A model generated the notes under the pieces. It was not told the DNA's origin and searched no databases. It worked only from the letters and a program-made list of their open reading frames with translations. DNA of 64,000 nucleotides from Tautonia plasticadhaerens. Lineage in GTDB: Bacteria; Planctomycetota; Planctomycetia; Isosphaerales; Isosphaeraceae. Below, in pieces: positions 1-64,000 of this stretch (positions are counted from its first letter, which is position 1; each line of letters opens with the position of its first letter). A program made the position numbers and the translations under genes. The stretch lies in NCBI RefSeq assembly GCF_007752535.1, contig NZ_CP036426.1:6944001-7008000 (forward strand), written 5' to 3'.

Positions 1-715
1 CGGCCGGGGGGTCGTCGGCCGGATCCTGGAGTCGGGCCTTCGGCCCGGGGGCCCCGACGGGGACGTCGGCATCGGCGGTGGCGCTGCCGAGGTCGGGCGA
101 CCCGATCGAGGGCAAGTCGCCGGCCAGGTCGCCGAGGGGGTCGTCGAGCAGGTCCGGGAGGTCGCCCGCGGAGATCGGCGGCGGGGAATCGGTAGGTCCC
201 CCGGGGTGGGCGAGGCCGGGGTCGGGGTCCCCCGAGGCGATCATCGGGGGATCGTCGCCGGGGGAGTCGAGGGCGTCGTGGGGCGGGGCCGTGGGGGGTG
301 GCGTCGGGGAATCGGCCAGCGCGGGGGGGCCGCCTCTCGGGCCGACCGGGGGCAGGCCGGGGAGGTCGTCGACGCCCGGGGGCGGCGGTGAATCCCCGGC
401 CGGGGAGGCGATCCTCGGCGGGGCATCCCCCGGCTCGGCCCCCGACTGAGCCCCGACGGCCGGTGCCCGGGTGTTGGGGATCGCCAGGCGGGGAGGGGCG
501 TTGCCCGAGGGGCCCCCCGCGAGGCTCGGCGGGGGGACGGCCTCCCCGGGACCGGACCCGGCGGCGCCCGACCCGGACCGGGATTCGCCCCCCGAGACCC
601 GGGGGGGCTCGGCCGAGGACGACGGCGGACCCTGGGCGGCCTGGCCGGACACCCAGTGGGCGCCGAGGGCCAGTCCGAGGGAGATCACCGCACAGATCGA
701 CATCCGCAGGGACAT
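1..715 (-). CDS. Pro/Asp/Gly-rich exported protein (3' part outside window)
   Basis: A minus-strand frame is open from an ATG at 715 to the window edge, about 238 codons with no stop. The first 25 or so residues form a signal peptide (short MSLRMS start, hydrophobic ICAVISLGLALGAHW core, small residues before QAAQ). The rest is low-complexity sequence rich in Pro, Asp, Gly, Ser and Ala, with recurring PPP, SPGDD and DLPDLLDD-like stretches and no domain I recognise. A purine-rich ribosome site (AAGGATGGGGAG at about 722-733, minus sense) precedes the ATG. Plus-strand frames over the same DNA have neither signal peptide nor ribosome site. I infer an exported or periplasmic protein of unknown function; any folded domain would lie beyond the left edge. 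Confidence 0.6.
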   Translation of the reverse strand, partial: MSLRMSICAVISLGLALGAHWVSGQAAQGPPSSSAEPPRVSGGESRSGSGAAGSGPGEAVPPPSLAGGPSGNAPPRLAIPNTRAPAVGAQSGAEPGDAPPRIASPAGDSPPPPGVDDLPGLPPVGPRGGPPALADSPTPPPTAPPHDALDSPGDDPPMIASGDPDPGLAHPGGPTDSPPPISAGDLPDLLDDPLGDLAGDLPSIGSPDLGSATADADVPVGAPGPKARLQDPADDPPA

Positions 716-1296
716 GCCCGCGCTCCCCATCCTTGGGAAACGACCCCGAACGATTGGGTCGCCGCTCGGCGAGCGGCTCGGCCGCCGGGCCATATGGATC
801 CGCCTCCCATCCCTGGGAGTGGGGCCCGGTCGATCGGCCGCCTCCCTCGTCCGCGCCCCGGGAGATCCGATCCGGATCCCGGCATCAACTCGACTCGATT
901 CATCTCGTTTCGACTCGAATCGATCGGCGGCGGACGAGGGGCCGGCCCGGGACCGGGCGGGTTCGGGCTCCCGACCTAGGCTCGGCGGGCCCGACCGTCG
1001 GGACCCGCCGATGCGGCGCGAGTCGCCCCGCGGGAGGTTAGATAGCAGAAGTCGGCGGAAGGCGGAACCCCAGTCCCGGGATCGGGGCGGGTGGCCGGGG
1101 ATCAGGAGGGGGGACGACGAGCGGCCCTCCCCGCCGTCGGCCTCGATCGCGGCCCGGCCGACGATCTCCCCGGGCCGCCCGTCCCCTCCCCTCGGACGCG
1201 GGGGCCACCCCCGCCCGCGTCAGAAACCCCCCGCGTCGCCAGGAGATTGGTGCGGTTGGCGGGCCGGGATGCGGGGACGGGGGCCGGGGTGTGAAT

Positions 1297-1320
1297 TCCT
1301 AAATTCGATCATTCTTAGGA
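1297..1320. promoter_or_regulatory. AT-rich dyad upstream of the Gly/Tyr-rich gene
   Basis: The gene-free stretch 716-1526 holds little except one AT-rich patch at about 1291-1321. In it TCCTAA (1297-1302) and TTAGGA (1315-1320) form an inverted repeat with a 12-base spacer, about 207 bases before the next start codon. It could be an operator or part of a promoter. No clear -35/-10 pair is visible. Confidence 0.22.
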
Positions 1321-1526
1321 GTTGCGCCGCGACGCCCCCGCTCGCCCGTCGGCCGGCGGCACGGCCGGTGCGATTTGTCCACCGCCGGCCCGGCAGGCCC
1401 GGGAGCCGGCCGATCCAGGGAGGGATCGGAGCGCCGGAGGGGTCGGCGGGGCGTCCGGGGACGGGCGCCGGGCCGGCCGGACACGGATCAACAGTTGATC
1501 GGACCACGAACAGAGAGGATCCTCGG

Positions 1527-1991
1527 ATGTTCATCAAGATGAAGGCCTTGACCCTGCTCGGCGCCCTGACGGCCGGCGGGCTCGTCATGCTCGGCGATCC
1601 GACCCCGGCGGCAGCGCAGTACGGGCCGGGATACGGGTTCGGGGGCGGGCCCGGCATCTCCCCGGTGGGGAGCTTCGGCAGCATCAACCTGAACCTCGGC
1701 TTCGGCCGGTCGTCGGGCTACGGCGGCGGCTGCAAGCACGGGTGCCGGACCCCCTGCGGGCACGTGCCCCGGCCGGCCTGCCCCACCCCCTACCCGACCG
1801 GCCCCGCCTTCGGGGGCTATCCCGGCTACGGGTACGGCGGCGGGACGTACTATCAGGAGTTCCGGTCGGGCTACAACGCCCCCGGATTCGGCCCGGGCTA
1901 CGGCTACGGCCGGGGACACGGGAGGGGCCGGGGCTACGGCTACGGCGGCTATCCCGGCTACGGCGGCTATCCCGGTGGCATCTGCCGCTGA
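1527..1991 (+). CDS. Gly/Tyr-rich small exported protein
   Basis: The protein has 154 residues. It starts MFIKMKALTLLGALTAGG with a hydrophobic segment and an AAAQ cleavage site near residue 31-32, so it is exported. The mature part is made of Gly, Tyr and Pro: GYGFGGG, GPGYGYGRGHGRGRGYGYGGY and similar tracts, with a small Cys/His cluster (CKHGCRTPCGH) near residues 70-82 that might bind metal or form disulfides. The ATG at 1527 is chosen because AGAGAGGA lies just upstream and the signal peptide begins there; a longer frame upstream is Pro/Arg shadow sequence. No enzyme family is recognised. Small glycine-rich exported proteins of this kind are common in Planctomycetes and may be envelope components, which is inference. 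Confidence 0.75.
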   Translation: MFIKMKALTLLGALTAGGLVMLGDPTPAAAQYGPGYGFGGGPGISPVGSFGSINLNLGFGRSSGYGGGCKHGCRTPCGHVPRPACPTPYPTGPAFGGYPGYGYGGGTYYQEFRSGYNAPGFGPGYGYGRGHGRGRGYGYGGYPGYGGYPGGICR

Positions 1992-2058
1992 GGCGATCCG
2001 GAGGTGACGTGATCGGCGCCGGGGGCTTCGGCCAATGCCGGGGCACCCGGTACGGGAT

Positions 2059-2093
2059 GGGGCGGGTCGGGGCATGGACCCCCGTCCCGCCCC
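2059..2093. terminator. GC hairpin between convergent genes
   Basis: Arms 2059-2072 and 2080-2093 pair over 13 base pairs with one mismatch (GGGGCGGG against CCCGCCCC, then CGGGG against CCCCG) around a 7-base loop. The hairpin sits between the 3' ends of a plus-strand gene (ending 1991) and a minus-strand gene (ending 2171), as expected of a two-way terminator. There is no T-run. Confidence 0.5.
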
Positions 2094-2170
2094 GTCAGCA
2101 CGTCGGTCGACGGTGCGGGCGATCGGGCTTGGGAGCGATGGATGCAGTCCCCGGCGGTCGCCGGAGGAGT

Positions 2171-3112
2171 TCAGGGATGATCCGATTCGTCCCCCGACTG
2201 GGGATGGGAATAGCGTCGGACTTCCGGGTGCATGGTGTAGAGCACCGGGCCGTCCGGCCCGGGGACGAGGATGCCGCTGGAGCTGTTATCCTCGACGATC
2301 GGGTTGCCGGAGAACTTCTCCCAGCGGACGAGGTCGGTGGACCGGGCGACGCAGGTGGTCCAGTCGCGCCAGGGGCGGTGTTCGTTGGCGTGGTAGATGC
2401 CGTAATAGACGCCGTCGCGTTCGACGACCTGGTTCAGGGCCACCGCAGTGCGGTCGTACGGCTCGGGCCCCATCGCGATCACCGGGTCGTCCTGCACGTT
2501 GGTCCAGACGCGGAGATCCGGCGAGGTGGCCAGCCAGACCCCCCGGTCTCCCCGCTCGTAGAGCAGGTGCCAGAGGCCGTCCTTCCGCAGGACCGTCGGG
2601 GTGCCGTAGGGCCCGGGGGGGATCGGGGAGCCGTCGGCCAGCCGGACGTCGAGCGGCCCGCACTCGGCCCAGGAGACGCCGTCGTCGGAGGTCAGCAGGT
2701 GGGCGATGTCCCGCTCGCCCTCGGCGAACATGAGGTATCGGCCGTCGACCTTTAGCACGCACATGTCCTCGACCCACGTCTCGTCGAAGATCGGGTTGCC
2801 CGGGTGCCTCGTCCAGGAGAGGCCGTCCGGGGAGGTGGCGAGCCCGAGCGAGCGGGTCGGCGACCGGTCCTCGTTGTACCCGGTGTAATAAAGCCGGTAC
2901 GAGCCGTCGTCCTCGCGGTGGATCCAGCCCCGCTCCCGGATCTTCGCATCCCAGGCGTCGCCGCCGGACCCGCCGAACAGGGGATTCCGGGGGATCGGCT
3001 CCCACCGGACCAGCCAGTCCGGGAACGCCTCCTGCGCCTGCGATCCCCCGGCGACGACCAGTGAGAGGACCAGGGCCCCGATCACCCGGACGAATGCTCG
3101 ACCCATGCTCAT
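2171..3112 (-). CDS. exported GH43-like five-bladed propeller protein
   Basis: The protein has 313 residues with a signal peptide (MSMGRAFVRVIGALVLSLVVAGGSQAQ, cleaved near residue 27). The mature part has the repeated pattern of five-bladed beta-propeller glycosidases of the GH43/GH130 type: YRLYYTGYN, LGLATSPDGLSWTRHPGNP, VDGRYLMFAEGE, LLTSDDGVSWAE, WHLLYERGD, VWLATSPDLRVW, YYGIYHAN and VARSTDLVRWEKFSGNP. Each blade has an S-x-D-x-x-x-W turn, as in sugar-binding propellers. Whether it hydrolyses a glycan or only binds one cannot be told, because the GH43 acid triad is not obvious. It is a single gene converging on its left neighbour, with a long divergent gap and a tRNA on its right. Confidence 0.8.
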   Translation of the reverse strand: MSMGRAFVRVIGALVLSLVVAGGSQAQEAFPDWLVRWEPIPRNPLFGGSGGDAWDAKIRERGWIHREDDGSYRLYYTGYNEDRSPTRSLGLATSPDGLSWTRHPGNPIFDETWVEDMCVLKVDGRYLMFAEGERDIAHLLTSDDGVSWAECGPLDVRLADGSPIPPGPYGTPTVLRKDGLWHLLYERGDRGVWLATSPDLRVWTNVQDDPVIAMGPEPYDRTAVALNQVVERDGVYYGIYHANEHRPWRDWTTCVARSTDLVRWEKFSGNPIVEDNSSSGILVPGPDGPVLYTMHPEVRRYSHPQSGDESDHP

Positions 3113-3379
3113 CCCCTCCCCTCTCCGGATTCCGCGGGCTCCACCGCCCGAGATCGCCCGACGGCGACCACCCTACTGCCCTCCCCCCGCCCCGGCAAGC
3201 AGTCCCTCCTCGCCCGATCGCCCGCCCTCCCCGGCGTCCCCCCTCCCCGGCCGGTTTGGTCGACCGAAGCGGCCGGATTGGGCCAGAGACCCCTCGAAAG
3301 CGGAGCGGCTCCCTGATATACTCGGTCTCGGTCGGCATGATCCCGACTCGGGCCGTCCGAAGCCCGCGAGTTCGCGATC

Positions 3380-3452
3380 GGGGCGGTAGCTCAATTGGGA
3401 GAGCGCAGCGTTCGCAATGCTGAGGTTGAGGGTTCGATCCCCTTCCGCTCCA
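3380..3452 (+). tRNA. tRNA-Ala (anticodon CGC)
   Basis: The 73-base gene folds as a full cloverleaf. Acceptor GGGGCGG (3380-3386) pairs with CCGCTCC (3445-3451), discriminator A. The D arm is TAGCTCAATTGGGAGAGC. The anticodon stem CAGCG/TGCTG carries the loop TTCGCAA, anticodon CGC, reading GCG alanine codons. The T arm is GAGGG-TTCGATC-CCCTT. CCA is not encoded. Confidence 0.95.
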
Positions 3453-3560
3453 CTAAGCCTTGAAACGATTTAGGGCGAACCTAGTCGTCGGCCACTGGCG
3501 ACTCGAGGTCTGGGCCGGGATCGGTTCTCCCGGGGCGATCACCGCTCCCGGAGAATCGAC

Positions 3561-4690
3561 CTGAAGAAGCACATCGTCACGCTGACCGCCGAGGAGCGTC
3601 AGGGCCCCTCCGAACTCATCGCCGCCGGCAAGGCCGCCGCCCAGGAGTTGGCCCACGCCCGCATCCCGCTCAAGGCCGACGCCGCCTAGGGCGGACCCTC
3701 TTGGCCCGTCGGCCGGATCGCCGAGGCCGTGGAGGTCAGCAACGCCACCCTCGAGCGGGTCCGCCTGTGGTTCGTTGAGTGGGGCCTGGAGGCGGCCCTG
3801 GTCCGCGAGGAGCGGGCCCGCCCCAGCCGGGAGCGGGCCCTGGACGGGCGGGCCGAGGCCAGGCTGATCGCCCTGGCCTGCTCGCAGCCGCCGGACGGCC
3901 GCAAGGCCTGGACGATGCGGCTGCCGGCCGACACGCTCGTCGAACTGGAGTTCGTCCCCTCGATCTCCGACGAGACGGTTCGGCGGTCTTTAAAAGAAGC
4001 GACCTGGAGCCGCACCCCAAGGAGCGATGGTGCATCCCGCCGGGGGCGAATGCCGAGTTCGTGGCGGCGATGGGGGACGTGCTGGACGCCGCGCTTACCA
4101 CCGGCACTCCGATGGGGAGCGGCCTCTGGTCTGCCTCGACGAGGTTCGCAAGCGTCTGATCGGCGAGGTCCTCGAGCCGATCCCGGCCGAGACGAGCTGA
4201 CCCGAGCGGTTCGACTCCGAGTCCGTACGTGACGGGACGGCCATCCTGTCCATGAACAGCGCGCCGCTCCTGGCCTGGCGGGCGGTCCACGTCACCGAGC
4301 GGCGGACCGCCGTGGGCTTCGCCGAGATGGTCCGCCGGCTGGTCAAGGTGGTCCACGGGGAGGCGGAAGAGGTGGTGTCGGTGCTGGACGACCCGGACGC
4401 CCACACGCTGGCCTCGCCGGACGAGGCCTTCCCGCCGGAGCGGGCCCGTCGGATTGCCGAGGAACTGGAGATCCACCACACGCCGAAGCGCGGGAATGGG
4501 CCGAGCCTGGCCGAGGTCGAACTGTCGGTGCTGGCCCGGCAGTGCCTGGACCGGCGGATCGAGTTGGCCGAGGCGCTTCGCCGGGGGGTGGCGGCGTGGG
4601 AGGGGGTCCGCAACGGGCCTGGGGTGGAGGTGGAGTTGCAGTCCACCACGGCGGATGCCTGGATCAAGCGGCACCGACGAGACCCTGCAA
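3561..4690 (+). pseudogene. degenerate IS630-family transposase
   Basis: The sequence reads as an IS630 transposase only when several frames are joined. It starts KKHIVTLTAEER with CTG at 3561 where ATG is expected. It meets an in-frame TAG at 3687, then continues in the same frame through the helix-turn-helix part (VSNATLERVRLWFVEWGLEAA, LIALACSQPPDGRKAWTMRL, ISDETVRR). It shifts frame near 3990 into KRSDLEPHPKERWCIPP, shifts again near 4110 into VCLDEVRKRLIGE, crosses an in-frame TGA at about 4198, then gives the catalytic half (VHVTERRTAVGFAEM, VLDDPDAHTL, IHHTPKRGN, LSVLARQCLDRRI). It ends without its normal C-terminus near TTADAWIK. It cannot be expressed. It lies about 110 bases downstream of tRNA-Ala. 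Confidence 0.88.
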
Positions 4691-4946
4691 CTCAATCGCG
4701 GCGGACGACTCGCCGAGTTGATCAGCCCGGGTTTTGGGCGATCGACTGGGCGTCAGGGATGGGAGTGGTGACGGAGGCAGGCTGAAGCCGCCGAGCGCCA
4801 GCGGGTCGCGGACAGCCCGCCCCGGCGAAGCGGGAGATGCCCGGATCGATCAATCCTCTCGGCACGATCGTTGCGGGAGGAAAATCGAATATGTCACCCC
4901 AATCGCCGGCATCTTGCCGCATGCAAGAATCACGAGGACTTCACCG

Positions 4947-5819
4947 ATGGCAGAAGACCCCCGCGAGAAGCACCCCAAGCCACCACTCCCCGAGCAGAAG
5001 CAGGACGTCCCCGGAATCGAGTCCGAGATGGACCCGAAGCCGGACTACGGCGAGCAGAGCTACACGGGCTCGGGAAAGCTCAAGGGCAAGACGGCGGTCA
5101 TCACCGGCGGCGACAGCGGGATCGGCCGCGCGGTGGCCCTGGCCTTCGCCCGCGAGGGAGCGGACATCCTCATCTCCTATCTCAGCGAGGAGAGCGACGC
5201 AGAGGAGACCGCGCGAGCGGTCGAGGCCGCCGGCCGCACGTGCCTCCGTCTGGCGGGCGACATCGCGGACGAGGCCCACTGCAAGGCGATCATCGACCGG
5301 GCGGTCAGGGAGTTCGGCAAGATCGACATCCTGGTCAACAACGCCGCCTTCCAGATGAGCCGGGACGACATCGCGGAGATCGAGACCGAGGAGTTCGACC
5401 GGACGCTGAAGACGAACCTCTACGCGATGTTCTGGCTGACGAAGGCCGCCGTCCCGCACATGCCCGAGGGCGGCGCGGTGATCAACACCTCGTCGATCCA
5501 GGCCGACAATCCGAGCCCGAACCTGCTGCCCTACGCGATGACGAAGGCGGCGATCCAGAACTTCACCGGCGGCCTGGCGCAGATGCTCGGCAAGAAGGGC
5601 ATCCGCGTGAATTGCGTGGCCCCGGGCCCAATCTGGACGCCGCTGATCCCGGCGACCATGCCCGAGGAGAAGGTCAAGAGCTTCGGGCAGGACACGGCCC
5701 TGGGCCGGGCCGGGCAGCCCGCCGAGCTGGCGCCCGCCTTCGTGCTGCTCGCCTCGGACGACGCCAGCTACATGGCCGGGGCCACGGTGGCCGTGACCGG
5801 CGGCCGCCCCCTCATCTGA
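4947..5819 (+). CDS. SDR oxidoreductase, YghA / glucose-1-dehydrogenase type
   Basis: The 290-residue protein begins with a charged tail (MAEDPREKHPKPPLPEQKQD) followed by a classical short-chain dehydrogenase fold. The cofactor motif is TGGDSGIGR (about residues 52-60), then DILVNNAA, and the catalytic set Ser183, Tyr196, Lys200 (NTSSIQ ... YAMTK). The long N-terminal tail and the pairing with a zinc dehydrogenase resemble the YghA/YdaD general-stress subgroup of NAD(P)-dependent dehydrogenases, cytosolic and of uncertain substrate. The ATG at 4947 has GAGGA upstream; the frame is open further 5' but that sequence is shadow. The next gene starts 15 bases after the stop, so the two are probably cotranscribed. 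Confidence 0.9.
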   Translation: MAEDPREKHPKPPLPEQKQDVPGIESEMDPKPDYGEQSYTGSGKLKGKTAVITGGDSGIGRAVALAFAREGADILISYLSEESDAEETARAVEAAGRTCLRLAGDIADEAHCKAIIDRAVREFGKIDILVNNAAFQMSRDDIAEIETEEFDRTLKTNLYAMFWLTKAAVPHMPEGGAVINTSSIQADNPSPNLLPYAMTKAAIQNFTGGLAQMLGKKGIRVNCVAPGPIWTPLIPATMPEEKVKSFGQDTALGRAGQPAELAPAFVLLASDDASYMAGATVAVTGGRPLI

Positions 5820-5834
5820 CGCAGGAGCTCATCC

Positions 5835-7055
5835 ATGAAGGCCGTCGTGTTCCACGGCATCGGCGACATCCGCCTCGACGACGTCCCCGAGCCGAAGATC
5901 GAGCAGCCCACGGACGCGATCGTACGGCTGACGGCGAGCGCCATCTGCGGCACCGACCTGCACATGGTCCGCGGGACGATGCCGGGCATGGTCCCCGGCA
6001 CGATCCTGGGCCACGAGGGGGTCGGCGTGATCGAGGAGGTCGGCTCCTCGGTCACCGGCTTCGAGGTCGGTGACCGCGTCGTCATCCCGTCCACCATCTG
6101 CTGCGGGCACTGCTCCTATTGCACGAGCGGCTACCACTCGCAATGCGACAACGCCAACCCGAACGGCAAGACGGCCGGGACGGCGTTCTTCGGCGGCCCG
6201 GCCCCCACCGGCCCGTTCAACGGCCTCCAGGCCGAGTTCGCCCGCGTGCCGCTGGCCGATCCGTCGCTGGTCAAGCTGCCCCAGGAGCTGACCGACGACC
6301 AGGCGATCCTGCTCTCCGACATCTTCCCCACGGGGTATTTCGGGGCGGATGTGGCGGAGATCAAGCCGGGCGACACGGTCTGCGTCTTCGGGTGCGGGCC
6401 GGTGGGTCTGTTCACCATCGTCAGCGCGAAGCTGATGGGGGCCGGGCGCATCTTCGCCGTGGATACCCTCCCCGACCGGCTGGAGAAGGCCCGCGAACTG
6501 GGCGCCGAGACCATCGACTTCAACGCCGAGCACCCCGTCGAGAAGATCAAGGACCTGACCGGCGGGATCGGCGTCCTGCGGGCGATCGACGCGGTGGGCG
6601 TGGACGCCTACCGTCCCGAGGGCGGCCCGGCCTACGCCGAGTCGCGGGCGATGAAGGGGCAGTTCAAGGAGGAGCAGAAAGAGGTCCTGCTCGAAGGCTC
6701 CGGCGCGACCTGGGGCGGCCACTGGGTCCCGGGCGACGCCCCGTCGCAGGTGGTGACCTGGGCGGTGCAGGCCCTGGCCAAGGCGGGGACGCTCTCGATC
6801 ATCGGGGTCTATCCCGAGACGATGACGCGGTTCCCGATCGGCAACGCCATGATGAAGAACCTGACGATCCAGATGGGCAACTGCCCGCACCGGAAATACG
6901 TGCCGAAGACGATCGAGGCCGTGGTGGCGGGGAAGGTCGACCCGCTGATGGTGCTGACCGAGGTCGAGCCGATGACCGACGCCATCTCCGCCTACAAGGC
7001 GTTCGATCGGCGGAAGGCGGGCTGGGTCAAGGTCGAACTGAAGCCGGGCCGATGA
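5835..7055 (+). CDS. zinc-dependent alcohol dehydrogenase (formaldehyde dehydrogenase-like)
   Basis: The 406-residue medium-chain dehydrogenase has catalytic zinc ligands Cys38 (AICGTDLH) and His60-Glu61 (GHEG). The structural-zinc cysteines are in the ICCGHCSYCTSGYHSQC stretch. The Rossmann motif is FGCGPVGLF, followed by an acidic residue in FAVDTLPDRL that points to NAD. The insertion between the domains (the YRPEGGPAYAES region) is typical of the glutathione-independent formaldehyde dehydrogenase-like branch, where the substrate is often an aldehyde or a secondary alcohol. CAGGAG lies 8 bases before the ATG. It sits 15 bases downstream of the SDR gene and 40 bases upstream of a small stress-type gene, and I infer one operon for reactive aldehyde or osmotic stress. 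Confidence 0.9.
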   Translation: MKAVVFHGIGDIRLDDVPEPKIEQPTDAIVRLTASAICGTDLHMVRGTMPGMVPGTILGHEGVGVIEEVGSSVTGFEVGDRVVIPSTICCGHCSYCTSGYHSQCDNANPNGKTAGTAFFGGPAPTGPFNGLQAEFARVPLADPSLVKLPQELTDDQAILLSDIFPTGYFGADVAEIKPGDTVCVFGCGPVGLFTIVSAKLMGAGRIFAVDTLPDRLEKARELGAETIDFNAEHPVEKIKDLTGGIGVLRAIDAVGVDAYRPEGGPAYAESRAMKGQFKEEQKEVLLEGSGATWGGHWVPGDAPSQVVTWAVQALAKAGTLSIIGVYPETMTRFPIGNAMMKNLTIQMGNCPHRKYVPKTIEAVVAGKVDPLMVLTEVEPMTDAISAYKAFDRRKAGWVKVELKPGR

Positions 7056-7095
7056 CGGGAGATTCCGGCAGCGTCGCATTCTGGGAGACCACGGC

Positions 7096-7486
7096 ATGCC
7101 ACGCGGCGACAATTCGAAAGACACGGACGCGCAAAAACGCAAGGCCGAGCACATCGCGGAAGGATACGAGGAGCGCGGCGTCCCGGTGGAGGAGGCCGAG
7201 CGTCGGGCCTGGGCGACGGTCAACAAGGAATCCGGCGGCGGGCGGCAACGAGTCGGGGGGCGGACGCGGCACCCCGGACTCGAAGCTCTCCAGCCGGGAG
7301 GGTGGCAAGGAGGGCGGCGCGGCGTCGGCGGTGTGCACGCCCGAGGAGCGATCCGCTTCGGCGAGGAAGGCGGCCGCGACCCGCACGCGGAATGCGGCGG
7401 CCGAGGCCGGGACGTCATGGCGAACCATGCAGCACGAGCATCCACGGTTCGTCGTCTGCCCTGGGAATCCCGACGCCGGCGGCTAG
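7096..7486 (+). pseudogene. small 'plasmid stabilisation'-type protein gene, frameshifted
   Basis: The first 50 codons encode MPRGDNSKDTDAQKRKAEHI, EEAERRAWATVNKESGGG, the conserved start of a small protein family often annotated as plasmid stabilization protein and found beside YghA-type SDRs. After KESGGG (about 7240) the frame turns into Arg/Gly shadow sequence. The expected tail (GNESGGGRGTPDSK, SREGGKEGGAASA, RSASARKAAATRTRNA) lies in another frame and ends at a stop at 7484-7486. One extra base in the CGGCGGGCGGC run explains this. It is either a real frameshift mutation or a sequencing indel in a GC run. The function of the family is not established. Confidence 0.75.
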
Positions 7487-7624
7487 AATAGATCCTTGCA
7501 GCCGGAATCTCCGGTTGCGTCCCGGAAGGCAGTGATCGGACCCGACCTCGCTGGCGACGGACCCTGGACGCGCTGCTCGGGCGACTCCAGCAGTCGGCCG
7601 GGGGCCCGCCCGGCAGGGGGACCG

Positions 7625-10600
7625 GTGAGTACGAACGACCCCGTCAAGATCCTCCTCGTCGATGGCCGGCCCGCGGGCCGGCTCGCCATCGAGGCCGCCC
7701 TCTCCGAGCTGGACGCGTCGCTCATCTGCGCCTCCTCCGTCGAGGAAGTCCTCCGGGGGGCGACCGAGGCCGACCTCGCCGCCATCCTCCTCGACGTCGA
7801 GACGCACGGCCGGTCCGGATTGGATCTGGCCAGGCTCCTTCGCGACCGCAACCGACACACCCCGATCCTCTTCCTGGGTGCGGGCGACGATTTCCCGGTC
7901 GAGGAAGCGAACGCCCTCGGGGCGGTGGATCACCTCCCCGGGCCCCTTGCTCCCGTCGTCCTGCGCACGAAGATCGCGTCGCACATCGAGCAGTTCCGCC
8001 GCAAGCGGGGGGCGAGCGCCGAACCACCGCGCGACCGGGCGGCCACTCCCGGTCAGGACGGGCTCTGGCGGACAATCCTCGCCAGCATCGGCGACGCCGT
8101 AATCGCGACCGACGCCGACGGCCGGGTCACCTTCCTCAACCCGGTGGCCGAACGGCTCACCGGCTGGTCGTTGGCGGACGCCCGCGGGATGCCCCTCACC
8201 GAGGTGTTCCGCATCGTCAACGAGACGACGCGCGAGCCGGTCGAGAACCCGGCCCTGAGGGCGCTCGAGACGGGCGTCATCGTCGGGCTGGCGAACCACA
8301 CCATCCTGATCGCCCGCGACGGCACGGAGCGTCCGATCGACGACTCCGCCGCCCCCATCCGGGACGATGCGGGCACCGTCTCGGGGGCGGTGCTGGTGTT
8401 CCGCGACATCAGCGAGCGCAGAAAGGCTGAGGAGGCCCTGCGGGAGAGTGAGGCCCGCCACCGGATCCTCGCCGACCTCGCCGACGCGACCCAGCCGTCC
8501 ACCGACCCGGGCGCGATCATGACGGCGGCCGCCCGGCTGCTCGCGGAGCATCTCGGCGCGGACCGGGTCGCCTATGCCGAGGTCGAGGACGGGTCGGTCT
8601 ACGTCATCAACGGAGATTACACGCGCGGGGTGCCGAGCATCGTCGGCCGGTGGCCGATCGCGGCGTTCGGGGCGGAACACCTGCGGATGATGCGGGCGAA
8701 CGAGCCCTACGTCGTCGAGGACGCCGACACCGACCCGCGCATCGCGCCGGACGACCTGCCGGCATACCGGGCGACGGACATCCGGGCGGTGGTCTGCGTG
8801 CCGTTGTCCAAGGGCGGGAGGCTGACGGCCGCGATGGCCGTCCACCAGAAGTCGCCCCGCCGCTGGACCCCGGCCGAGGTCCGGCTCGTCAGGACGGTCG
8901 TCGCCCGGTGCTGGGAGACGCTCGAGCGTGCCGCGGCCGAGCGGGCCCTGGACGAGAGCCGCGCCCGGCTCGATTACGCGGTCCAGGCCTCGGGGATCGG
9001 GTTCTGGTACTGCGACCTGCCGTTCGACGTCCTGCAGTGGGACGCGAGGGTCAAGTCGCATTTCTGGCTGCCGCCGGACGCCCGGGTCACGCTCGGCACC
9101 TTCTTCGATCGCATCCACCCGGACGACCGCGAGCCGACCCGCGCCGCCATCGAACGGAGCATCGCGGGGCGCGAGGGCTACGACGTCCAATTCCGAACCA
9201 TTGACCCGGCTGGCGGGGCCGAGCGGTGGGTGCGGGCGATCGGGCGGGCGTCCTACGGCGAGGCGGGCGACCCCATACGGTTCGACGGGGTGACCCAGGA
9301 CGTGACCGAGCAACGGCGGGCCGAGGCCGCGCTGCGCGAGAGCAACGACCGGTTCACCATCGTCGCCCGCGCCACCAACGACGCGGTCTGGGACTGGGAC
9401 ATGCGGACGAACTCGGTGTGGTGGAACGAGGGGGTGACTACCCTCTTCGGGCACCGCCGGGAGGATGCCGGCCCGGACGCCACGTGGTGGTACGAGCACA
9501 TCCACCCCGAGGACCGCGAGGGTGTCGTGACCAGCATTCACGCGGTCATCGATCACGGCGGCTCGAACTGGTCTGGCGAGTACCGGTTCCTCAGGGCCGA
9601 CGGCGGCTACGCCACCATCCTCGACCGCGGCTACGCCATCCACGAGGGCGGCAGGACGATCCGACTGGTCGGTGCGATGCAGGATGTGACCGAGCGGCGG
9701 CTGGCCGAGGAACGGCTCCGCGAGAGCGAGCAGCGGTTCCGCTCGCTGTTCGAGTCGATGGACGAGGGGTACTGCGTCGTCGAGCCGATGCTCGACGACG
9801 CGGGCCGACCGTTCGACTACCGGTACCTGATGGCCAACCCGGCCCTGGAGGAGCAGACCGGGATGGCCGACATCGTCGGCAAGACCGCCCGCGAGGTGAT
9901 GCCGCACCACGAGAGCGACTGGATCGAGGCCTACGCGCGGGTGGCGGAGACGGGCGAGCGGGTCCGCCGGACCGACCGGGTGGCCGACCTCGACCGGTGG
10001 TTCGACGTGTCCGCGTTCCCGGTCGGCCCGCCCGGCAGTCGCCGGGTGGGCGTGCTCTTCAACGACATCTCCGACCGCAAGCGGGCGGAGGCGCTGCTGC
10101 GGGAGAAGGACGAACGGCTCAAGCTCCTGGTCGAACGGGCGCGGGACTACGCGGTGGTGGTCACCGACCGGGATGGCCGGGTGGTCGAATGGTCCGGTGG
10201 GGCCGAGAGCATCACCGGCATCACCCTCGAGGAGATCCTGGGACAGCCCGCCGACAGGATCTTCACCCCGGAGGACCGGGCGGCCGGGGTGCCCGCGATG
10301 GAGATGGAGAAGGCAGCCCGCGAGGGCCGGGCCGAGGACAAGCGGTGGCACGTGCGGCAGGACGGAGGCCAGTTCTTCGCCGACGGGGTCATGGTCCCGC
10401 TCTGGGGCGACGACGACACGCTTCACGGGTTCGGCAAGGTGTTCCGCGACGTGACCGCCCGCAAGCGGGCCGAGGAGTCGGTCCGGTTCCTGGCCGATTC
10501 CAGCGCCTCGCTGGCCGAACTGGTGGACTACCAGAGCACCCTCAACCGGATCGCCAACCTGGCCGTCGGCGGGTTCGCCGACTGGTGCGTGATCGACTTG

Positions 10601-12124
10601 ATCGCTGAGGGCGGCAGGCGGGAGCGGCTGGCCGTGACCGCCGCCGAATCCGAGGTCGAGGCGGACGCCCGAGACGCCGACGCGGCCCACCGTCCGGCCG
10701 ACGTCGCCGCCGGGGTGGTGCCGCACGTGCTGCGCACCGGCGAGCCGGAGGTGGTCTTCGACCTGGCCGAGGCCGACCCGGCGACCGCGCCGCAGGGGGC
10801 CGATCGGCTGGCCAGGCTGCGGGGCCTCGGCATCCGCTCATACCTCTGCGTCCCGCTGCTCTCCCGAGGCCGGGTGATCGGCGGGATGACGTTCCTCAGC
10901 TCCTCCGCCCGCCGACGATTCGGCCCGGCGGAGTTGCAGGTGGCCCAGAATCTGGCCGAGCGGGTGACGGCCGCGATCGAGAACGCCCAGCTCTACCGCA
11001 CGCTGCAGGAGCAGGACCGCCGCAAGGACGAGTTCCTGGCGACGTTGGCCCACGAGCTGCGCAACCCCCTCGCCCCGATCCGCAACGGCCTGCAGATCCT
11101 GCGGATGGACGGGGACACGGCCGAGGTCGCCGGCGAGACCCTCTCGATGATGGACCGGCAACTTCGGCACATCACCCACCTGGTCGACGACCTGATGGAC
11201 GTGGCCCGGGTTTCGAGCGGCAAGGTGGCCCTGCGGCTGGAACGCGTCCCGCTGCGGGCGATCGTCGACGCGGCGGTGGAGACGAACCGGCAGTCGATCG
11301 AGGAGGCCGGCCACGAGCTCGGCCTGCGGATCCCGCGCGAGCCCCTGGTCGTCGAGGGCGACCGCACCCGGTTGGTGCAAGTGCTGGCGAACCTGCTGAA
11401 CAACGCCGCCAAGTACACCCCGCAGGGCGGGCGGATCTCGCTGGGCGTCGCTCGCGACGACGGGCATGCGGTGATCAAGGTCGCCGACACCGGGGTGGGC
11501 ATCCCGCCCGAGATGCTGCCGAAGGTCTTCGGGATGTTCACCCAGGTGGGCACGTCGCTGGAGCGGTCGCAGGGCGGCCTCGGCATCGGGCTGACGCTGG
11601 TCAAGCGACTGGTCGAGATGCACGGCGGCACGGTGGCGGCCGAGAGCCCCGGCCCCGGGCAGGGCAGCACGTTCATCGTGCGGATCCCCCTGGCCGCGGA
11701 GGCGGCGGCCCTCGCGGACATCCCGCCCGTCGCGGCGGCCGCACCCGCCGGCCACCGGCCCGACATCCTGGTGGTCGACGACAACCGGGACTCCGCCGTG
11801 ACTCTGGCACGGCTTCTGAAGATGCGGGGACACCGGGTGAAGGTCGCCCACGACGGGCCCGAGGCGTTGCGACTGCTCGCCACCTACCGGCCGCAACTGA
11901 TCCTGCTCGACCTGGGGCTGCCGGGGATGAGCGGCTACGAGGTCGCCCGCCGCATCCGCGAGAGCACGGAGCTGGTCGGCGTGACGCTGGCCGCGCTCAC
12001 CGGGTGGGGTCAGGAGGAGGACCGGCGTCGGACGCGGGAGGTCGGCTTCGACCATCACCTGGTCAAGCCGGCCGACCCGGACGAGATCGAGCGGATCGCC
12101 GACAGCATTCTCCCGGAGGGGTGA
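7625..12124 (+). CDS. multi-PAS/GAF hybrid sensor histidine kinase
   Basis: The 1499-residue protein has, in order: a degenerate receiver (residues 5-125), PAS (148-270), GAF (about 298-440), four PAS domains (starting near 448, 576, 703, 832), GAF (about 959-1120), HisKA with His1143 (LAHELRNPL), an HATPase with NNAAKYTP, DTGVGIPP and GGLGIGLTLV motifs, and a C-terminal receiver (1380-1499) with Asp1429 (LILLDLGLPG) and the Lys of HHLVKPAD. No membrane segment is visible, so it is probably cytosolic. The GTG at 7625 follows CAGGGGG and precedes STNDPVKILLVD; an upstream TTG gives no domain sequence. The N-terminal receiver keeps Asp57 but has Gly14 and Gly105 where the second acidic residue and the lysine are expected. 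No output regulator lies next to it, so it is an orphan hybrid kinase with unknown signal. Confidence 0.92.
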   Translation: MSTNDPVKILLVDGRPAGRLAIEAALSELDASLICASSVEEVLRGATEADLAAILLDVETHGRSGLDLARLLRDRNRHTPILFLGAGDDFPVEEANALGAVDHLPGPLAPVVLRTKIASHIEQFRRKRGASAEPPRDRAATPGQDGLWRTILASIGDAVIATDADGRVTFLNPVAERLTGWSLADARGMPLTEVFRIVNETTREPVENPALRALETGVIVGLANHTILIARDGTERPIDDSAAPIRDDAGTVSGAVLVFRDISERRKAEEALRESEARHRILADLADATQPSTDPGAIMTAAARLLAEHLGADRVAYAEVEDGSVYVINGDYTRGVPSIVGRWPIAAFGAEHLRMMRANEPYVVEDADTDPRIAPDDLPAYRATDIRAVVCVPLSKGGRLTAAMAVHQKSPRRWTPAEVRLVRTVVARCWETLERAAAERALDESRARLDYAVQASGIGFWYCDLPFDVLQWDARVKSHFWLPPDARVTLGTFFDRIHPDDREPTRAAIERSIAGREGYDVQFRTIDPAGGAERWVRAIGRASYGEAGDPIRFDGVTQDVTEQRRAEAALRESNDRFTIVARATNDAVWDWDMRTNSVWWNEGVTTLFGHRREDAGPDATWWYEHIHPEDREGVVTSIHAVIDHGGSNWSGEYRFLRADGGYATILDRGYAIHEGGRTIRLVGAMQDVTERRLAEERLRESEQRFRSLFESMDEGYCVVEPMLDDAGRPFDYRYLMANPALEEQTGMADIVGKTAREVMPHHESDWIEAYARVAETGERVRRTDRVADLDRWFDVSAFPVGPPGSRRVGVLFNDISDRKRAEALLREKDERLKLLVERARDYAVVVTDRDGRVVEWSGGAESITGITLEEILGQPADRIFTPEDRAAGVPAMEMEKAAREGRAEDKRWHVRQDGGQFFADGVMVPLWGDDDTLHGFGKVFRDVTARKRAEESVRFLADSSASLAELVDYQSTLNRIANLAVGGFADWCVIDLIAEGGRRERLAVTAAESEVEADARDADAAHRPADVAAGVVPHVLRTGEPEVVFDLAEADPATAPQGADRLARLRGLGIRSYLCVPLLSRGRVIGGMTFLSSSARRRFGPAELQVAQNLAERVTAAIENAQLYRTLQEQDRRKDEFLATLAHELRNPLAPIRNGLQILRMDGDTAEVAGETLSMMDRQLRHITHLVDDLMDVARVSSGKVALRLERVPLRAIVDAAVETNRQSIEEAGHELGLRIPREPLVVEGDRTRLVQVLANLLNNAAKYTPQGGRISLGVARDDGHAVIKVADTGVGIPPEMLPKVFGMFTQVGTSLERSQGGLGIGLTLVKRLVEMHGGTVAAESPGPGQGSTFIVRIPLAAEAAALADIPPVAAAAPAGHRPDILVVDDNRDSAVTLARLLKMRGHRVKVAHDGPEALRLLATYRPQLILLDLGLPGMSGYEVARRIRESTELVGVTLAALTGWGQEEDRRRTREVGFDHHLVKPADPDEIERIADSILPEG

Positions 12125-12265
12125 TGCCTGTCGCCGTCCTCGGCTCGGATGCCTCGCGATCCCAGCTCGTTGAAGTGCTGAACACCGTGCCTCGCCAGCG
12201 TGGCCCGAAGCGGGGGAGCGGGGCGAAGCCCAGGCTCATCTCACGGAAAATTTATTGATCATCGG

Positions 12266-12294
12266 ATTACAGTATATGCAGGAAACTTTATAAT
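12266..12294 (+). promoter_or_regulatory. candidate sigma70-type promoter before the PIG-L gene
   Basis: The gap 12125-12440 holds no gene but has a strikingly AT-rich island (12244-12300) in a 70% GC background. In it ATTACA (12266-12271) and TATAAT (12289-12294) are 17 bases apart. They would direct transcription toward the deacetylase at 12441, with a leader of about 140 bases. TTATAA is also palindromic, so the other strand cannot be excluded. Confidence 0.35.
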
Positions 12295-12440
12295 TCTTAT
12301 CGCCAAGCTTGCCCGCGGTTCGCCCTGACCCTCGATCATCTCGACGAGGCCTCCCCCGGATGAGACACTGGCGATGTCCCCGGATTGGATGCCCCGGGGC
12401 CAGGGCCGCTCGCGATCACCCCGGACGGGAGGAGGCCGCC

Positions 12441-13328
12441 ATGGCGGGACCACCGCCGCGAATCCTGCTCATCGGCGCCCACCCGGATGACGCCGACATC
12501 AAGGCCGGCGGGACGGCGGCCAAATGGGCCTCGCTCGGCTTCGTCGTCCGCCTGGTGAGCCTGACCGACGGCCGGGCCGGGCACCACGAGACGCACGGCG
12601 AGCCGCTCGCCCTTCGCCGCCGGGCCGAGGCGCAGGCGGCCGCCGCGGTTATCGGCGTGACCTACGAGGTGCTCGACCACCCCGACGGCGAGCTGGACGA
12701 TCGCCTGGAATATCGCCTCGACCTGATCCGCCGGATCCGGTCCTTCCGCCCCGACCTGATCGTCACGCATCGATCGACGGACTATCACCCCGACCATCGC
12801 TTCGCCGGGCTGCTCGTCCAGGATGCCTCGTACCTCGTCACCGTGCCCGCGATCTGCCCCGACGTGCCGCACCTGCCGACCAGCCCCGTGATCCTCTATT
12901 TCTCCGACGCCTTCAGGCGGCCGTGCCCCTTCGAGCCGCACGTCGTCGTCGACATCGGGGACGAGCTGGACCGCCTCGTGGCCATGCTGCACTGCCACCG
13001 GTCTCAGTTCTACGAATGGCTTCCCTTCAACGCCGGCCACCCCGGCGAGGTGCCGGAGGGGGACGACCTCCGCCGCGAGTGGCTGGCAGGTCGCATCCGA
13101 CGCCGCATCGAGCCGCTCGCCGACCGCCATCGCGACTTGGTCGTCCGGACCTACGACCCCGGCCGGGGCGGGCAGATCCGCTACATCGAGGCGTTCGAGG
13201 TGTCGGAGTTCGGCGCGCCGCTGGACGCCGGGGCCCGCGCCCGCCTCTTCCCCTTCCTGCCCGCCTCGTCCTCCGCCACCTCGCCGTTCGAGCGGAAGGA
13301 GTGGGTCGACGTCCCCGACGCGCCATGA
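12441..13328 (+). CDS. PIG-L family (LmbE-like) deacetylase
   Basis: The 295-residue protein carries the hallmark zinc motif AHPDD (His14, Asp16, Asp17), followed by DIKAGGT and the second metal motif HPDHRFAG (the second His of the HPDH is the likely third ligand). Family members are metal-dependent N-deacetylases acting on N-acetylglucosamine-type groups, for example in GlcNAc-inositol, mycothiol or bacillithiol synthesis. In Planctomycetes they often sit in gene clusters for exported sugar enzymes. No signal peptide is present. GGGAGGAGG just before ATG 12441 fixes the start. It opens a same-strand run with the Gfo/Idh remnant and the SGNH/beta-helix gene, and a sugar-derivative substrate is likely, though the exact one is unknown. 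Confidence 0.88.
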   Translation: MAGPPPRILLIGAHPDDADIKAGGTAAKWASLGFVVRLVSLTDGRAGHHETHGEPLALRRRAEAQAAAAVIGVTYEVLDHPDGELDDRLEYRLDLIRRIRSFRPDLIVTHRSTDYHPDHRFAGLLVQDASYLVTVPAICPDVPHLPTSPVILYFSDAFRRPCPFEPHVVVDIGDELDRLVAMLHCHRSQFYEWLPFNAGHPGEVPEGDDLRREWLAGRIRRRIEPLADRHRDLVVRTYDPGRGGQIRYIEAFEVSEFGAPLDAGARARLFPFLPASSSATSPFERKEWVDVPDAP

Positions 13329-13377
13329 CCCGGCACCCCCCGATCGACCACACGCACCAGAGGACTCGGAGATCATC

Positions 13378-13716
13378 ATGCCACGGACCACCCGAAGACG
13401 CTTCTTCGAGGAGTCGATGATCGCGGCGGCGACGGCCGTCTCCGCCGGCTCGTACGGGCGGAGGCTGCGGGCCCAGGCCCCGGGGCGAGGCTCGCCCAAC
13501 GACAGGATCCGGCACGCGGTGATCGGCTGTCGGATCCGCGGTCGCGTGCACGCCGACCAGTTCGGCCGGCAGGAGGGGGACGGGGTCGCCTACGTCGGCC
13601 CGCTCCCGCGCATCGATCCCGATCGGGAGTCGCTCTCGGGTGCCCCGGAGGCCGACGCCCTGCTGACCCGAGAATACCGCCGGCCCTTCGTGGTGCCGAA
13701 CGAGCGCGAGGTCTGA
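13378..13716 (+). pseudogene. Gfo/Idh/MocA oxidoreductase, internal-deletion remnant
   Basis: The open frame encodes only 112 residues, against about 400-450 for the family. The N-terminus is intact: a twin-arginine signal (TRRRFFEES, then AAATAVSAGSYG) and the first Rossmann strand (RHAVIGCRIRGRVHADQFG). It reaches VAYVGPLPRIDPDRE, where the next strand would begin, and then jumps to a sequence like the family's very C-terminus (EADALLTREYRRPFVVP). The reading frame is kept across the deletion. Without the substrate domain it cannot be a working oxidoreductase. It lies 49 bases after the PIG-L gene, and the next gene starts 2 bases after its stop codon, so it still looks cotranscribed. The C-terminal match is from memory of the family. 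Confidence 0.65.
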
Positions 13717-13717
13717 C

Positions 13718-15769
13718 ATGACGAGCCCGAGACGAGCGCCTTTCGTCGCGGCCTGCCTTCTGGTCGGCTCCGCCCTGGCCGGGGGAACGGGTCGGGCGAC
13801 CGCCCGGGGGGACGAGCCCGGCTGGCGTGAGGCCATGGCGAAGGTCCACGACCGATTCACCGGAACGCCGGGGACCTTCGCGCACTTCGGCGACTCGATC
13901 ACCGTGAGCCTCGCGTTCTGGTCCCCCCTGCCGCACGAGCGCCGGAATGCTTCGCCCGAATTGGAGCGGGCCTACCGGCTCGTCGAGGACCGGATGCGTC
14001 CCGAGTGCTGGCGGGACTGGAAGGGGCCGGAGTTCGGCAACGAGGGTGGGAGGGCGGTCGGCTGGGCCGAGGAGAACGTGGATGCCTGGCTCCAGACGCT
14101 CAACCCCGAGGTGGCGCTGCTCATGTTCGGCACGAACGACCTTGGCCAGCTCCGCCCGGTAGACTACGCGCGTGGGCTCCGGTCCGTCGTCCGGCGCTGC
14201 CTCGACAACGGGACGGTCGTGCTCCTGAGCACGATCCCGCCCCGTCACGGCCTCGCGGCCGAGGCTGCGGCCTTCTCCGAGGGCGCCCGAGAGGTGGCCC
14301 GGGATCTGTCCGTCCCGCTCGTCGACTACCACGCCGAGATCCTCCGGCGACGCCCCGACGACTGGGACGGGGCCTCCGAGGCGTTCCGGCAGTACGAGGG
14401 CTACGACGTGCCGACGCCGCTGGCACGAGACGGCGTCCACCCCAGCGCCCCGGATCGATTCCGCGGCGACTACTCCGAGGAGGCGTTGCGCAATCATGGC
14501 TACAACCTGCGGAACGCCGTCGTGCTCATAGCCTATGCCGGGGTCCTCGAGGCGCTTGCCGCGCCGCGGCAGGCCGACGCGCCGGCGGACGAGGCCGCCC
14601 AACGTCCGTGGTTCCCCCAGGCGCCTCCGCTGCCGCCCCCGGCGGGCGAGGTGATCCGCGTCTCGGATGTCGCAGGGCTCCACGAGGCCGCCCGTCGCGT
14701 GACGCCGGGCGGCACGATCCTGCTCGCCGACGGCGTCTACCCCGTGACCGAGACCGTGGTCGTCGCCACCGACGGCGTGACCCTGCGCGGCGCATCCGGC
14801 AGTCGGCGGCGCGTGGTGCTCGACGGCGGCGGTACGCTCGGAGAGCTGCTCACGCTCCGATCCTGCTCCGACGTGACCATCGCCGACCTGACCGTCCGCA
14901 ACGTCCGCTGGAACGGGATCAAGCTCGACACCGACACCGGGGTGCAGCGGGCGACCATCCGGAACTGCATCCTCCGGAACATCTGGCAGCGCGCCATCAA
15001 GGGGGTGAAGGTCCCCGAGGACGGCCGGGAGGCGACCCGGCCGCGCGGCTGCGTGATCGAGTATTGCCTGTTCGTGAACGACCGTGCCAAGCGGTTCGAG
15101 GACGACCCGGCCGACACGCCGCAGACCTTCGATGGGAACTACGTCGGCGGGATCGACGTGATGTACCCGAGCGACTGGGCGATCCGCGACAACGTCTTCC
15201 TCGGAATCCGGGGCCGCACCGGGAGCGGCCGGGGGGCGATCTTCCTCTGGCACGACGCCCGCGACTGCGTCGTCGAGCGGAACGTGATCGTGGACTGCGA
15301 CTCGGGCATCTGCCTGGGCAACTCGCACAAGCCGGACGACGTCGAAGTCCACTGCACCGGCGTGGTCGTGCGGAACAACATGCTCTGCCGCGTGCCCGAG
15401 AACGGCATCCTGGCGGACGACACGCGCGATTGCTCGATCCTCCACAACACGGTCCACGACCCCCGCAGCCGCCTCGGCCGGCTGATCCGCGTGGTCCACG
15501 GCAACGACCGCCTCCGGGTCGTCAACAACCTGCTCAGCGGGCCCCCGCCTCGCGTCGAATCCGGGAGTGCGATCACGATGAGGGGAAACCTGATCGGGGA
15601 GTTCACCGCCTCCTTCGTCGCCCCGGGGGAGGGGAACCTACGGCTGACCGCCGCGGCCACCGACGCCATCGACGGGGCCTCCCCCGTGCCCGAGGTGACC
15701 GCGGACATCGATCGGAACCCGCGCGACGAGGCCCCGGACGTCGGCGCCCACGAATACACCGGCCCTTGA
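13718..15769 (+). CDS. exported SGNH hydrolase fused to a right-handed beta-helix
   Basis: The 683-residue protein has a signal peptide (VAACLLVGSALAGGTG). Residues about 45-280 are an SGNH/GDSL esterase: FGDSITV (block I Ser), FGTNDLG (block III Gly-x-Asn-Asp) and the Asp/His pair DGVHP. Residues about 305-680 form a parallel beta-helix like pectate lyases and alginate epimerases: GGTILLADGVY, VTLRGAS, VTIADLTVRNVRWNGIKLD, RNCILRNIW, CVVERNVIVDCDSGICLGN, VVVRNNML, CSILHNTVHD. It ends DVGAHEYTGP, a common end of such helices. The likely role is removing an ester (such as acetyl) from, and binding or cleaving, an acidic or decorated polysaccharide outside the cytoplasm. The ATG begins one base after the stop of the preceding remnant. 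Confidence 0.88.
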   Translation: MTSPRRAPFVAACLLVGSALAGGTGRATARGDEPGWREAMAKVHDRFTGTPGTFAHFGDSITVSLAFWSPLPHERRNASPELERAYRLVEDRMRPECWRDWKGPEFGNEGGRAVGWAEENVDAWLQTLNPEVALLMFGTNDLGQLRPVDYARGLRSVVRRCLDNGTVVLLSTIPPRHGLAAEAAAFSEGAREVARDLSVPLVDYHAEILRRRPDDWDGASEAFRQYEGYDVPTPLARDGVHPSAPDRFRGDYSEEALRNHGYNLRNAVVLIAYAGVLEALAAPRQADAPADEAAQRPWFPQAPPLPPPAGEVIRVSDVAGLHEAARRVTPGGTILLADGVYPVTETVVVATDGVTLRGASGSRRRVVLDGGGTLGELLTLRSCSDVTIADLTVRNVRWNGIKLDTDTGVQRATIRNCILRNIWQRAIKGVKVPEDGREATRPRGCVIEYCLFVNDRAKRFEDDPADTPQTFDGNYVGGIDVMYPSDWAIRDNVFLGIRGRTGSGRGAIFLWHDARDCVVERNVIVDCDSGICLGNSHKPDDVEVHCTGVVVRNNMLCRVPENGILADDTRDCSILHNTVHDPRSRLGRLIRVVHGNDRLRVVNNLLSGPPPRVESGSAITMRGNLIGEFTASFVAPGEGNLRLTAAATDAIDGASPVPEVTADIDRNPRDEAPDVGAHEYTGP

Positions 15770-15876
15770 CGCGTCGATCCCGGGCCGACGTACGAATCTC
15801 CTGATCAGATCCGCCGGGCCGTCTGGCCGCACCGGCGGGTGCCCGAATGACCCTGATCGAGACACCGAGGTGACCG

Positions 15877-17874
15877 ATGCGAGACAGGAGCCGGGGTCGA
15901 ATGGGACGTCCGTCGATCGCGCGGTGCTTCGTGGCGGCGGCCGCCCTGCTGGCCGCGACCCCCGGGGCCCTGCCCGCCCGGCCGGGCGACGGGGGGGACG
16001 GCGTGCGCTTCCGCGAGGGCTTCGATGACGACCGCCTGCCCGATGGCGGCTGGTACGACGGCCGGGAGTTCGTCATCGCCGGGGAGGAGGCCCGGTCGGG
16101 CGACGGCTGCATCGCTTACCACTGGGAGCCGGGCACGACGACGCCCGAGGGCTCACCCGCCCTGCGGCGCCTCTTCGAGCCGACGGAGGCCGTCTACGTG
16201 CGGTTCTTCCTCAAGCTCTCGGAGGGCTGGGGCTGGTCCGGGCGGCCCTACCACCCCCACCTGATCCAGCTCCTGACGACCGAGAACGGGAAATACCAAG
16301 GCCCGGCCGCGAGCCGCCTGACGGTCTACGTCGAGCCGCAGGAGGGCCGGCTCCGCCTCGCGGCCCAGGACATCGAGAACCGGGACGCGCCCCACGGCCC
16401 GACCCAGGGCCCGCTCCGCGGGGGCGTCAACGGATCGTTCTTCGACAGCGAGGAGACACTCTTCACCGACGACGCCTGGCACTGCGTCGAGGCGCAGTTC
16501 CGCCTGAACACCCTCGACCTCGAGCGGGATCGACCCAACGCGGACGGCGTCGTCCGCGCCTGGTTTGACGGGGAGCTCGTCGTCGATCGCTCCGACGTCG
16601 TCCTCCGCTCGACCGACTTCCCGGGGATGGAATTCAACCAGATCCTGCTGGCGCCCTACTTCGGCCCCGGCCTGCTGCCGCACGAGCAGACGCTCCGGAT
16701 CGACGAGCTGGTCGTCGGGACGAGGCGCCCGGAGGACGACCCGGCCGCGGATCGGTCCCGAAACGGCCGCGCGTCGATGCGCGTGGCCGCAGCCCAGCCG
16801 GGGAACCGGACGATCGACTTCCACCTAGAGCCCGCGGAGGTCCTCGCCCGGGTCGATCGCTCGCTCTCGGAGCTGGAGCGGCTCGTCCACGAGGCCGGGG
16901 ACGCCGGCTGCGACGCCCTGGCCTTCCCCGAGGACACCCTGGGGCTGCTCAACTGGGAGGCGGCACACCCTGAGGCCCTCGATGCCGTCCTCCCCGAAGC
17001 GGTGAGCCGCATGCTCGACCGGCTCGGCCGGGCGGCGGCGGGGCACCGCATGTACCTGGTCCTCTGCAGCGACGCCATCGACCAGGACGGCCGCACGTAC
17101 AACACCGCGTTCCTGCTCGGCCGCGACGGGGACGAGATCGGCCGCTACCGCAAGGTCAACCTGCCGCTGACCGAGCAGTCCCGCGCGCGGGGCGACGAGT
17201 TCCCGGTCTTCCCCACGCCGGACCTGGGGGCGGTCGGCATGCTGATCTGCTACGACATGATCTTCCCCGAGGCGGCGCGCTGCCTGGCGCTGCAGGGGGC
17301 CGACGTCGTGGTCCACCCGACGCTCGGCGGGGCCGCCTTCGGCGACGACGACATCAGCCTGGCCGCCTTCCGCACGCGGGCCGCCGAGAACTTCGTCTAC
17401 CTGGTCGTGGCGATGCGAGGCCAGGGCAGCATGGTCATCTCGCCGCGGGGCAGGGTCCTCGCCACCGCCGAGGGGGCCGACGCGCTGGCGATCGCCGACA
17501 TCGACCCGTGGGGCGGGCGTGAGGGCGGGGACGCCTTCAACACCCAGGCCGACCTGCGCGGTCGCCTGTTCCGCGAGCGGGTCCCCGGCGCCTACGGCCT
17601 CCTGACCGAGCCCGAGCCGCCGGTGCTCGCGAAGGTGCCGTCGAACGTGACCGCGGAGGAGGCCATCCGGATCATGGCCACCGTGCTCACCACCGGCGAG
17701 GAGCGGTTCAACCGGGCGAACGAGCTCGCCCGTTCGGGCGACACGGAGGAGGCGATCCGGCTTTTCGAGCGCCTCTGCGAAGATTGCCCCACGTCCTGGA
17801 TCGAGCGGGCCGCGCGGGCGAGGATCGAATCGCTCCGCCCGCCTGCCCCGGTCGGGACGCACGAGGACCCCTGA
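15877..17874 (+). CDS. exported jelly-roll domain fused to a nitrilase-type amidohydrolase
   Basis: The 665-residue protein has a signal peptide (CFVAAAALLAATPGALPA). Residues about 45-285 look like a concanavalin/polysaccharide-lyase jelly roll (VYVRFFLKLSEGWGW, HLIQLLTTENGKYQG, GSFFDSEETLFTDDAWHCVE, GVVRAWFDGELVVD, NQILLAPYFGPG, LRIDELVVGTRRP). Residues about 300-590 are a carbon-nitrogen hydrolase with its triad Glu352 (FPEDTLG), Lys426 (RKVNLP) and Cys458 (ICYDMIFPE), so it should cleave an amide or nitrile. A short TPR-like tail (RANELARSGDTEEAIRLFERL) closes it. This order, sugar-binding shell then amidohydrolase, is unusual. I infer action on N-acyl or amidated sugars. The start at 15877 is the first ATG after a gap of 107 bases; ATG 15901 is possible. 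Confidence 0.85.
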   Translation: MRDRSRGRMGRPSIARCFVAAAALLAATPGALPARPGDGGDGVRFREGFDDDRLPDGGWYDGREFVIAGEEARSGDGCIAYHWEPGTTTPEGSPALRRLFEPTEAVYVRFFLKLSEGWGWSGRPYHPHLIQLLTTENGKYQGPAASRLTVYVEPQEGRLRLAAQDIENRDAPHGPTQGPLRGGVNGSFFDSEETLFTDDAWHCVEAQFRLNTLDLERDRPNADGVVRAWFDGELVVDRSDVVLRSTDFPGMEFNQILLAPYFGPGLLPHEQTLRIDELVVGTRRPEDDPAADRSRNGRASMRVAAAQPGNRTIDFHLEPAEVLARVDRSLSELERLVHEAGDAGCDALAFPEDTLGLLNWEAAHPEALDAVLPEAVSRMLDRLGRAAAGHRMYLVLCSDAIDQDGRTYNTAFLLGRDGDEIGRYRKVNLPLTEQSRARGDEFPVFPTPDLGAVGMLICYDMIFPEAARCLALQGADVVVHPTLGGAAFGDDDISLAAFRTRAAENFVYLVVAMRGQGSMVISPRGRVLATAEGADALAIADIDPWGGREGGDAFNTQADLRGRLFRERVPGAYGLLTEPEPPVLAKVPSNVTAEEAIRIMATVLTTGEERFNRANELARSGDTEEAIRLFERLCEDCPTSWIERAARARIESLRPPAPVGTHEDP

Positions 17875-18068
17875 ACGACCGTGGCGGCCGGCTCGGCGCG
17901 CGGATACGCTGGGGGCGGGCTCGCCTCGGTGGCGCTCCCCGGCCGACGAGGCCCGGTCGCACCGGGTGGGTCGTCCGGCGACCCGACGACCGCGGATGAG
18001 TCACCCCGACCGAGGGCCCGGACCCGCACCTTCGTCGGGACGGGCGTGGGGCGGGGTAGGGAGGAGCC

Positions 18069-18437
18069 ATGAGCCGGGACGACGACCGGGCGCCTCGCCC
18101 GCATGTGGCCGAGTTCGCCGCGATCCCCGCGGTCCGCTGCCCGTGCGGCTGGGCCCGGAGGGCCTTCGGCGACGTGCCCGGCGCCCCGGCCAGCCTGCAC
18201 CGCGTGGAGATCGAGGACGACGCCCGCGCCCACTACCACCGCGACCACACCGAGATTTATTACGTCCTGGAGTGCGGTCCGGGGGCCGCGGTGGAGCTGG
18301 ACGGCGAGTCGGTGGCGGTGCACCCGGGCGTCTCGGTGCTGATCCCGCCCGGGGTCCGGCACCGGGCCGTCGGACGCATGACCATCCTCAACGTCGTGGT
18401 CCCCCCCTTCGACCCGGGCGACGAGTGGTCCGACTGA
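18069..18437 (+). CDS. small cupin-domain protein
   Basis: The 122-residue protein is a single cupin barrel. Cupin motif 1 is AHYHRDHTEIYYVLECG, with the histidines and glutamate that bind a metal ion. Motif 2 is GVSVLIPPGVRHRAVG, with the second-shell histidine. There is no signal peptide. GGGAGGAG lies 4 bases before the ATG at 18069. Single cupins of this type include isomerases, dioxygenases and sugar-sensing proteins, and the substrate cannot be read from sequence. It follows the nitrilase fusion at 194 bases, a gap in which I see no gene, so cotranscription is possible but not certain. Confidence 0.82.
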   Translation: MSRDDDRAPRPHVAEFAAIPAVRCPCGWARRAFGDVPGAPASLHRVEIEDDARAHYHRDHTEIYYVLECGPGAAVELDGESVAVHPGVSVLIPPGVRHRAVGRMTILNVVVPPFDPGDEWSD

Positions 18438-18493
18438 ACGCCCGCCCCCGCGTCCTGCCGGGGGTCCCGATCCGACCGAGAGGGCCTCGAGCG

Positions 18494-19117
18494 ATGCCCG
18501 CACCGATCCGCAGGGGATAGTCGCACGCCCCGGCCGCGACCGCCGCGGCGCTCCTGCTGGGATGCGGCGGCGTGCAGGGGGGCCAGGTGTCGGCCCCGGT
18601 CGCTTTCGAGAAGCGGACGCTGGAGTCGGACGGCGATTACTGCGACGGCCTCGACGTCGGCGACAATGATCTCCTCACCGGCCTCGACGCCCACGGCTGA
18701 TGCCTGGCCTGGTTCGAGCAGGTCCTTGAGGGGGGTGAGATCACGGTCCGTCGGCACCCGATCATGGACGACCGCTCCGAGGAACGCCGCCATGGGGTGG
18801 CGTTCTCCCAGCCGCACGCCATGGCGATGGCGGACATCGACGGCGACGGCCTGACCGACCTCGTGACCGGTAAGCGCCGCTGGGCGCACGGCCCGACCGG
18901 TGACGAGGAGCCAGGGGCCGATCCGGTGGTCTACTGGTTCCGGCCCTCCCGAGGGCCCGGCAGCTCGGTGCGAGACGAGCCCCACCTCATCGACGACGCC
19001 TCCGGGGTCGGCGTGCAGATCGCGGCGACCGACCTCGACGGCGACGGGACGCCCGATGTCCTTACCGCCTCCAAGCTGGGCACGTTCCTGTCCCTCAACC
19101 ACCGGGCGGGGCGATGA
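18494..19117 (+). pseudogene. FG-GAP/VCBS-repeat exported protein gene with two in-frame stops
   Basis: A single frame runs from ATG 18494 to the stop at 19115-19117 but is broken by TAG at 18518 and TGA at 18698. What is left reads as an exported lipoprotein-like start (AATAAALLLGCGGVQGG), then VAFEKRTLESDGDYCDGLDVGD, and after the second stop two FG-GAP calcium loops (MADIDGDGLTDLVTGKRRW and ATDLDGDGTPDVLTASKLG) ending FLSLNHRAGR. Such repeats build beta-propellers in exported planctomycete proteins. The intact family usually has several more repeats. It is dead as a full-length gene; the part from ATG 18764 could still be read but has no export signal. Confidence 0.75.
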
Positions 19118-19191
19118 GGGTGGCTCCGGGTCCGGGCCCCTGACGTTGGTGTCCCGGAGCCCGCCTCCCCGCGGGATGCACCGGATCGCCG

Positions 19192-19234
19192 GTGAGCGGG
19201 GCGGCCGACGACCTGCCGTGAGCGGGGCGGCCGA
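19192..19234. repeat. two-copy direct repeat of 17 bases
   Basis: GTGAGCGGGGCGGCCGA occurs at 19192-19208 and again at 19218-19234, a period of 26 bases. It lies in the gene-free stretch 19118-19470 after the dead FG-GAP gene. No other gene is seen in that stretch. Confidence 0.6.
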
Positions 19235-19470
19235 TCCGCCTGTCGCGAGAGTTCCGACGTGACGCCGAAGGGGAAGGAAGGTCTGAGGGCAGGACCAGCC
19301 GGGCCACGCGTAGGCCGGCGACGGGGACCTCCCTGCGTTCGACGACCGCTCCACAGCAGGTCGGGGTCGACCTGAGAACCCTGCTGTGTACGCCTACCGG
19401 TCCGCCGACATGCGACGGGATACGACAAGACGAATATGATCCGGGCCGGTCCTGCGACCGGACCGGAATC

Positions 19471-19503
19471 GCCGAACGCCGCGTCCGGGACGCGGCGTTC
19501 GGC
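19471..19503 (-). terminator. near-perfect 16-bp hairpin downstream of the tRNA-Ser fragment
   Basis: GCCGAACGCCGCGTCC (19471-19486) and GGACGCGGCGTTCGGC (19488-19503) are exact reverse complements separated by one base. On the minus strand the hairpin comes about 30 bases after the 3' end of the tRNA-like fragment, the usual place of a tRNA terminator. No T-run follows. Confidence 0.6.
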
Positions 19504-19533
19504 ATAAGGATCACTGTCTCAACAGTTTGCTAG

Positions 19534-19600
19534 CGGAGGAGGTGGGATTCGAACCCACGGTACCGGTTGCCCGGTACACCGGTTTCCGAGACCGGCCCAC
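19534..19600 (-). pseudogene. 3' fragment of a type II (serine-like) tRNA gene
   Basis: On the minus strand the sequence has an anticodon stem-loop (CCGGT-CTCGGAA-ACCGG, 19579-19595), a long variable arm (ACCGG-GCAA-CCGGT), a perfect T arm (GTGGG-TTCGAAT-CCCAC), the 3' acceptor strand CTCCTCC (19535-19541) and discriminator G. This is a serine-type body. Upstream of the anticodon stem there is no matching acceptor strand (GGAGGAG is expected) and no D arm. The loop reads CGG where tRNA-Ser(CGA) would read CGA. So only the 3' half, or a decayed copy, is present. Such fragments can be attachment-site duplications left by integrating elements. Confidence 0.7.
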
Positions 19601-20178
19601 GACGACCACCAAACACCGCGAATCACGACCTTTTCTCCATATGGTCACCTCACTGGAGGGCGCGCATACGCCTTCCCATACGCCTATTCTGCAGCCGACG
19701 TGGGCCAGTCCGTCACTCACGGCCCGGGCAACCTTCCCCGCGCTGACGCCGGCCTTCGTGGATGTCCCAGAATTGAGGTGACCCCCAGCCTTCCCCTACC
19801 CGGGGTCGCGAGGGCGGCTCGAACGGGGCTCCTTGCAGCTAACGCACAATTGCATGCGACCTGTCGATCCGAGCGAGAAGCCGCCGGAGAGGGGAGACGA
19901 CCGAACGCCCTTCGGCATTTCGGACCGAAGCATGCAACGTGGCTGTGTCTCGGGGAGCGGTGACGCATTGGAGGTCTGGGAGGTACTGTCGCTCGATTTG
20001 GGGCGAGTCGATCCCTGAAGCGTCCGATCGAAGGCCTCCCCGCGCCGTGGCACCTCGGCGATCGAGGATTCGAGCGAGGCGCCGGGCTCGAACCCCAGAC
20101 CGCCGATCCGCGTATGAGCGACTCATGACCCTTGCCCCGCTTGGTATCTGGGCTTCGGGAGGGTCGGCGGAGGAACGG
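19601..20178. other. gene-free stretch before selO
   Basis: No convincing gene is seen in these 578 bases. They hold a 27-base motif (19914-19940, CGGCATTTCGGACCGAAGCA core) that recurs with two differences at about 23914-23940 in the same orientation, with the palindrome TTCGGACCGAA at its centre. Confidence 0.4.
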
Positions 20179-21660
20179 ATGGGTATTCCGATGGCATCGG
20201 TTGCAGACGAACGAGGACTGGGCTGGAGGTTCGACAACTCCTACGCGAGGCTGCCGGAGGACTTCTTCGTCCCGGCCACCCCCGCCGCGGTGCGGGAGCC
20301 TCGGGTGTCGATCCTCAACGACCGCCTGGCGGACGAACTCGGCCTCGACCTCGGGGCGATCACGACGGAGGCCGCCGCGGCCCTGTTCGCGGGCCAGGAC
20401 CCGCCGGCCGGGAGCCGGCCGATCGCCCAGGCCTACGCCGGGCACCAGTTCGGCCACCTCACCATGCTCGGCGACGGCCGCGCCATTTTGCTGGGCGAGC
20501 ACCGCACGCCCGACGGCCGGCTCGTCGACATCCAGTTCAAGGGGACGGGGCGGACGCGGTTCTCCCGCGGCGGGGACGGGCGGGCGGCGCTCGGGCCAAT
20601 GCTGCGCGAGTACCTCATCAGCGAGGCCATGGCCGCCCTCGGCATCCCCACCACTCGGAGCCTCGCGGTCGTCACCACCGGCGAGCCGGTCTACCGGGAG
20701 ACGGCCCGGCACGGGGCGGTCCTGACCCGCGTGGCCGCCAGCCACCTCCGCGTCGGGACCTTCCAGTACGCGGCGGCCCTCGAGGATGAGCCCGCCCTGC
20801 GGGCGCTGGCGGACTACGCGGTCGATCGCCATTATCCGGAGCTCGCCGACGCCTCGAGGAAGTACCTGGAGTTCTTCCGGGCGGTCGCGGACCGCCAGGC
20901 CTCACTGGTCGCCCGATGGCAGCTCGCCGGGTTCGTCCACGGGGTGATGAACACCGACAACATGGCGATCTCCGGAGAGACGATCGACTACGGGCCCTGC
21001 GCGTTCATGAACGCCTACGACCCGGGCACGGTGTTCAGCTCGATCGACCTCCATGGCCGGTACGCCTACGGCAACCAGCCGAAGATCGCCCGGTGGAACC
21101 TGGCCCGGTTCGCCGAGGCCCTGCTGCCGCTGCTCGACCCCGACCCGGAGGAGGCGGTCGCGGTCGCCACGGAGGTGCTGGACGACTTCGCTGTCCGGTT
21201 CGAGGAGAATTGGCTGGCCGGGATGCGCAAGAAGCTGGGGCTCCGGACGGACGAGGCGGGTGACGCCGAGCTGGTCCAATCGCTGCTCGGCTGGATGCAG
21301 GGATCCCGGGCCGACTTCACCAACACGTTCCGCGACCTGTCCGACGGGACTCCGGCCGGCGACCGGTACCAGGACCCGGGCTTCCAGGCCTGGTACGCAC
21401 GGTGGCAGGAGCGGCTCTGCCGTGAAGGCCGATCGCTCGCCTCGACCAATGCCGTGATGCGCGCCGTCAACCCGGCGGTCATCCCTCGGAACCCGCGGGT
21501 GGAGGAGGCCCTGTCCGCCGCCGAGGATCGCGACGACATGGCGCCACTGCACCGACTGCTGACGGCGCTGGCGTCGCCGTATGAGGCGAGAGCGGAGCTG
21601 GCTGAGTACCGCGAGCCTCCTGCCGACGAGTGCGGCTACCGCACCTTCTGCGGGACGTAG
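20179..21660 (+). CDS. selO: SelO (YdiU/UPF0061) protein adenylyltransferase
   Basis: The 493-residue pseudokinase-fold protein matches SelO throughout: FDNSYARLPEDFF at the start, AQAYAGHQFGHLTMLGDGRA, FKGTGRTRFSRGGDGRAAL with the nucleotide-binding Lys and Arg, HGVMNTDNMAISGETIDYGP with the metal-binding Asn and Asp, and YDPGTVFSSIDLHGRYAYGN. Known SelO enzymes transfer AMP to Ser, Thr or Tyr residues of redox proteins. The C-terminal end is CGYRTFCGT, with Cys in place of the selenocysteine found in eukaryotic members. The length is normal. Start ATG 20179 follows GGCGGAGGAAC. It is a single gene, converging on the hydrolase to its right. Confidence 0.95.
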   Translation: MGIPMASVADERGLGWRFDNSYARLPEDFFVPATPAAVREPRVSILNDRLADELGLDLGAITTEAAAALFAGQDPPAGSRPIAQAYAGHQFGHLTMLGDGRAILLGEHRTPDGRLVDIQFKGTGRTRFSRGGDGRAALGPMLREYLISEAMAALGIPTTRSLAVVTTGEPVYRETARHGAVLTRVAASHLRVGTFQYAAALEDEPALRALADYAVDRHYPELADASRKYLEFFRAVADRQASLVARWQLAGFVHGVMNTDNMAISGETIDYGPCAFMNAYDPGTVFSSIDLHGRYAYGNQPKIARWNLARFAEALLPLLDPDPEEAVAVATEVLDDFAVRFEENWLAGMRKKLGLRTDEAGDAELVQSLLGWMQGSRADFTNTFRDLSDGTPAGDRYQDPGFQAWYARWQERLCREGRSLASTNAVMRAVNPAVIPRNPRVEEALSAAEDRDDMAPLHRLLTALASPYEARAELAEYREPPADECGYRTFCGT

Positions 21661-21683
21661 GCGGACCGATGGTGATATCGGCA

Positions 21684-21704
21684 CCGGGCCGCTCGATGGC
21701 CCGG
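21684..21704. terminator. short hairpin between convergent genes
   Basis: CCGGGCC (21684-21690) pairs with GGCCCGG (21698-21704) around a 7-base loop, between the 3' ends of selO (21660) and the minus-strand hydrolase (21796). There is no T-run. Confidence 0.4.
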
Positions 21705-21795
21705 CCGCACGAGGCTGTGCGCCCACCGGAGCGGTGGACGCGACAGCCACGGCGGGGCCCATGCGCCGACGCTTGGGCTTGACCCGCCGCATGGC

Positions 21796-22674
21796 TCAGG
21801 GACCGTGCCGGGGGGCTCCCAGGAAGTCGAGCAGCAGGCGATTGACCGCCTCGGGCTCCTCGTGGTGCAGCCAGTGCGTCGCCCCCTCGACCCATTCCAG
21901 CCGCCCCGCGTCGCAGAGGGCGAGGCTGGCCGGGGCCAGCCCCCGGGACAGGAAGCGGTCCCCCGGCCCCCAGAGCAGCAGCGTCGGCACGCGGACGCGC
22001 GGGTCGGCCGGCGGGACCGGCCGGTGCCGCACGGCGGCCCGATACCAGTGGATCATCGCGGTAATCGCCCCCGGCTCCGACCACGCCCGCCGGTATCGAT
22101 CCAGATCCTCCTCGGCGAACGTCCCCGGGCGGCTCGTCGCCACCAGCGCCCGGGTCAGCGCCCGCCAGTTTCCCCTCCGGAAGTGGGCCTCGGGGACACG
22201 AGGCAGCTGGAAGAACAGGACGTACCAGCTCCGCAGGAGCTGGGACGGTTGCGTCCGGACGTGACGGCGGAAGGCCACCGGGTGCGGTGCGTTGAGGATC
22301 GCCAGCCGGTCGACGCGGTCCGGGTGCCTCAGCGCCGCCCACCAGGCGACCAGGCCTCCCCAGTCGTGGCCCACCAGCGACGCCCGCCGCCAGCCTCCCG
22401 CGTCGATCAGCCCGATGACGTCGGCCGCCAGCACGTCGAGGGCGTAGGCGGCGGTGCCCTCGGGCTTGTCGGAGGTGTTGTAGCCGCGCTGGTCGGGGGC
22501 CAGGACGCGGAACCCCGCGTCGGCCAGCGGGCCGATCTGGTGCCGCCAGCAGGACCACGGCTCGGGGAAGCCGTGCAGCAAGATCACGGGCGGGCCGTCC
22601 GTCGGCCCGGACTGGGCGACGTGCAGGGCGACGCCGTTCACGACCACCTCGGCATGCTGCGCGGCTTCGCTCAT
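21796..22674 (-). CDS. alpha/beta hydrolase, epoxide-hydrolase type
   Basis: The 292-residue protein has the oxyanion motif HGFP (residues 34-37) and the nucleophile elbow GHDWGG with Asp104 as nucleophile. That is the signature of soluble epoxide hydrolases and haloalkane dehalogenases, not of serine esterases. The catalytic acid is likely in WGPGDRFLS and the base is the His of EGATHWLHHEEP. The cap region contains IHWYRAAVR, with a tyrosine placed as in epoxide hydrolases. There is no signal peptide, so it is cytosolic. The ATG at 22674 overlaps the TGA of the upstream methyltransferase by four bases (ATGA), so the two are translationally coupled. The likely reaction is hydrolysis of epoxides; the substrate is unknown. 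Confidence 0.88.
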   Translation of the reverse strand: MSEAAQHAEVVVNGVALHVAQSGPTDGPPVILLHGFPEPWSCWRHQIGPLADAGFRVLAPDQRGYNTSDKPEGTAAYALDVLAADVIGLIDAGGWRRASLVGHDWGGLVAWWAALRHPDRVDRLAILNAPHPVAFRRHVRTQPSQLLRSWYVLFFQLPRVPEAHFRRGNWRALTRALVATSRPGTFAEEDLDRYRRAWSEPGAITAMIHWYRAAVRHRPVPPADPRVRVPTLLLWGPGDRFLSRGLAPASLALCDAGRLEWVEGATHWLHHEEPEAVNRLLLDFLGAPRHGP

Positions 22675-23252
22675 CGGCCGGCCTCCGGGGCGGGTCGCCG
22701 GGCGACGAGCCGCGCCTCGTGGCGGCCCTCGGGCGTCCAGCCCTCCTCGTCGTGCAGGACCTCCAGCCCCCGGATCAGGCCGGGCAGCTCGCCGTCGTCC
22801 AGCAGGTGCCTCGGGCCGGGCCGTTCGTGGCGGCGCAGGTTGGACCGGGTCGGGTGGGCGACCAGCAGAAGACCGCCCGGGTGCAAGGCCGTCGGGAGTC
22901 CGGCGAGCAGGGGGCGCCAGAGGAAGTCGACGCACACGATCAGGTCCCATGGCCCTTCGGGCGCCGGCCCGGCCTCCAGGTCGATCGTCACCGTCCGGAG
23001 CGGAAGGCCTTCCCGGTCGGCCCGCCCGGCGGCGATCTCCAACGCGACGCCGGAAAGGTCGGCCAGGGTGACGTCGAGGCCGCGCCGGGCCAGCCAGAGG
23101 GCGTGGCGGCCGGTGCCCCCGGCCACGTCCAGCGCCCGTCCCCGGTGCGGAAGCAGGCCGTCGAGCGACACGGCGAAGGGCGACGGCCCATGCTCCCTGC
23201 CGGCCTGCTCGCGGTGTCGGGCGTCCCAGCGGATTCGGTCGGCTTCGGCCAT
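22671..23252 (-). CDS. class I SAM-dependent methyltransferase
   Basis: The 193-residue protein begins MAEADRIRWDARHREQAG and has the SAM-binding motif I ALDVAGGTGRHALWLARRG, motif II DVTLADLSGVALEIA with the acidic residue that holds the SAM ribose, and the motif IV-like DLIVCVDFLWRPLL. Its start pattern (RWDARH followed by G-P-S-P-F) is that of the small TehB/thiopurine-like methyltransferases. The ATG at 23252 is chosen because GAGGGGG precedes it; an upstream ATG at 23285 lacks a ribosome site. It is followed, with a four-base overlap, by the epoxide-hydrolase-like gene, so they form a two-gene operon. The methyl acceptor cannot be named. Confidence 0.85.
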   Translation of the reverse strand: MAEADRIRWDARHREQAGREHGPSPFAVSLDGLLPHRGRALDVAGGTGRHALWLARRGLDVTLADLSGVALEIAAGRADREGLPLRTVTIDLEAGPAPEGPWDLIVCVDFLWRPLLAGLPTALHPGGLLLVAHPTRSNLRRHERPGPRHLLDDGELPGLIRGLEVLHDEEGWTPEGRHEARLVARRPAPEAGR

Positions 23253-23332
23253 CGGCTCGGGCCCCCTCGACAGCGCCCCGGACATGACCGGGCGCAGGAG
23301 CACAGGAACGAGACACAACACCAGCAGGGTCC

Positions 23333-23933
23333 TCAGCCGGGGGACGTCCCGCCCCGTCCGCTTCTCGCCCGACCGGATCGCGACGATGATACGAGTCGAC
23401 GTGTGCCCTGGCCCTTGGCTCCACAGGCCGCATCGGCCCCGACATGCAAAGCGACGGCCAGGGCATCGCCGAGTCGGAGCGGTGCGAGCCTCCCGAGGGC
23501 GGCCGACGTCTCGTTCATCGATCGACCAGGCGTCGTGGCTCGGCTTGCGCCGCTGCCGCTCCCGGTCGCCGCCGGGCGGGTCATCGCACAGGTCAGGCCC
23601 ACGACGAGCAGGGTGACGTCCGCCGCGACGTCCCGGTCGAGAGGTCTGAAAGCGAATTCGGCGCCGTCACGACGGCGGCCGGGAACTCCATCCTCTCGGC
23701 CGAGAGGATGGTCAGCGTCCGCACCCCCGGCCGTTCCATGAGTCGCGTCGGACCGTCGGGTCGAGGGCGTCGGTGACCAGCAGGCCCTCGCCGTCGGACG
23801 TCAGGGTGCGGAAGGGCACCTCGGCCCGCCGGCCACCCCGGTGCGGGTAAGGCACGCCGATGTCGCGATCGGGGAGTCTCTCGATCTTGAGGCGCTCGGT
23901 CTGATCGGCCTGCGGCGTTTCGGACCGAAGCAC
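23333..23933 (-). pseudogene. unrecognised gene broken by frameshifts
   Basis: Three minus-strand frames in succession give normal-looking protein sequence and each ends where the next takes over. The first is RLKIERLPDRDIGVPYPHRG with VPFRTLTSDGEGLLVTDALD (down to about 23760). The second is LMERPGVRTLTILSAERMEF with PAAVVTAPNSLSDL (to about 23650). The third is DRDVAADVTLLVVGLTCAMT (to about 23580), followed by less convincing sequence. Read together they look like one protein of roughly 150-200 residues with at least two frameshifts. I do not recognise the family. It starts inside the 27-base motif shared with the selO upstream region and contains a 24-bp palindrome. Confidence 0.4.
23688..23711. 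repeat. perfect 24-bp palindrome
   Basis: CCATCCTCTCGG (23688-23699) is followed directly by its exact reverse complement CCGAGAGGATGG (23700-23711), with no spacer. It lies inside the broken gene at 23333-23933. It could be an operator, a cruciform-forming site, or chance inside a codon run (TILSAERM in the minus frame). Confidence 0.6.
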
Positions 23934-24005
23934 GCAACGCGACCGTCGGCTACCAATGTCGACTCAATTACTTCCGGCTGACTCGCCGGCGCATTGGTGA
24001 GGGAT

Positions 24006-25928
24006 TCAAGGCATGGCGACCGCCGCCACCTCGCCCTCCTCGTTGTCGGGCTCGAAGACCTCGTAGGTGGTGTTGGTCGCCAGTTGCTCCAGGGTGCTGA
24101 CGGTGCCCGAAGGCCAACGGATCCTCAACCGGGCGACTTCCTCGACCGATCCAAGGCCGACCAGCAGGCGGGGATCGTTCGACGAGCACATGCTGGAGCC
24201 GGATTTGCGCTGGCGGGTGATGGTCCTCCCGCCGGCCTCGACCTCGACGCGGGCGCCGATCGCGTCGCGGTTGCTCCGGTCCCCGACCAGCTCCAGGCGG
24301 ATCCAGGCGTGATTGCCCGGGGTGTCGTTGCGGAGGATGGCCGGGGCGCCGTCCCGATGGTTGACGACGATGTCGATGTCGCCGTCGTCGTCGAGGTCGC
24401 CGAACGCCGCGCCACGCCCGGCATGGCGGGAGGCGAAGTAGGGCCCCACTCCGAGGGTGGCGAGCTGGAACCGTCGCCCGACGCCGGGGGCGATCGCCCC
24501 CGAGTCGCCGACGGGGACGTTGCGGTGGAGCATCGGCGGCTGGAGATAGCTGAGCACCGGCGACAGTTCGTTGCGGTTGCTGTCGATGTGGCCGTTGGCC
24601 ACGAAGCAATCGGGCCAGCCGTCGTTGTCGAAGTCGGCCAGGGCGCAGCCCCAGCCGACGTACGGCCGGCTGTCATCAACCAGGCCGACTTCCGCCGAGG
24701 AATCATGGAAGCCGGCCGGCGGGACTCCCCCGCGATCGGCGGTCGCCGACGTCGAGTCGGTCAGGTTCCGGTAAAGGGCGGTGTACTCGTACTGGAAGTT
24801 GGATGCCAGGAGCTCGGGCAGGCCGTCGCCGTCGCAGTCCTCGGCGTCGACCCCCATGCTCGCCTGCGGCCCGCCCGTGGCATCGAGCCCGGCCCCCGAG
24901 GTCTCGGTCGCGTCCTCGAACGTCCCGTCGCCCCTGTTGAGGAAGAGGAAATTCGGCCGCAAGTCGTTCACGACGTAGAGGTCGACCAGGACATCGCCGT
25001 TGAGATCGGCCGCCACGGCGCCGAAGCCGCGACCGTCGTCGCGGCCCAACCCCGCCTCGTCGGTCACGTCGGTGAACGTCCCCTCGCCGTCATTGCGGTA
25101 GAGCATATGCCTGGCCGTCGGGACACCGCCGGGCTGGCAGTAGATGGGGATCCGATCGGAACCGCAGGGCCTGGGAGTCCGCAGGAACTCGTAATCGCCG
25201 TAGTTGGCGACGAAGAGGTCCAGGTCGCCGTCTCCGTCGTAGTCGAGCATGACCCCGCCCATCGACCAGGCCGGCGCGTCGATCCCGGCGTCCCGGCTGA
25301 CGTCCCGAAACGTGCCGTCGCCTTCGTTGAGGAAGAGGGCGTTCGGGCCGACGTTGCACAGGAAGAGGTCCTGGTCGCCGTCGTTGTCGACGTCCCCGGC
25401 GATGATCCCGTGGCAGAACCCGCGGAAGTCCAGGCCGGCCTCCGCGGTCACGTCCTCGAACATGCCACCGCCGAGGTTCTTGTAAAGCTTGTTCGGGCCG
25501 GCCTCGGCCGTCCCCAGCGGGAGGAAGGTGCAGGTGGCGAAGTAGAGGTCGAGTCGGCCGTCGCCGTCGTAGTCGACCATCGCCACGCCCGAGCCGAAGG
25601 CGGTCGGGAAGTACCGGTCGGCGGTCGTGCCGGAGACGTGGACGAAGTCAACCCCACTCCCCTCGAGGATGTCGGTAAACCGGAAGGGGCTGGGGGTCTT
25701 CGGCGTGGTCGCCAGCGAATCCGCCAGGCCGAGATACGCCATGCGATCGCTCAGGCCGAAGCGGAGTCCGATCTCCTCATGACTCGCCACGACGATCCGA
25801 CCGGTCTGGGCCCCCGTCCCGGCCGGATCGTCGTTGGGGTTCGCCTCGCAACCGGCCATGACCAGCGTGAGGCCCGCGATCGCCCGGCATGAGGCCCCGC
25901 CTCGACTTCCCCGAGTCGACCAAGCCAT
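24006..25928 (-). CDS. CRTAC1-type lipoprotein (FG-GAP propeller + ASPIC/UnbV)
   Basis: The 640-residue protein has a lipoprotein signal (AIAGLTLVMAGC, lipid-carrying Cys27). It then has at least seven FG-GAP calcium loops: VDYDGDGRLDLYFA, GDVDNDGDQDLFLCN, LDYDGDGDLDLFVAN, ADLNGDVLVDLYVVN, EDCDGDGLPELLASN, ADFDNDGWPDCFVAN and GDLDDDGDIDIVVN. These form a beta-propeller. The last 100 residues are an ASPIC/UnbV domain (WIRLELVGDRSNRDAIGARV ... LRIRWPSGTVSTLEQL). These proteins are abundant in Planctomycetes, exported, and often paired with TPR proteins; their role is thought to be adhesion or binding, not catalysis. A TPR gene lies 3.4 kb away on the other strand. Confidence 0.9.
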   Translation of the reverse strand: MAWSTRGSRGGASCRAIAGLTLVMAGCEANPNDDPAGTGAQTGRIVVASHEEIGLRFGLSDRMAYLGLADSLATTPKTPSPFRFTDILEGSGVDFVHVSGTTADRYFPTAFGSGVAMVDYDGDGRLDLYFATCTFLPLGTAEAGPNKLYKNLGGGMFEDVTAEAGLDFRGFCHGIIAGDVDNDGDQDLFLCNVGPNALFLNEGDGTFRDVSRDAGIDAPAWSMGGVMLDYDGDGDLDLFVANYGDYEFLRTPRPCGSDRIPIYCQPGGVPTARHMLYRNDGEGTFTDVTDEAGLGRDDGRGFGAVAADLNGDVLVDLYVVNDLRPNFLFLNRGDGTFEDATETSGAGLDATGGPQASMGVDAEDCDGDGLPELLASNFQYEYTALYRNLTDSTSATADRGGVPPAGFHDSSAEVGLVDDSRPYVGWGCALADFDNDGWPDCFVANGHIDSNRNELSPVLSYLQPPMLHRNVPVGDSGAIAPGVGRRFQLATLGVGPYFASRHAGRGAAFGDLDDDGDIDIVVNHRDGAPAILRNDTPGNHAWIRLELVGDRSNRDAIGARVEVEAGGRTITRQRKSGSSMCSSNDPRLLVGLGSVEEVARLRIRWPSGTVSTLEQLATNTTYEVFEPDNEEGEVAAVAMP

Positions 25929-25999
25929 GCAAGATGCCTCCGGGTCGTCGGGTTCACCCGACGACCATCAGGGTCCGCCCGGAGAGGCGGTGAATCGGC

Positions 26000-26800
26000 T
26001 CAGGCCTTCTCACTCCGGCTCGGCCCGGGGACCACCAGGGCCGCGCCGACCGCGGCGAGGCTCGCGACGAGGAGACGGGCCAGCAACCGGGGGAGCCACT
26101 CCAACGCCGTCGGCTCGAAGGTCCGGCCCAGCGGGAACGCCAAGGCGCCCACGATCTCGTAGATGGCCGCCCCGAGCGATGCGCCGACCAGGCCGCCGAT
26201 CAGGCCCCTCGCCCCCTGGACGCGTCCTCCCCATCCCAGCCCGAACGCGAGGCCGCCTGCGGCGCCGATCGCCCCCCAGATCCCGGCGTGCATGAGCAGC
26301 GGCTGAACGAGTCCTTTCGGGATGAAGTCGGTATATGAGCGATAATAGAGCGTCACGAGGGCCAGGGCCGCCACCGTCCCCGCGACGGTACCCGAAACCA
26401 GTCCGACCAAAGCAGCGCGCAACCCCCGGGCGGCAGAGCGGCGGATTCGCCCGCCGGTCAGGCCCAGGGCCGCCCCGAGCATCGCCCCGAACAGCCCCGA
26501 GGAGAGGGCCACGTTCTTCACGGTGGCGGCCGCGCTCGCCGCGGGCGTGATCAACTCGGTCTCGACGCCGCTCCGGATGACCGCCGGCACGCGCTCGGGC
26601 TCGAAGACGCCCTCGGCCACCTCGCCGACAAGCCAGGAGACGGCCCCGACCGCCAGGCCAACGGCAAAGGTCAGCAGGAGGGCGGGACGGCCGAGGCCGG
26701 CCGGGGCCGGCCCGCCTCTCGGGGGCGAGCCCGGCAAGCCCCTCGACTCCTCGGAGATCTCCCCGGGAACAGGAGTCGGTTCGGGGGCTGATCCAGTCAT
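26000..26800 (-). CDS. multi-pass membrane protein of unknown function
   Basis: The 266-residue protein has a Pro-rich cytosolic head (about 45 residues) followed by hydrophobic segments consistent with six or seven membrane spans: PALLLTFAVGLAVGAVSWLV, NVALSSGLFGAMLGAALGLT, AALVGLVSGTVAGTVAALAL, LLMHAGIWGAIGAAGGLAFG, LIGGLVGASLGAAIYEIVGA and LLARLLVASLAAVGAALVVP. Glycine-rich G-x-x-x-G spacings are frequent. No known transporter or enzyme motif is seen. ATG 26800 follows GGAGGGA, while a longer open frame upstream lacks support. It is transcribed toward the CRTAC1 gene, with 71 bases between stop and the next start, so they may be cotranscribed. Confidence 0.7.
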   Translation of the reverse strand: MTGSAPEPTPVPGEISEESRGLPGSPPRGGPAPAGLGRPALLLTFAVGLAVGAVSWLVGEVAEGVFEPERVPAVIRSGVETELITPAASAAATVKNVALSSGLFGAMLGAALGLTGGRIRRSAARGLRAALVGLVSGTVAGTVAALALVTLYYRSYTDFIPKGLVQPLLMHAGIWGAIGAAGGLAFGLGWGGRVQGARGLIGGLVGASLGAAIYEIVGALAFPLGRTFEPTALEWLPRLLARLLVASLAAVGAALVVPGPSRSEKA

Positions 26801-27087
26801 GGTTCGCACGTCCCTCCCTTCGGCTTTGGATGCGGGATCAATCGCGGAGTGGTCCCCGCTCGCGACGAACGGTCGTCTCTCTGGGATGGAGATCGCCCGG
26901 CCCCTCCCGCGCCGGATGATGCTCGGTTTCACCCAACCCGGGACGCGACGGCGGATGGGTATCCGCCCGGGGCGCCGGTGGCGAGTGCCCCGACTCCTGC
27001 TGGGGCGGGAGGCGGGGGAGCCCCGCCGAACTGACTACCCCCCGAGTTCGGGGCCCGCTTACCGCTCCCGATCCGCACCGGCCCTCG

Positions 27088-27324
27088 TCAATTGGCACCG
27101 CCCCCCGGCGTCCGCTTCATCATCTCGGGCGACCAACTCTTGGGCCCGCCCTGTTCCATCATTTTCTTGAATGCGGGGTCGTTGAATCGCTCGCTTTCCT
27201 GGAGCCTCCGGGTCGGGGCCGGGATCTCGTCGAGGCCGGTCGCCGCCGCCGGCTCGCCCCCGCCGCAGCCGGATACGAGGCATGCCAGGGCGGCCGCCCC
27301 GGTCGCCGCACGCAGACAACGCAT
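27088..27324 (-). CDS. small lipoprotein
   Basis: The 78-residue protein has a clear lipoprotein signal (AAALACLVSGC, lipid-carrying Cys20) and a short mature part, DEIPAPTRRLQESERFNDPA then FKKMMEQGG and MMKRTPGGGAN. AAGGAGG lies 9 bases before the ATG at 27324. It lies 118 bases downstream of the DUF1559 gene on the same strand. Small lipoproteins in this position are common beside DUF1559 genes in Planctomycetes. Their function is unknown; they may be partners of the pilin-like protein. There are no other domains. Confidence 0.8.
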   Translation of the reverse strand: MRCLRAATGAAALACLVSGCGGGEPAAATGLDEIPAPTRRLQESERFNDPAFKKMMEQGGPKSWSPEMMKRTPGGGAN

Positions 27325-27442
27325 CGATTCGTCCTCCTTGGGAGGGGCTGGTCAACCCCCGGGCCCGGATTCGATCCGCCCCGTGTAAGGCGTCAGCCCC
27401 CCTATGTCGGAACGCCCCCGGGGCTTGCCCCGGCAGGCGAGA

Positions 27443-28546
27443 TTAATAGGCGTCGGCCGAGATGACCTCGCCCCCCTTGCGTGAGCCCAGGGCCCACCAG
27501 GTCTCCTGGGCGATCGTGTCCTTCACAAATCGGACCGAGCCGTCGCCCATGCAGACGTTGACCCCGCCGGGGTGGTCGCTGGTCGCCGTGATCGCGGCGG
27601 CGAACCCCCCCTGGGAGCCATCGGCGGAGAAGTCGAACAGGCCCCCCTGCCTCCCAGTGCACGAGTCGCTGTTCGGGGTCATCACGTGGGTGTAGCCGGT
27701 GGTCGCGGTGCTGAAGCCCTGGGCCAGGGCCCAGGCCGCCCCGAAGGACTCCGCGCTCGATGGCTGCGTCCCGTTGGGGATGCTCTTGCACGCGGCGACG
27801 AACGATCGCAGATTCGCCACGTCGCCGGTGTCGTAGGTCAGGACGATCGAGTCGAGCTGGAACAGGGCCCGCTTGGCGGTATTCGACCCGGCGGGGGAGG
27901 GCGGGCCCGCGAAGATGAGGTGCTCGCTGAACAGCGCCGTGTTGCTGGTCCCGTCCCTCGCCGAGGCCAGGGAGGCCACGCCCGCGGTGCTGGGCACCCC
28001 GAAGGCCCCCTTGGAGGGGATGATCAGGCCGCTGCACGAGGCGAACTGAGCGGGGCCGCCGTAGTTCCCGGCATAATTGGTGCGGGCGAAGTCCCCCCCC
28101 GTGAGGAGCGTCGGCTGGGTGTTGATGCTCTCGGAGGGGCATAACATGGACGAGATGACCGTCAGGCCGACTGTCGTGTTCTGCCTGAAGTCCTGCCCGG
28201 TGAAGCTCCCCAGGTCGAGCGGGGGGACGTCGAAGTTGAGGGCATTGTAGAGGGCCTGCTGCTCGATGTGCGGCAGGATGGCGTCGGACCACGAGACATT
28301 CCACGCCCATCCGGCCCCCCAATTCGGCATCGAATAGGACGGGAAGACCTGATTCGAATCGATGTAATTGTGGACCGCCAGGCCGAGCTGCTTGAGGTTG
28401 TTGGTGCACTGGGCGCGTCGGGCCGCCTCGCGCGCCGCCTGGACGGCGGGCAGCAGCAGGGCGATCAGGACGCCGATGATGGCGATCACCACCAGCAGCT
28501 CGATCAACGTGAAGCCACGCCTCGTCGCTCCCGAGTTCCAAACCAT
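27443..28546 (-). CDS. DUF1559 prepilin-like (type II pseudopilin) protein
   Basis: The 367-residue protein starts with a type IV prepilin N-terminus: [20 protein letters not shown] after a short basic leader (cleavage after Gly11, Glu at mature position 5 or 6), then [20 protein letters not shown] and [11 protein letters not shown], the DUF1559 hallmark. The C-terminal part has [16 protein letters not shown], the conserved H-x-G-G-x-N-x-x-x-x-D-G-S-V end motif of the family. Such proteins are greatly expanded in Planctomycetes and are probably processed by a prepilin peptidase and assembled or anchored in the envelope; the precise role is not known. ATG 28546 is preceded by GAAGAGG. It heads a minus-strand group with the small lipoprotein. 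Confidence 0.95.
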
Positions 28547-29327
28547 CGGAGTGCCTCTTCGTCGTTTCGGGATCCAGGCAGGGACGCCGACCGCGACCAC
28601 ATCGGTTCCACGCCAGCCCGACCACCCAGTGGGGTCGGACGCGATTCTCGTATCGCGGGAGCGGCCAGGAATGTCCCATCGGCAAATATGAACGGCCCGT
28701 TGCCTTGTCGGGCCGGGAGGATAGGTGCGTAGATCACTTCTAGCAGGATTGTTATCCTGGGCCAAGGAGTAAACGGGGAGTTCATTGGAGTGATCCGGCA
28801 TCCGAACTTCCTGGCCTGGCGCAGACCCATTGGCTCGGGCTTCGCCGGTTGGAAACCCCGAGGCCCCGGTCCGCTCGCGGAAGAAGACGGCATCGAGGAC
28901 ACACGCCCGATCGTGCAGACGTCGCTGGGATTCTGTTGGTTCCATCCTCGCCGACTTCGCCGCCTATATCCGAAAGCGGGGCCTTTGGCCGGCCCACCTC
29001 AATCCGCGAGGGCTCGCTCGGGCGGCACCGGCCAGACTCGGACGATGGAGAGGCCGCTGGGTCAACGCCGGGGTCCAGGATTCCAGGATTCCAGGATCGC
29101 CGAGGCGGTCGCCGGGCCCGGACCCGTCGTCGAGGGCGTCGGCATCCTGCTGGTCCTCGCCTACAGCGAATTCATCGAATAATTCGCGAATCGCAATGAA
29201 AGCTGGCGGGTTTTCCGGGCGTCGGCTTCCCTGGCCTCGCCGAGGAAATCCGGTCGTATGGCCGCGATGGCGCCGCTCGATGAGGAGAATCGGAGGCGTA
29301 CGCGTCCCTTGCCCCGGGGAGAGATCG
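28547..29327. other. gene-free divergent region
   Basis: These 781 bases separate the divergent DUF1559 and TPR genes. I see no gene. Near 29073-29096 the octamer CCAGGATT is repeated three times in a row with slight changes. Promoters for both genes should lie here, but no convincing -35/-10 pair stands out. Confidence 0.4.
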
Positions 29328-30632
29328 ATGGACGCCCTTCCGAGCCGTCGCCTTCGATTCGCACCGTCGGGCCGTGCCCGCTGGGTCGTCGTCACCATCG
29401 CGGCAATCGTCGTTCTCCTCGTGGCCGGCGTGGTGATCCGCGATGAGTTGCGGGCCCGTGCCGCGAGGGAGGCCGCGCGCCGCTCGCTGGCGGACGGGCG
29501 GCTCGCCAAGGCGGAGGAAGCCCTCGGCCGCTGGCTGGGCGTGCGGCCGAGGGCTGCGGAGGCCCACTTCCTCAAAGCCCGGGTGGCACTCGGGCAGGAG
29601 CGGCCTCAGGAGGCGGTCGTGGAGTTGGTCACCGCCCGGGCGCTGGGCTATCCGGCCGCCCCGATCGACCGGCTCGAGGCCATCCTCAGGGCCCGGGCCG
29701 GCCAGCACGCCGAGGCCGTGCCGATCCTCCGTCGCATCCTGGAGGGCTCCGAGGCGCCCGACCCCGAGGTCGCGGAGGCGCTCGCCCGCGTGTATCTCGA
29801 GACGTATCGCTTCCGGGCCGCCGCCGACGCGATCGATCGCTGGATCCGGGACGCCCCGGACGACGCCACGCCCTACCTCTGGCGCACCGAAGTCCGGGAG
29901 CGACTCGACCCGGACCGCGAGGCCCAGATTGACGACTATCGGGCGGCCCTGGAACGCGACCCGGGCCTCGACCGGGCCCAGCTCGGGCTGGCCGATGCGC
30001 TCCGCCTGACGGGGCGCACGGAGGAGGCCGCCGCCGCATATGCCTCGTACCTCGCCCGCAGGCCCGACGACCCGGCCGGGCACCTAGGCGCCGGCCTCGT
30101 CGCCGAAGACCGGGGGGACGAGGAGTCGGCGGCCCTCCACCTCGACCGGACGCTGGCGCTCGATCCGGCCAACGCCCCGGCGCTCTCGGCACGGGCCTCG
30201 ATCGCGATGCGTCGCGGCGAGCAAGACGCCGCGCTGGCCCTGCTGGACCGGGCCGTCCGACACGCCCCCCACGACCTCGAGGTCCGCTATCGCCGCGGCC
30301 TCTGCCTCGCCCGGCTCGGGCGTCTCGACGAAGCCCTTGCGGAGCAGCAGGTCGCGGCACGACTGAAGGAGGACGACCGGCGACTGGCTGAGATCCAGCA
30401 GCAACTCATCCAGAATCCCGGGGACCCGGCGCTCCAGGTCGAGATCGCCCGCTGGCTGATCGAGCACGGTCACGAGGAGGAAGGCATCCGTTGGGCCCGG
30501 AAGGTCCTCGGCGAGCGGCCGGATGATCGCGAGGCGAATCGGTTAATGGCCCGGATCCATGAACGGGCCGGCGATCACGGGCTCGCGAACTATTTCCGCC
30601 TCCAGGCCGAGGCGTCGCCCCCTTCGAAGTGA
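29328..30632 (+). CDS. membrane-anchored TPR protein
   Basis: The 434-residue protein has a single N-terminal membrane anchor (WVVVTIAAIVVLLVAGVVI, about residues 16-34) after a basic head. About ten tetratricopeptide repeats follow, for example AKAEEALGRWLGVRPRAAEA, AEAVPILRRILEGSE, AQIDDYRAALERDPGLDRAQ, ALHLDRTLALDPANAPAL, ALALLDRAVRHAPHDLEVRY and GIRWARKVLGERPDDREANR. TPRs act as protein-protein scaffolds. In Planctomycetes such anchored TPR proteins often accompany CRTAC1-type lipoproteins such as the one at 24-25.9 kb, so it may organise exported proteins, which is inference. ATG 29328 follows GGGGAGAG. Longer in-frame extensions upstream are Arg/Pro shadow sequence. Confidence 0.85.
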   Translation: MDALPSRRLRFAPSGRARWVVVTIAAIVVLLVAGVVIRDELRARAAREAARRSLADGRLAKAEEALGRWLGVRPRAAEAHFLKARVALGQERPQEAVVELVTARALGYPAAPIDRLEAILRARAGQHAEAVPILRRILEGSEAPDPEVAEALARVYLETYRFRAAADAIDRWIRDAPDDATPYLWRTEVRERLDPDREAQIDDYRAALERDPGLDRAQLGLADALRLTGRTEEAAAAYASYLARRPDDPAGHLGAGLVAEDRGDEESAALHLDRTLALDPANAPALSARASIAMRRGEQDAALALLDRAVRHAPHDLEVRYRRGLCLARLGRLDEALAEQQVAARLKEDDRRLAEIQQQLIQNPGDPALQVEIARWLIEHGHEEEGIRWARKVLGERPDDREANRLMARIHERAGDHGLANYFRLQAEASPPSK

Positions 30633-31131
30633 GGCCGGGGCGGCATCGAAGGTGCCCAACGCCTCGGGTGAGGGGCGATCTCGGGCCGATCCCGCCAGGC
30701 ATCGGGCGCCTCGCGCGTGTCCCCGGGTCCCGGGCCGTCCGAGTCTTGAACGGCGCCCATGCCCTCGGTGCCGGCGGCGGAGGACGCGCTTGCCCCTGGA
30801 ATGGAGCCCATCCAACGCGCATCCTGGGGATGCGAGGGTCGCTCATGCAATCGACGCAGGCCGGGATCCCGGGCAATCTCCGGGAATGGCTCTCGCGAGG
30901 CCAGCCAATCATCGGCGCCGGCTCGGGATTCGGCAACCCGGCCCGATGCGAGGAGGCCGGGAGCGTCCGCCTGACCGGCATCCGCGAGTCAGGCCGGCGC
31001 CGGATGGCCGGGAGGGGTTCGCCATCATCGAGCAAGCCCGTCGCTTTACGAAGGGGAGGCCCCACCGCGTCGGGCTCCCGCAGCCGGATCAAGGAGTCGC
31101 AGCGCGTTCCTCTTCGGACCCTAACCCGAGG
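30633..31131. other. gene-free stretch
   Basis: About 500 bases between the TPR gene and the large propeller/cytochrome gene. The frames here are Arg/Pro/Gly shadow sequence and I see no gene, tRNA or clear repeat. Confidence 0.4.
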
Positions 31132-31143
31132 ATGATGCCCGCC

Positions 31144-34100
31144 ATGCCCCGCAAGTTCGTGCTTCTCCTCGGCGTCCTCTCGCTCCTGATCGCGGAGGCC
31201 CCGGCCCGCGGCCGGGACACGGACGGCGCGGGGGCCCCGACCCGCCCGGTCGAGACGTGGGCCGATCCCGGGCTGACGCTCACCCGAGGCCTCGTGCTCT
31301 GGCTGGACGCGGGCCGACTGAACGCCGCCCGCGAGGGGTACGGACTCCCCGAGGTGGTCAACGGCTCCGCGATCGATGTCTGGCACGACGCCTCGGGCCA
31401 CGGCCGCCACCTCGTCCAGCCGCGAGTGGACGTCCGGCCGACCTTCGAGGACGGGGCCGTGCGCTTCGATGGGATTGCAAGCCACCTTGAGCGGCAGGGG
31501 GCGGACCTGCGGCTTGAGGGGTTCACCCTGTTCCTCGTGGCCGCCCCCTTCAGCAACGCGGGCGGCTTCCGCGGCTTCCTGGCGCTGAATCAGGAGGGCC
31601 AGGACGACTTCACCAGCGGCCTGACCGTCGACATGGGCTTCGGGTTCACCGGGCGGTTCGAGGCGCTGAACGTCGAGGGGGAGGGCTTCGGCGGGATGGC
31701 CGACCTGATGTTCGACCCCTCCGAATTCGGGATCGTCCGCCGGGTGACCATCACCTCGATATCCGGCGCCAGCGGCACGAGGCTCCGCGTCGACGGCCAG
31801 TCCAACGGCGCCCGCGACCGCCAGGAGTCGATTCTCGACGTGGATCGGATCACCGTGGGGGCCCGCCGGCACGGCATCCCCGTGGAGACCCGAGGGTTCC
31901 TCGACGGCGACCTACTGCACGTACTCCTCTACGACCGCGTGCTCGACGACGTCGAGCGGCGGGAGGTCGAGGCGTATCTCGCCCGCCGCCTCGGCGGGGA
32001 GGGCCGGGTGGTCCGCCTCGAGAAGGACGTGGTCGGCACGCCGCTGGTGTCCATCGAGGATCCGCCGCCGGTGCAGGTCCTGGTGCCGGGCGTCTCGGCG
32101 AGGGAATTGCCCGTCGAGCTGTCGAACATCAACAACGTCGCCTATCGCGGCGACGGCGTGCTGGTGGCACTGGCCTACGACGGGGACATCCACCTGCTGA
32201 CCGACGGCGACGACGACGGGCTGGAGGAGACGGTCGGGCGATTCTGGGAGAACACGGGGAGCCTCGTCGCCCCGATCGGCATGGCGTTGACGCCCCCGGG
32301 CGACCCCCGCGGAGACGGCGTCTTCGTGGCCTCCAAGGGCAAGGTCTCGCTGATCCTCGATCGCGACCGCGATAGGGAGGCCGACGAGGAAATCATCGTC
32401 GCCAGCGGCTGGAAGGAGCTGCCGCATGGGGTCGACGCGCTGGGGGTGGCGGTCGACGAGGCCGGCCACGTCTACTTCGGGCTCGGGACGACGAACTTCA
32501 CCAACCCCTACCTCGTCGGCCTGGACGGGAGGGCGGCATACCGCCTGGATGACGAGCATGGCTCGATCCAGGAAGTCTCCCCCGACTTCCAGCATCGCCG
32601 GATCATCGCCACGGGGATCCGCTTCCCGGTCGCCCTGGCCTTCAACCGCCACGGCGACCTCTTCGCGACCGACCAAGAGGGCGCGACCTGGCTGCCCAAC
32701 GGCAACCCGTTCGACGAGCTGCTGCACATCCAGCCTGGCCGGCACTACGGCTTCCCGCCCCGGCACCCGGACCACCTGCCGTCGGTGATCGACGAGCCGA
32801 GCGTCTTCGACTACGCCCCGCAGCACCAGTCGACCTGTGGCCTGACCTTCAATGAGCCGGTGGGCGGCGGGCCGACCTTCGGCCCGCCGCACTGGGCCGG
32901 GGATGCGATCGTCGCCGGGTACTCGCGGGGCAAGCTCTTCCGCACGGAGATGGGGAGGACCGCCGCCGGCTACGTGGCAAGGAACCACATCCTGGCCGTC
33001 CTGGACAGGCTCGCCGTCGACGCCTGCGTCTCACACGCGGGCGACCTGGTCGTCGCCGCCCACAGCGGCCTGCCGGACTGGGGCAGCGGGCCGGCCGGGG
33101 AGGGCAGGCTCTACAAGCTCTCGTACGACGACCCCGAGGCGCCCCAGCCCGTACTCGCCTGGGCTCCGAGCCCGCAAGAGGTGCGCATCGCGTTCGACCG
33201 GCCGCTCGACCCGGCCGGGCTGGAGGGGCTGGCCGGGACGATCGCGATCGAGTACGGCGCGGCCGTCCGGCCCGGCGACCGGTTCGAGTCGCTTCGCCCC
33301 GGATACGAGGTGGTGGGGCGGCAAATGAACGCCCCCCGGTTCGAGCTGCCGATCCTCTCGACCGGCGTTTCTCCCGATCGACGGACGCTGATTCTTGCGA
33401 CCGCCCCGCACCCGGAGGCATCCTCCTACGCCATCACGCTGCCGGGCCTCGGGCGGCCAGAGGCTACGCAAGACCCGCCCGGCGCGCTGGCTCAGGCCGC
33501 CGCCGTCGACCTCGGGTACGACCTCTCGGGCGTCGAGGCGTCCTGGCTCGCCGAGGACGGGGGCGAGCGCTGGTCCGGCTGGCTGCCGCACGTCAACCTC
33601 GACCTCGCCCGGGAGTTCACCGCGGGGAGTGCCGAACATGATTGGCTCTGGGATGCGATCGGGCGACCGGGACGGCTTACGCTGCGGACCAAAATTGACC
33701 TCTGGCAGATGCTCCGCCCGGCCGTGCAGCCGGGATCGACCATCGATTATTCCCTGCCGGGCGAGGAGGTCACCGTCGTTTTCTCGGCCTCCGCGCCGAT
33801 CGAGCTGACCACGCCGGACAGGACCTCTCCCCCCGAAGCCGGCGGGGACGGCCGACCTCGCGTCGCGGTCGTCGTGACGCCGGAGGGGCGCGAGCCCGTG
33901 CCGGTGGAGATCACCCTCGAAACCGGAGGGCGGCCGTCCCTCGATGTGACCTGGACGACTCGGGAGGACGCCCGGCCTCGGGCGCTGCCCCTGCGGCGCG
34001 TCCTCGTGCCGTGGGCCACGCTCGAGTCGGGCACCGAGGCGGTCGCGGGTCGGGTCATCCCCGAACTGGAGGGAGGCGACTGGGCACGCGGCCGGGCCGT

Positions 34101-35271
34101 CTTCTTCGGCGAGCAGGCGCGGTGCTCCTCGTGTCATGCGGTCCGGGGCCGGGGAGGCGCGATCGGCCCGGACCTCTCGAACCTGATCCACCGCGACTAC
34201 GCGTCGGTCCTCCGCGACATCCAGACGCCGGGCGCCGCCCTCAATCCGGATTACATCGCCCACGCCGTCGCGCTAGCCGACGGCCGCGTCCTCCAGGGGA
34301 CGCTCCGCACGGATGGCGCCCGGCTCATCGTGGGCGATGTGGAAGGCCGCGAGACGATCGTCGACCGCGCGGAGGTCGAGGCCACGTCCCCCTCGTCGGC
34401 CTCGATCATGCCCGAGGGGATCGACTCGGACCTCGGGGCGGACGGGCTGCGCGACGTGATGACCTTCCTGCTGACCGACCCGCTGGGCCCCGCACCGGGC
34501 CAGGAGGGCTCCCCGCCCCCGCGCAGCCGGGCGGACCTCGACGCGGTCCTGGAGGGCAGGGATCCGGTCGAGGATCCGGGGTCGATCCTGGTCGTCCTGG
34601 CCGCCGGCCGGAAGGACCACGGGCCGGGAGAGCATGACTACCCCCTCTGGCAACGGCGCTGGTCCGCCTTGCTCGCGACGGACGAGGCGGTCCGGGTCGA
34701 GACCGCCGACGGATGGCCGGCCCCCCGGCAGCTCGACGAGGCAGACGTGATCGTCTTCTACTCCAACAACCCCGGCTGGGACGAGGCGAAGGCCGCCGAA
34801 CTCGACCGCTTCCTCTCCCGCGGCGGCGGCGTCGTGCTGATCCATTACGCCGTCGACGGCCATGAGGCCGTCGATGCGCTGGCCGACCGCATCGGCCTGG
34901 CATGGCAGGGCGGGGCCTCGCAGTTCCGCCACGGCCCGCTCAGGGTCGACCTCTCCGGGGCGGAACACCCGATCACTCGGGGGTTCGAGATGCTTGACAT
35001 CGTGGACGAGAGCTACTGGAACCTGGTCGGCGACCCCGGCTCGGTCGAGGTGCTCGGGACCGGCATCGAGGACGGCGAACCCCGACCGCTCTTCTGGACC
35101 CGCCGGGTCGGCGAGGGGCGGGTCTTCGTCAGCATCCCCGGCCACTACACCTGGACCTTCGACGACCCGCTGTTCCGCATGCTGATCCTCCGGGGCATCG
35201 CGTGGGTTGCCGGGGAGCCGGTCGACCGGTTCAACGAACTCGCGACCCTGGGGGCCCGGCTCCGCGATTGA
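31144..35271 (+). CDS. giant exported protein: LamG-like + propeller + c-type haem + ThuA
   Basis: The 1375-residue protein has a signal peptide (MPRKFVLLLGVLSLLIAEAPARG). In order come a LamG/concanavalin-like domain (about 35-290, LVLWLDAGRLNA ... DGDLLHVLLYDRVLDDVERREV), a beta-propeller of the sugar-dehydrogenase/PVC type (about 320-650, NNVAYRGDGVLVALAYDGDI, GVAVDEAGHVYFGLGTTNF, HIQPGRHYGFPPRHPD), an Ig-like linker region, a single c-type haem site CSSCH (Cys994, Cys997, His998) with the PVC haem domain (IGPDLSNL ... SIMPEGI), and a C-terminal ThuA glutamine-amidotransferase-like fold (about 1150-1375, VIVFYSNNPGW, GGGVVLIHYAVDG, VSIPGHYTWTFDDPLFR). An exported redox protein for sugars is likely. 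Tandem ATGs at 31132 and 31135 are alternative starts. Confidence 0.88.
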   Translation: MPRKFVLLLGVLSLLIAEAPARGRDTDGAGAPTRPVETWADPGLTLTRGLVLWLDAGRLNAAREGYGLPEVVNGSAIDVWHDASGHGRHLVQPRVDVRPTFEDGAVRFDGIASHLERQGADLRLEGFTLFLVAAPFSNAGGFRGFLALNQEGQDDFTSGLTVDMGFGFTGRFEALNVEGEGFGGMADLMFDPSEFGIVRRVTITSISGASGTRLRVDGQSNGARDRQESILDVDRITVGARRHGIPVETRGFLDGDLLHVLLYDRVLDDVERREVEAYLARRLGGEGRVVRLEKDVVGTPLVSIEDPPPVQVLVPGVSARELPVELSNINNVAYRGDGVLVALAYDGDIHLLTDGDDDGLEETVGRFWENTGSLVAPIGMALTPPGDPRGDGVFVASKGKVSLILDRDRDREADEEIIVASGWKELPHGVDALGVAVDEAGHVYFGLGTTNFTNPYLVGLDGRAAYRLDDEHGSIQEVSPDFQHRRIIATGIRFPVALAFNRHGDLFATDQEGATWLPNGNPFDELLHIQPGRHYGFPPRHPDHLPSVIDEPSVFDYAPQHQSTCGLTFNEPVGGGPTFGPPHWAGDAIVAGYSRGKLFRTEMGRTAAGYVARNHILAVLDRLAVDACVSHAGDLVVAAHSGLPDWGSGPAGEGRLYKLSYDDPEAPQPVLAWAPSPQEVRIAFDRPLDPAGLEGLAGTIAIEYGAAVRPGDRFESLRPGYEVVGRQMNAPRFELPILSTGVSPDRRTLILATAPHPEASSYAITLPGLGRPEATQDPPGALAQAAAVDLGYDLSGVEASWLAEDGGERWSGWLPHVNLDLAREFTAGSAEHDWLWDAIGRPGRLTLRTKIDLWQMLRPAVQPGSTIDYSLPGEEVTVVFSASAPIELTTPDRTSPPEAGGDGRPRVAVVVTPEGREPVPVEITLETGGRPSLDVTWTTREDARPRALPLRRVLVPWATLESGTEAVAGRVIPELEGGDWARGRAVFFGEQARCSSCHAVRGRGGAIGPDLSNLIHRDYASVLRDIQTPGAALNPDYIAHAVALADGRVLQGTLRTDGARLIVGDVEGRETIVDRAEVEATSPSSASIMPEGIDSDLGADGLRDVMTFLLTDPLGPAPGQEGSPPPRSRADLDAVLEGRDPVEDPGSILVVLAAGRKDHGPGEHDYPLWQRRWSALLATDEAVRVETADGWPAPRQLDEADVIVFYSNNPGWDEAKAAELDRFLSRGGGVVLIHYAVDGHEAVDALADRIGLAWQGGASQFRHGPLRVDLSGAEHPITRGFEMLDIVDESYWNLVGDPGSVEVLGTGIEDGEPRPLFWTRRVGEGRVFVSIPGHYTWTFDDPLFRMLILRGIAWVAGEPVDRFNELATLGARLRD

Positions 35272-35313
35272 TGCGCACGACGCGCAGGGCGACCACGCCG
35301 CGGAAAGGACCCA

Positions 35314-36132
35314 ATGCGAGGACACATGATCCACAAACAGCATCGAATGGGAGTGGTTGCGGCGGCCCTGCTCGCCTCCTCCGCCTCGGCGGCCGTGACC
35401 CAATCCCTCGGCGCCCCGGCCGATCGGCGCGGTCAGCGGGACGAGCCGGAGGCGAGCAAGCCGGCACCGGTCGACCTGGGGGCCCTGTTCCGGATGCACT
35501 ACGACACGCGGGTCCGCTCGTTCCGCGAGCAGAACCTCGCATACAAGAACGTCGTGCTGCTCGGCGACAGCATCACCGAGGGCTTCGAGGTCACGACGTA
35601 CTTCCCCGGTCGCCGGGTCCTGAATCGCGGCATCGGCGGCGACGTCATCGGCAACGCCCTGCCGGCCGACGACCCCCGCGGGGTGCTGCGACGGCTCGAC
35701 TGCTCCGTGTTCGACTGCGCGGCCACGGACGTCTTCGTGATGATCGGGATCAACGACCTGAACTCCGGCCGGGATGTCGACCAGATGGAGGAGGGCTACC
35801 GCGAAATCCTCCGTCGGATCAAGGACCGGGCCCCGGCCCTCCGGGTCCACGTCCAGTCGCTGCTCCCGACCCGCGGCGAGTTCGCGGCCCGGAATGAGCC
35901 GATCCGCGAATTCAATCGGCGGCTGGGGCGCCTCGCGGAGGAGTTCGGCACCCACTTCCTCAACCTCCACCCGCTGTTCACCGACGCCGACGGCCAGTTG
36001 AAGCCGGACTATACCGAGGACGGGCTGCACCTGACCGAGGCCGGCTATCGCGCCTGGCAGGCGGAGGTCGGGCGTGTGATGGGCTGGGACACCGGATTGG
36101 CCCAGGCCCCGGAGATCCGACCTCAACCGTGA
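35314..36132 (+). CDS. exported SGNH/GDSL hydrolase
   Basis: The 272-residue protein has a signal peptide (GVVAAALLASSASAAV). All four SGNH blocks are present: NVVLLGDSITEGF (Ser nucleophile), LNRGIGGDVIGN (oxyanion Gly), VMIGINDLNSG (Asn) and DGLHLTEAGYRAW (Asp and His). It is closest to the GDSL acetylhydrolase/lipase-like group (the platelet-activating-factor acetylhydrolase type), commonly carbohydrate esterases in Planctomycetes. It lies 42 bases after the giant propeller/cytochrome gene and 57 bases before the next gene, so it belongs to the same plus-strand operon. It probably deacylates a polysaccharide. ATG 35314 follows GAAAGGA; ATG 35326 after GAGGA is a close alternative. Confidence 0.9.
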   Translation: MRGHMIHKQHRMGVVAAALLASSASAAVTQSLGAPADRRGQRDEPEASKPAPVDLGALFRMHYDTRVRSFREQNLAYKNVVLLGDSITEGFEVTTYFPGRRVLNRGIGGDVIGNALPADDPRGVLRRLDCSVFDCAATDVFVMIGINDLNSGRDVDQMEEGYREILRRIKDRAPALRVHVQSLLPTRGEFAARNEPIREFNRRLGRLAEEFGTHFLNLHPLFTDADGQLKPDYTEDGLHLTEAGYRAWQAEVGRVMGWDTGLAQAPEIRPQP

Positions 36133-36189
36133 GCGAGCCGCCCCTGGGATGAGACCGGCGGGAAGTCCAACCTCGATGGGAGCCCCGAG

Positions 36190-38148
36190 ATGATGAGTCG
36201 GTGGAGGATGAAGCCGGGCCTTCGGGCGATCGTCGCGACGATCGGGGTGTCCCTCGTCGGGGAGGCGATCGGAGGGGGCCAAGGCGGGGTGCCCGAGCCC
36301 TTCGCCATCGAGGTCGTCGACGCCGAGACCGGCCGGGGCGTGCCCCTGGTCGAGTTGGAGACGGTCAACAACCAGCGGTTCGTCACCGACAGCAACGGCC
36401 TGGTCGCCTTCCTCGAGCCGGGGCTGATGGGCCAGTCCGTCTACTTCCACGTCCGGAGCCACGGCTACGAGTTCCCGGCGGACGGATTCGGATATCGGGG
36501 CAAGGCACTACAGGTCGAGCCGGGCGGTTCGGCCCGCCTAGTGGTGCGCCGCCTCAACATCGCCGAGCGCCTCTACAGGGTCACCGGCGGCGGGATCTAC
36601 CGAGACACCGCGCTGCTAGGCCGCGAGGCGCCAATCCGCGAGCCGCTGCTCAACGCCAGGGTCCTCGGGCAGGACAGCGTCCTTGCCGAGCCCTACCGCG
36701 GCACGATCCGCTGGTTCTGGGGAGACACGAACAAGGTGTCATATCCCCTGGGCAACTTCCACGTCCCCGGGGCCACATCGCTGCTCCCCTCCGACGGCGG
36801 GCTCGACCCCGAGGCCGGCGTGGACCTGACGTACTTCGTCGGCGACGACGGCTTCGCCAAGCCGACGGCCAAGCTGCCGGGCGAGGGCCCGACCTGGCTC
36901 GGCGGTCTGACCGTCCTGCGCGACGCCGGGGGTCGCGAGCGGATGTTCGCCGGCTATGCCAAGATCAAGCCCCCGCTGGAGACCTACGAGAGCGGGCTGG
37001 TCGAGTGGGACGACGACGCGGAGGCGTTCCGCAAGGTCACCCAGTTCGAGGGCCTTCCCCCGGTCCACCCCACCGGCCACACCCTCCAGCGCACCGAGCC
37101 CGACGGTACTCGCCACGTCTACTTCACCACGCCCTTCCCCCTGACTCGAGCCCCGGCCGACTCCGAAGCCCTGGCCGACCCGGGCCGCTACGAGGGCTTC
37201 ACCTGCCTGGAGGCCGGCACCACGTTCGAGGACCGTCGGCTCGATCGCGGGCCCGACGGCCGTCTCCGCTACGCCTGGAAGGCCCGGACGCCTCCGCTGG
37301 ACCAGGCCCAGCAGGCGGAGCTGATCAAGGCCGGCCTGATGCGACCCGACGAGGCGCTGCTGGGCCTGCGCGACCCGGACACCGGCCGCGAGGTCCGTGC
37401 CCACGGCGGGACGACCTACTGGAACGAGTACCGCAAGCGCTGGGTCGCCGTCTTCGTCGAGGTCATGGGCGAGGGCTCCCTGCTCGGCGAGCTCTGGTAC
37501 GCCGAGGCCGACACGCCGCTCGGCCCGTGGGCCTACGCCCGGAAGGTCGTGACCCACGACGACTACAGCTTCTACAACCCGAAGCACCACCCGTTCTTCG
37601 ACGAGGACGGCGGCCGCGTCGTCTTCTTCGAGGGGACCTACACGCACAGCTTCTCGGGCAACCCGGTCCAGACGCCGCGCTTCGACTACAACCAGGTCAT
37701 GTACAGGCTCGACCTGGCCGACCACCGCCTGAACCTCCCGGTGCCGGTCGATCACGAGTCGGTCGGGGCAAGGGATGGGGGGCATGCCCCGGCTCTCTTC
37801 GCCCTGGGGCGCCCCGGCGACGGGACGGTCCCGGTCTATTCGGTCGAGGACGACCAGGGGGGCCATTCGCTCGTCGTCGGCGATCCGCCGACCCCCGACG
37901 CAATACCTGCCTTCCATGCGCTCCCGGCCGATCTCGCGACGCCGCCACCGACCACGACGCCCCTCTACGAATTCACCCGACCGGACGGCGCGGGCCGACT
38001 CTACGCGACCTCCGACGCGATCGAGGGCTATCGACGCTCCGAGCTGCCGCTGTGCCTGGTCTGGGTCGACCCCGTCGGGGTCCCGATCCCGGACACCGGG
38101 GAAACCCTGGTCGATCGCGGCGACAAGCCGCAAGAGGCACGACCATGA
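36190..38148 (+). CDS. exported protein with Ig-like and glycosidase-type propeller domains
   Basis: The 652-residue protein has a weak signal peptide (LRAIVATIGVSLVGEAIGGG). Residues about 35-125 look like a carboxypeptidase-regulatory or Ig-like domain (PFAIEVVDAETGRGVPLVEL, RFVTDSNGLVAFLEPGL). The rest is a beta-propeller: GTIRWFWGDTNKVSYPLGNF, LTVLRDAGGRERMFAGYAKI, GLVEWDDDAEAFRKV, HVYFTTPFPL, TTYWNEYRKRWVAVFVEVMG, GELWYAEADTPLGPWAYARK, SFYNPKHHPFFDEDGGRVVF and TRFDYNQVMYRLDL-like ends. This blade pattern is shared with DUF4185 and GH43/GH117-like families. A W-Y-A-E-A-D-x-P-x-G-P-W blade is typical of glycan-acting propellers. GGGAG precedes ATG 36190. It is the third gene of the operon; the exact activity is unknown. 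Confidence 0.8.
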   Translation: MMSRWRMKPGLRAIVATIGVSLVGEAIGGGQGGVPEPFAIEVVDAETGRGVPLVELETVNNQRFVTDSNGLVAFLEPGLMGQSVYFHVRSHGYEFPADGFGYRGKALQVEPGGSARLVVRRLNIAERLYRVTGGGIYRDTALLGREAPIREPLLNARVLGQDSVLAEPYRGTIRWFWGDTNKVSYPLGNFHVPGATSLLPSDGGLDPEAGVDLTYFVGDDGFAKPTAKLPGEGPTWLGGLTVLRDAGGRERMFAGYAKIKPPLETYESGLVEWDDDAEAFRKVTQFEGLPPVHPTGHTLQRTEPDGTRHVYFTTPFPLTRAPADSEALADPGRYEGFTCLEAGTTFEDRRLDRGPDGRLRYAWKARTPPLDQAQQAELIKAGLMRPDEALLGLRDPDTGREVRAHGGTTYWNEYRKRWVAVFVEVMGEGSLLGELWYAEADTPLGPWAYARKVVTHDDYSFYNPKHHPFFDEDGGRVVFFEGTYTHSFSGNPVQTPRFDYNQVMYRLDLADHRLNLPVPVDHESVGARDGGHAPALFALGRPGDGTVPVYSVEDDQGGHSLVVGDPPTPDAIPAFHALPADLATPPPTTTPLYEFTRPDGAGRLYATSDAIEGYRRSELPLCLVWVDPVGVPIPDTGETLVDRGDKPQEARP

Positions 38149-38243
38149 TGACTTCTCCCCCCGGGCGATGAGCAACGGAGGGCGGACGCCGGGATCGCTA
38201 ACGCGCAACGGCCCGGTCGCCGGCGCACACGTCCTTTCAGAAT

Positions 38244-38273
38244 TTCATAGCATAAATCTGCATTCGTTATAAT
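38244..38273 (+). promoter_or_regulatory. candidate promoter before the GH38-like gene
   Basis: The gap 38149-38373 contains an AT-rich patch with TATAAT at 38268-38273 and TTCATA at 38244-38249, spaced 18 bases. It would give a leader of about 95 bases to ATG 38374 and suggests the GH38-like gene has its own promoter. Confidence 0.4.
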
Positions 38274-38373
38274 GTCAGCCTGAACGGCCGGGACCATCCA
38301 CCACCGGCCATCGCCGACCCCTCGTGCGGGTGCCTCCTCGCTCGCTCTGCTTCGCCCCATTCCGGACGTTCTC

Positions 38374-40953
38374 ATGAAAATGATCATCTGCATTGTCCTC
38401 ATCTGCTCGGCCCCGTCGCCCGTCGCCAACGAGCCGAAGACGGCCTATTTCGCGGACGGCTACCACGGCGGCGTCCACGGCCACTACCCACCGGGTTTCA
38501 CGGGCTTCCTCGTCGAGCAATTGGGGGCAAATCCGGACTGGAAGATCAACTTGGAGATCGAGCCGGAGACTTGGGACGTCGCCCGCGTCTCCGAGCCCGA
38601 GGCCTACGAGGCGTTCAAGACGATCATGGAGGACCAGTCCGATGCGGGCCGCATCGAGATCGTGAACCCGACCTACGCACAGAGCTATCTCTTCCAGAGT
38701 TCCGGCGAGAGCGTGATCCGGCAATTCGACCACGGGATCCGGAAGACGCGCGAGCACTTCCCGGGAGTCATCCTCACGACCTATTCCTCCGAAGAGCCGT
38801 GCTTCACGAGTTGTCTGCCGCAGGTGTTGAGGTCATTCGGCTACGAGTTTGCCGTGCTCAAGAACCCCAACACATGCTGGGGAGGCTACACTTCGTCCCA
38901 CGGGGGCGAGCTGGTGAACTGGGTCGGCCCCGACGGCTCCTCGATCCTCACCGTGCCGCGCTACGCATGCGAGTCGCTGCAGCCCGGCTCCTGCTGGCAG
39001 ACGATCGCCTTCGGGAATTCGCCGGAGTACATCCAGGCGTGCTTCGATCAGGGAATCGAACACCCCGCGGGCATGTGCCTTCAGGATGCCGGATGGCGGG
39101 GAGGACCGTGGCTTGGATCGGCGGAGAAGGACCACTACGCGCCGTCGAAGTATGTCACGTGGCGCGACTACATCCGGAATGTCACGTCAGCGAGAACCGA
39201 TCACGACTGGCGGTTCACCCAGGAGGACGTGAAGCCCGGGCTGATGTGGGGAGCGCAGGTCTTGCAGCGTATCGCCCAGCAGAGCCGCGAGGCCGAGTGC
39301 CGGCTGCTCGTGGCAGAGAAGCTCGCGGCGATGGCGCTCGTCGACGCCGGTCGCCCGCCCGGGACGAACTCCTTCGACGAGGCCTGGCGCAACGTCCTCC
39401 TGTCCCAGCACCACGACTGCTGGATCGTCCCCTACAATGGCCGATTGGGGAACACCTGGGCCGACCAAGTCCGCCGCTGGACGAACCTTTCGAATGCGGT
39501 GAGCGACCTCTCCCTGCAGCGATCCCTCGACGCACTGCTCGGCGGTCGAGCGACGCGAGGGCGACGCTTCGTGCGATTGTTCAATCCAACTGCCGCGGCG
39601 CTGGACGCCGTGGCACCGGTGCCGATTCCGGAAACGGCCGGGCAGTCGCGGATCGTCTCGATCGATGCCGATTGCCGCTGCTTCTCCACGCAGGTCGTTG
39701 CGTCCGACACGCCGGGGCGGAGCACTCTGCTGGTGCGCGCCGCCGTGCCGCCGCTGGGCTACGCGACCGTCGAGCTCGTCGAGGACGACGAGGCAGCCGA
39801 GGGGGGCGTGACGACCACGTTCGACGAGCACGCCGTCGTCCTGGAAAGTGATCGATACCGCATCGAGCTCGACCCCGCCCGGGGAGGCACGATCCGAAGC
39901 CTCGAGGCGAAGTCGCTGGGCGGCCGCGAATTCGTCGACATGGCGCATGATCGCCGCTTCAACGAGCTGCGCGGGCATTTCTACGAGAAGGGCGGCTTCC
40001 GGTCGAGCGCGGACCACCCGGCCGAGGTCCGCATCGTCGAGGACGGTCCGCTGCGAGCCACGGCGGAGGTCGCCGGCGCGATCGACGGGCATCCCTTCGT
40101 GCAGCGCGTCTCGATCACTCAGGGCTCGCCGGTGATCGATTGCTCCGTGCGGATCGAATGGCGCGGCAACCCGGGCATCGGCGAATCGCGGGAGACGAAC
40201 GGCTGGGACAATCGTCGACGTCCGGCTTACGACGATCGCTACAAGCTGCTCATCCTCTTTCCGACCAAGCTCGCGGGTCAGCGGGTCGCGAAGAGCGCGC
40301 CATTCGACGTGTGCGAGAGCGATCTCGTCGACACCTTCTATAACTCCTGGGAGGACATCAAGAACAACGTGATCCTCGACTGGGTGGACATCGGCGATGA
40401 GGAGGGCGATCACGGTCTCACGCTCTTCGGCGACCACACCACGAGCTACACGCACGGCCCGGACTTCCCGCTCGGCCTCACCCTCCAGTACTCCGGCAAG
40501 GGCCTCTGGAGGCGCGACTACTCCGTCGACGGGCCGACCGAAGTGCGCTACGCGCTGATGCCGCACGCTGGCCGGTGGGAGGAAGCAGGCGTCTCAGCGA
40601 TCTCGGCGAGCTGGCAGGAACCCGTCCTGGGCACCCTCTCCCGCGACGGCGAACCTCGCGTGCGATCCCTCATCGATCCCCTCGAGTCCGATTGGGAAGT
40701 GCCGGCGATGTACGAGAGGGACGGTGCGTTGCACGTGCGGCTCTTCAACGCCATCGGCGGCGACACCCCGGGCGATCTCGGCATCGGTTTCGAGGCTGGG
40801 AGAGTCGAGCTCGTCGAACTCGACGGCCGCGTCATCGAGGAACTTGAACCCCTGATCGATGCTGCGGGAAGGCGAACGATCCGACTGCGCATCCCCCGTC
40901 TCGGGATCCGCACGGTGCGATTCGGCGGCCTCAAGCCTCCCGGATCCGGATAA
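38374..40953 (+). CDS. exported GH38-like alpha-mannosidase family protein
   Basis: The 859-residue protein has a short hydrophobic start (MKMIICIVLICSAPSPVA) and then the layout of GH38 enzymes: an N-terminal TIM-barrel-like catalytic part (about 22-330), a helical middle (LRLL-type LLVAEKLAAMALVDAG ... WRNVLLSQHHDCWIVPYNG, where SQHHD is the conserved GH38 motif) and a C-terminal all-beta region (ESDRYRIELDPARGGTIRSL, YSVDGPTEVRYALMPH). The usual H-S-H-x-D opening is replaced by FADGYHGGVHGHY, and where the nucleophile Asp of I-D-P-F-G-H is expected the protein has TYSSEEPCFTSCLPQ, so Glu140 or Glu141 may take its role. Base composition is slightly less GC-biased than in its neighbours. No strong ribosome site precedes ATG 38374. 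Confidence 0.8.
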   Translation: MKMIICIVLICSAPSPVANEPKTAYFADGYHGGVHGHYPPGFTGFLVEQLGANPDWKINLEIEPETWDVARVSEPEAYEAFKTIMEDQSDAGRIEIVNPTYAQSYLFQSSGESVIRQFDHGIRKTREHFPGVILTTYSSEEPCFTSCLPQVLRSFGYEFAVLKNPNTCWGGYTSSHGGELVNWVGPDGSSILTVPRYACESLQPGSCWQTIAFGNSPEYIQACFDQGIEHPAGMCLQDAGWRGGPWLGSAEKDHYAPSKYVTWRDYIRNVTSARTDHDWRFTQEDVKPGLMWGAQVLQRIAQQSREAECRLLVAEKLAAMALVDAGRPPGTNSFDEAWRNVLLSQHHDCWIVPYNGRLGNTWADQVRRWTNLSNAVSDLSLQRSLDALLGGRATRGRRFVRLFNPTAAALDAVAPVPIPETAGQSRIVSIDADCRCFSTQVVASDTPGRSTLLVRAAVPPLGYATVELVEDDEAAEGGVTTTFDEHAVVLESDRYRIELDPARGGTIRSLEAKSLGGREFVDMAHDRRFNELRGHFYEKGGFRSSADHPAEVRIVEDGPLRATAEVAGAIDGHPFVQRVSITQGSPVIDCSVRIEWRGNPGIGESRETNGWDNRRRPAYDDRYKLLILFPTKLAGQRVAKSAPFDVCESDLVDTFYNSWEDIKNNVILDWVDIGDEEGDHGLTLFGDHTTSYTHGPDFPLGLTLQYSGKGLWRRDYSVDGPTEVRYALMPHAGRWEEAGVSAISASWQEPVLGTLSRDGEPRVRSLIDPLESDWEVPAMYERDGALHVRLFNAIGGDTPGDLGIGFEAGRVELVELDGRVIEELEPLIDAAGRRTIRLRIPRLGIRTVRFGGLKPPGSG

Positions 40954-41044
40954 GCAAGTCTGCCGAGATAAAACCGTCTCCTTAGCCTGAGGGCTTCTCT
41001 GGACACTCTCATGGGCCATAATGGTCCTGGAAGGAGTGCCCGAG

Positions 41045-41383
41045 ATGACCAAGAAGAGCACCAAGACCGACTCCCAGGATCGTGGCCGGTTCTCCGCCAG
41101 GCGGAAGACCGAGTCCGTCCTCCGGCTGCTCCGGGGCGAGGACCTCGACTCCCTCTCCCGGGAGCTGGGCGTCACCGCCGCCACGCTCTCCTCCTGGCGG
41201 GAGGGCTTCCTCGACGGCGGCACGGCGGCCCTGAAGAGCCGACCGACCGACGACCGGGACGAGGTGATCGCCCGCCTCCAGGCGAAGGTCGGCCAGCTCA
41301 CCATGGACAATGAGCTGCTGGGGCAGAAGTGCCAGCACCTGGAGAGCGGCCGCCCTTTTGTCGCGAGGAGGCGGAGCAGTTAG
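41045..41383 (+). CDS. IS3-family transposase orfA (DNA-binding part)
   Basis: The 112-residue protein has an IS3 OrfA layout: basic start (MTKKSTKTDSQDRGRFSARR), helix-turn-helix (ESVLRLLRGEDLDSLSREL, GVTAATLSSWREGFLDGG) and a leucine-zipper-like coil (DEVIARLQAKVGQLTMDNEL). AAGGAG at 41031-41036 sets ATG 41045. It overlaps orfB in the -1 frame. At 41353-41360 the sequence C-CCT-TTT-G allows a -1 slip that joins GRPF to CREEAEQLARS, which gives the full OrfAB transposase; this is inference from frame and sequence. OrfA alone usually represses or competes with OrfAB. Confidence 0.85.
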   Translation: MTKKSTKTDSQDRGRFSARRKTESVLRLLRGEDLDSLSRELGVTAATLSSWREGFLDGGTAALKSRPTDDRDEVIARLQAKVGQLTMDNELLGQKCQHLESGRPFVARRRSS

Positions 41384-42288
41384 CCCGCTCCGCCTCCCCC
41401 GGCACCGGCAAGCGATACGGCATGCAGCGGGTCTGCCGCATCTTCGGGATCGCCCGCTCGACCGCCTACTACCTCAAGGCCCGGGAGGCCGTGCCGCCGG
41501 AGCAACGGCCGGTGCCGCACAAGCGGGGGCCGGTCGGGGCCGGCACCGGCGAGGAGCTGGTCGGCCACATCCGTCGGGTCCTGGCCGAGTCGCCGTTCAC
41601 CGGCGAGGGCTACCGCAAGGTCTGGGCCCGCCTGCGGCATCAGGGCATCCGCACGGCCTCCGAGCGAGTGCGGAGGCTGATGCGGGAGCACCGCCTCCAG
41701 GCCCCCCGCCGGGGCGGCCACCCGCACGGGCCGAAGGCCCACGACGGCACCATCACGACCGAGGAGCCGGACTCGATGTGGGGCACGGACATGACCACGA
41801 CGGTCACCACCGGCGAGGGCCTGGTCCACGTCTTCGTGGCCGTCGACCACTGCACCTGCGAGTGCGTCGGCCTCCACGTGGCCGAGCGAGGCGAGCGTTT
41901 CGAGGCGCTGGAGCCGCTGCGCCAGGGGGTGCGGGAGCACTTCGGCGGCTTCGACCGGGGCATCGCCCGTGGCCTGGCGATCCGCCACGACCACGGCAGC
42001 GCCTACATGAGCGACGACTTCCAGCGGGAGCTGACCTTCCTCGGCATGGCCAGCTCGCCGAGCTTCGTGCGGGAACCGGAGGGCAACGGCTGCGCCGAGC
42101 GATTCGTCCGCACGCTGAAGGAGCAGTTGCTCCGGGTGAGGTCGTTCGCCACGGTGGTGGAGTTGGCCGAGGCGTTGGGTGAGTTCAAGAGGACGTACAA
42201 CGAGCGGTGGGTGATCCGCCGCCATGGTCACCGGACACCGAGCCAGGTGCGGCGGGACCTCGTCGGTGGCGTCCAGGCGGCGGCGTGA
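41329..42288 (+). CDS. IS3-family transposase orfB (DDE integrase part)
   Basis: The frame encodes 319 residues; the first ten or so overlap orfA out of frame and are probably reached by frameshift. It contains the HTH_21-like region (GYRKVWARLRHQGIRTASER), the retroviral-integrase-type catalytic core with Asp in WGTDMTTTVT, Asp in IRHDHGSAYMSDDF and Glu in EPEGNGCAERFVRTLKE, the DDE triad, and the usual tail (EFKRTYNERWVIRRHGHRTP). The core looks intact, so the element may be active. The best supported start of coding is the -1 slip site near 41356; the ATG at 41329 is only the first in-frame ATG. Confidence 0.88.
   Translation: MPAPGERPPFCREEAEQLARSASPGTGKRYGMQRVCRIFGIARSTAYYLKAREAVPPEQRPVPHKRGPVGAGTGEELVGHIRRVLAESPFTGEGYRKVWARLRHQGIRTASERVRRLMREHRLQAPRRGGHPHGPKAHDGTITTEEPDSMWGTDMTTTVTTGEGLVHVFVAVDHCTCECVGLHVAERGERFEALEPLRQGVREHFGGFDRGIARGLAIRHDHGSAYMSDDFQRELTFLGMASSPSFVREPEGNGCAERFVRTLKEQLLRVRSFATVVELAEALGEFKRTYNERWVIRRHGHRTPSQVRRDLVGGVQAAA
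41353..41360 (+). promoter_or_regulatory. candidate -1 ribosomal slip site in the IS3 element
   Basis: In the orfA frame the codons are CGC-CCT-TTT-GTC. A -1 slip on CCTTTTG changes GRPFV to GRPFCREEAEQ, which enters orfB. Position and result fit programmed frameshifting in IS3 elements. Confidence 0.5.
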
Positions 42289-42676
42289 CTACGATCAAGT
42301 CCCCGTCCAGAGAACCTCAAGGCCATACACGTCCCGAATGGGGTGCCCACGCGCCGCCCTCCATCGCTTGGCCCCTCGAATCGCCCATCATGCGCTCAGA
42401 GCCTGTTCCAAGTGGGGCGTCGATCGCAGTCTGGGAGGGCGGATGTATGCAGCGTCGACCAGGCTCCCGGCCGTGACCGTCGTCAGGCGGCGGCCGGTCA
42501 GGGCACAGGTGTAGTTGTAGGCCGCGACCACATCGAGTCGGAATCGGGTCGAGCACCCGCTCCCCCTCGCCAGATTTGAGTCTGCCTCCCGACCCGTCTC
42601 GGTCGATGTCTCATCCTCCCTGTCGATCGGTCACGGCTCGCCAACCAGGACCCCGAGGGCCAATCGCTCCTAAGGC

Positions 42677-43969
42677 ACCAGAAAGAAGCTACGTCTTCCG
42701 TGGCCTGCCTCGCTTACGAGGGATCTTCACGAACCACTTCTCAAGCGACGGCAGGCGGATCACCTCGGCCTCCAACGCCTCCATCTCCTCGGGCTTCAGC
42801 CTGACCCCCTTGGCGTAGGTCGTCTCCACCAGGCTGACCACCGGGTGCTTCCGCTTCCAGGTCATCGATCGGGCGAATCCCAACACCGCCTCCACCGAGT
42901 CCAGCAGCGACCCGTTCCAGTGCATCTCCAGCACGCCCCAGCACCGCTCGATCGGGTTGTACTTGCTGTGGTACGGCGGGTAGTACGCCAACTGCACCAC
43001 CAGGCGATACTTGCGGGCGAAGGCCACGATCCGCTTGAGGAACTGGCTCCGCCGGCTGTGGTTCTCCGGGCCGTTGTCCAGGTTGATCACCAGCGTCTTG
43101 ACCCGCAGGAACCGCAGGCGGACGCCCTCCCACCATTGCTCCAGGCGATCGGCGATGAAGTCGCTGGTGACCTTCGACCGGGCCATGTACAGCCACAGGT
43201 CGTCGTGCTCGGGCAGGAAGATGCCGAAGGGGGTCAGCGTCGCCACGGGCTTGAAGTCGTGATCCGCCGCCTTCGTGCCGGTCCGGCTCCGGCCCCGCCG
43301 TGAGAAGGGGCCGACATGCACCGTCGCCTTGGCGTCGATCGAGAGCCGCAGGGTGCCCCTGGCCCGATCCGCCTCGGGGTTGACCGCCTTCAGTTGATCG
43401 AAGATGGCATCGGTCTGCGGGACTCTTTTTGGGGGCGGCACTTGGCCACCCTGGAGAGGCGATAGCCCAGCAGGTTCAGCTTGGTGTTGATGGTCTGCTG
43501 GGTGGGCAACTCCTCGTCGGTGTAGCCCTTCGTGGCGATCAACTGGCGTCGGACCTCGGCGGCACTGATCCGGGTGAAGAGCCCCTTGGTCTGGAACTTG
43601 GGGTCGGCCTGGCTCTGCCCGTCGGCGATGCTGCGGATGTCATCGAGGAGTCGGGGCAAGTGCTCCTCGGCGGGCTTGCGACGGCGGGCCGAGAAGGCGT
43701 CCACGCAGGTCATGCCCGAGCGGAGTTCGTGCGTGCCCTTGCGGATGGTCTCCCGGCACCAGCCGAGATGCTCCTGGGCCCAGCGTTGTCCACCCCGCCC
43801 CATCGCTGCGACGGTCTTGGCCATGAAGACTCGCTTCGGACTGCCCTTGAGGGCCTTGGCGGCATCGATGAGGACGGGGATCATCTCGGGGCTGGGCCGC
43901 ATCTGCGTATCTCCTTGATCTCCTGGTGCGAAGGTCTCAGGATACGGAAGAGTTTTGTCCTTTCAATCC
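42677..43969 (-). mobile_element. ISAzo13-family insertion sequence
   Basis: The transposase fills the element. The ends form an imperfect inverted repeat with about 18 of 27 matching bases (GAAAG, TCTTCCGT and CCTG in the same spacing) at about 42681-42707 and 43939-43965. An 8-base direct repeat CCTAAGGC flanks it at 42669-42676 and 43970-43977, likely the target-site duplication. It lies 350 bases from the IS3 element; the gap between them (42320-42668) holds no gene I can recognise. Confidence 0.65.
42689..43902 (-). CDS. ISAzo13-family transposase, two frames joined at an A-run
   Basis: The N-terminal frame (43902 down to 43390) encodes MRPSPEMIPVLIDAAKALKG, a helix-turn-helix (GRGGQRWAQEHLGWCRETIR) and TINTKLNLLGYRLSRVAKCR. 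The C-terminal frame (43441 down to 42689) continues KRVPQTDAIFDQLKAVN and holds the DDE core: LRLSIDAKATVHVGPFSR, LVINLDNGPENHSRR and PPYHSKYNPIERCWGVLE. The frames meet at CCCCCAAAAAGAG near 43425, where a -1 slip on AAA gives the continuous PQKRVPQTDAIF. This could be programmed slippage or a single-base deletion. All catalytic residues are present. AAGGAG lies 8 bases before ATG 43902. Confidence 0.82.
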
Positions 43970-43977
43970 CCTAAGGC

Positions 43978-44442
43978 GTGAAGTAGGTGCTGATCAATAC
44001 ACGGCACGCCGCCCGGCGGAATTCCGCGTCGTGAAGGTCGGCCTCGAAGGTCGGAGAATACGAGGCGTAGCGTGCCGTTCGCGGTGTGTCCACCGGCCCA
44101 CCGTCCTCACGCAATTCGTTCCAGCAGCCATCGCTCCCGAGGTGGAAGATCGGGAGGCGTACGTCGGGCCGCTAGCTCCTGCGATGGGCGACGACGCTCC
44201 AATACGAGCAGAGGCGAATGGGCCCGCGGGGCCTTTGCGAAGGAACTGTGAAGACGATGGCCTATTTTGGACAGAATCGTTGCTAGGCCCCGATCTCCGC
44301 GGATCGGCGACGATCCGCTCCCTCTGCGGCCGGTTGACCGGGCCGCATCCAGCAAGCGTGGGGCGGTCGGCGTCTGCCCCCGCTTGCCTGGGGTAGGGTC
44401 GTCGGGGTGACGATCCCCGTCGGGACCCGGTCGGACGTTTAG
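43978..44442. other. gene-free stretch next to the IS cluster
   Basis: About 465 bases between the ISAzo13 element and the broken DUF1080 gene. No gene is recognised. Near 44403-44419 CGGGG-TGACGAT-CCCCG could be a weak hairpin terminator for the minus-strand genes to the right. Confidence 0.3.
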
Positions 44443-45366
44443 TCAGCGGCCGGTGCGAGGCGCAGGGGCGGGAGGGCCGACCGGTCGCTCGTCGCGGAAC
44501 TCGGGCGGAGTCGCGTCGATCGGCCTGATTTGTCCGCGGCGAAAGAACATCTCCGCGCCCTCGGATTGCAATTGCAGCCGGCCCGCCACCAGGGGCACTT
44601 CGCGCCCGTCGAGCCGGCGGCGGAGGTTGGTAACGGCGAGGCTCGGCTCGCCGTTGACGACGTGGATCGCCCGCGGACCGAAGCAGATCAGCTCCAGGGC
44701 ATTCCACTGCCCGACGGGGCGCTCGCGGTCGCCGCGGTTGAGGATGCCGGCCGTCGTCCCGACGAACGGGCGGCCGTCGGGCCGATACCGGATCGACTGG
44801 GAAGGGTAGCGCCGTTCCGGGGCAGGGATCCCCTCGCCGCGGACGTCGGCCACGACGCGGGCCCCGTGGGCGCCGGGGACGCCGTAGAAGTCGCCCGTCT
44901 CACCGCCTTCGAGGATGCCGAATTGCGCCGATTCGAGCCAGCCGGTGGCCGGGTCGGGCGCGCCGACCCCGTGGTACATCAGCCCGCTGTCGCGAGGGAG
45001 GTCCGCCCGCGGTGGGAAGCGCTCGTCGCCCCACTTGAATTCGAGCCAGAGCCGGTAGTTGCAGAACGCCTCCGCCGTCGTCAGGCCGCCGAGGGCCTCG
45101 CCGGAGATCCGAATGGCCGACTCGCCGTCCTCCGTGACGACCCGGAAGACGCCCAGGGGGTCGCGGTTCGCGGGCGTCGGCCGTGCCTCGCCGGGGGGCG
45201 TGCCCAGGATCGGCTCCTAGCCGGCCAAGTCGCGGCCGTTGAAGAGGTCGATCCAGCCGCCGTCGTCCGGGTCGTCCGAATCGTCTCGGAGCGGCGCCGG
45301 GGCCGCGGCGAGGGGGCCACCAACGGCCAGTAGGGCTGTCAGGATCGGGACTAGGATGGTCGTCAT
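44443..45366 (-). pseudogene. DUF1080 (3-keto-disaccharide hydrolase-like) gene with an in-frame TAG
   Basis: From ATG 45366 one frame of 307 sense codons runs to 44443 except for a TAG at codon 50 (45219-45217). Before it come a signal peptide (MTTILVPILTALLAVGG) and GGWIDLFNGRDLAG; after it EPILGTPPGEARPTPANRDP, then FCNYRLWLEFKWGDERFPPR, DSGLMYHGVG, NALELICFGPRAIHVVNG and LQSEGAEMFFRRGQIRPI, the full DUF1080 jelly roll. The family consensus has Trp at the stop (G-x-D-L-x-G-W), so TGG to TAG is the simplest cause. DUF1080 proteins bind or cleave glycosides, and some hydrolyse 3-keto-glucosides. The gene lies 51 bases after the PVC haem gene on the same strand, probably one operon. Confidence 0.85.
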
Positions 45367-45417
45367 CGGGGCGCCTCGGGTCGATCGGGCCGGGGGCGGT
45401 TCCGTTCGCGACGCCCC

Positions 45418-48400
45418 TCAGGGCGCCGCCTCCGTCTGGTCCTGCAGGAACGCTAGCAGGTCCCGCAACTGGTCGCTCGACAGCACGAGGCCGAGGCCGT
45501 CGGGCATGATCGAGGTCGACTGCCGCTGCATCCGCTCGATCCGGTTGCGGGCGATCCGGCGCTCCTGGCGGGTCGAATCGAGGAGCACCACGAGGTCTTG
45601 CGTCTGCCGGCCGATGATGCCGGAGTGGAGCTGGCCGTCGACCGTCTCGACCAGGTAGTTCTCGAACCCCTGGGCGATCGTGGAGCCGGGGAAGAGGATC
45701 GATTCGAGCAGGTCGTGCGCGGAGCGGCTGGCGCCGATGCCGGTCAGATCCGGGCCGATCGCGCCGCCTTGGGTGCCGATCCGGTGGCAGGCCGAGCAGG
45801 CCGCCTCCTCGCCGAAATAGACGGCGCGGCCGCGTTCGGGGTCGCCGCCCCGGATCAGGGGGAGGTAGCGGGCCAGCTCCTCCGCCTGCTGCTCCCGGGC
45901 GGAGTGCAGCCGGTCGAGGAGCCGCTCGGCGTCGGGGCGCGCAGCGGCGGGCAGACGCTCGACCAGGGCTTCAACCTCGCCCTCCGGCGGGCGCCAGCCG
46001 CCGTCGACGCGGGCGGCGAGGAAGGCGACGATCGCCGCGGCCGTCCGGTCGTCGGCGGGGCGGCCGAGCAGCGGCAGCAGGACCGAGGGGGAAATGAGCG
46101 CCTCGTCGCGGGCGGCCGACAGGACCCGTTCGAGCTGGCCGGGGGCCAGTTCCGAGCGAGCGAGCACCTCGGCCGCGGCGAGCTGGTCGACCGGCCGGCC
46201 GGCGTCTCCCAGGCGGTCGAGCAGCCAGCCGAACGCCTCGGGGGAAGGCCGAGGCCGGCTCCGGGCCACCGCGCGGAGCAGCACCAGCCGCAGGCCATCG
46301 TCGATCACCGCGTCTTCGGCCAGGGCGGCCAGCCTCGGGGCGTGCTCGTCGGGGGCTAGGGCCGCGGCGGTCGCGGCGGCGAGGTTGCGGATCGCCGGGT
46401 CGGGGTCGTCCAGAGCGCGGCCGATGGCCCGGCTCCAGGCCGGGGGCACCTCGGCCGCGAGCGAGCGGACCATCGCCTCCAGCAGCAGCCGACGACCCGG
46501 GCCGGAGATCCCCGGCTCGTCGCCGGCGACGCCCCGGGCCACCAGCCCGGCGACCTCCTCGCGGCCCTGGAAGGCCTGGACCAGCGCGTCGAGACGCTGC
46601 CGCTGCTCGGGGGACGGGGCGTCGTCCCGGAGCCAGGAGCGGATCAGGCCGGCGGCGTGGTCGGCCCACTCGGAGTGGCGCTCCAGGATCTCCAGGGCAG
46701 TCCGGCGCAGCCGGGGGTCGTCCGCCCCGGTACGCGCTACCAGCGCCTCGCGATCGAGGCACGCGTGCGGGGGCTGGTCCAGCAGCAGCAGGGCCGCCCG
46801 CTGCACGTCGGGCTCGGGCCGCTCCAGGGCCGATCGGAGTCCGGCCGCGTCGGCATGCTTCGAGGCGGCGTAGATGAGCGCGTGCTCCAGGAAGGGATCG
46901 GGCCGCTCGGCCAGGGCGTCCCAGAGGGCGTCCAGGCTCGACGGGCCGCCGCAATGGGCCAGCGCCTCGGCGGCGGCCAGGCGAACGGCGGGGTCGGGGG
47001 CCGAGAGCAGCGTTCGGAGACGAGGCTCGCCGCCGCGGTCGCCGACCAGGGCCAGGCAGCGCGCGGCGACCATGACCAGCTCGGCATCGTCCCCATCCAG
47101 GGCCGAGCGGAGGGCCTCCGCCGAGGTCGGGCCGGGGCACCGGGCGAGCAACCAGAAGGCCCGCTGCTTCACCTCCCGGTCGTCGGCCGTCGGCAGCCAG
47201 GCACGCAGGGCGTCCGGCGCGCGGTCGGGCCGACGGGCCAGCTCGGCGACCGCCCGGTCGGCGACCATCGGCCTCGGGTCGGCCAGCCGATCGGCCAGCT
47301 CGGCCTCGGTCGCCCCGTCCCAGTCGAGGGCGAGGCCCCACGGGTCGGACGGCGCGGATCGGGGCGTCTCGTGGCGCACCCGGTAGATGCCGCCGGGCGC
47401 CCGGGTGGGCCGGATCTTCCCGGTGGGGCAGTGCTGGACGTACCAGGCGCCGGTGTCGATCACCAGCAAGCTGCCGTCGGCGTCCTCCAGGACGTCCGAG
47501 GGGTGGAAGTCCGGGTCGTCGGTGGTGAGGAAGCTCGCATCGCGGCTCGACTTGGTCGAGCCGCGGCGGACCAGGACGTGCCGGGCGACCTTGCGCGTGT
47601 TGTGCTGGGCCGAGAGCAGGTCGCCGCGCATCGCCTCGGGCCACATCGGGCCCCGGAGCCGGGCGACACCGCTGATGCCGGTCACGGGCAGCAGCGACAC
47701 CGGGGGCAGCGGCTCGCCGGTGACGACGTGGAACGTCTCGTCCGTGTACGAATTCTGCGGGTAGAGGGCCCCCTCGACCAGATGCACGAGGGCATCGCGG
47801 AGCCCGCCGCTGGGATCCTGGAACCAGTTGTCTGTGCCGATGATCGAGCCGTCGGGCAGGAAGGCGACCTCGACCAGGTTGGTGAACCCCCGGGAGACGA
47901 CCTCGGGGCCCGAGCCGTCGGGGTTGCACCGCAGCAGCGCACCGTTGGTCCCGGCCAGGACCGTGCCGTCGGCCCGATGCAACCGATAGCCGTCCGGGTT
48001 GCCCATGGTCATGTAGAGCCGGTCGTCCGGGCCGAAGATCAGCCCGTGGAGGCTGCCGTTGTCGCGGTGGCCGAAGCCGCCGAGGATCGCGGTGCGGTCG
48101 TCGGCTCGGCCGTCGCCGTCGCGGTCGACGAAGGCGACGAGGTCGGGCGGGTCGGCGACGTACAGCGCCCCGTCGCGCCAGGCAAGGCCCATGGGGAAGA
48201 CGAGGTCGTCGGCGAAGACCTCGGCGTGGTCGAACCGGCCGTCGCCGTCGCGGTCCTCCAGCCGGGTGACCCGGCAGTTGCGGGCCTGGACCGACAGCTC
48301 CTCGTAGAGGTCGTTGCCCGACGACTCGGCCACGTACAGCCGCCCGCGGTCGTCCCAGGCAGCGAACATGGGGAAGCGGATCAGCGGCTCGCCGGCCACG

Positions 48401-48522
48401 CGCTCGACCGAGAAGCCGGGGGGCACTCGGAGTCGATCGGACAGGTCGTCGGCCGCCAGGGGCGCGGCCGATAGGGCCAGCGGGGTGAGCAGCCCCGCGA
48501 CGAGGTATCGCGGCATCGCCAT
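45418..48522 (-). CDS. PVC-type exported haem protein (propeller + HEAT + CxxCH)
   Basis: The 1034-residue protein has a signal peptide (YLVAGLLTPLALSAAPLAAD). Residues about 28-400 form a PVC membrane-bound-dehydrogenase-type propeller (GFSVERVAGEPLIRFPMFAA, RVTRLEDRDGDGRFDHAEVF, GTNGALLRCNPDGSGPEVVS, NWFQDPSGG, VLEDADGSLLVIDTGAWYVQ, GKIRPTRAPGGIYRV). Residues about 410-840 are HEAT repeats (DRAVAELARRPDRAPDALRA and similar). The C-terminal haem domain has CSACH (Cys909, Cys912, His913), GGAIGPDLTGIG and SIMPDGLGLVLSSDQ. Such proteins are thought to be exported electron-transfer proteins linked to sugar oxidation. ATG 48522 has GAGATTGAG upstream. The DUF1080 gene follows; sugar substrates fit that pairing. 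Confidence 0.9.
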   Translation of the reverse strand: MAMPRYLVAGLLTPLALSAAPLAADDLSDRLRVPPGFSVERVAGEPLIRFPMFAAWDDRGRLYVAESSGNDLYEELSVQARNCRVTRLEDRDGDGRFDHAEVFADDLVFPMGLAWRDGALYVADPPDLVAFVDRDGDGRADDRTAILGGFGHRDNGSLHGLIFGPDDRLYMTMGNPDGYRLHRADGTVLAGTNGALLRCNPDGSGPEVVSRGFTNLVEVAFLPDGSIIGTDNWFQDPSGGLRDALVHLVEGALYPQNSYTDETFHVVTGEPLPPVSLLPVTGISGVARLRGPMWPEAMRGDLLSAQHNTRKVARHVLVRRGSTKSSRDASFLTTDDPDFHPSDVLEDADGSLLVIDTGAWYVQHCPTGKIRPTRAPGGIYRVRHETPRSAPSDPWGLALDWDGATEAELADRLADPRPMVADRAVAELARRPDRAPDALRAWLPTADDREVKQRAFWLLARCPGPTSAEALRSALDGDDAELVMVAARCLALVGDRGGEPRLRTLLSAPDPAVRLAAAEALAHCGGPSSLDALWDALAERPDPFLEHALIYAASKHADAAGLRSALERPEPDVQRAALLLLDQPPHACLDREALVARTGADDPRLRRTALEILERHSEWADHAAGLIRSWLRDDAPSPEQRQRLDALVQAFQGREEVAGLVARGVAGDEPGISGPGRRLLLEAMVRSLAAEVPPAWSRAIGRALDDPDPAIRNLAAATAAALAPDEHAPRLAALAEDAVIDDGLRLVLLRAVARSRPRPSPEAFGWLLDRLGDAGRPVDQLAAAEVLARSELAPGQLERVLSAARDEALISPSVLLPLLGRPADDRTAAAIVAFLAARVDGGWRPPEGEVEALVERLPAAARPDAERLLDRLHSAREQQAEELARYLPLIRGGDPERGRAVYFGEEAACSACHRIGTQGGAIGPDLTGIGASRSAHDLLESILFPGSTIAQGFENYLVETVDGQLHSGIIGRQTQDLVVLLDSTRQERRIARNRIERMQRQSTSIMPDGLGLVLSSDQLRDLLAFLQDQTEAAP

Positions 48523-48773
48523 GGATCTCAATCTCTCGGCATCGGGTTCCGGCCGGGGCGCGATGAAGGTGTGGCGGATCGCTGCGGAGCGGTATCGCAA
48601 TCCGGATCGTAGCCACACGCTGATCATGAAGAACGTGGCCGGCCTGCACAACTTGATGTATGCCTAATCGGTGATCAGGAGGGGCACGGTACGCCGTTAG
48701 GCCGTCAAGGGTCCATTGTGCAGCAACTCTATTGAGTAGTTGGCCGAAGAACTCGATCTACTTTGCGCACCGA

Positions 48774-49568
48774 TCAGTAACGAAACTCGCGCCCGAACGC
48801 GGCCCGGATCACCGGGCGATCCCGGTCCTCGACGATCCCCGCGATCCCCTCGCGCAGGCGAGGGTCGTCCTTGTAGACCCCAAGGGCCGACAGGGCGGCG
48901 GTCGCGTCCGGATCCGGCTCGGACGCGACGATCCCGGCCAGGAAGTCGAGCGCGGTGGGGCGTCGGAGGATGGCGACGGCCAGGAGGAGATGCCGCTTCA
49001 GTTCGACCGAGTGGGCCCGCCGCCAGCAATCCGCGAGCGGATCGAACGCCTCGGGCAGCCGGGACTTGCCCAGCGCCCTGGCCGCCGCCTCGCAGGCGAC
49101 GGGATTGGCCGGATCGGGGTAATTGGCGACCAGTGGCAGGTTCTCCCCAGCATCCACCGCCAGAAGGCCGCCGAGGTATTCGGAGAACACCTCGGGATCG
49201 CGGTCGCCGAGGCGGACTTTCAGCCGCAGCACCAGGCCGGCGGCCTCGTTCCCGACGCCCCCCAGCGCCCCGGCCGCCGCGATCCGCACGTCCCTGGCGG
49301 GATCGGCCATGGCATCGACCAGCACCGGCAGGGAGCGGACACCCTCGGCCCGCGCCAGGGCGACGAGGTCCGCCGCCCGCAACGGCGGCGCGGAGTCCTC
49401 CGTCTCGCCCCAGGCCGGCTCGAGCTGGACGTGGGTGGCCGCCTGCAGGTACACGCCGGTGTCCGGGTGCGCCATCCGGTCAAGCGCCTCGACGATGGCG
49501 ATCTTCTCCCGGCAGAGCTTGTCGTCCTTCAGCGGGTTGGCCAGGAAGCGGTCGAAGGGATGGCCGCT
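48774..49568 (-). pseudogene. HEAT-repeat protein, 5'-truncated
   Basis: From about 49568 down to 48774 the frame encodes a HEAT-repeat protein: PFDRFLANPLKDDKLCREKI, AIVEALDRMAHPDTGVYLQA, PPLRAADLVALARAEGV, PVLVDAMADPARDVRIAAAG, LVLRLKVRLGDRDPEVFSEY, AVAILRRPTALDFLAGIVAS and AAFGREFRY at the end. The same frame stays open to an ATG at 49844, but those 90 codons are Arg/Pro-rich shadow sequence, and no signal peptide, start or ribosome site fits the HEAT part. I infer that the 5' third of the gene is lost. HEAT proteins are scaffolds. A gene-free gap of about 250 bases (48523-48773) separates it from the PVC haem gene. Confidence 0.6.
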
Positions 49569-49911
49569 CCGATTCGATAGCAAGCCGTGTCGAGGCTCCT
49601 GTCGATTGGCCCGTCCCCGTTGCCCCGGCAATCGACCTCGGATTGACTCGGATGGGGACGACCTCAGGGGGTCGTTCGCCGGGGCGGGCCCCTCGTCGGC
49701 GTCGACTCCGGGCCGTCGGCCCCCGGGGCGCACGGACCGTGAGTCCCGGAAGCACTGTCGGTCGCGTCCGGCAATTGGTACGATGCCATCCCAGGCAGAT
49801 CGCCTAGATCGCCGCGGCCGAGGGGATCGCGTACCTCGGGGCACTCGCCGAGCGTTCGCCTCACCTGTCCCGTTCGCGGGTGGGTGACCGTCGATGGCCA
49901 GGAGTCATACC

Positions 49912-51927
49912 ATGCGAAGACGAGGGCCAAGGTGGGCGATGGTGGCCGCGTCCCTGATCGCCGCCGCGACCACGGCGATCGGGCAGGTTGCAGCCGCTCG
50001 GGCGTCGGACGTCCGCGATGAGTCGTTCTTCATCGAACGGGTCTACCCGGTCCTGCAGGCGGTGCAGTGCGAGCGGTGCCACAGCGACAACGGCGTGGCC
50101 TCGGGCACGCTCCTCGAATTCCCGGACCCGGATGCCGACGAGGCCCGGATCGAGGCGTTCGGGCTCTCGATGATCGACCTCGTCGACCCGGGTGACCCCC
50201 TGCAATCGCTCTTGCTAACGAAACCGACGAGGCGGATCGACCACACCGGCGGCCGTCGGATCAGGCCCGACAGCGATGAAGAGGCGCTGTTGCTGGACTG
50301 GGTCACCTACCTGGCCGGCCTCACCGAGGACGAGGTGCGCCAGGCCCGCGAGAAGATCGCCCGGGCCGAGCCGACGGGCCTGGAGACCCTGACGGTACGC
50401 CGGCTGACGCACAGCCAGTACAACCACACCGTCCGCGACCTCCTCGGCGACCTGTCCCAGCCCGCCAACGGCTTCCCGAAGGAAGATTTCATCAACGGCT
50501 TCCGAAACCAGGTCGAGGGGCAGGGTGTCTCGCCGTTGCAGGCCGAGGCCTACGGCAAGGCGGCCGAGCGCCTCGCCCTGGCCGCCTTCCGGGGCGGCGA
50601 CCACCACGGCCTGATCCCCCGCCAGCCCGAGTCGCCGACCGATGCCGAGGCCGCCGAGGAATTCGTCCGGCGATTCGGACTTAGGGCCTTCCGGCGTCCC
50701 CTGGATGGGGACGAGGTGGGCCGCTATCGCGAGATGTTCCTGCGGGAGGCCGGCCGGACGCAGGACTTCCACCGCGGAGCTTCGATCGTCATCGAGACCA
50801 TGCTGCAATCGCCCTACTTCCTGTTCCGCATCGAGGGGGGGGCGGACGGCCCGAATGCGGACTACGAGGTCGCCAGCCGGCTCTCGTACCTCCTCTGGGA
50901 CACGATGCCGAGCGACGAGCTGTTCCGGGCCGCCGCCGAGGGCGAGCTGTCGACGCCCGGACGGGTCGAGGGCGTGGCGCGCCGCCTGCTCGACGACCCC
51001 CGCGCCCGGTCGGCGATGGACGAATTCCTGGCCCAGTGGCTCCGCTTCGACCGGGTCCTGGATGCGACCAAGGACCGCCGCCGGTTCCGCGAATACAACG
51101 CCGAGGTCGCCGCCGCGATGGTGGAGGAGACGCGGCTCCTGTTCAACGAGCTGGCCTGGAACGATCGGGATTTCAGGGAGATCTTCACCGCCGACTACAC
51201 CTTCGTCAGCTCGGAGCTCGCCCGGCTCTACGACCTGACGACGCCCGAGTCGGAATTCGCGAAGGTCTCCTACCCGCCCGATTCCGGCCGTTCCGGGGTG
51301 CTCGGGCACGGCTCCTTCCTCGTCGCGACGAGCAACCCGGCGGAGACCTCTCCGACCGCCCGCGGCCTGTTCGTCCGCAATCACTTCCTCGGCCAGGAGG
51401 TCCCGCCCCCTCCCGCGGGCGTGGACACCAACCTGCCGGTCGTCACCGAGGCAGCTCCGATGACCAATCGCGAGCGGCTCGCGGTCCACCTCAACAGCGA
51501 GTCGTGCGCCTCGTGCCATCGCCTGATCGACCCGATCGGCCTCGGTTTCGAGCAGTACAACGCGATCGGCGCCTACCAGGAGACGTTGAGCCTCCAGTTT
51601 CGCGGCGGGCGGGGTGACTCGGACCGCGGGCGGGGCTCGTCGCCGATCGAGCTCGAGATCGACACCTCGGGGTACATCCAGGGCATCGAGGATTCGAGCT
51701 TCTCGACGCCGAAGGAGCTGGGCCTCCTCCTCGCCGAGAGCGAGACGTGCCAGCGATCGATCGCCAAGCAATTCTTCCGCTACGCCTTCGGTCGGCAGGA
51801 GACCGCCAACGACCAGGCGGTCATCGACGGCCTCTACGCGAAGTTCCGCGCCTCCGGATTCCGGTTCCGCGAATTGATCGTCGCCCTCGTCACATCGGAA
51901 CTCTTCCTCCAGAGAGGAGCGGATTAG
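49912..51927 (+). CDS. planctomycete cytochrome, DUF1587/1592/1588/1585 type
   Basis: The 671-residue protein has a signal peptide (MVAASLIAAATTAIGQVAAA). The N-terminal PSCyt/cytochrome part has the haem site CERCH (Cys53, Cys56, His57) in a VQCERCHSDNG context. It then has DUF1587 (LTVRRLTHSQYNHTVRDLLG), DUF1595, DUF1592 (ASRLSYLLWDTMPSDELFRA, LAQWLRFDRV), DUF1588 (RSGVLGHGSFLVATSNPAET, SPTARGLFVRNHFLGQEVPP) with a second CxxCH (CASCHRLIDPIGLGFEQYNA, Cys532/Cys535/His536), and DUF1585 (CQRSIAKQFFRYAFGR). CAGGAG precedes ATG 49912. The DUF1552 gene starts 3 bases after the stop, the standard planctomycete pair. The function is unproven; an exported redox complex is likely. Confidence 0.95.
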   Translation: MRRRGPRWAMVAASLIAAATTAIGQVAAARASDVRDESFFIERVYPVLQAVQCERCHSDNGVASGTLLEFPDPDADEARIEAFGLSMIDLVDPGDPLQSLLLTKPTRRIDHTGGRRIRPDSDEEALLLDWVTYLAGLTEDEVRQAREKIARAEPTGLETLTVRRLTHSQYNHTVRDLLGDLSQPANGFPKEDFINGFRNQVEGQGVSPLQAEAYGKAAERLALAAFRGGDHHGLIPRQPESPTDAEAAEEFVRRFGLRAFRRPLDGDEVGRYREMFLREAGRTQDFHRGASIVIETMLQSPYFLFRIEGGADGPNADYEVASRLSYLLWDTMPSDELFRAAAEGELSTPGRVEGVARRLLDDPRARSAMDEFLAQWLRFDRVLDATKDRRRFREYNAEVAAAMVEETRLLFNELAWNDRDFREIFTADYTFVSSELARLYDLTTPESEFAKVSYPPDSGRSGVLGHGSFLVATSNPAETSPTARGLFVRNHFLGQEVPPPPAGVDTNLPVVTEAAPMTNRERLAVHLNSESCASCHRLIDPIGLGFEQYNAIGAYQETLSLQFRGGRGDSDRGRGSSPIELEIDTSGYIQGIEDSSFSTPKELGLLLAESETCQRSIAKQFFRYAFGRQETANDQAVIDGLYAKFRASGFRFRELIVALVTSELFLQRGAD

Positions 51928-51930
51928 ATC

Positions 51931-53241
51931 ATGGCCACACGAGCACCCCTGTCCCGCCGCTCGTTCTTGAGGGGCGTCGGCCTGTCGGGCGCCGCGATCC
52001 ATGTCGGCCTGCCGACCTTCGAGGCGATGCTGAACCCCAACGGGACGGCGTACGCGGCCAGGGCGGGCGTCGCGGCCGACCCGATCGAGACGCGCTTCGT
52101 CTACTGGTTCAACGGCAACGGCATCATCGAGAAATACTGGATCCCGCGTGAGGACGGGGCCGATTACGCGATGACCCCCTGCCTCCAGCCGCTCTCGCGG
52201 TTCCGGCAGGACATCCACGTCATCAGCGGCGTCGACAACCCGGCCGCCCGCCTGCCGGGCCCCGGCAACGGCCACCACAACTCGATGAGCGGACTGGTCT
52301 CGGGCGAGATGTTCTCGGGCCGAGGGGCGGGCGGCCCGTCGATCGACCAGGTCATCGCGGGGGAGATCGGCACGGAAAGCCGCTTCCGGTCGCTCCAGAT
52401 CGGCGTCTGCCAGGAGTCGTTCGGCGAGAGCATCCAGCGCAACATGAGCTGGGCCGGGCGCGACCGGCCGCTGCCGCCGGAGATGCTGCCGCACCGGCTG
52501 TTCGACCGCCTCTTCGGTTCCAGGGAGCCGTACTGGATCGAGCGCAAGAAGAGCATCCTCGACGCCGTCAGCGACGAGGCCCGGTCGCTGAAGTCGGCCC
52601 TCGGCTACGGCGACCAGCAGCGGCTCGACGAGTACCTGACGTCGGTCCGCAGCCTCGAGCGCTCGGTCGCGAGCCTGCCGCCGGAATATTCGAGCGTTGT
52701 CGAGCAGCCGCCCGAGGGTGGCGACCTGAAGGACTGGCCCCGGATCGCGAAGCTGCAGACCGACCTGCTCGTCCACGCGCTCGCGTCTCGGCAGACCAGG
52801 GTCGCCTCCTACATGCTCACCAAGTGTCAGGGGCTCTCACGCTTCCCCTGGCTCGGGTACACCTACGAGCGTCACCACGAATACACCCATGGGCGGGTCG
52901 AGTCGCCCGAGGGCCAGCGCATCATGCGCGACATCTGCCGCTGGCACGTCGAGGAGTTCGCCTACTTCCTCGCGAGGCTCGAGTCGATCCCCGAGGGCGA
53001 CGGTACTCTGCTCGATCACACCTGCGCCCTGCTCGTCCACGAGCATGCCGAGGCCAATTCCCACAAGAACGCCGGCCTGGCCATGATCCTCGCCGGCCAC
53101 GCCGGCAACATGAAGACCGGGATTCACACGAGGATGACCGGGACGGTCGGCGACCTCTACCTCACCCTCGCCGAGGAAGTCGTCGGCGCCCGGATCGGCA
53201 ACTTCCCGACGGGCGAGCAGAAGCTCTCCGAGATGGTCTGA
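51931..53241 (+). CDS. DUF1552 exported protein
   Basis: The 436-residue protein has a twin-arginine signal ([19 protein letters not shown]), so it is exported folded, which suggests a cofactor. The DUF1552 marks are [61 protein letters not shown] and [20 protein letters not shown]. The fold is related to the DUF1501/alkaline-phosphatase-like group, with His and Asp residues (HHNSM, EHAEAN) that may bind metal. It begins 3 bases after the DUF1592-type cytochrome gene, so the two are translationally linked and probably act together at the envelope. A hairpin follows 20 bases after its stop. Confidence 0.95.
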
Positions 53242-53261
53242 CCCTCCGGACGATCCGATTT

Positions 53262-53289
53262 CCGTGGGCGGGGCGAGGCCCGCCCACGG
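53262..53289 (+). terminator. 11-bp hairpin after the DUF1552 gene
   Basis: CCGTGGGCGGG (53262-53272) pairs exactly with CCCGCCCACGG (53279-53289) around a 6-base loop, 20 bases after the stop at 53241. There is no T-run. It may also serve the minus-strand LRR gene ending at 53413. Confidence 0.6.
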
Positions 53290-53412
53290 GTATCCGGCCT
53301 TTGACCTGCGTCCCGATCGGTCCGATGCGCGGCCGGGTGGCAGAGGTCGTACATCGGACCCTCCGGCGCCGGAGGGTGCGGGCGGGGCCCCGGCCCTGGG
53401 GTCGAGGGCGCC

Positions 53413-54516
53413 TCATCCGCCTCGGCGATCCGACTCGGGCTCGATGATCACCGGAGCCTCCCACCAGCTCACCCGACACGACGGGAGGGCATCGCCGAGG
53501 GCATCGACCTCCTCCGGCGTGACGTCGATGCCACCGAGGAAGAGCTGCTCCAGGCCCGTCATCCCGGCGAGTTGGGCCACCCCCCGTGCCGAGAGGTTCG
53601 TCTCCTGCAGTTCGAGGGCCTCCAGGCCCTCCAGTTTCAGCAGCGCCGGGACGGCGGCATCGTCGATCCCCGGGGCGTTCCAGAGCTTTAGATGCCGCAG
53701 GTTCGGCAGCCCGGCCAGCGCCTCGATCCCCCGGGCGGTGACCTTCGTGCCGCTCAAGTCCAGCACGCGCAGATTGCTCAGTCGGGCCAGCTCCGCGACG
53801 CCCCGATCCGTGATGGTCGTCTCGGCGAGGTCGAGCTCCTCCAGCCGGCCGAGGTCCGCGATGTGGCCGACGTTGAAGTCCGTCACCGCGACGCTCCAGA
53901 GGCCCGAGTCCGTCCGCTGCCGGCCGGAGACGCTCAGCGACCGCAGGCCGGGTAGCGTCTTGAGCAGGGGGAGCGCGACGCCGCTCATCTTGTTGCCGCC
54001 GAAGGCGAGGGACTCGAGCCGATCGAGGCCCTCCAGCGCCTCGAAGAGGTCGTCGTTGACCCGGCTCTGGCCGACGTCCAGGGCCCGGAGCTTCGACATC
54101 CCCGAGACGTGCTCGAAGACCTCGCTGGTCACCTTCGTGCCGCGCACGTCCAGGATTTCGAGGTCCCTCCAGTGCTTCAGGTGCGCGATGCCGACGTCGG
54201 TGACGTACTCGGCGTAGTAGAGGTTGAGTCGCTTGACGTTCCGCAGCGGCGCCAGGAGTTCGAGCCCAAGATCCGTGACCTTCGTATATGACAGGTCGAT
54301 GTCCACCAACCCCGGCAGGCGGGCCAGGGTCTCCAGGTCGTGATCGGTCAGCCAGGCATTGCTCAGGTCGACGCCGATGATCGCGCCGCCGGCGTCGCGC
54401 TCGCAACGGGCCCCGAGCGCGGCGAGCCTCGCGGCCGGGTCTTCGTCGGCCGGTGCCGTCGGGGCGGCGAGGTGCGGGACGAGGAGGGCGATGACGGGTA
54501 GGACGAGGTAATTCAT
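53413..54516 (-). CDS. exported leucine-rich-repeat protein, one module
   Basis: The 367-residue protein has a signal peptide (MNYLVLPVIALLVPHLAAPT). It then has a planctomycete-type LRR solenoid of about twelve repeats of roughly 24 residues, for example VDLSNAWLTDHDLETLARLP, IDLSYTKVTDLGLELLAPLR, LDLAETTITDRGVAELARLS, LDLSGTKVTARGIEALAGLP and LELQETNLSARGVAQLAGMT. The C-terminal cap is VDALGDALPSCRVSWWE. LRRs of this kind bind proteins or glycans outside the cell. ATG 54516 starts the signal peptide; the ribosome site (GGATCGAGAA) is weak. It lies 38 bases after the larger LRR gene on the same strand and is likely its operon partner. Confidence 0.88.
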   Translation of the reverse strand: MNYLVLPVIALLVPHLAAPTAPADEDPAARLAALGARCERDAGGAIIGVDLSNAWLTDHDLETLARLPGLVDIDLSYTKVTDLGLELLAPLRNVKRLNLYYAEYVTDVGIAHLKHWRDLEILDVRGTKVTSEVFEHVSGMSKLRALDVGQSRVNDDLFEALEGLDRLESLAFGGNKMSGVALPLLKTLPGLRSLSVSGRQRTDSGLWSVAVTDFNVGHIADLGRLEELDLAETTITDRGVAELARLSNLRVLDLSGTKVTARGIEALAGLPNLRHLKLWNAPGIDDAAVPALLKLEGLEALELQETNLSARGVAQLAGMTGLEQLFLGGIDVTPEEVDALGDALPSCRVSWWEAPVIIEPESDRRGG

Positions 54517-54554
54517 CGGGTTCTCGATCCGTTGCGGCGTGACCCCGGGCCCGT

Positions 54555-56597
54555 TCAGCTCCGGCGGCGCTTGGGGTCGCTCGATCTGGGGTCGAAGATG
54601 ATCGTGCATTCCGGCACCGCCTCGCGAATCCGGCGGTAGCCGTCCTCGGTGATGAAAGTGTGGTACAGGTTGAGCTCGTCGAGGTTGCGGAACCGGGCTA
54701 ACCGAGGGGCGCTGGCGTCGGTGACGTGCGTGCTGTCGAGGCTGAGCCGGCGGAGGTCCGCCAGGCCGTCGAGGGCCTCCAGCCCCGCGTCGCCGACCTC
54801 CGTGTAGTCGAGGTTCAGGGAATTGAGCCGGGCGAAACCACCCACGATCGGCATGCTCTCGTCGCCGATCCTGGTCCGGATCAGCCCCAGTTCCTGGAGC
54901 CCCGAGAGGCGTCCCAGGTGTTGCATCGCGTCGTCGGTGATCCTCGTGTAGCCGAGCTGCAGGGCGGTGAGCCCCTCGAGCCGGGCCAGGTGGGGCATCC
55001 CCCGGTTGCCGACGTCGGTCCCCGCGAGGTCGAGCCGCCGCAGGTCCTCGAGCGATCCCAGCGCGGCCAGCCCGGCATCGGTCACGTCGGTGAAAGCCAG
55101 CCCGAGGTCCCGGAGCGTACCGATCCCCGAGAGATTCGCAAGCCCTTGATCGTCGATCGGGGCATCGGCCAGCTGCAGATCCTCGAGGGGGAGGTCCTGC
55201 AAGGCCGCGAGCCCGTGGCCGTGCAGTTCCGTGTGGGAGAGGACGAGCGTCCGCAGGCGATCGAGCCCGGCCAGGTGTTCGAGGCCCGAGTCGGAGATCA
55301 TGGTCCCGTCAAGGTCGAGCGTCTCCAGGTCGGTCAGGCCGGCAAGATGGCGCATGCCCAGGTCGCCGACCTCGGTCGACCGCAGGCACAGGGTGCGTAG
55401 GCGATCGAGCGCCGCCAGGTTCTCGAGCAGCTCGTCGGTCACGCTCGTCCCTTCCATGGAGATCTCGATCAGCCCGCCGTCCTCGACGACTGCCCGGCCG
55501 CCGATCGAGCGCACCCAATCGGCCACCGCCGCGTCGCCGCCGGCCACGAGCCGGTCCGCCCCCTCGGGGAGCTCGGGCCGCACCGAGGTGTCCTGGAACA
55601 TCAGGTTGCACATCGGGATCGCGTCGTGGAGCCGCTCGACGCCGGCGCGGGTCATCCGGGTGTACCGCAGGTCGACCGTCCTCAGGCCCTCCAGCCCCAT
55701 GAGCACGTCGACGGCCACGTTCGACACCCGGGTTCCGTACAGGTTCAGCTCCTCCAGGCCGGACATGGCCGCCAGGTGGCGGATGCCCTCATCTGTCAGG
55801 TCGACGCCCTGGAGGTTCAGCTTCTTCAGCTTCTTCAGCTCCCCGAGGTGCGCGACCCCGGCGTCGGAGATCTTCGTGCCGCCTAGATCCAGGTGCTCTA
55901 GGTTGACCAGGCCGCCGAGGTCCCGGAGCCCCTCGTCGCTGATCAGAGCATCCCGCAGCAGGAGTTGCCGCAGCCCCGACATGCCCCGCATCTGCTCGAG
56001 CCCCTCGTCGTCGACCGGGCAGTAGACCAGGTCGAGGGCCTCGAGGTTCGTGAACGGGGCCAGGTGGCGGCCCCTCACCTGGGTGTCCTCGAGGCTCAGC
56101 CGCCGGAGGGTCGGGCCGAGCGGCGCGATCGCTTCGATCCCCTCGTCGTTGAACTTGATCGATTCGAGATAAGTATAGCTGAACCTGAGTTCTTCGAGGC
56201 TGTTCAGGCCCGCGAGGTGGCGCAGCTCCCCGCTGTAGTCGATGCGGGCGCCGGCGCTCGGATTCCACATCGGCCCCGGCAGGTCGAGGAACCTCAGGCG
56301 CGTCAGGCCGGTCAGCCGCTGCAGGTCGGGCGGCAGGATGTTCGTCCCGACGAGGTCCACCCGCTCCAGTTGGAACTCGTCGGCCGGCAGTCGCGTCACG
56401 TCCCGGATGCGCCCGGCCTGCCCCTCGATGCCGACCGATCCGCCCATCAGGATCACCCATTCGGCGACTTGGCGGTCCGACTCCTCGGCGCGGGACGCCG
56501 GCGCGGATGTGGATGGGCGGGGACTGGCGACGACCGCCAGGGCCGCGAACCAGATCAACCCGACACGCCATCTTCGATCGAGTTTCATGCCGTTCAT
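54555..56597 (-). CDS. exported leucine-rich-repeat protein, two modules
   Basis: The 680-residue protein has a signal peptide (VGLIWFAALAVVASPRPSTS). Two similar LRR modules follow. Module 1 begins at VAEWVILMGGSV (about residue 44) and ends in the cap VERLHDAIPMCNLMF (about 320-334). Module 2 begins at VADWVRSIGGRAV (about 358) and ends YRRIREAVPECTIIFD near the C-terminus. Repeats include LDLGGTKISDAGVAHLGELK, LNLQGVDLTDEGIRHLAAMS, LDLAGTDVGNRGMPHLARLE and LQLGYTRITDDAMQHLGRLS. It probably is an exported binding protein. Two close ATGs (56597 and 56588) are possible starts; neither has a strong ribosome site. It is the first gene of a two-gene LRR operon. Confidence 0.88.
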   Translation of the reverse strand: MNGMKLDRRWRVGLIWFAALAVVASPRPSTSAPASRAEESDRQVAEWVILMGGSVGIEGQAGRIRDVTRLPADEFQLERVDLVGTNILPPDLQRLTGLTRLRFLDLPGPMWNPSAGARIDYSGELRHLAGLNSLEELRFSYTYLESIKFNDEGIEAIAPLGPTLRRLSLEDTQVRGRHLAPFTNLEALDLVYCPVDDEGLEQMRGMSGLRQLLLRDALISDEGLRDLGGLVNLEHLDLGGTKISDAGVAHLGELKKLKKLNLQGVDLTDEGIRHLAAMSGLEELNLYGTRVSNVAVDVLMGLEGLRTVDLRYTRMTRAGVERLHDAIPMCNLMFQDTSVRPELPEGADRLVAGGDAAVADWVRSIGGRAVVEDGGLIEISMEGTSVTDELLENLAALDRLRTLCLRSTEVGDLGMRHLAGLTDLETLDLDGTMISDSGLEHLAGLDRLRTLVLSHTELHGHGLAALQDLPLEDLQLADAPIDDQGLANLSGIGTLRDLGLAFTDVTDAGLAALGSLEDLRRLDLAGTDVGNRGMPHLARLEGLTALQLGYTRITDDAMQHLGRLSGLQELGLIRTRIGDESMPIVGGFARLNSLNLDYTEVGDAGLEALDGLADLRRLSLDSTHVTDASAPRLARFRNLDELNLYHTFITEDGYRRIREAVPECTIIFDPRSSDPKRRRS

Positions 56598-56831
56598 CGG
56601 TATGCCGGAAGTCGAGGGTGATCGGCTCGAATGCGACGGGCTCGCCGGACGGCCGCAAGGCCCAGGAATACGCGGCGACCATTCGCCCGGGTCGCCTCGC
56701 ATCGTAGCGCCCCGCGACGACCCAGGCTAGGCATTCTCGGGACGACATGCCAGGGGTTCGGCCCCCTCGGGCGACGCGAGGCCCGAGGGTGACCGGCCCG
56801 GATCTGATCGAGGGATGAAAATATCTCCGCG

Positions 56832-57786
56832 TTAAGTAACTATCTCAATACCGTCATGCGGCCCTGATCCGGTGGAGCCTCCGGTACCAGAGCAGGCCGC
56901 AGGCCGGTTGGATCAGGCCGAGGGAGTTCTCGTGATGCTTGTCGTAGCGGACCAGCAGCCCCCGACACTTCGACAGCCAGGCCAGCGTCCGCTCCACCAC
57001 CCAGCGGCGGGCCTTCCGCCGGCCCGGCCGCCGCTCCGGGCGGGGTCCGCCACGGGCCGGACGGATGTGGGGGACATACCCATGCCCCTCGGCCACCCCA
57101 CGAGCCGGTCCGTTGTCATACCCGGCGTCCAGGCACAGGTGCTGCTCGACCTGCTCGGGGTCGGGCCGCTCGGTCACCACCGCACGGATCGTCGCCTCCA
57201 GCAGCGTGAAGTCCGGGGCGTTGGCCCCGGCGATGACCACGCCCAGCGGCCCGCCGTCGCCCTCGACCAGCAGGCCCTGCTTGGTCCCCGGCTTGGCCCG
57301 GTCGGTCGGGTCGGGGCCCGTCTGTTTCCCCCCCGAACCGGGCCTTGCCCGGCCGCCCGGCGGCCGCCTGCCACCGCCATTGGACCTCGCCCAGCTCGTC
57401 GCACTCCTCGACCAGCAGGGCCCGGATCCGCTCGAAGACCCCGTGGCGGCACCGCCGCTGGAACCAGCGGTGCACCGGGCTGTCGTCGCCATACTCCCTG
57501 GGCAGCGTGTGCCACTGGCAGCCGCTGCGGGGGCGGAAGATGATGCCGTCGAAGGCCGCCCGCCAGTCGATCCGGCCCCGGCCGCCGTGCTCCTCGGGCG
57601 GCGGCGGGGCGTCTTCGAGCAGGATCGGCTCGATCCGCTCCCAGAGGGCGTCGGGCACCTCCCAGATGGTCTCCAGCGGCTTGACCCCTCGACATTCCCG
57701 TCCCATGGCTGCGTCTCCTGTGGGGGTCGTCCTGTCACCTCAAGGTACGCAGTTGGTTCGGGTTAGGTTCTGAGATAGATTCTTAA
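56832..57786 (-). mobile_element. IS5-family insertion sequence
   Basis: The transposase gene lies between inverted repeats that match at 14 of 16 bases: TTAAGTAACTATCTCA (56832-56847), and 57771-57786, which reads TTAAGAATCTATCTCA on the minus strand. ACC follows two bases further in at both ends. TTA at the two outer ends could be a 3-base target duplication. Confidence 0.75.
56854..57706 (-). CDS. IS5-family transposase, two frames joined at a G7 run
   Basis: The first frame (from ATG 57706, AGGAG upstream) encodes IWEVPDALWERIEPILLEDA, IDWRAAFDGIIFRPRSGCQW, HTLPREYGDDSPVHRWFQRR and GKARFGG. It then runs out of frame at the G-run 57334-57328 (seven Gs followed by AAAC). The second frame continues KQTGPDPTDRAKPGTKQGLL, VEGDGGPLGVVIAGANAPDF, HLCLDAGYDN, RRWVVERTLAWLSKCRGLLV and LLWYRRLHRIRAA to the stop at 56854. 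The joined protein is about 280 residues, normal for the IS5 group with the DDE residues in DPTDR, DAGYDN and VVERTLAW. It needs a +1 shift, or six Gs. Programmed or slippage frameshift is known in this family; a mutation is equally possible. Confidence 0.82.
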
Positions 57787-58149
57787 AAGTCTTCATGGGA
57801 AGAGACACGGTCCCAGGGCCGGCGAATCATCAGCACCTATCGTGCCAGTGACCGGCAGGGCGAGCGCGGTACGCCCAGATCGCGCGAATCCTACGAGGCT
57901 CGACGCAACTCCTCGACACTCGTGCTCTATGTCCTTTGGACGCTTCATCCGCCCGAGGAGTTCGACAGCTCACTGACATCTCCGGACGCGTCGCCTGGCA
58001 AGCATGGCATCTACCACGCCGGATGAGGTGCCCGATCCTTCGAGTTCTCCGTTCCTCCGACCCGGTATTCGCCACATCACTCGTGCCGAATGCGCCTAGC
58101 GGCGATCGGGGCCCGTCCCATTCCTTGAGACCGATCGCCGCCGGCTCGC

Positions 58150-58525
58150 TGGCGGCGCCGGGTGTCCTGGACCGCCTGCGGAAATCTCGCCCTTGTACGG
58201 ATCGCCCAGGAGCACACCCTGCCCGCGTTTCCCGATCCGGTAGAGGTCCGGGCCAGCCCGCAAGTCGATGGCCTTGAAGTCGAGCGAGTCGTCGAAACCC
58301 ATCTCGACTCTCTCTGGCTCACCGACCAAGACCGACCGGCTCGTGGCCCGCGTCCTGACCCTGCGAAAGTTCGTGTGGCGTGGACGCGAAGCACCCCGCG
58401 GCGAGTTCGAACGACCGGAGCCGTACCGCGTGGTGGTACGCCTGGGTCGCGAGGATAAGCTCATCGTCGTCGGTCTCCGCCGCGATCTCGGCGAGCTCTC
58501 TGGAGACCGTCTCGGTCGACCACAC
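58150..58525 (-). pseudogene. unrecognised small gene remnant
   Basis: On the minus strand one frame gives VSRELAEIAAETDDDELILA and TQAYHHAVRLRSFELAAG (58525 to about 58390). A second frame then gives LVGEPERVEMGFDDSLDFKA with IDLRAGPDLYRIGKRGQGVL (about 58345 to 58200). Both look like real protein, and they join only if a frameshift near 58380 is allowed. I do not recognise the family. The remaining stretch between the IS5 element and here (57787-58149) holds nothing I can name. Confidence 0.35.
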
Positions 58526-58533
58526 CGAAATGA

Positions 58534-58545
58534 TTAATATATTAA
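58534..58545. repeat. 12-bp AT palindrome in an AT island
   Basis: TTAATATATTAA is a perfect palindrome in the AT-rich patch 58529-58556, about 310 bases upstream of the PVC haem gene. It may mark a promoter or a regulator-binding site. Confidence 0.35.
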
Positions 58546-58837
58546 CATTTTATCTCCCATGGATAACGACGGCCGCCGAACGTTCAGACGCGCACCAGAC
58601 GGGAGGAGGCCCCATCAACTCCACGGCGGACCGCGTCGTCTCCCCACCGCGAGGGCCGGTCCGGAGTCGCCCCTCCGGCCCGGACGTCGGCCGGGATGGG
58701 CCCTTGAGGTCGGCCGGCAGCGCCAAGTAGAGTGGTCCTGCACGCCGGGGATGCCGCCCCGGCCTCCCGGTTCGGGCGAGGCCCCGCTGGCGATGCGTCC
58801 GGCCCGGGCGCCGGGCCCGGGACGGGAATCGAGCGGC

Positions 58838-58843
58838 AGGAGG
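58838..58843 (+). promoter_or_regulatory. strong ribosome-binding site fixing a GTG start
   Basis: AGGAGG lies 9 bases before GTG 58853, which begins a signal-peptide-like sequence. ATGs further upstream in the same frame lead into Arg/Pro-rich shadow sequence. Confidence 0.6.
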
Positions 58844-58852
58844 CGTGGGCCC

Positions 58853-61800
58853 GTGACACAGACCCGCGGATGGCCGGGCCGAGTCCTCCTCGCCGGATCG
58901 CTCCTGGCGTGGGCGACGGGCCCGGCACCGACGGCTGCGGGGGCCCCAGACCTGCCGCGCCCTCCGGCCGGTTGGCGCCTGGAGGTGGTGCTGGGGTCGC
59001 CGCGCCTGAGGCACCCGTCGGTCGTCTGCTGCGCCCCGGACGGGCGGGTCTTCGTCGCCGAGGACCCGATGGACATCAGCGCGCCGCGGGCGGACCTGCG
59101 GCAGGGCCGAATCCTCTGCCTCCACCCCGACGGCCGCGTCACGACGTTCGCCGACCGACTCCACGCCGTCTTCGGGATGCAATACATCGACGGTCGGCTG
59201 CTGGTCCTCCACAACCCCGAGTTCTGCGCCTTCACCGACGGCGGAGACGAGGCGCGAGATAAGCGGATCCTCATCGCCAGCACCAACCCGAATCCCTGGG
59301 CGCTGGACTGGAACGACCACGTCCCGGCGAATTCCCGGCTGGCCATGGACGGCTACCTCTACGTGGCCGTCGGCGACAAGGGCGTCTACGGGGCGGTGGG
59401 CACCGACGGTAGGCGGGTGGACCTGTACGGCGGCGGCGTCCTCCGGCTGCGGCCCGACGGCACCGACCTGGAGGTCTACTGCACGGGCGTCCGCAACATC
59501 CTCGACGTGGCCCTCGACGCCGAGGACGAGATCTTCACCTACGACAACACCGACGAGCACGACTGGATGTCCCGCCTGACCCACATGGTCGACGGCGGCG
59601 AGTACGGCTATCCGTTCGACTTCGTGCCGCGGCGTCCTTATACGCTCTGGATGATGGCCGACTACGGCGGCGGGGCGGCCACCGGGGCACTCTGCTACAC
59701 CGAAGACGCCCTGCCCGCCGAGTACCGAGGCAACCTGTTCCTGGCCGACTTCGGCAAGCGGCAGGTCCTGCGGGTCGTCCCGCGGCGCGACGGGGCGACG
59801 TTCCGGGCCGACTCGAGGTCGGACGTCTTCTCGGACCCGCCCGGCGACTTCCGCCCGGTCGGGATCGCGGTCGCGCCCGACGGCCTGGGCCTCTACATCT
59901 GCGACTGGCAGCACGCCGACACCAAGGAGGCGGTCTCGGTCGGTCGCCTGCTGCGATTGACGTACACCGGCCCGAGTCATGCCCGCACCAGGCCCTCCTG
60001 GTTCCTCGACGCCGCGTGCGGGCGGCCCTGCCGGGCGAGCCTCGACGAGCTGGTCGTCGCCCTGTCGCATCCCGCCCGATCGGTCCGGGAGGTCGCCCAG
60101 CGGCGACTGGCCGAGCGGGGCACGGGGGCGGTCGCCGCCTTGGTCCGGCTGCTGGGAGACGTCGACGCCCCCGCCCCGGCGCGGTGGCACGCCCTCTGGG
60201 CGCTCGACGCCATCGACGGCGGGGTCGCCGGCCGCTCGGCGATCCTCGCGGCCGTGGCCGATGGCGAGCCGAGCGTCCGCCGGCAGGCCCTCCGCCAGCT
60301 CGGCACCCGGCGCGTCCGGGAGGCGGGGGCCGTGGCGCGGGATCGGCTCCGCGACGCCGACGCCGGCGTCCGCTTCCGGGCCGCCGCCGCGCTCGGCCGC
60401 ATCGGCGACGCGGCCGCCGTCCCGGCGTTGATCGAGGCCCTCGACGAGGCGGACGCGTTCGCCCGGTACGCGGCCTTCACCGCGTTGAACCGGATCGGGC
60501 GGGCCGACCCGGCCGCCTGGCCGGCGATCGCCGCCGGGCTCGTCCACCCCCGGCCGATCGTCCGCGACGGGGTCGGCTTGGCCCTTCGCGAGACGCACGA
60601 TCCGGCGCTCGCCGATGCCCTGGCCGGCCTCTCGCGCGACCGTCAGGCACCAGCCCAGGCGAGGGCCCGGGCGTTGCGGCTGCTGGCCGCGGTCCACCGC
60701 CGCCGACCGGCCTGGAAGGGCGAGTGGTGGGCCTACCACCCGGCGCTGACCAGGCCGCCCGCCAAGTCGGAAGCCTGGGACGGGACGCCCACGGTCCTGG
60801 CCGCCCTCCGCGAGGGGGTCGCGGACCCCGATCCCGGCGCCCGGCTCGCGGGCGTGGACGGGCTGCGCGACGCGGGGGCGACCGACGTCGCGGCCGAGCT
60901 GCGCTCCCGCTTCCCCGGCGAGGACGATCCGGGCGTCCGCCGGGCCCTGCTCGCGGCGCTGGGAGCCTTCCGGGACGAGGGGTCGCGCGGGCTGATCGCG
61001 GCGGTCCTGCGCGACCCGCGGACCGGGCCCGGGCTGGCGGCCGAGGCGATCGATGCCGCCGGCCGGGTCGGGGGCGAGGACGTGGCCGAGGCCGTCCGCG
61101 GGCTCCTGGGGCGTCGGCCGGGCGACCCGTCCTTCCGGGTCGCGGCCATCGACGCCCTCGGGCGGCTGGGGCACGCCCCCGCGGCGGCCGAGCTGGAGGC
61201 GATCGCCGGGGGCGGCGGCGACGCCGGGATCGCGGCCTGCGAGGCCCTCGCGGCCATCGGCGGCGACGCCGGCCGGGACGCCTTGCTCCGGCTCGCCGAC
61301 CGGCCCGAGTTGGAGGTCCGACGGGGTGCGGTCGCCGCGCTCGGCCGCCTCGGGCCAGGCCAGGCCTTGCCCCGACTCCTGGCCGCGTCCCGCGACCCCG
61401 AGACGCGGTCGACGGCCCTGTCGGCCCTCACCCGGATGCCCGATGCCCGCGCGCTCGACGCCTACCTGGAGGGGCTCGGCGGCCGGGACGCCAGCCTCCG
61501 CGAGGCGTGCGCGCGGGCGATTGCCCGCATCCGCGACGAGGCCCTGCCCCGGGTCGAGGCGCAGGCCGACCGGCTCCCGCCCGCCGTCGTCCGACGGCTC
61601 CGACGCGTCTATGAGGGTCACGCCGAGGCCGCTCGGGGCCGTCTCTTCGCCGTCGACGCGGAAGTCCCCCCGCCCGAGGAATATGAGGCCTATGCCCGCG
61701 ACCACACCGGCGACCCGGCCCGGGGCCGCGCCCTCTTCCACGACCGCGACGGGCCCGGCTGCGTCAAGTGCCACCGGGTCGGCGGGGCGGGCGGCGACGT

Positions 61801-62185
61801 GGGCCCGGAACTGACGAGCGTCGGCGACCAGCTCGATCGGGCCCGGCTCGCCGAGGCCGTCCTGGACCCGAGCCGGTCGATCCGCGAGGGGTATCAGCAG
61901 GTGACCGTCGCGACCGCCGACGGCCGGGTGGTCGCCGGCCTGGTGCGGTCCGAATCGGCCGACGTCCTCACCCTGCGCGACGCCGAGGGCCGGGACCACG
62001 CCATCCCGAAGGCGGAGATCGAGGAGCGGGCCGCCGGTCCAACCTCCCTCATGCCGGAGGGGCTGCACTCCGACCTCGCGCCGCAAGACTTCGCCGACCT
62101 CCTCTCTTACCTCGAATCGTTGAAGGGGACGCCGGAGTCCGCGGACCGGCCCGGATCCCGCCCCCTCGGGGAGACGCCGCGATGA
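58853..62185 (+). CDS. PVC-type exported haem protein (propeller + HEAT + CxxCH)
   Basis: The 1110-residue protein starts with GTG and a signal peptide (RVLLAGSLLAWATGPAPTAA). The propeller (about 35-385) has GWRLEVVLGSPRLRHPSVVC, APDGRVFVAEDPMD, LAMDGYLYVAVGDKGVYGAV, GGGVLRLRPDGTDLEVYCTG, NTDEHDWMSRLTHMVDGGEY and GIAVAPDGLGLYICDW. About twelve HEAT repeats follow (residues 400-930, for example RFRAAAALGRIGDAAAVPAL). The haem domain has CVKCH (Cys970, Cys973, His974), GGDVGPELTSVG and SLMPEGLHSDLAPQDFADLL. It has the same overall plan as the protein at 45.4-48.5 kb, in the reverse orientation. The next gene, DUF1080, overlaps by four bases (ATGA), which parallels the haem/DUF1080 pair there. 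Confidence 0.9.
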   Translation: MTQTRGWPGRVLLAGSLLAWATGPAPTAAGAPDLPRPPAGWRLEVVLGSPRLRHPSVVCCAPDGRVFVAEDPMDISAPRADLRQGRILCLHPDGRVTTFADRLHAVFGMQYIDGRLLVLHNPEFCAFTDGGDEARDKRILIASTNPNPWALDWNDHVPANSRLAMDGYLYVAVGDKGVYGAVGTDGRRVDLYGGGVLRLRPDGTDLEVYCTGVRNILDVALDAEDEIFTYDNTDEHDWMSRLTHMVDGGEYGYPFDFVPRRPYTLWMMADYGGGAATGALCYTEDALPAEYRGNLFLADFGKRQVLRVVPRRDGATFRADSRSDVFSDPPGDFRPVGIAVAPDGLGLYICDWQHADTKEAVSVGRLLRLTYTGPSHARTRPSWFLDAACGRPCRASLDELVVALSHPARSVREVAQRRLAERGTGAVAALVRLLGDVDAPAPARWHALWALDAIDGGVAGRSAILAAVADGEPSVRRQALRQLGTRRVREAGAVARDRLRDADAGVRFRAAAALGRIGDAAAVPALIEALDEADAFARYAAFTALNRIGRADPAAWPAIAAGLVHPRPIVRDGVGLALRETHDPALADALAGLSRDRQAPAQARARALRLLAAVHRRRPAWKGEWWAYHPALTRPPAKSEAWDGTPTVLAALREGVADPDPGARLAGVDGLRDAGATDVAAELRSRFPGEDDPGVRRALLAALGAFRDEGSRGLIAAVLRDPRTGPGLAAEAIDAAGRVGGEDVAEAVRGLLGRRPGDPSFRVAAIDALGRLGHAPAAAELEAIAGGGGDAGIAACEALAAIGGDAGRDALLRLADRPELEVRRGAVAALGRLGPGQALPRLLAASRDPETRSTALSALTRMPDARALDAYLEGLGGRDASLREACARAIARIRDEALPRVEAQADRLPPAVVRRLRRVYEGHAEAARGRLFAVDAEVPPPEEYEAYARDHTGDPARGRALFHDRDGPGCVKCHRVGGAGGDVGPELTSVGDQLDRARLAEAVLDPSRSIREGYQQVTVATADGRVVAGLVRSESADVLTLRDAEGRDHAIPKAEIEERAAGPTSLMPEGLHSDLAPQDFADLLSYLESLKGTPESADRPGSRPLGETPR

Positions 62186-62802
62186 GATCCCTCCGACTCC
62201 CGCTCGCCTCCGCCCTCCTGGGCGCCGCGGCGGTCTCGGCCGCCGAGGACGCCTCGCCCCTCGTCCGAGGCGACGACCCCGCGCAGTTCGAGCTCGTCGG
62301 CATCACGCCCGAGACGATCCGGATCGCCGACGGCGAGGTCCGGCTCTCGGGCACGCCGGAGGGCTACTTCGCCACGGAGCAGGAGTACCGGGACTACGTC
62401 CTCGCGTTCGAATGGAGGTACGAGCGGCCCGAGTCGCTGGGGTCCGACGCCGACTTCCGGAGCAACAGCGGGCTCCTGCTCCACATCCAGGGCGACCTCA
62501 GGGTCTGGCCCCGGAGCGTCGAATTCCAGCTCGCCAATCACGAGGTCGGCCGGATCGACCCGATCGACGGGGCCGAATTCGACGGCGAATGGGACGCCGA
62601 GGCCGCCCGTAAGGCGACCAGGCCCGTCGGCGAGTGGAACCGCGAGGAGGTCACCAGCCGCGATGGCGAGCTGACCTGCGCCCTCAACGGCGTCGTCGTC
62701 ACGCGCGGCAAGGGGGCCTTGCCGGACCGTGGCCGCATCGGCTGGCAATCCGAGGGCGTCCCGATCCGCTTCCGCGAGATCACGATCAAGTCCCTGGACT
62801 AA
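62182..62802 (+). CDS. DUF1080 (3-keto-disaccharide hydrolase-like) protein
   Basis: The 206-residue protein has a signal peptide (LRLPLASALLGAAAVSAAED) and one DUF1080 jelly roll: FELVGITPETIRIADGEVRL, YFATEQEYRDYVLAFEWRYE, DADFRSNSGLLLHIQGDL, WPRSVEFQLANHEVG, WNREEVTSRDGELTCALNGV and GRIGWQSEGVPIRFREITIK. The aromatic and Glu residues of VEFQL and IGWQSEG are conserved in the family, which binds or cleaves glycosides, some of them 3-keto-sugars. The start overlaps the stop of the PVC haem gene (ATGA), showing translational coupling. This copy, unlike the one at 44.4 kb, is intact. Confidence 0.92.
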   Translation: MRSLRLPLASALLGAAAVSAAEDASPLVRGDDPAQFELVGITPETIRIADGEVRLSGTPEGYFATEQEYRDYVLAFEWRYERPESLGSDADFRSNSGLLLHIQGDLRVWPRSVEFQLANHEVGRIDPIDGAEFDGEWDAEAARKATRPVGEWNREEVTSRDGELTCALNGVVVTRGKGALPDRGRIGWQSEGVPIRFREITIKSLD

Positions 62803-62834
62803 GCCGGGCGGGCCGACCGCGAGGGAGGATGGGC

Positions 62835-63260
62835 ATGAGCCGGCTCGCTCGGTGGGTCGTCGCGGCGTTCGGCGCGGGCTGCCTCGCGGCCCCGGGGGCG
62901 GCCCGGGCGGGGGACGCGGCCCCGCCCCGGGTCCCCACGGGTTCGTCGATTGGCCGGCCGGAGGAGCGCCCCGCCTTCTTCGGGTTCATCTACGGGGTGA
63001 TGCTGCCCGTGCCGGTCCCCTCGGACGCGCCGCCGATGTTCGTGGCGTTGGCGCTCGACGACCCGCTGATCCAAAAGCAGGGCTTCGGCGTGGTCGAGGC
63101 CTGGCGGAAGGCGAACCAGACGGTCGAGCTCCACGCCTACGAACGCGGCGGGCACGGTTTCGGCGTCGGGCGGCCGGGCACGACCACCACGCAGGTGCTG
63201 GGCGAGTTCATCACCTGGATGGACGCGAACGGCTGGCTCCGGCAGGGGAGGAAACCGTGA
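62835..63260 (+). pseudogene. exported alpha/beta hydrolase with its middle deleted
   Basis: The open frame encodes 141 residues. The first 30 are a signal peptide (WVVAAFGAGCLAAPGAARA). After RVPTGSSIGRPEERPAFFGF the sequence looks like the C-terminal third of an acetylxylan-esterase/BD-FAE-like hydrolase: PSDAPPMFVALALDDPLIQK with the catalytic Asp, GVVEAWRKANQTVELHAYER and GGHGFGVGRPGTTTTQVLGE with the catalytic His. The oxyanion loop and the G-x-S-x-G nucleophile are missing, so it cannot be a normal hydrolase. GAGGGAGG fits ATG 62835. It follows the DUF1080 gene by 32 bases. Confidence 0.7.
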
Positions 63261-63786
63261 GCCCTGCGCCCCTGATGGGCCCGGAGTGGCGACGCGAAGC
63301 CTCATGATGGAGGGGGACCAGTGGGAGAGGAGGGTCGAGGGTATCGGCAGGCGGGGCGGACGGGACACAAAACCCATCAGGAGGCTGTCCGGCCCTCGGG
63401 TCTCACCCGGGGGGCCGGCCGCTCAGCTCGCTCGGCACGCCCCGTGCAGGGCCATGTTCATCATCGCCGACGCCCTAGGGCCCCGCCCCCAGGGCGCCGG
63501 CGCCGATGTGATCGGGGCGGCTTGCCCTGCGTCCCCGAGCCGAAGCCTGTCCCGAAGGGAGGAGACCGCCGCCCGGCCGGCGAGGGATGATCGCCGGGCC
63601 GCGAATAAAATGAGGCGGGCCGGTAACAGCCAGGGGCAATTCGCTTGATCCTCCGGTAGCGAGCAATCCGGCCGGGCTGCGCAGACCCCGCGAGCTGCGG
63701 AGGCCCGCCTCTCGGGCTTCGGGCGGCCGATGCCTCGCGAAGGCAAGCGAACCATGTTCGCCTTTTATCCCATTCTCGGAGGTCTC
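63261..63786. other. gene-free stretch
   Basis: About 525 bases without a convincing gene, tRNA or repeat. A GGAGG ribosome site at 63777-63781 belongs to the gene that follows. Confidence 0.4.
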
Positions 63787-64000
63787 ATGAACCGCCTGTC
63801 ACCGTTGGTGTTGACGATAGGGTTCGCAGTCACTTTGGTGGGCCCGAGTCGGGCCCAGGAAGGGCGCACCGAGGCAGGGCCAGCGCGCACTTCTATAACA
63901 ATCCGGCAAGCTCTGCGGCCTTGCGCCCGCCCCGCTGCCCGGGTATACCGTCCACCGTGTCGTGAACCAGACCCGGTGGCCGGAGGTCGGCGATGGCGGG
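63787..64000 (+). CDS. exported protein cut by the right edge (possibly frameshifted)
   Basis: ATG 63787 follows GGAGG at 5-6 bases and opens a signal peptide (LSPLVLTIGFAVTLVGPSRA, cleavage before QEG). The frame stays open to the window end (71 codons). After about residue 33 the reading becomes Arg/Pro-rich. In other frames HFYNNPASSAALRPPR and GYTVHRVVNQTRWPEVGDGG look more like protein, so one or two frameshifts may be present. The family is unknown; the rest lies outside the window. Confidence 0.45.
   Translation, partial: MNRLSPLVLTIGFAVTLVGPSRAQEGRTEAGPARTSITIRQALRPCARPAARVYRPPCREPDPVAGGRRWR

Follow-up and report, generated by a model that had tools for sequence, protein, structure and literature searches.

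The nitrilase-superfamily amidases of the PH0642/Nit2 type that serve as a comparison below are cytosolic enzymes. Vanin (pantetheinase) is an extracellular enzyme of the same superfamily, and its second domain is placed after the nitrilase domain. Among the papers listed by literature searches, none bore a title dealing with nitrilases of Planctomycetes that are secreted or fused to a lyase, and what PMC2699552 says on nitrilases had no bearing on the subject. The gene described here lies in a stretch of 64,000 nucleotides of the Tautonia plasticadhaerens genome (9,395,224 bases, six contigs); this whole stretch is referred to as the window and provides all coordinates given below, unless a locus of another genome region is named. 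The encoded protein consists, in this order, of a signal-peptide-like start, a beta jelly-roll domain of about 245 residues, a nitrilase domain and a TPR-like tail:

15877 to 17874, forward strand: whole fusion gene, 665 codons, sole stop at the end of the frame
15877 to 15978, forward strand: signal-peptide-like N-terminus, residues 1-34, by hydropathy
15997 to 16734, forward strand: jelly-roll domain, residues 41-286, PL20/PL14-like (17 homologues; sub-threshold Pfam matches; fold matches of a low-confidence model)
16735 to 16776, forward strand: linker of about 14 residues, where the matches to separate proteins end and begin; junction DNA
16783 to 17508, forward strand: nitrilase (CN_hydrolase) domain, residues 303-544 (Pfam 111 bits; fold Z 20.2)
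16930 to 16932, forward strand: codon of Glu352 (AFPED), triad position
17152 to 17154, forward strand: codon of Lys426 (YRKVN), triad position
17248 to 17250, forward strand: codon of Cys458 (ICYDM), triad position
17707 to 17796, forward strand: TPR-like tail, residues 611-640 (TPR_14, 22.4 bits against a cut-off of 23.5)

One uninterrupted frame thus joins both domains, as the original prediction had claimed, and judged from the sequence both halves are intact and conserved. The TPR-like tail is an addition to that prediction. The protein is probably exported, in line with its earlier description as an exported enzyme; this assignment was made from the hydrophobic N-terminal stretch, in which the best 12-residue hydropathy (2.27) is found at residue 17. 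An alternative start at 15901 retains the hydrophobic stretch and has the better ribosome-binding motif in a comparison of the upstream motifs.

The nitrilase half was recognised by the Pfam profile CN_hydrolase (PF00795) at residues 303-544 with an E-value of 7.5e-32 (111.1 bits against a cut-off of 23.2). The triad of Glu352, Lys426 and Cys458 is complete, with exactly the numbering that had been predicted, and is invariant in all nine aligned rows, that of the window included. By sequence, PH0642 and 3ivz, a hyperthermophilic nitrilase, come closest among the solved structures (E about 2e-17). A model of the nitrilase half, calculated from three sequences and of medium confidence (mean pLDDT 61.2), matched 3ivz with a Z-score of 20.2 and an rmsd of 2.9 over 193 aligned residues at 28% identity. 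The profile score, the Glu-Lys-Cys triad and the modelled alpha-beta-beta-alpha fold are in agreement with membership in the nitrilase superfamily. None of the nine listed NCBIfam families of nitrilase equivalogs was matched at its cut-off, the best being nitrile_Arch with 74.5 bits against 500.

The jelly-roll half is one member of a family, about 240 residues long, that occurs in Planctomycetota and Verrucomicrobia; it shares 55-71% identity with 17 further homologues. These homologues, together with two comparisons that gave dN/dS ratios of 0.14 and 0.25, indicate that this half is not a chance frame; the ratios for the locus as a whole lie between 0.12 and 0.25, approximate values because dS is near saturation. 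The Pfam profiles Polysacc_lyase (PL20; E 0.0067, 16.8 bits) and Polysacc_lyase_14 (E 0.013, 15.7 bits) matched below their curated cut-offs of 29.9 and 27 bits, neither of which was reached. The best fold matches of a low-confidence model from seven sequences (mean pLDDT 49.5, pTM 0.54) were a PL20 glucuronan lyase (Z 13.4), the PL14 enzyme vAL-1 (12.9) and PL36 (12.4), followed by Cip1 (11.3), X122 (10.4) and unrelated jelly rolls (10-11). Foldseek placed PL14, PL36 and PL20 at the top, and the best matches of this low-confidence model (PL20, PL14, PL36, Cip1) form one coherent group. The original prediction of a lyase-like sugar-binding domain stands in its first part on the strength of the sub-threshold PL20/PL14 matches and the fold of the low-confidence model; the binding of sugar is something that we infer. 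Clostridial neurotoxin binding domains were numerous among the fold matches and were read as generic jelly-roll matches. A profile of the family gave nothing usable among solved structures, and neither did its relative in the genome G280 (see below). For the look-alike X122 domains, the published report gives neither a clear activity nor a clear binding (PMC10916295).

Among 297 genomes of the class, eight contain a match to the nitrilase half at E 1e-30 or below (in five, this genome included, with at least 62% identity), and 12 contain one to the jelly roll at E 1e-10 or below; within these limits T. plasticadhaerens is the sole genome with both families. G280 alone has a match to the nitrilase half among the 170 genomes of its own family at E 1e-28, and 392 genomes of the phylum contained two further close orthologues, G572 and G680, both 67% identical. 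No nitrilase is joined to any of the 17 other jelly-roll family members, and a jelly roll of the window's family is fused to none of the six further close orthologues of the nitrilase (in G002, G003, G007, G280, G572 and G680). A jelly-roll search of these six genomes gave one match at E 0.01 or better, in G280 (E 0.007). The domain search across relatives, proposed along with the original prediction, thus found the order of jelly roll and nitrilase nowhere else in the sampled genomes. Because no relative is fused in this way (0/17 and 0/6), we regard the pairing as lineage-specific and not as an established architecture. Separate genes in all relatives had been named as an outcome that would refute the prediction; this is indeed the situation in the sample, but the fusion in the present genome stands.

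Two orthologues are linked to further domains. In G280, the single jelly-roll match falls in a gene whose end lies 9 nt upstream of the nitrilase orthologue. The encoded protein of 395 residues scores against PL14 with E 2.5e-5 (24.5 bits, cut-off 27) and is distantly related to the window's jelly-roll family (hhalign probability 96.4, E 1.2e-9, 86 columns). Neighbouring genes code for three sulfatases confirmed by Pfam and one HpcH/HpaI aldolase, and a fourth gene reads like a sulfatase; a sulfatase gene is also located near the orthologue of G572. Because these bacteria have sulfatase genes in large numbers, we give the sulfatase neighbours less weight than the jelly-roll gene next to the orthologue. 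In G680 (L099:8906-11815), the nitrilase orthologue (66-67%) is part of a 969-residue fusion with a C-terminal domain of about 550 residues, relatives of which are present in 10 other genomes of the 149 sampled. Neither Pfam nor NCBIfam gave a noteworthy match to this domain, and a single-sequence search of the PDB gave none; PL17 AlgL17 (E 0.21) and pectic acid lyase (two of eight members, best E 0.0046) were considered and rejected as non-significant. No lyase gene was seen beside the nitrilase copy of G007. Because the jelly-roll gene of G280 adjoins the orthologue and G680 fuses the orthologue to another large domain, this independent linkage lifts the pairing above chance.

Our leading but tentative explanation, to which we give somewhat less than an even chance, is that the protein is an exported cysteine amidase which in this lineage became joined to a lyase-type jelly roll and acts in polysaccharide breakdown. 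The signal peptide would carry the protein across the inner membrane, and the jelly roll would hold (or, less likely, cleave) an acidic polysaccharide or oligosaccharides derived from it. With Glu352 as activator and Lys426 as helper, Cys458 presumably attacks the carbonyl of a C-N bond, which could be a primary carboxamide or an N-acyl group, on the glycan or released with it. A thioester on Cys458 would form, and water would then regenerate the enzyme; the TPR-like tail may aid assembly. This explanation is favoured by the triad and the fold, by the hydrophobic leaders of the unfused orthologues, by a dN of the nitrilase half against G002 that is close to the one between the unfused G002 and G003 (both described below), by the adjacent jelly roll amid sulfatases in G280, by the sulfatase in G572 and by the G680 fusion. 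Against it stand the pairing in 0/17 and 0/6 relatives, the lack of any second genome with both families among the 297 of the class at the limits given above, the neighbours in G002 and G003, which would also fit small N-acyl compounds, the G007 copy, beside which no lyase gene was seen, the low confidence of the jelly-roll model and the published results on X122. The amidated or N-acyl sugars that the original prediction proposed as substrates have indirect support from the gene neighbourhoods of G280, G572 and G002. If this reading of the neighbourhoods is right, nitrilase-type amidases would belong to the machinery with which Planctomycetota degrade polysaccharides, and glycans that bear amides would be a testable class of substrates.

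Upstream of the fusion gene the following genes are present:

12309 to 13328, forward strand: ORF of a PIG-L type de-N-acetylase (Pfam PIG-L, E 1.5e-28), with an in-frame ATG at 12441; syntenic with G002 and G003
13378 to 13716, forward strand: Gfo/Idh/MocA oxidoreductase of 112 residues, with an in-frame internal deletion, both ends recognisable, rather conserved
13718 to 15769, forward strand: GDSL hydrolase/beta-helix gene directly upstream of the fusion (Pfam Lipase_GDSL_2, Beta_helix)

In the window, PIG-L is followed by the shortened MocA, the GDSL/beta-helix gene and the jelly roll fused in frame to the nitrilase. The order in G002 and G003, which are of the same genus, is PIG-L, a full-length MocA and then a protein of nitrilase and TPR alone with its own hydrophobic leader, and whole-genome searches found no jelly-roll member in either. 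A whole-genome search of a third sister species, G001, revealed one stand-alone jelly-roll member; the nitrilase half has no match in this genome at E 1e-30. Hydrophobic leaders are present in the unfused orthologues of G002, G003, G007 and G280. Since these orthologues carry signal-peptide-like starts of their own, the export of the nitrilase is probably older than the fusion and the jelly roll is probably the new part. The nitrilase half differs from G002 with a dN of 0.167 (0.150 between the unfused G002 and G003), and the jelly roll from G001 with a dN of 0.18. We assume that the jelly-roll gene and the GDSL/beta-helix gene were placed between those of MocA and the nitrilase, and that a signal peptide with the jelly roll took the place of the nitrilase's own signal peptide. 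Because the sister species keep the parts separate, the locus represents a clear case of domain accretion. An exact direct repeat of 16 nt is shared by the GDSL/beta-helix gene (15098-15113) and the linker of the fusion (16732-16747). Elsewhere in the window, a 652-residue frame (36190-38148) has no Pfam match at E 0.001 and adjoins a GH38-like frame (38374-40953).

It is conceivable that the fusion was an accident, in which a rearrangement provided an exported nitrilase with a new signal peptide and a jelly roll that is a passenger or has a separate job; we consider this unlikely but give it an appreciable chance. The restriction of the pairing to this genome would fit such an event, and so would the neighbouring MocA gene, the internal deletion of which indicates that the locus was rearranged. 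Homologues of the GDSL/beta-helix protein are present in 8 of 99 relatives, this genome included; no match to it was listed in nine loci of relatives that contain a jelly roll or a nitrilase, so that these loci give no sign of a joint travel of the GDSL and jelly-roll genes, again as an accident would have it. However, both halves look conserved, on ratios that are rough at a dS near saturation, and the jelly-roll relative adjoining the orthologue in G280 is hard to put down to chance.

The preferred reading as an amidase of polysaccharide breakdown has a further competitor, in which the nitrilase half, once exported, scavenges small amides or N-acyl compounds in general and the jelly roll serves only to anchor it to extracellular glycan. 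A gene run in G002 (L047:1103-10712; G003 has the same layout) comprises an SGNH/alpha-beta hydrolase, penicillin amidase, PIG-L, MocA and the exported nitrilase and is possibly an amide/ester scavenging cluster; its penicillin amidase, esterase and PIG-L genes fit small N-acyl compounds too. The closest solved relatives of the nitrilase half also are enzymes of small amides, among them PH0642, Nit2 and the glutaramide-bound amidase from P. horikoshii. Since the sulfatases and the PL14-like gene of G280 and the sulfatase of G572 instead point to a polysaccharide, we hold the scavenger to be improbable. Even less credit is given to a bifunctional exported lyase-amidase, in which the jelly roll would cut a uronate-rich polysaccharide and the nitrilase half would strip uronamides or N-acyl groups from the fragments. 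The removal of amides from glycan fragments is, to our knowledge, known for no nitrilase; if it were true, the same pathway would be represented independently by the adjacent genes of G280 and by the fusion of G680.

It is very improbable that no such protein is made, be it by a start at Met301, as the original prediction had itself raised as an objection, that yields a cytosolic nitrilase or be it by an assembly error: the in-frame ATG of Met301 (16777) sits exactly where the nitrilase half begins, but none of six ribosome-binding motifs is found within 20 nt upstream of it, the methionine is retained in one of six aligned orthologues, the two halves are alike in codon-position composition, and the genome report describes the T. 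plasticadhaerens ElP genome, from an alga isolate, as complete with one chromosome and five plasmids (PMC7716859). A DNA search against plasmids retrieved five records with short nitrilase stretches only.

Export in combination with an extra domain, regarded as unusual in the original prediction, turned out to be ordinary in these bacteria. All 20 further nitrilase relatives that were compared (L018-L037, one locus per genome, picked by score) have a hydrophobic leader, and in 18 of them the nitrilase domain is preceded by an additional N-terminal region, with 165 to 449 residues ahead of the domain (over-long start choices account for the longest); two have a leader only. The N-terminal domain of these common exported nitrilases (about 170 residues, consensus APRDEIRP...) is without Pfam match in the members scanned, and its profile gave weak matches only in the PDB, the best being a xylanase (E 0.049). 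Two more exported-looking fusions, L002 and L005, are among the eight nitrilase matches of the T. plasticadhaerens genome. L002 has an N-terminal domain of this common type, and L005 (L005:1348-3291; G000:C1, match 4277385-4277969) has a leader, a BD-FAE esterase (E 3.9e-39) and then CN_hydrolase (E 2.7e-30). In G654, a protein of 884 residues (L101:5025-7679) is composed of a leader, a calcineurin-like phosphoesterase, a middle domain and a nitrilase.

The exported two-domain nitrilases of Planctomycetia (L018-L024, L026-L034, L036 and L037) resemble the fusion protein in the succession of leader, N-terminal region and nitrilase. In the eight N-terminal segments that were aligned as one domain family, seven from these 18 loci plus that of L002, the domain is however a different one, and no homology to the jelly roll was found (hhalign probability 0.2). 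With the PH0642/Nit2-type amidases the nitrilase half has the Glu-Lys-Cys triad and the fold in common; the amidases compared are single-domain proteins, to which the fusion protein adds a leader, the jelly roll and the TPR-like tail. The fold of Vanin is also matched by the nitrilase half (Z 19), but the extra domain is C-terminal to the nitrilase in Vanin and N-terminal in the fusion protein. PL20, PL14, PL36, Cip1 and X122 would, according to the low-confidence model, share the jelly-roll fold of the N-terminal domain and are likened to it by fold; the domain differs from them in that it remains below the Pfam cut-offs and is 10-19% identical. It is a member of the secreted jelly-roll family, the 17 other members of which stand alone or, in two Verrucomicrobia (L039:4645-6750 and L040:4729-6759), are C-terminal to a glucose/sorbosone dehydrogenase (E 2e-30 and 1e-28). 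Because exported-looking two-domain nitrilases are common in the class, the surprise is not export but the lyase-like partner, and the protein is a one-lineage fusion of known parts.
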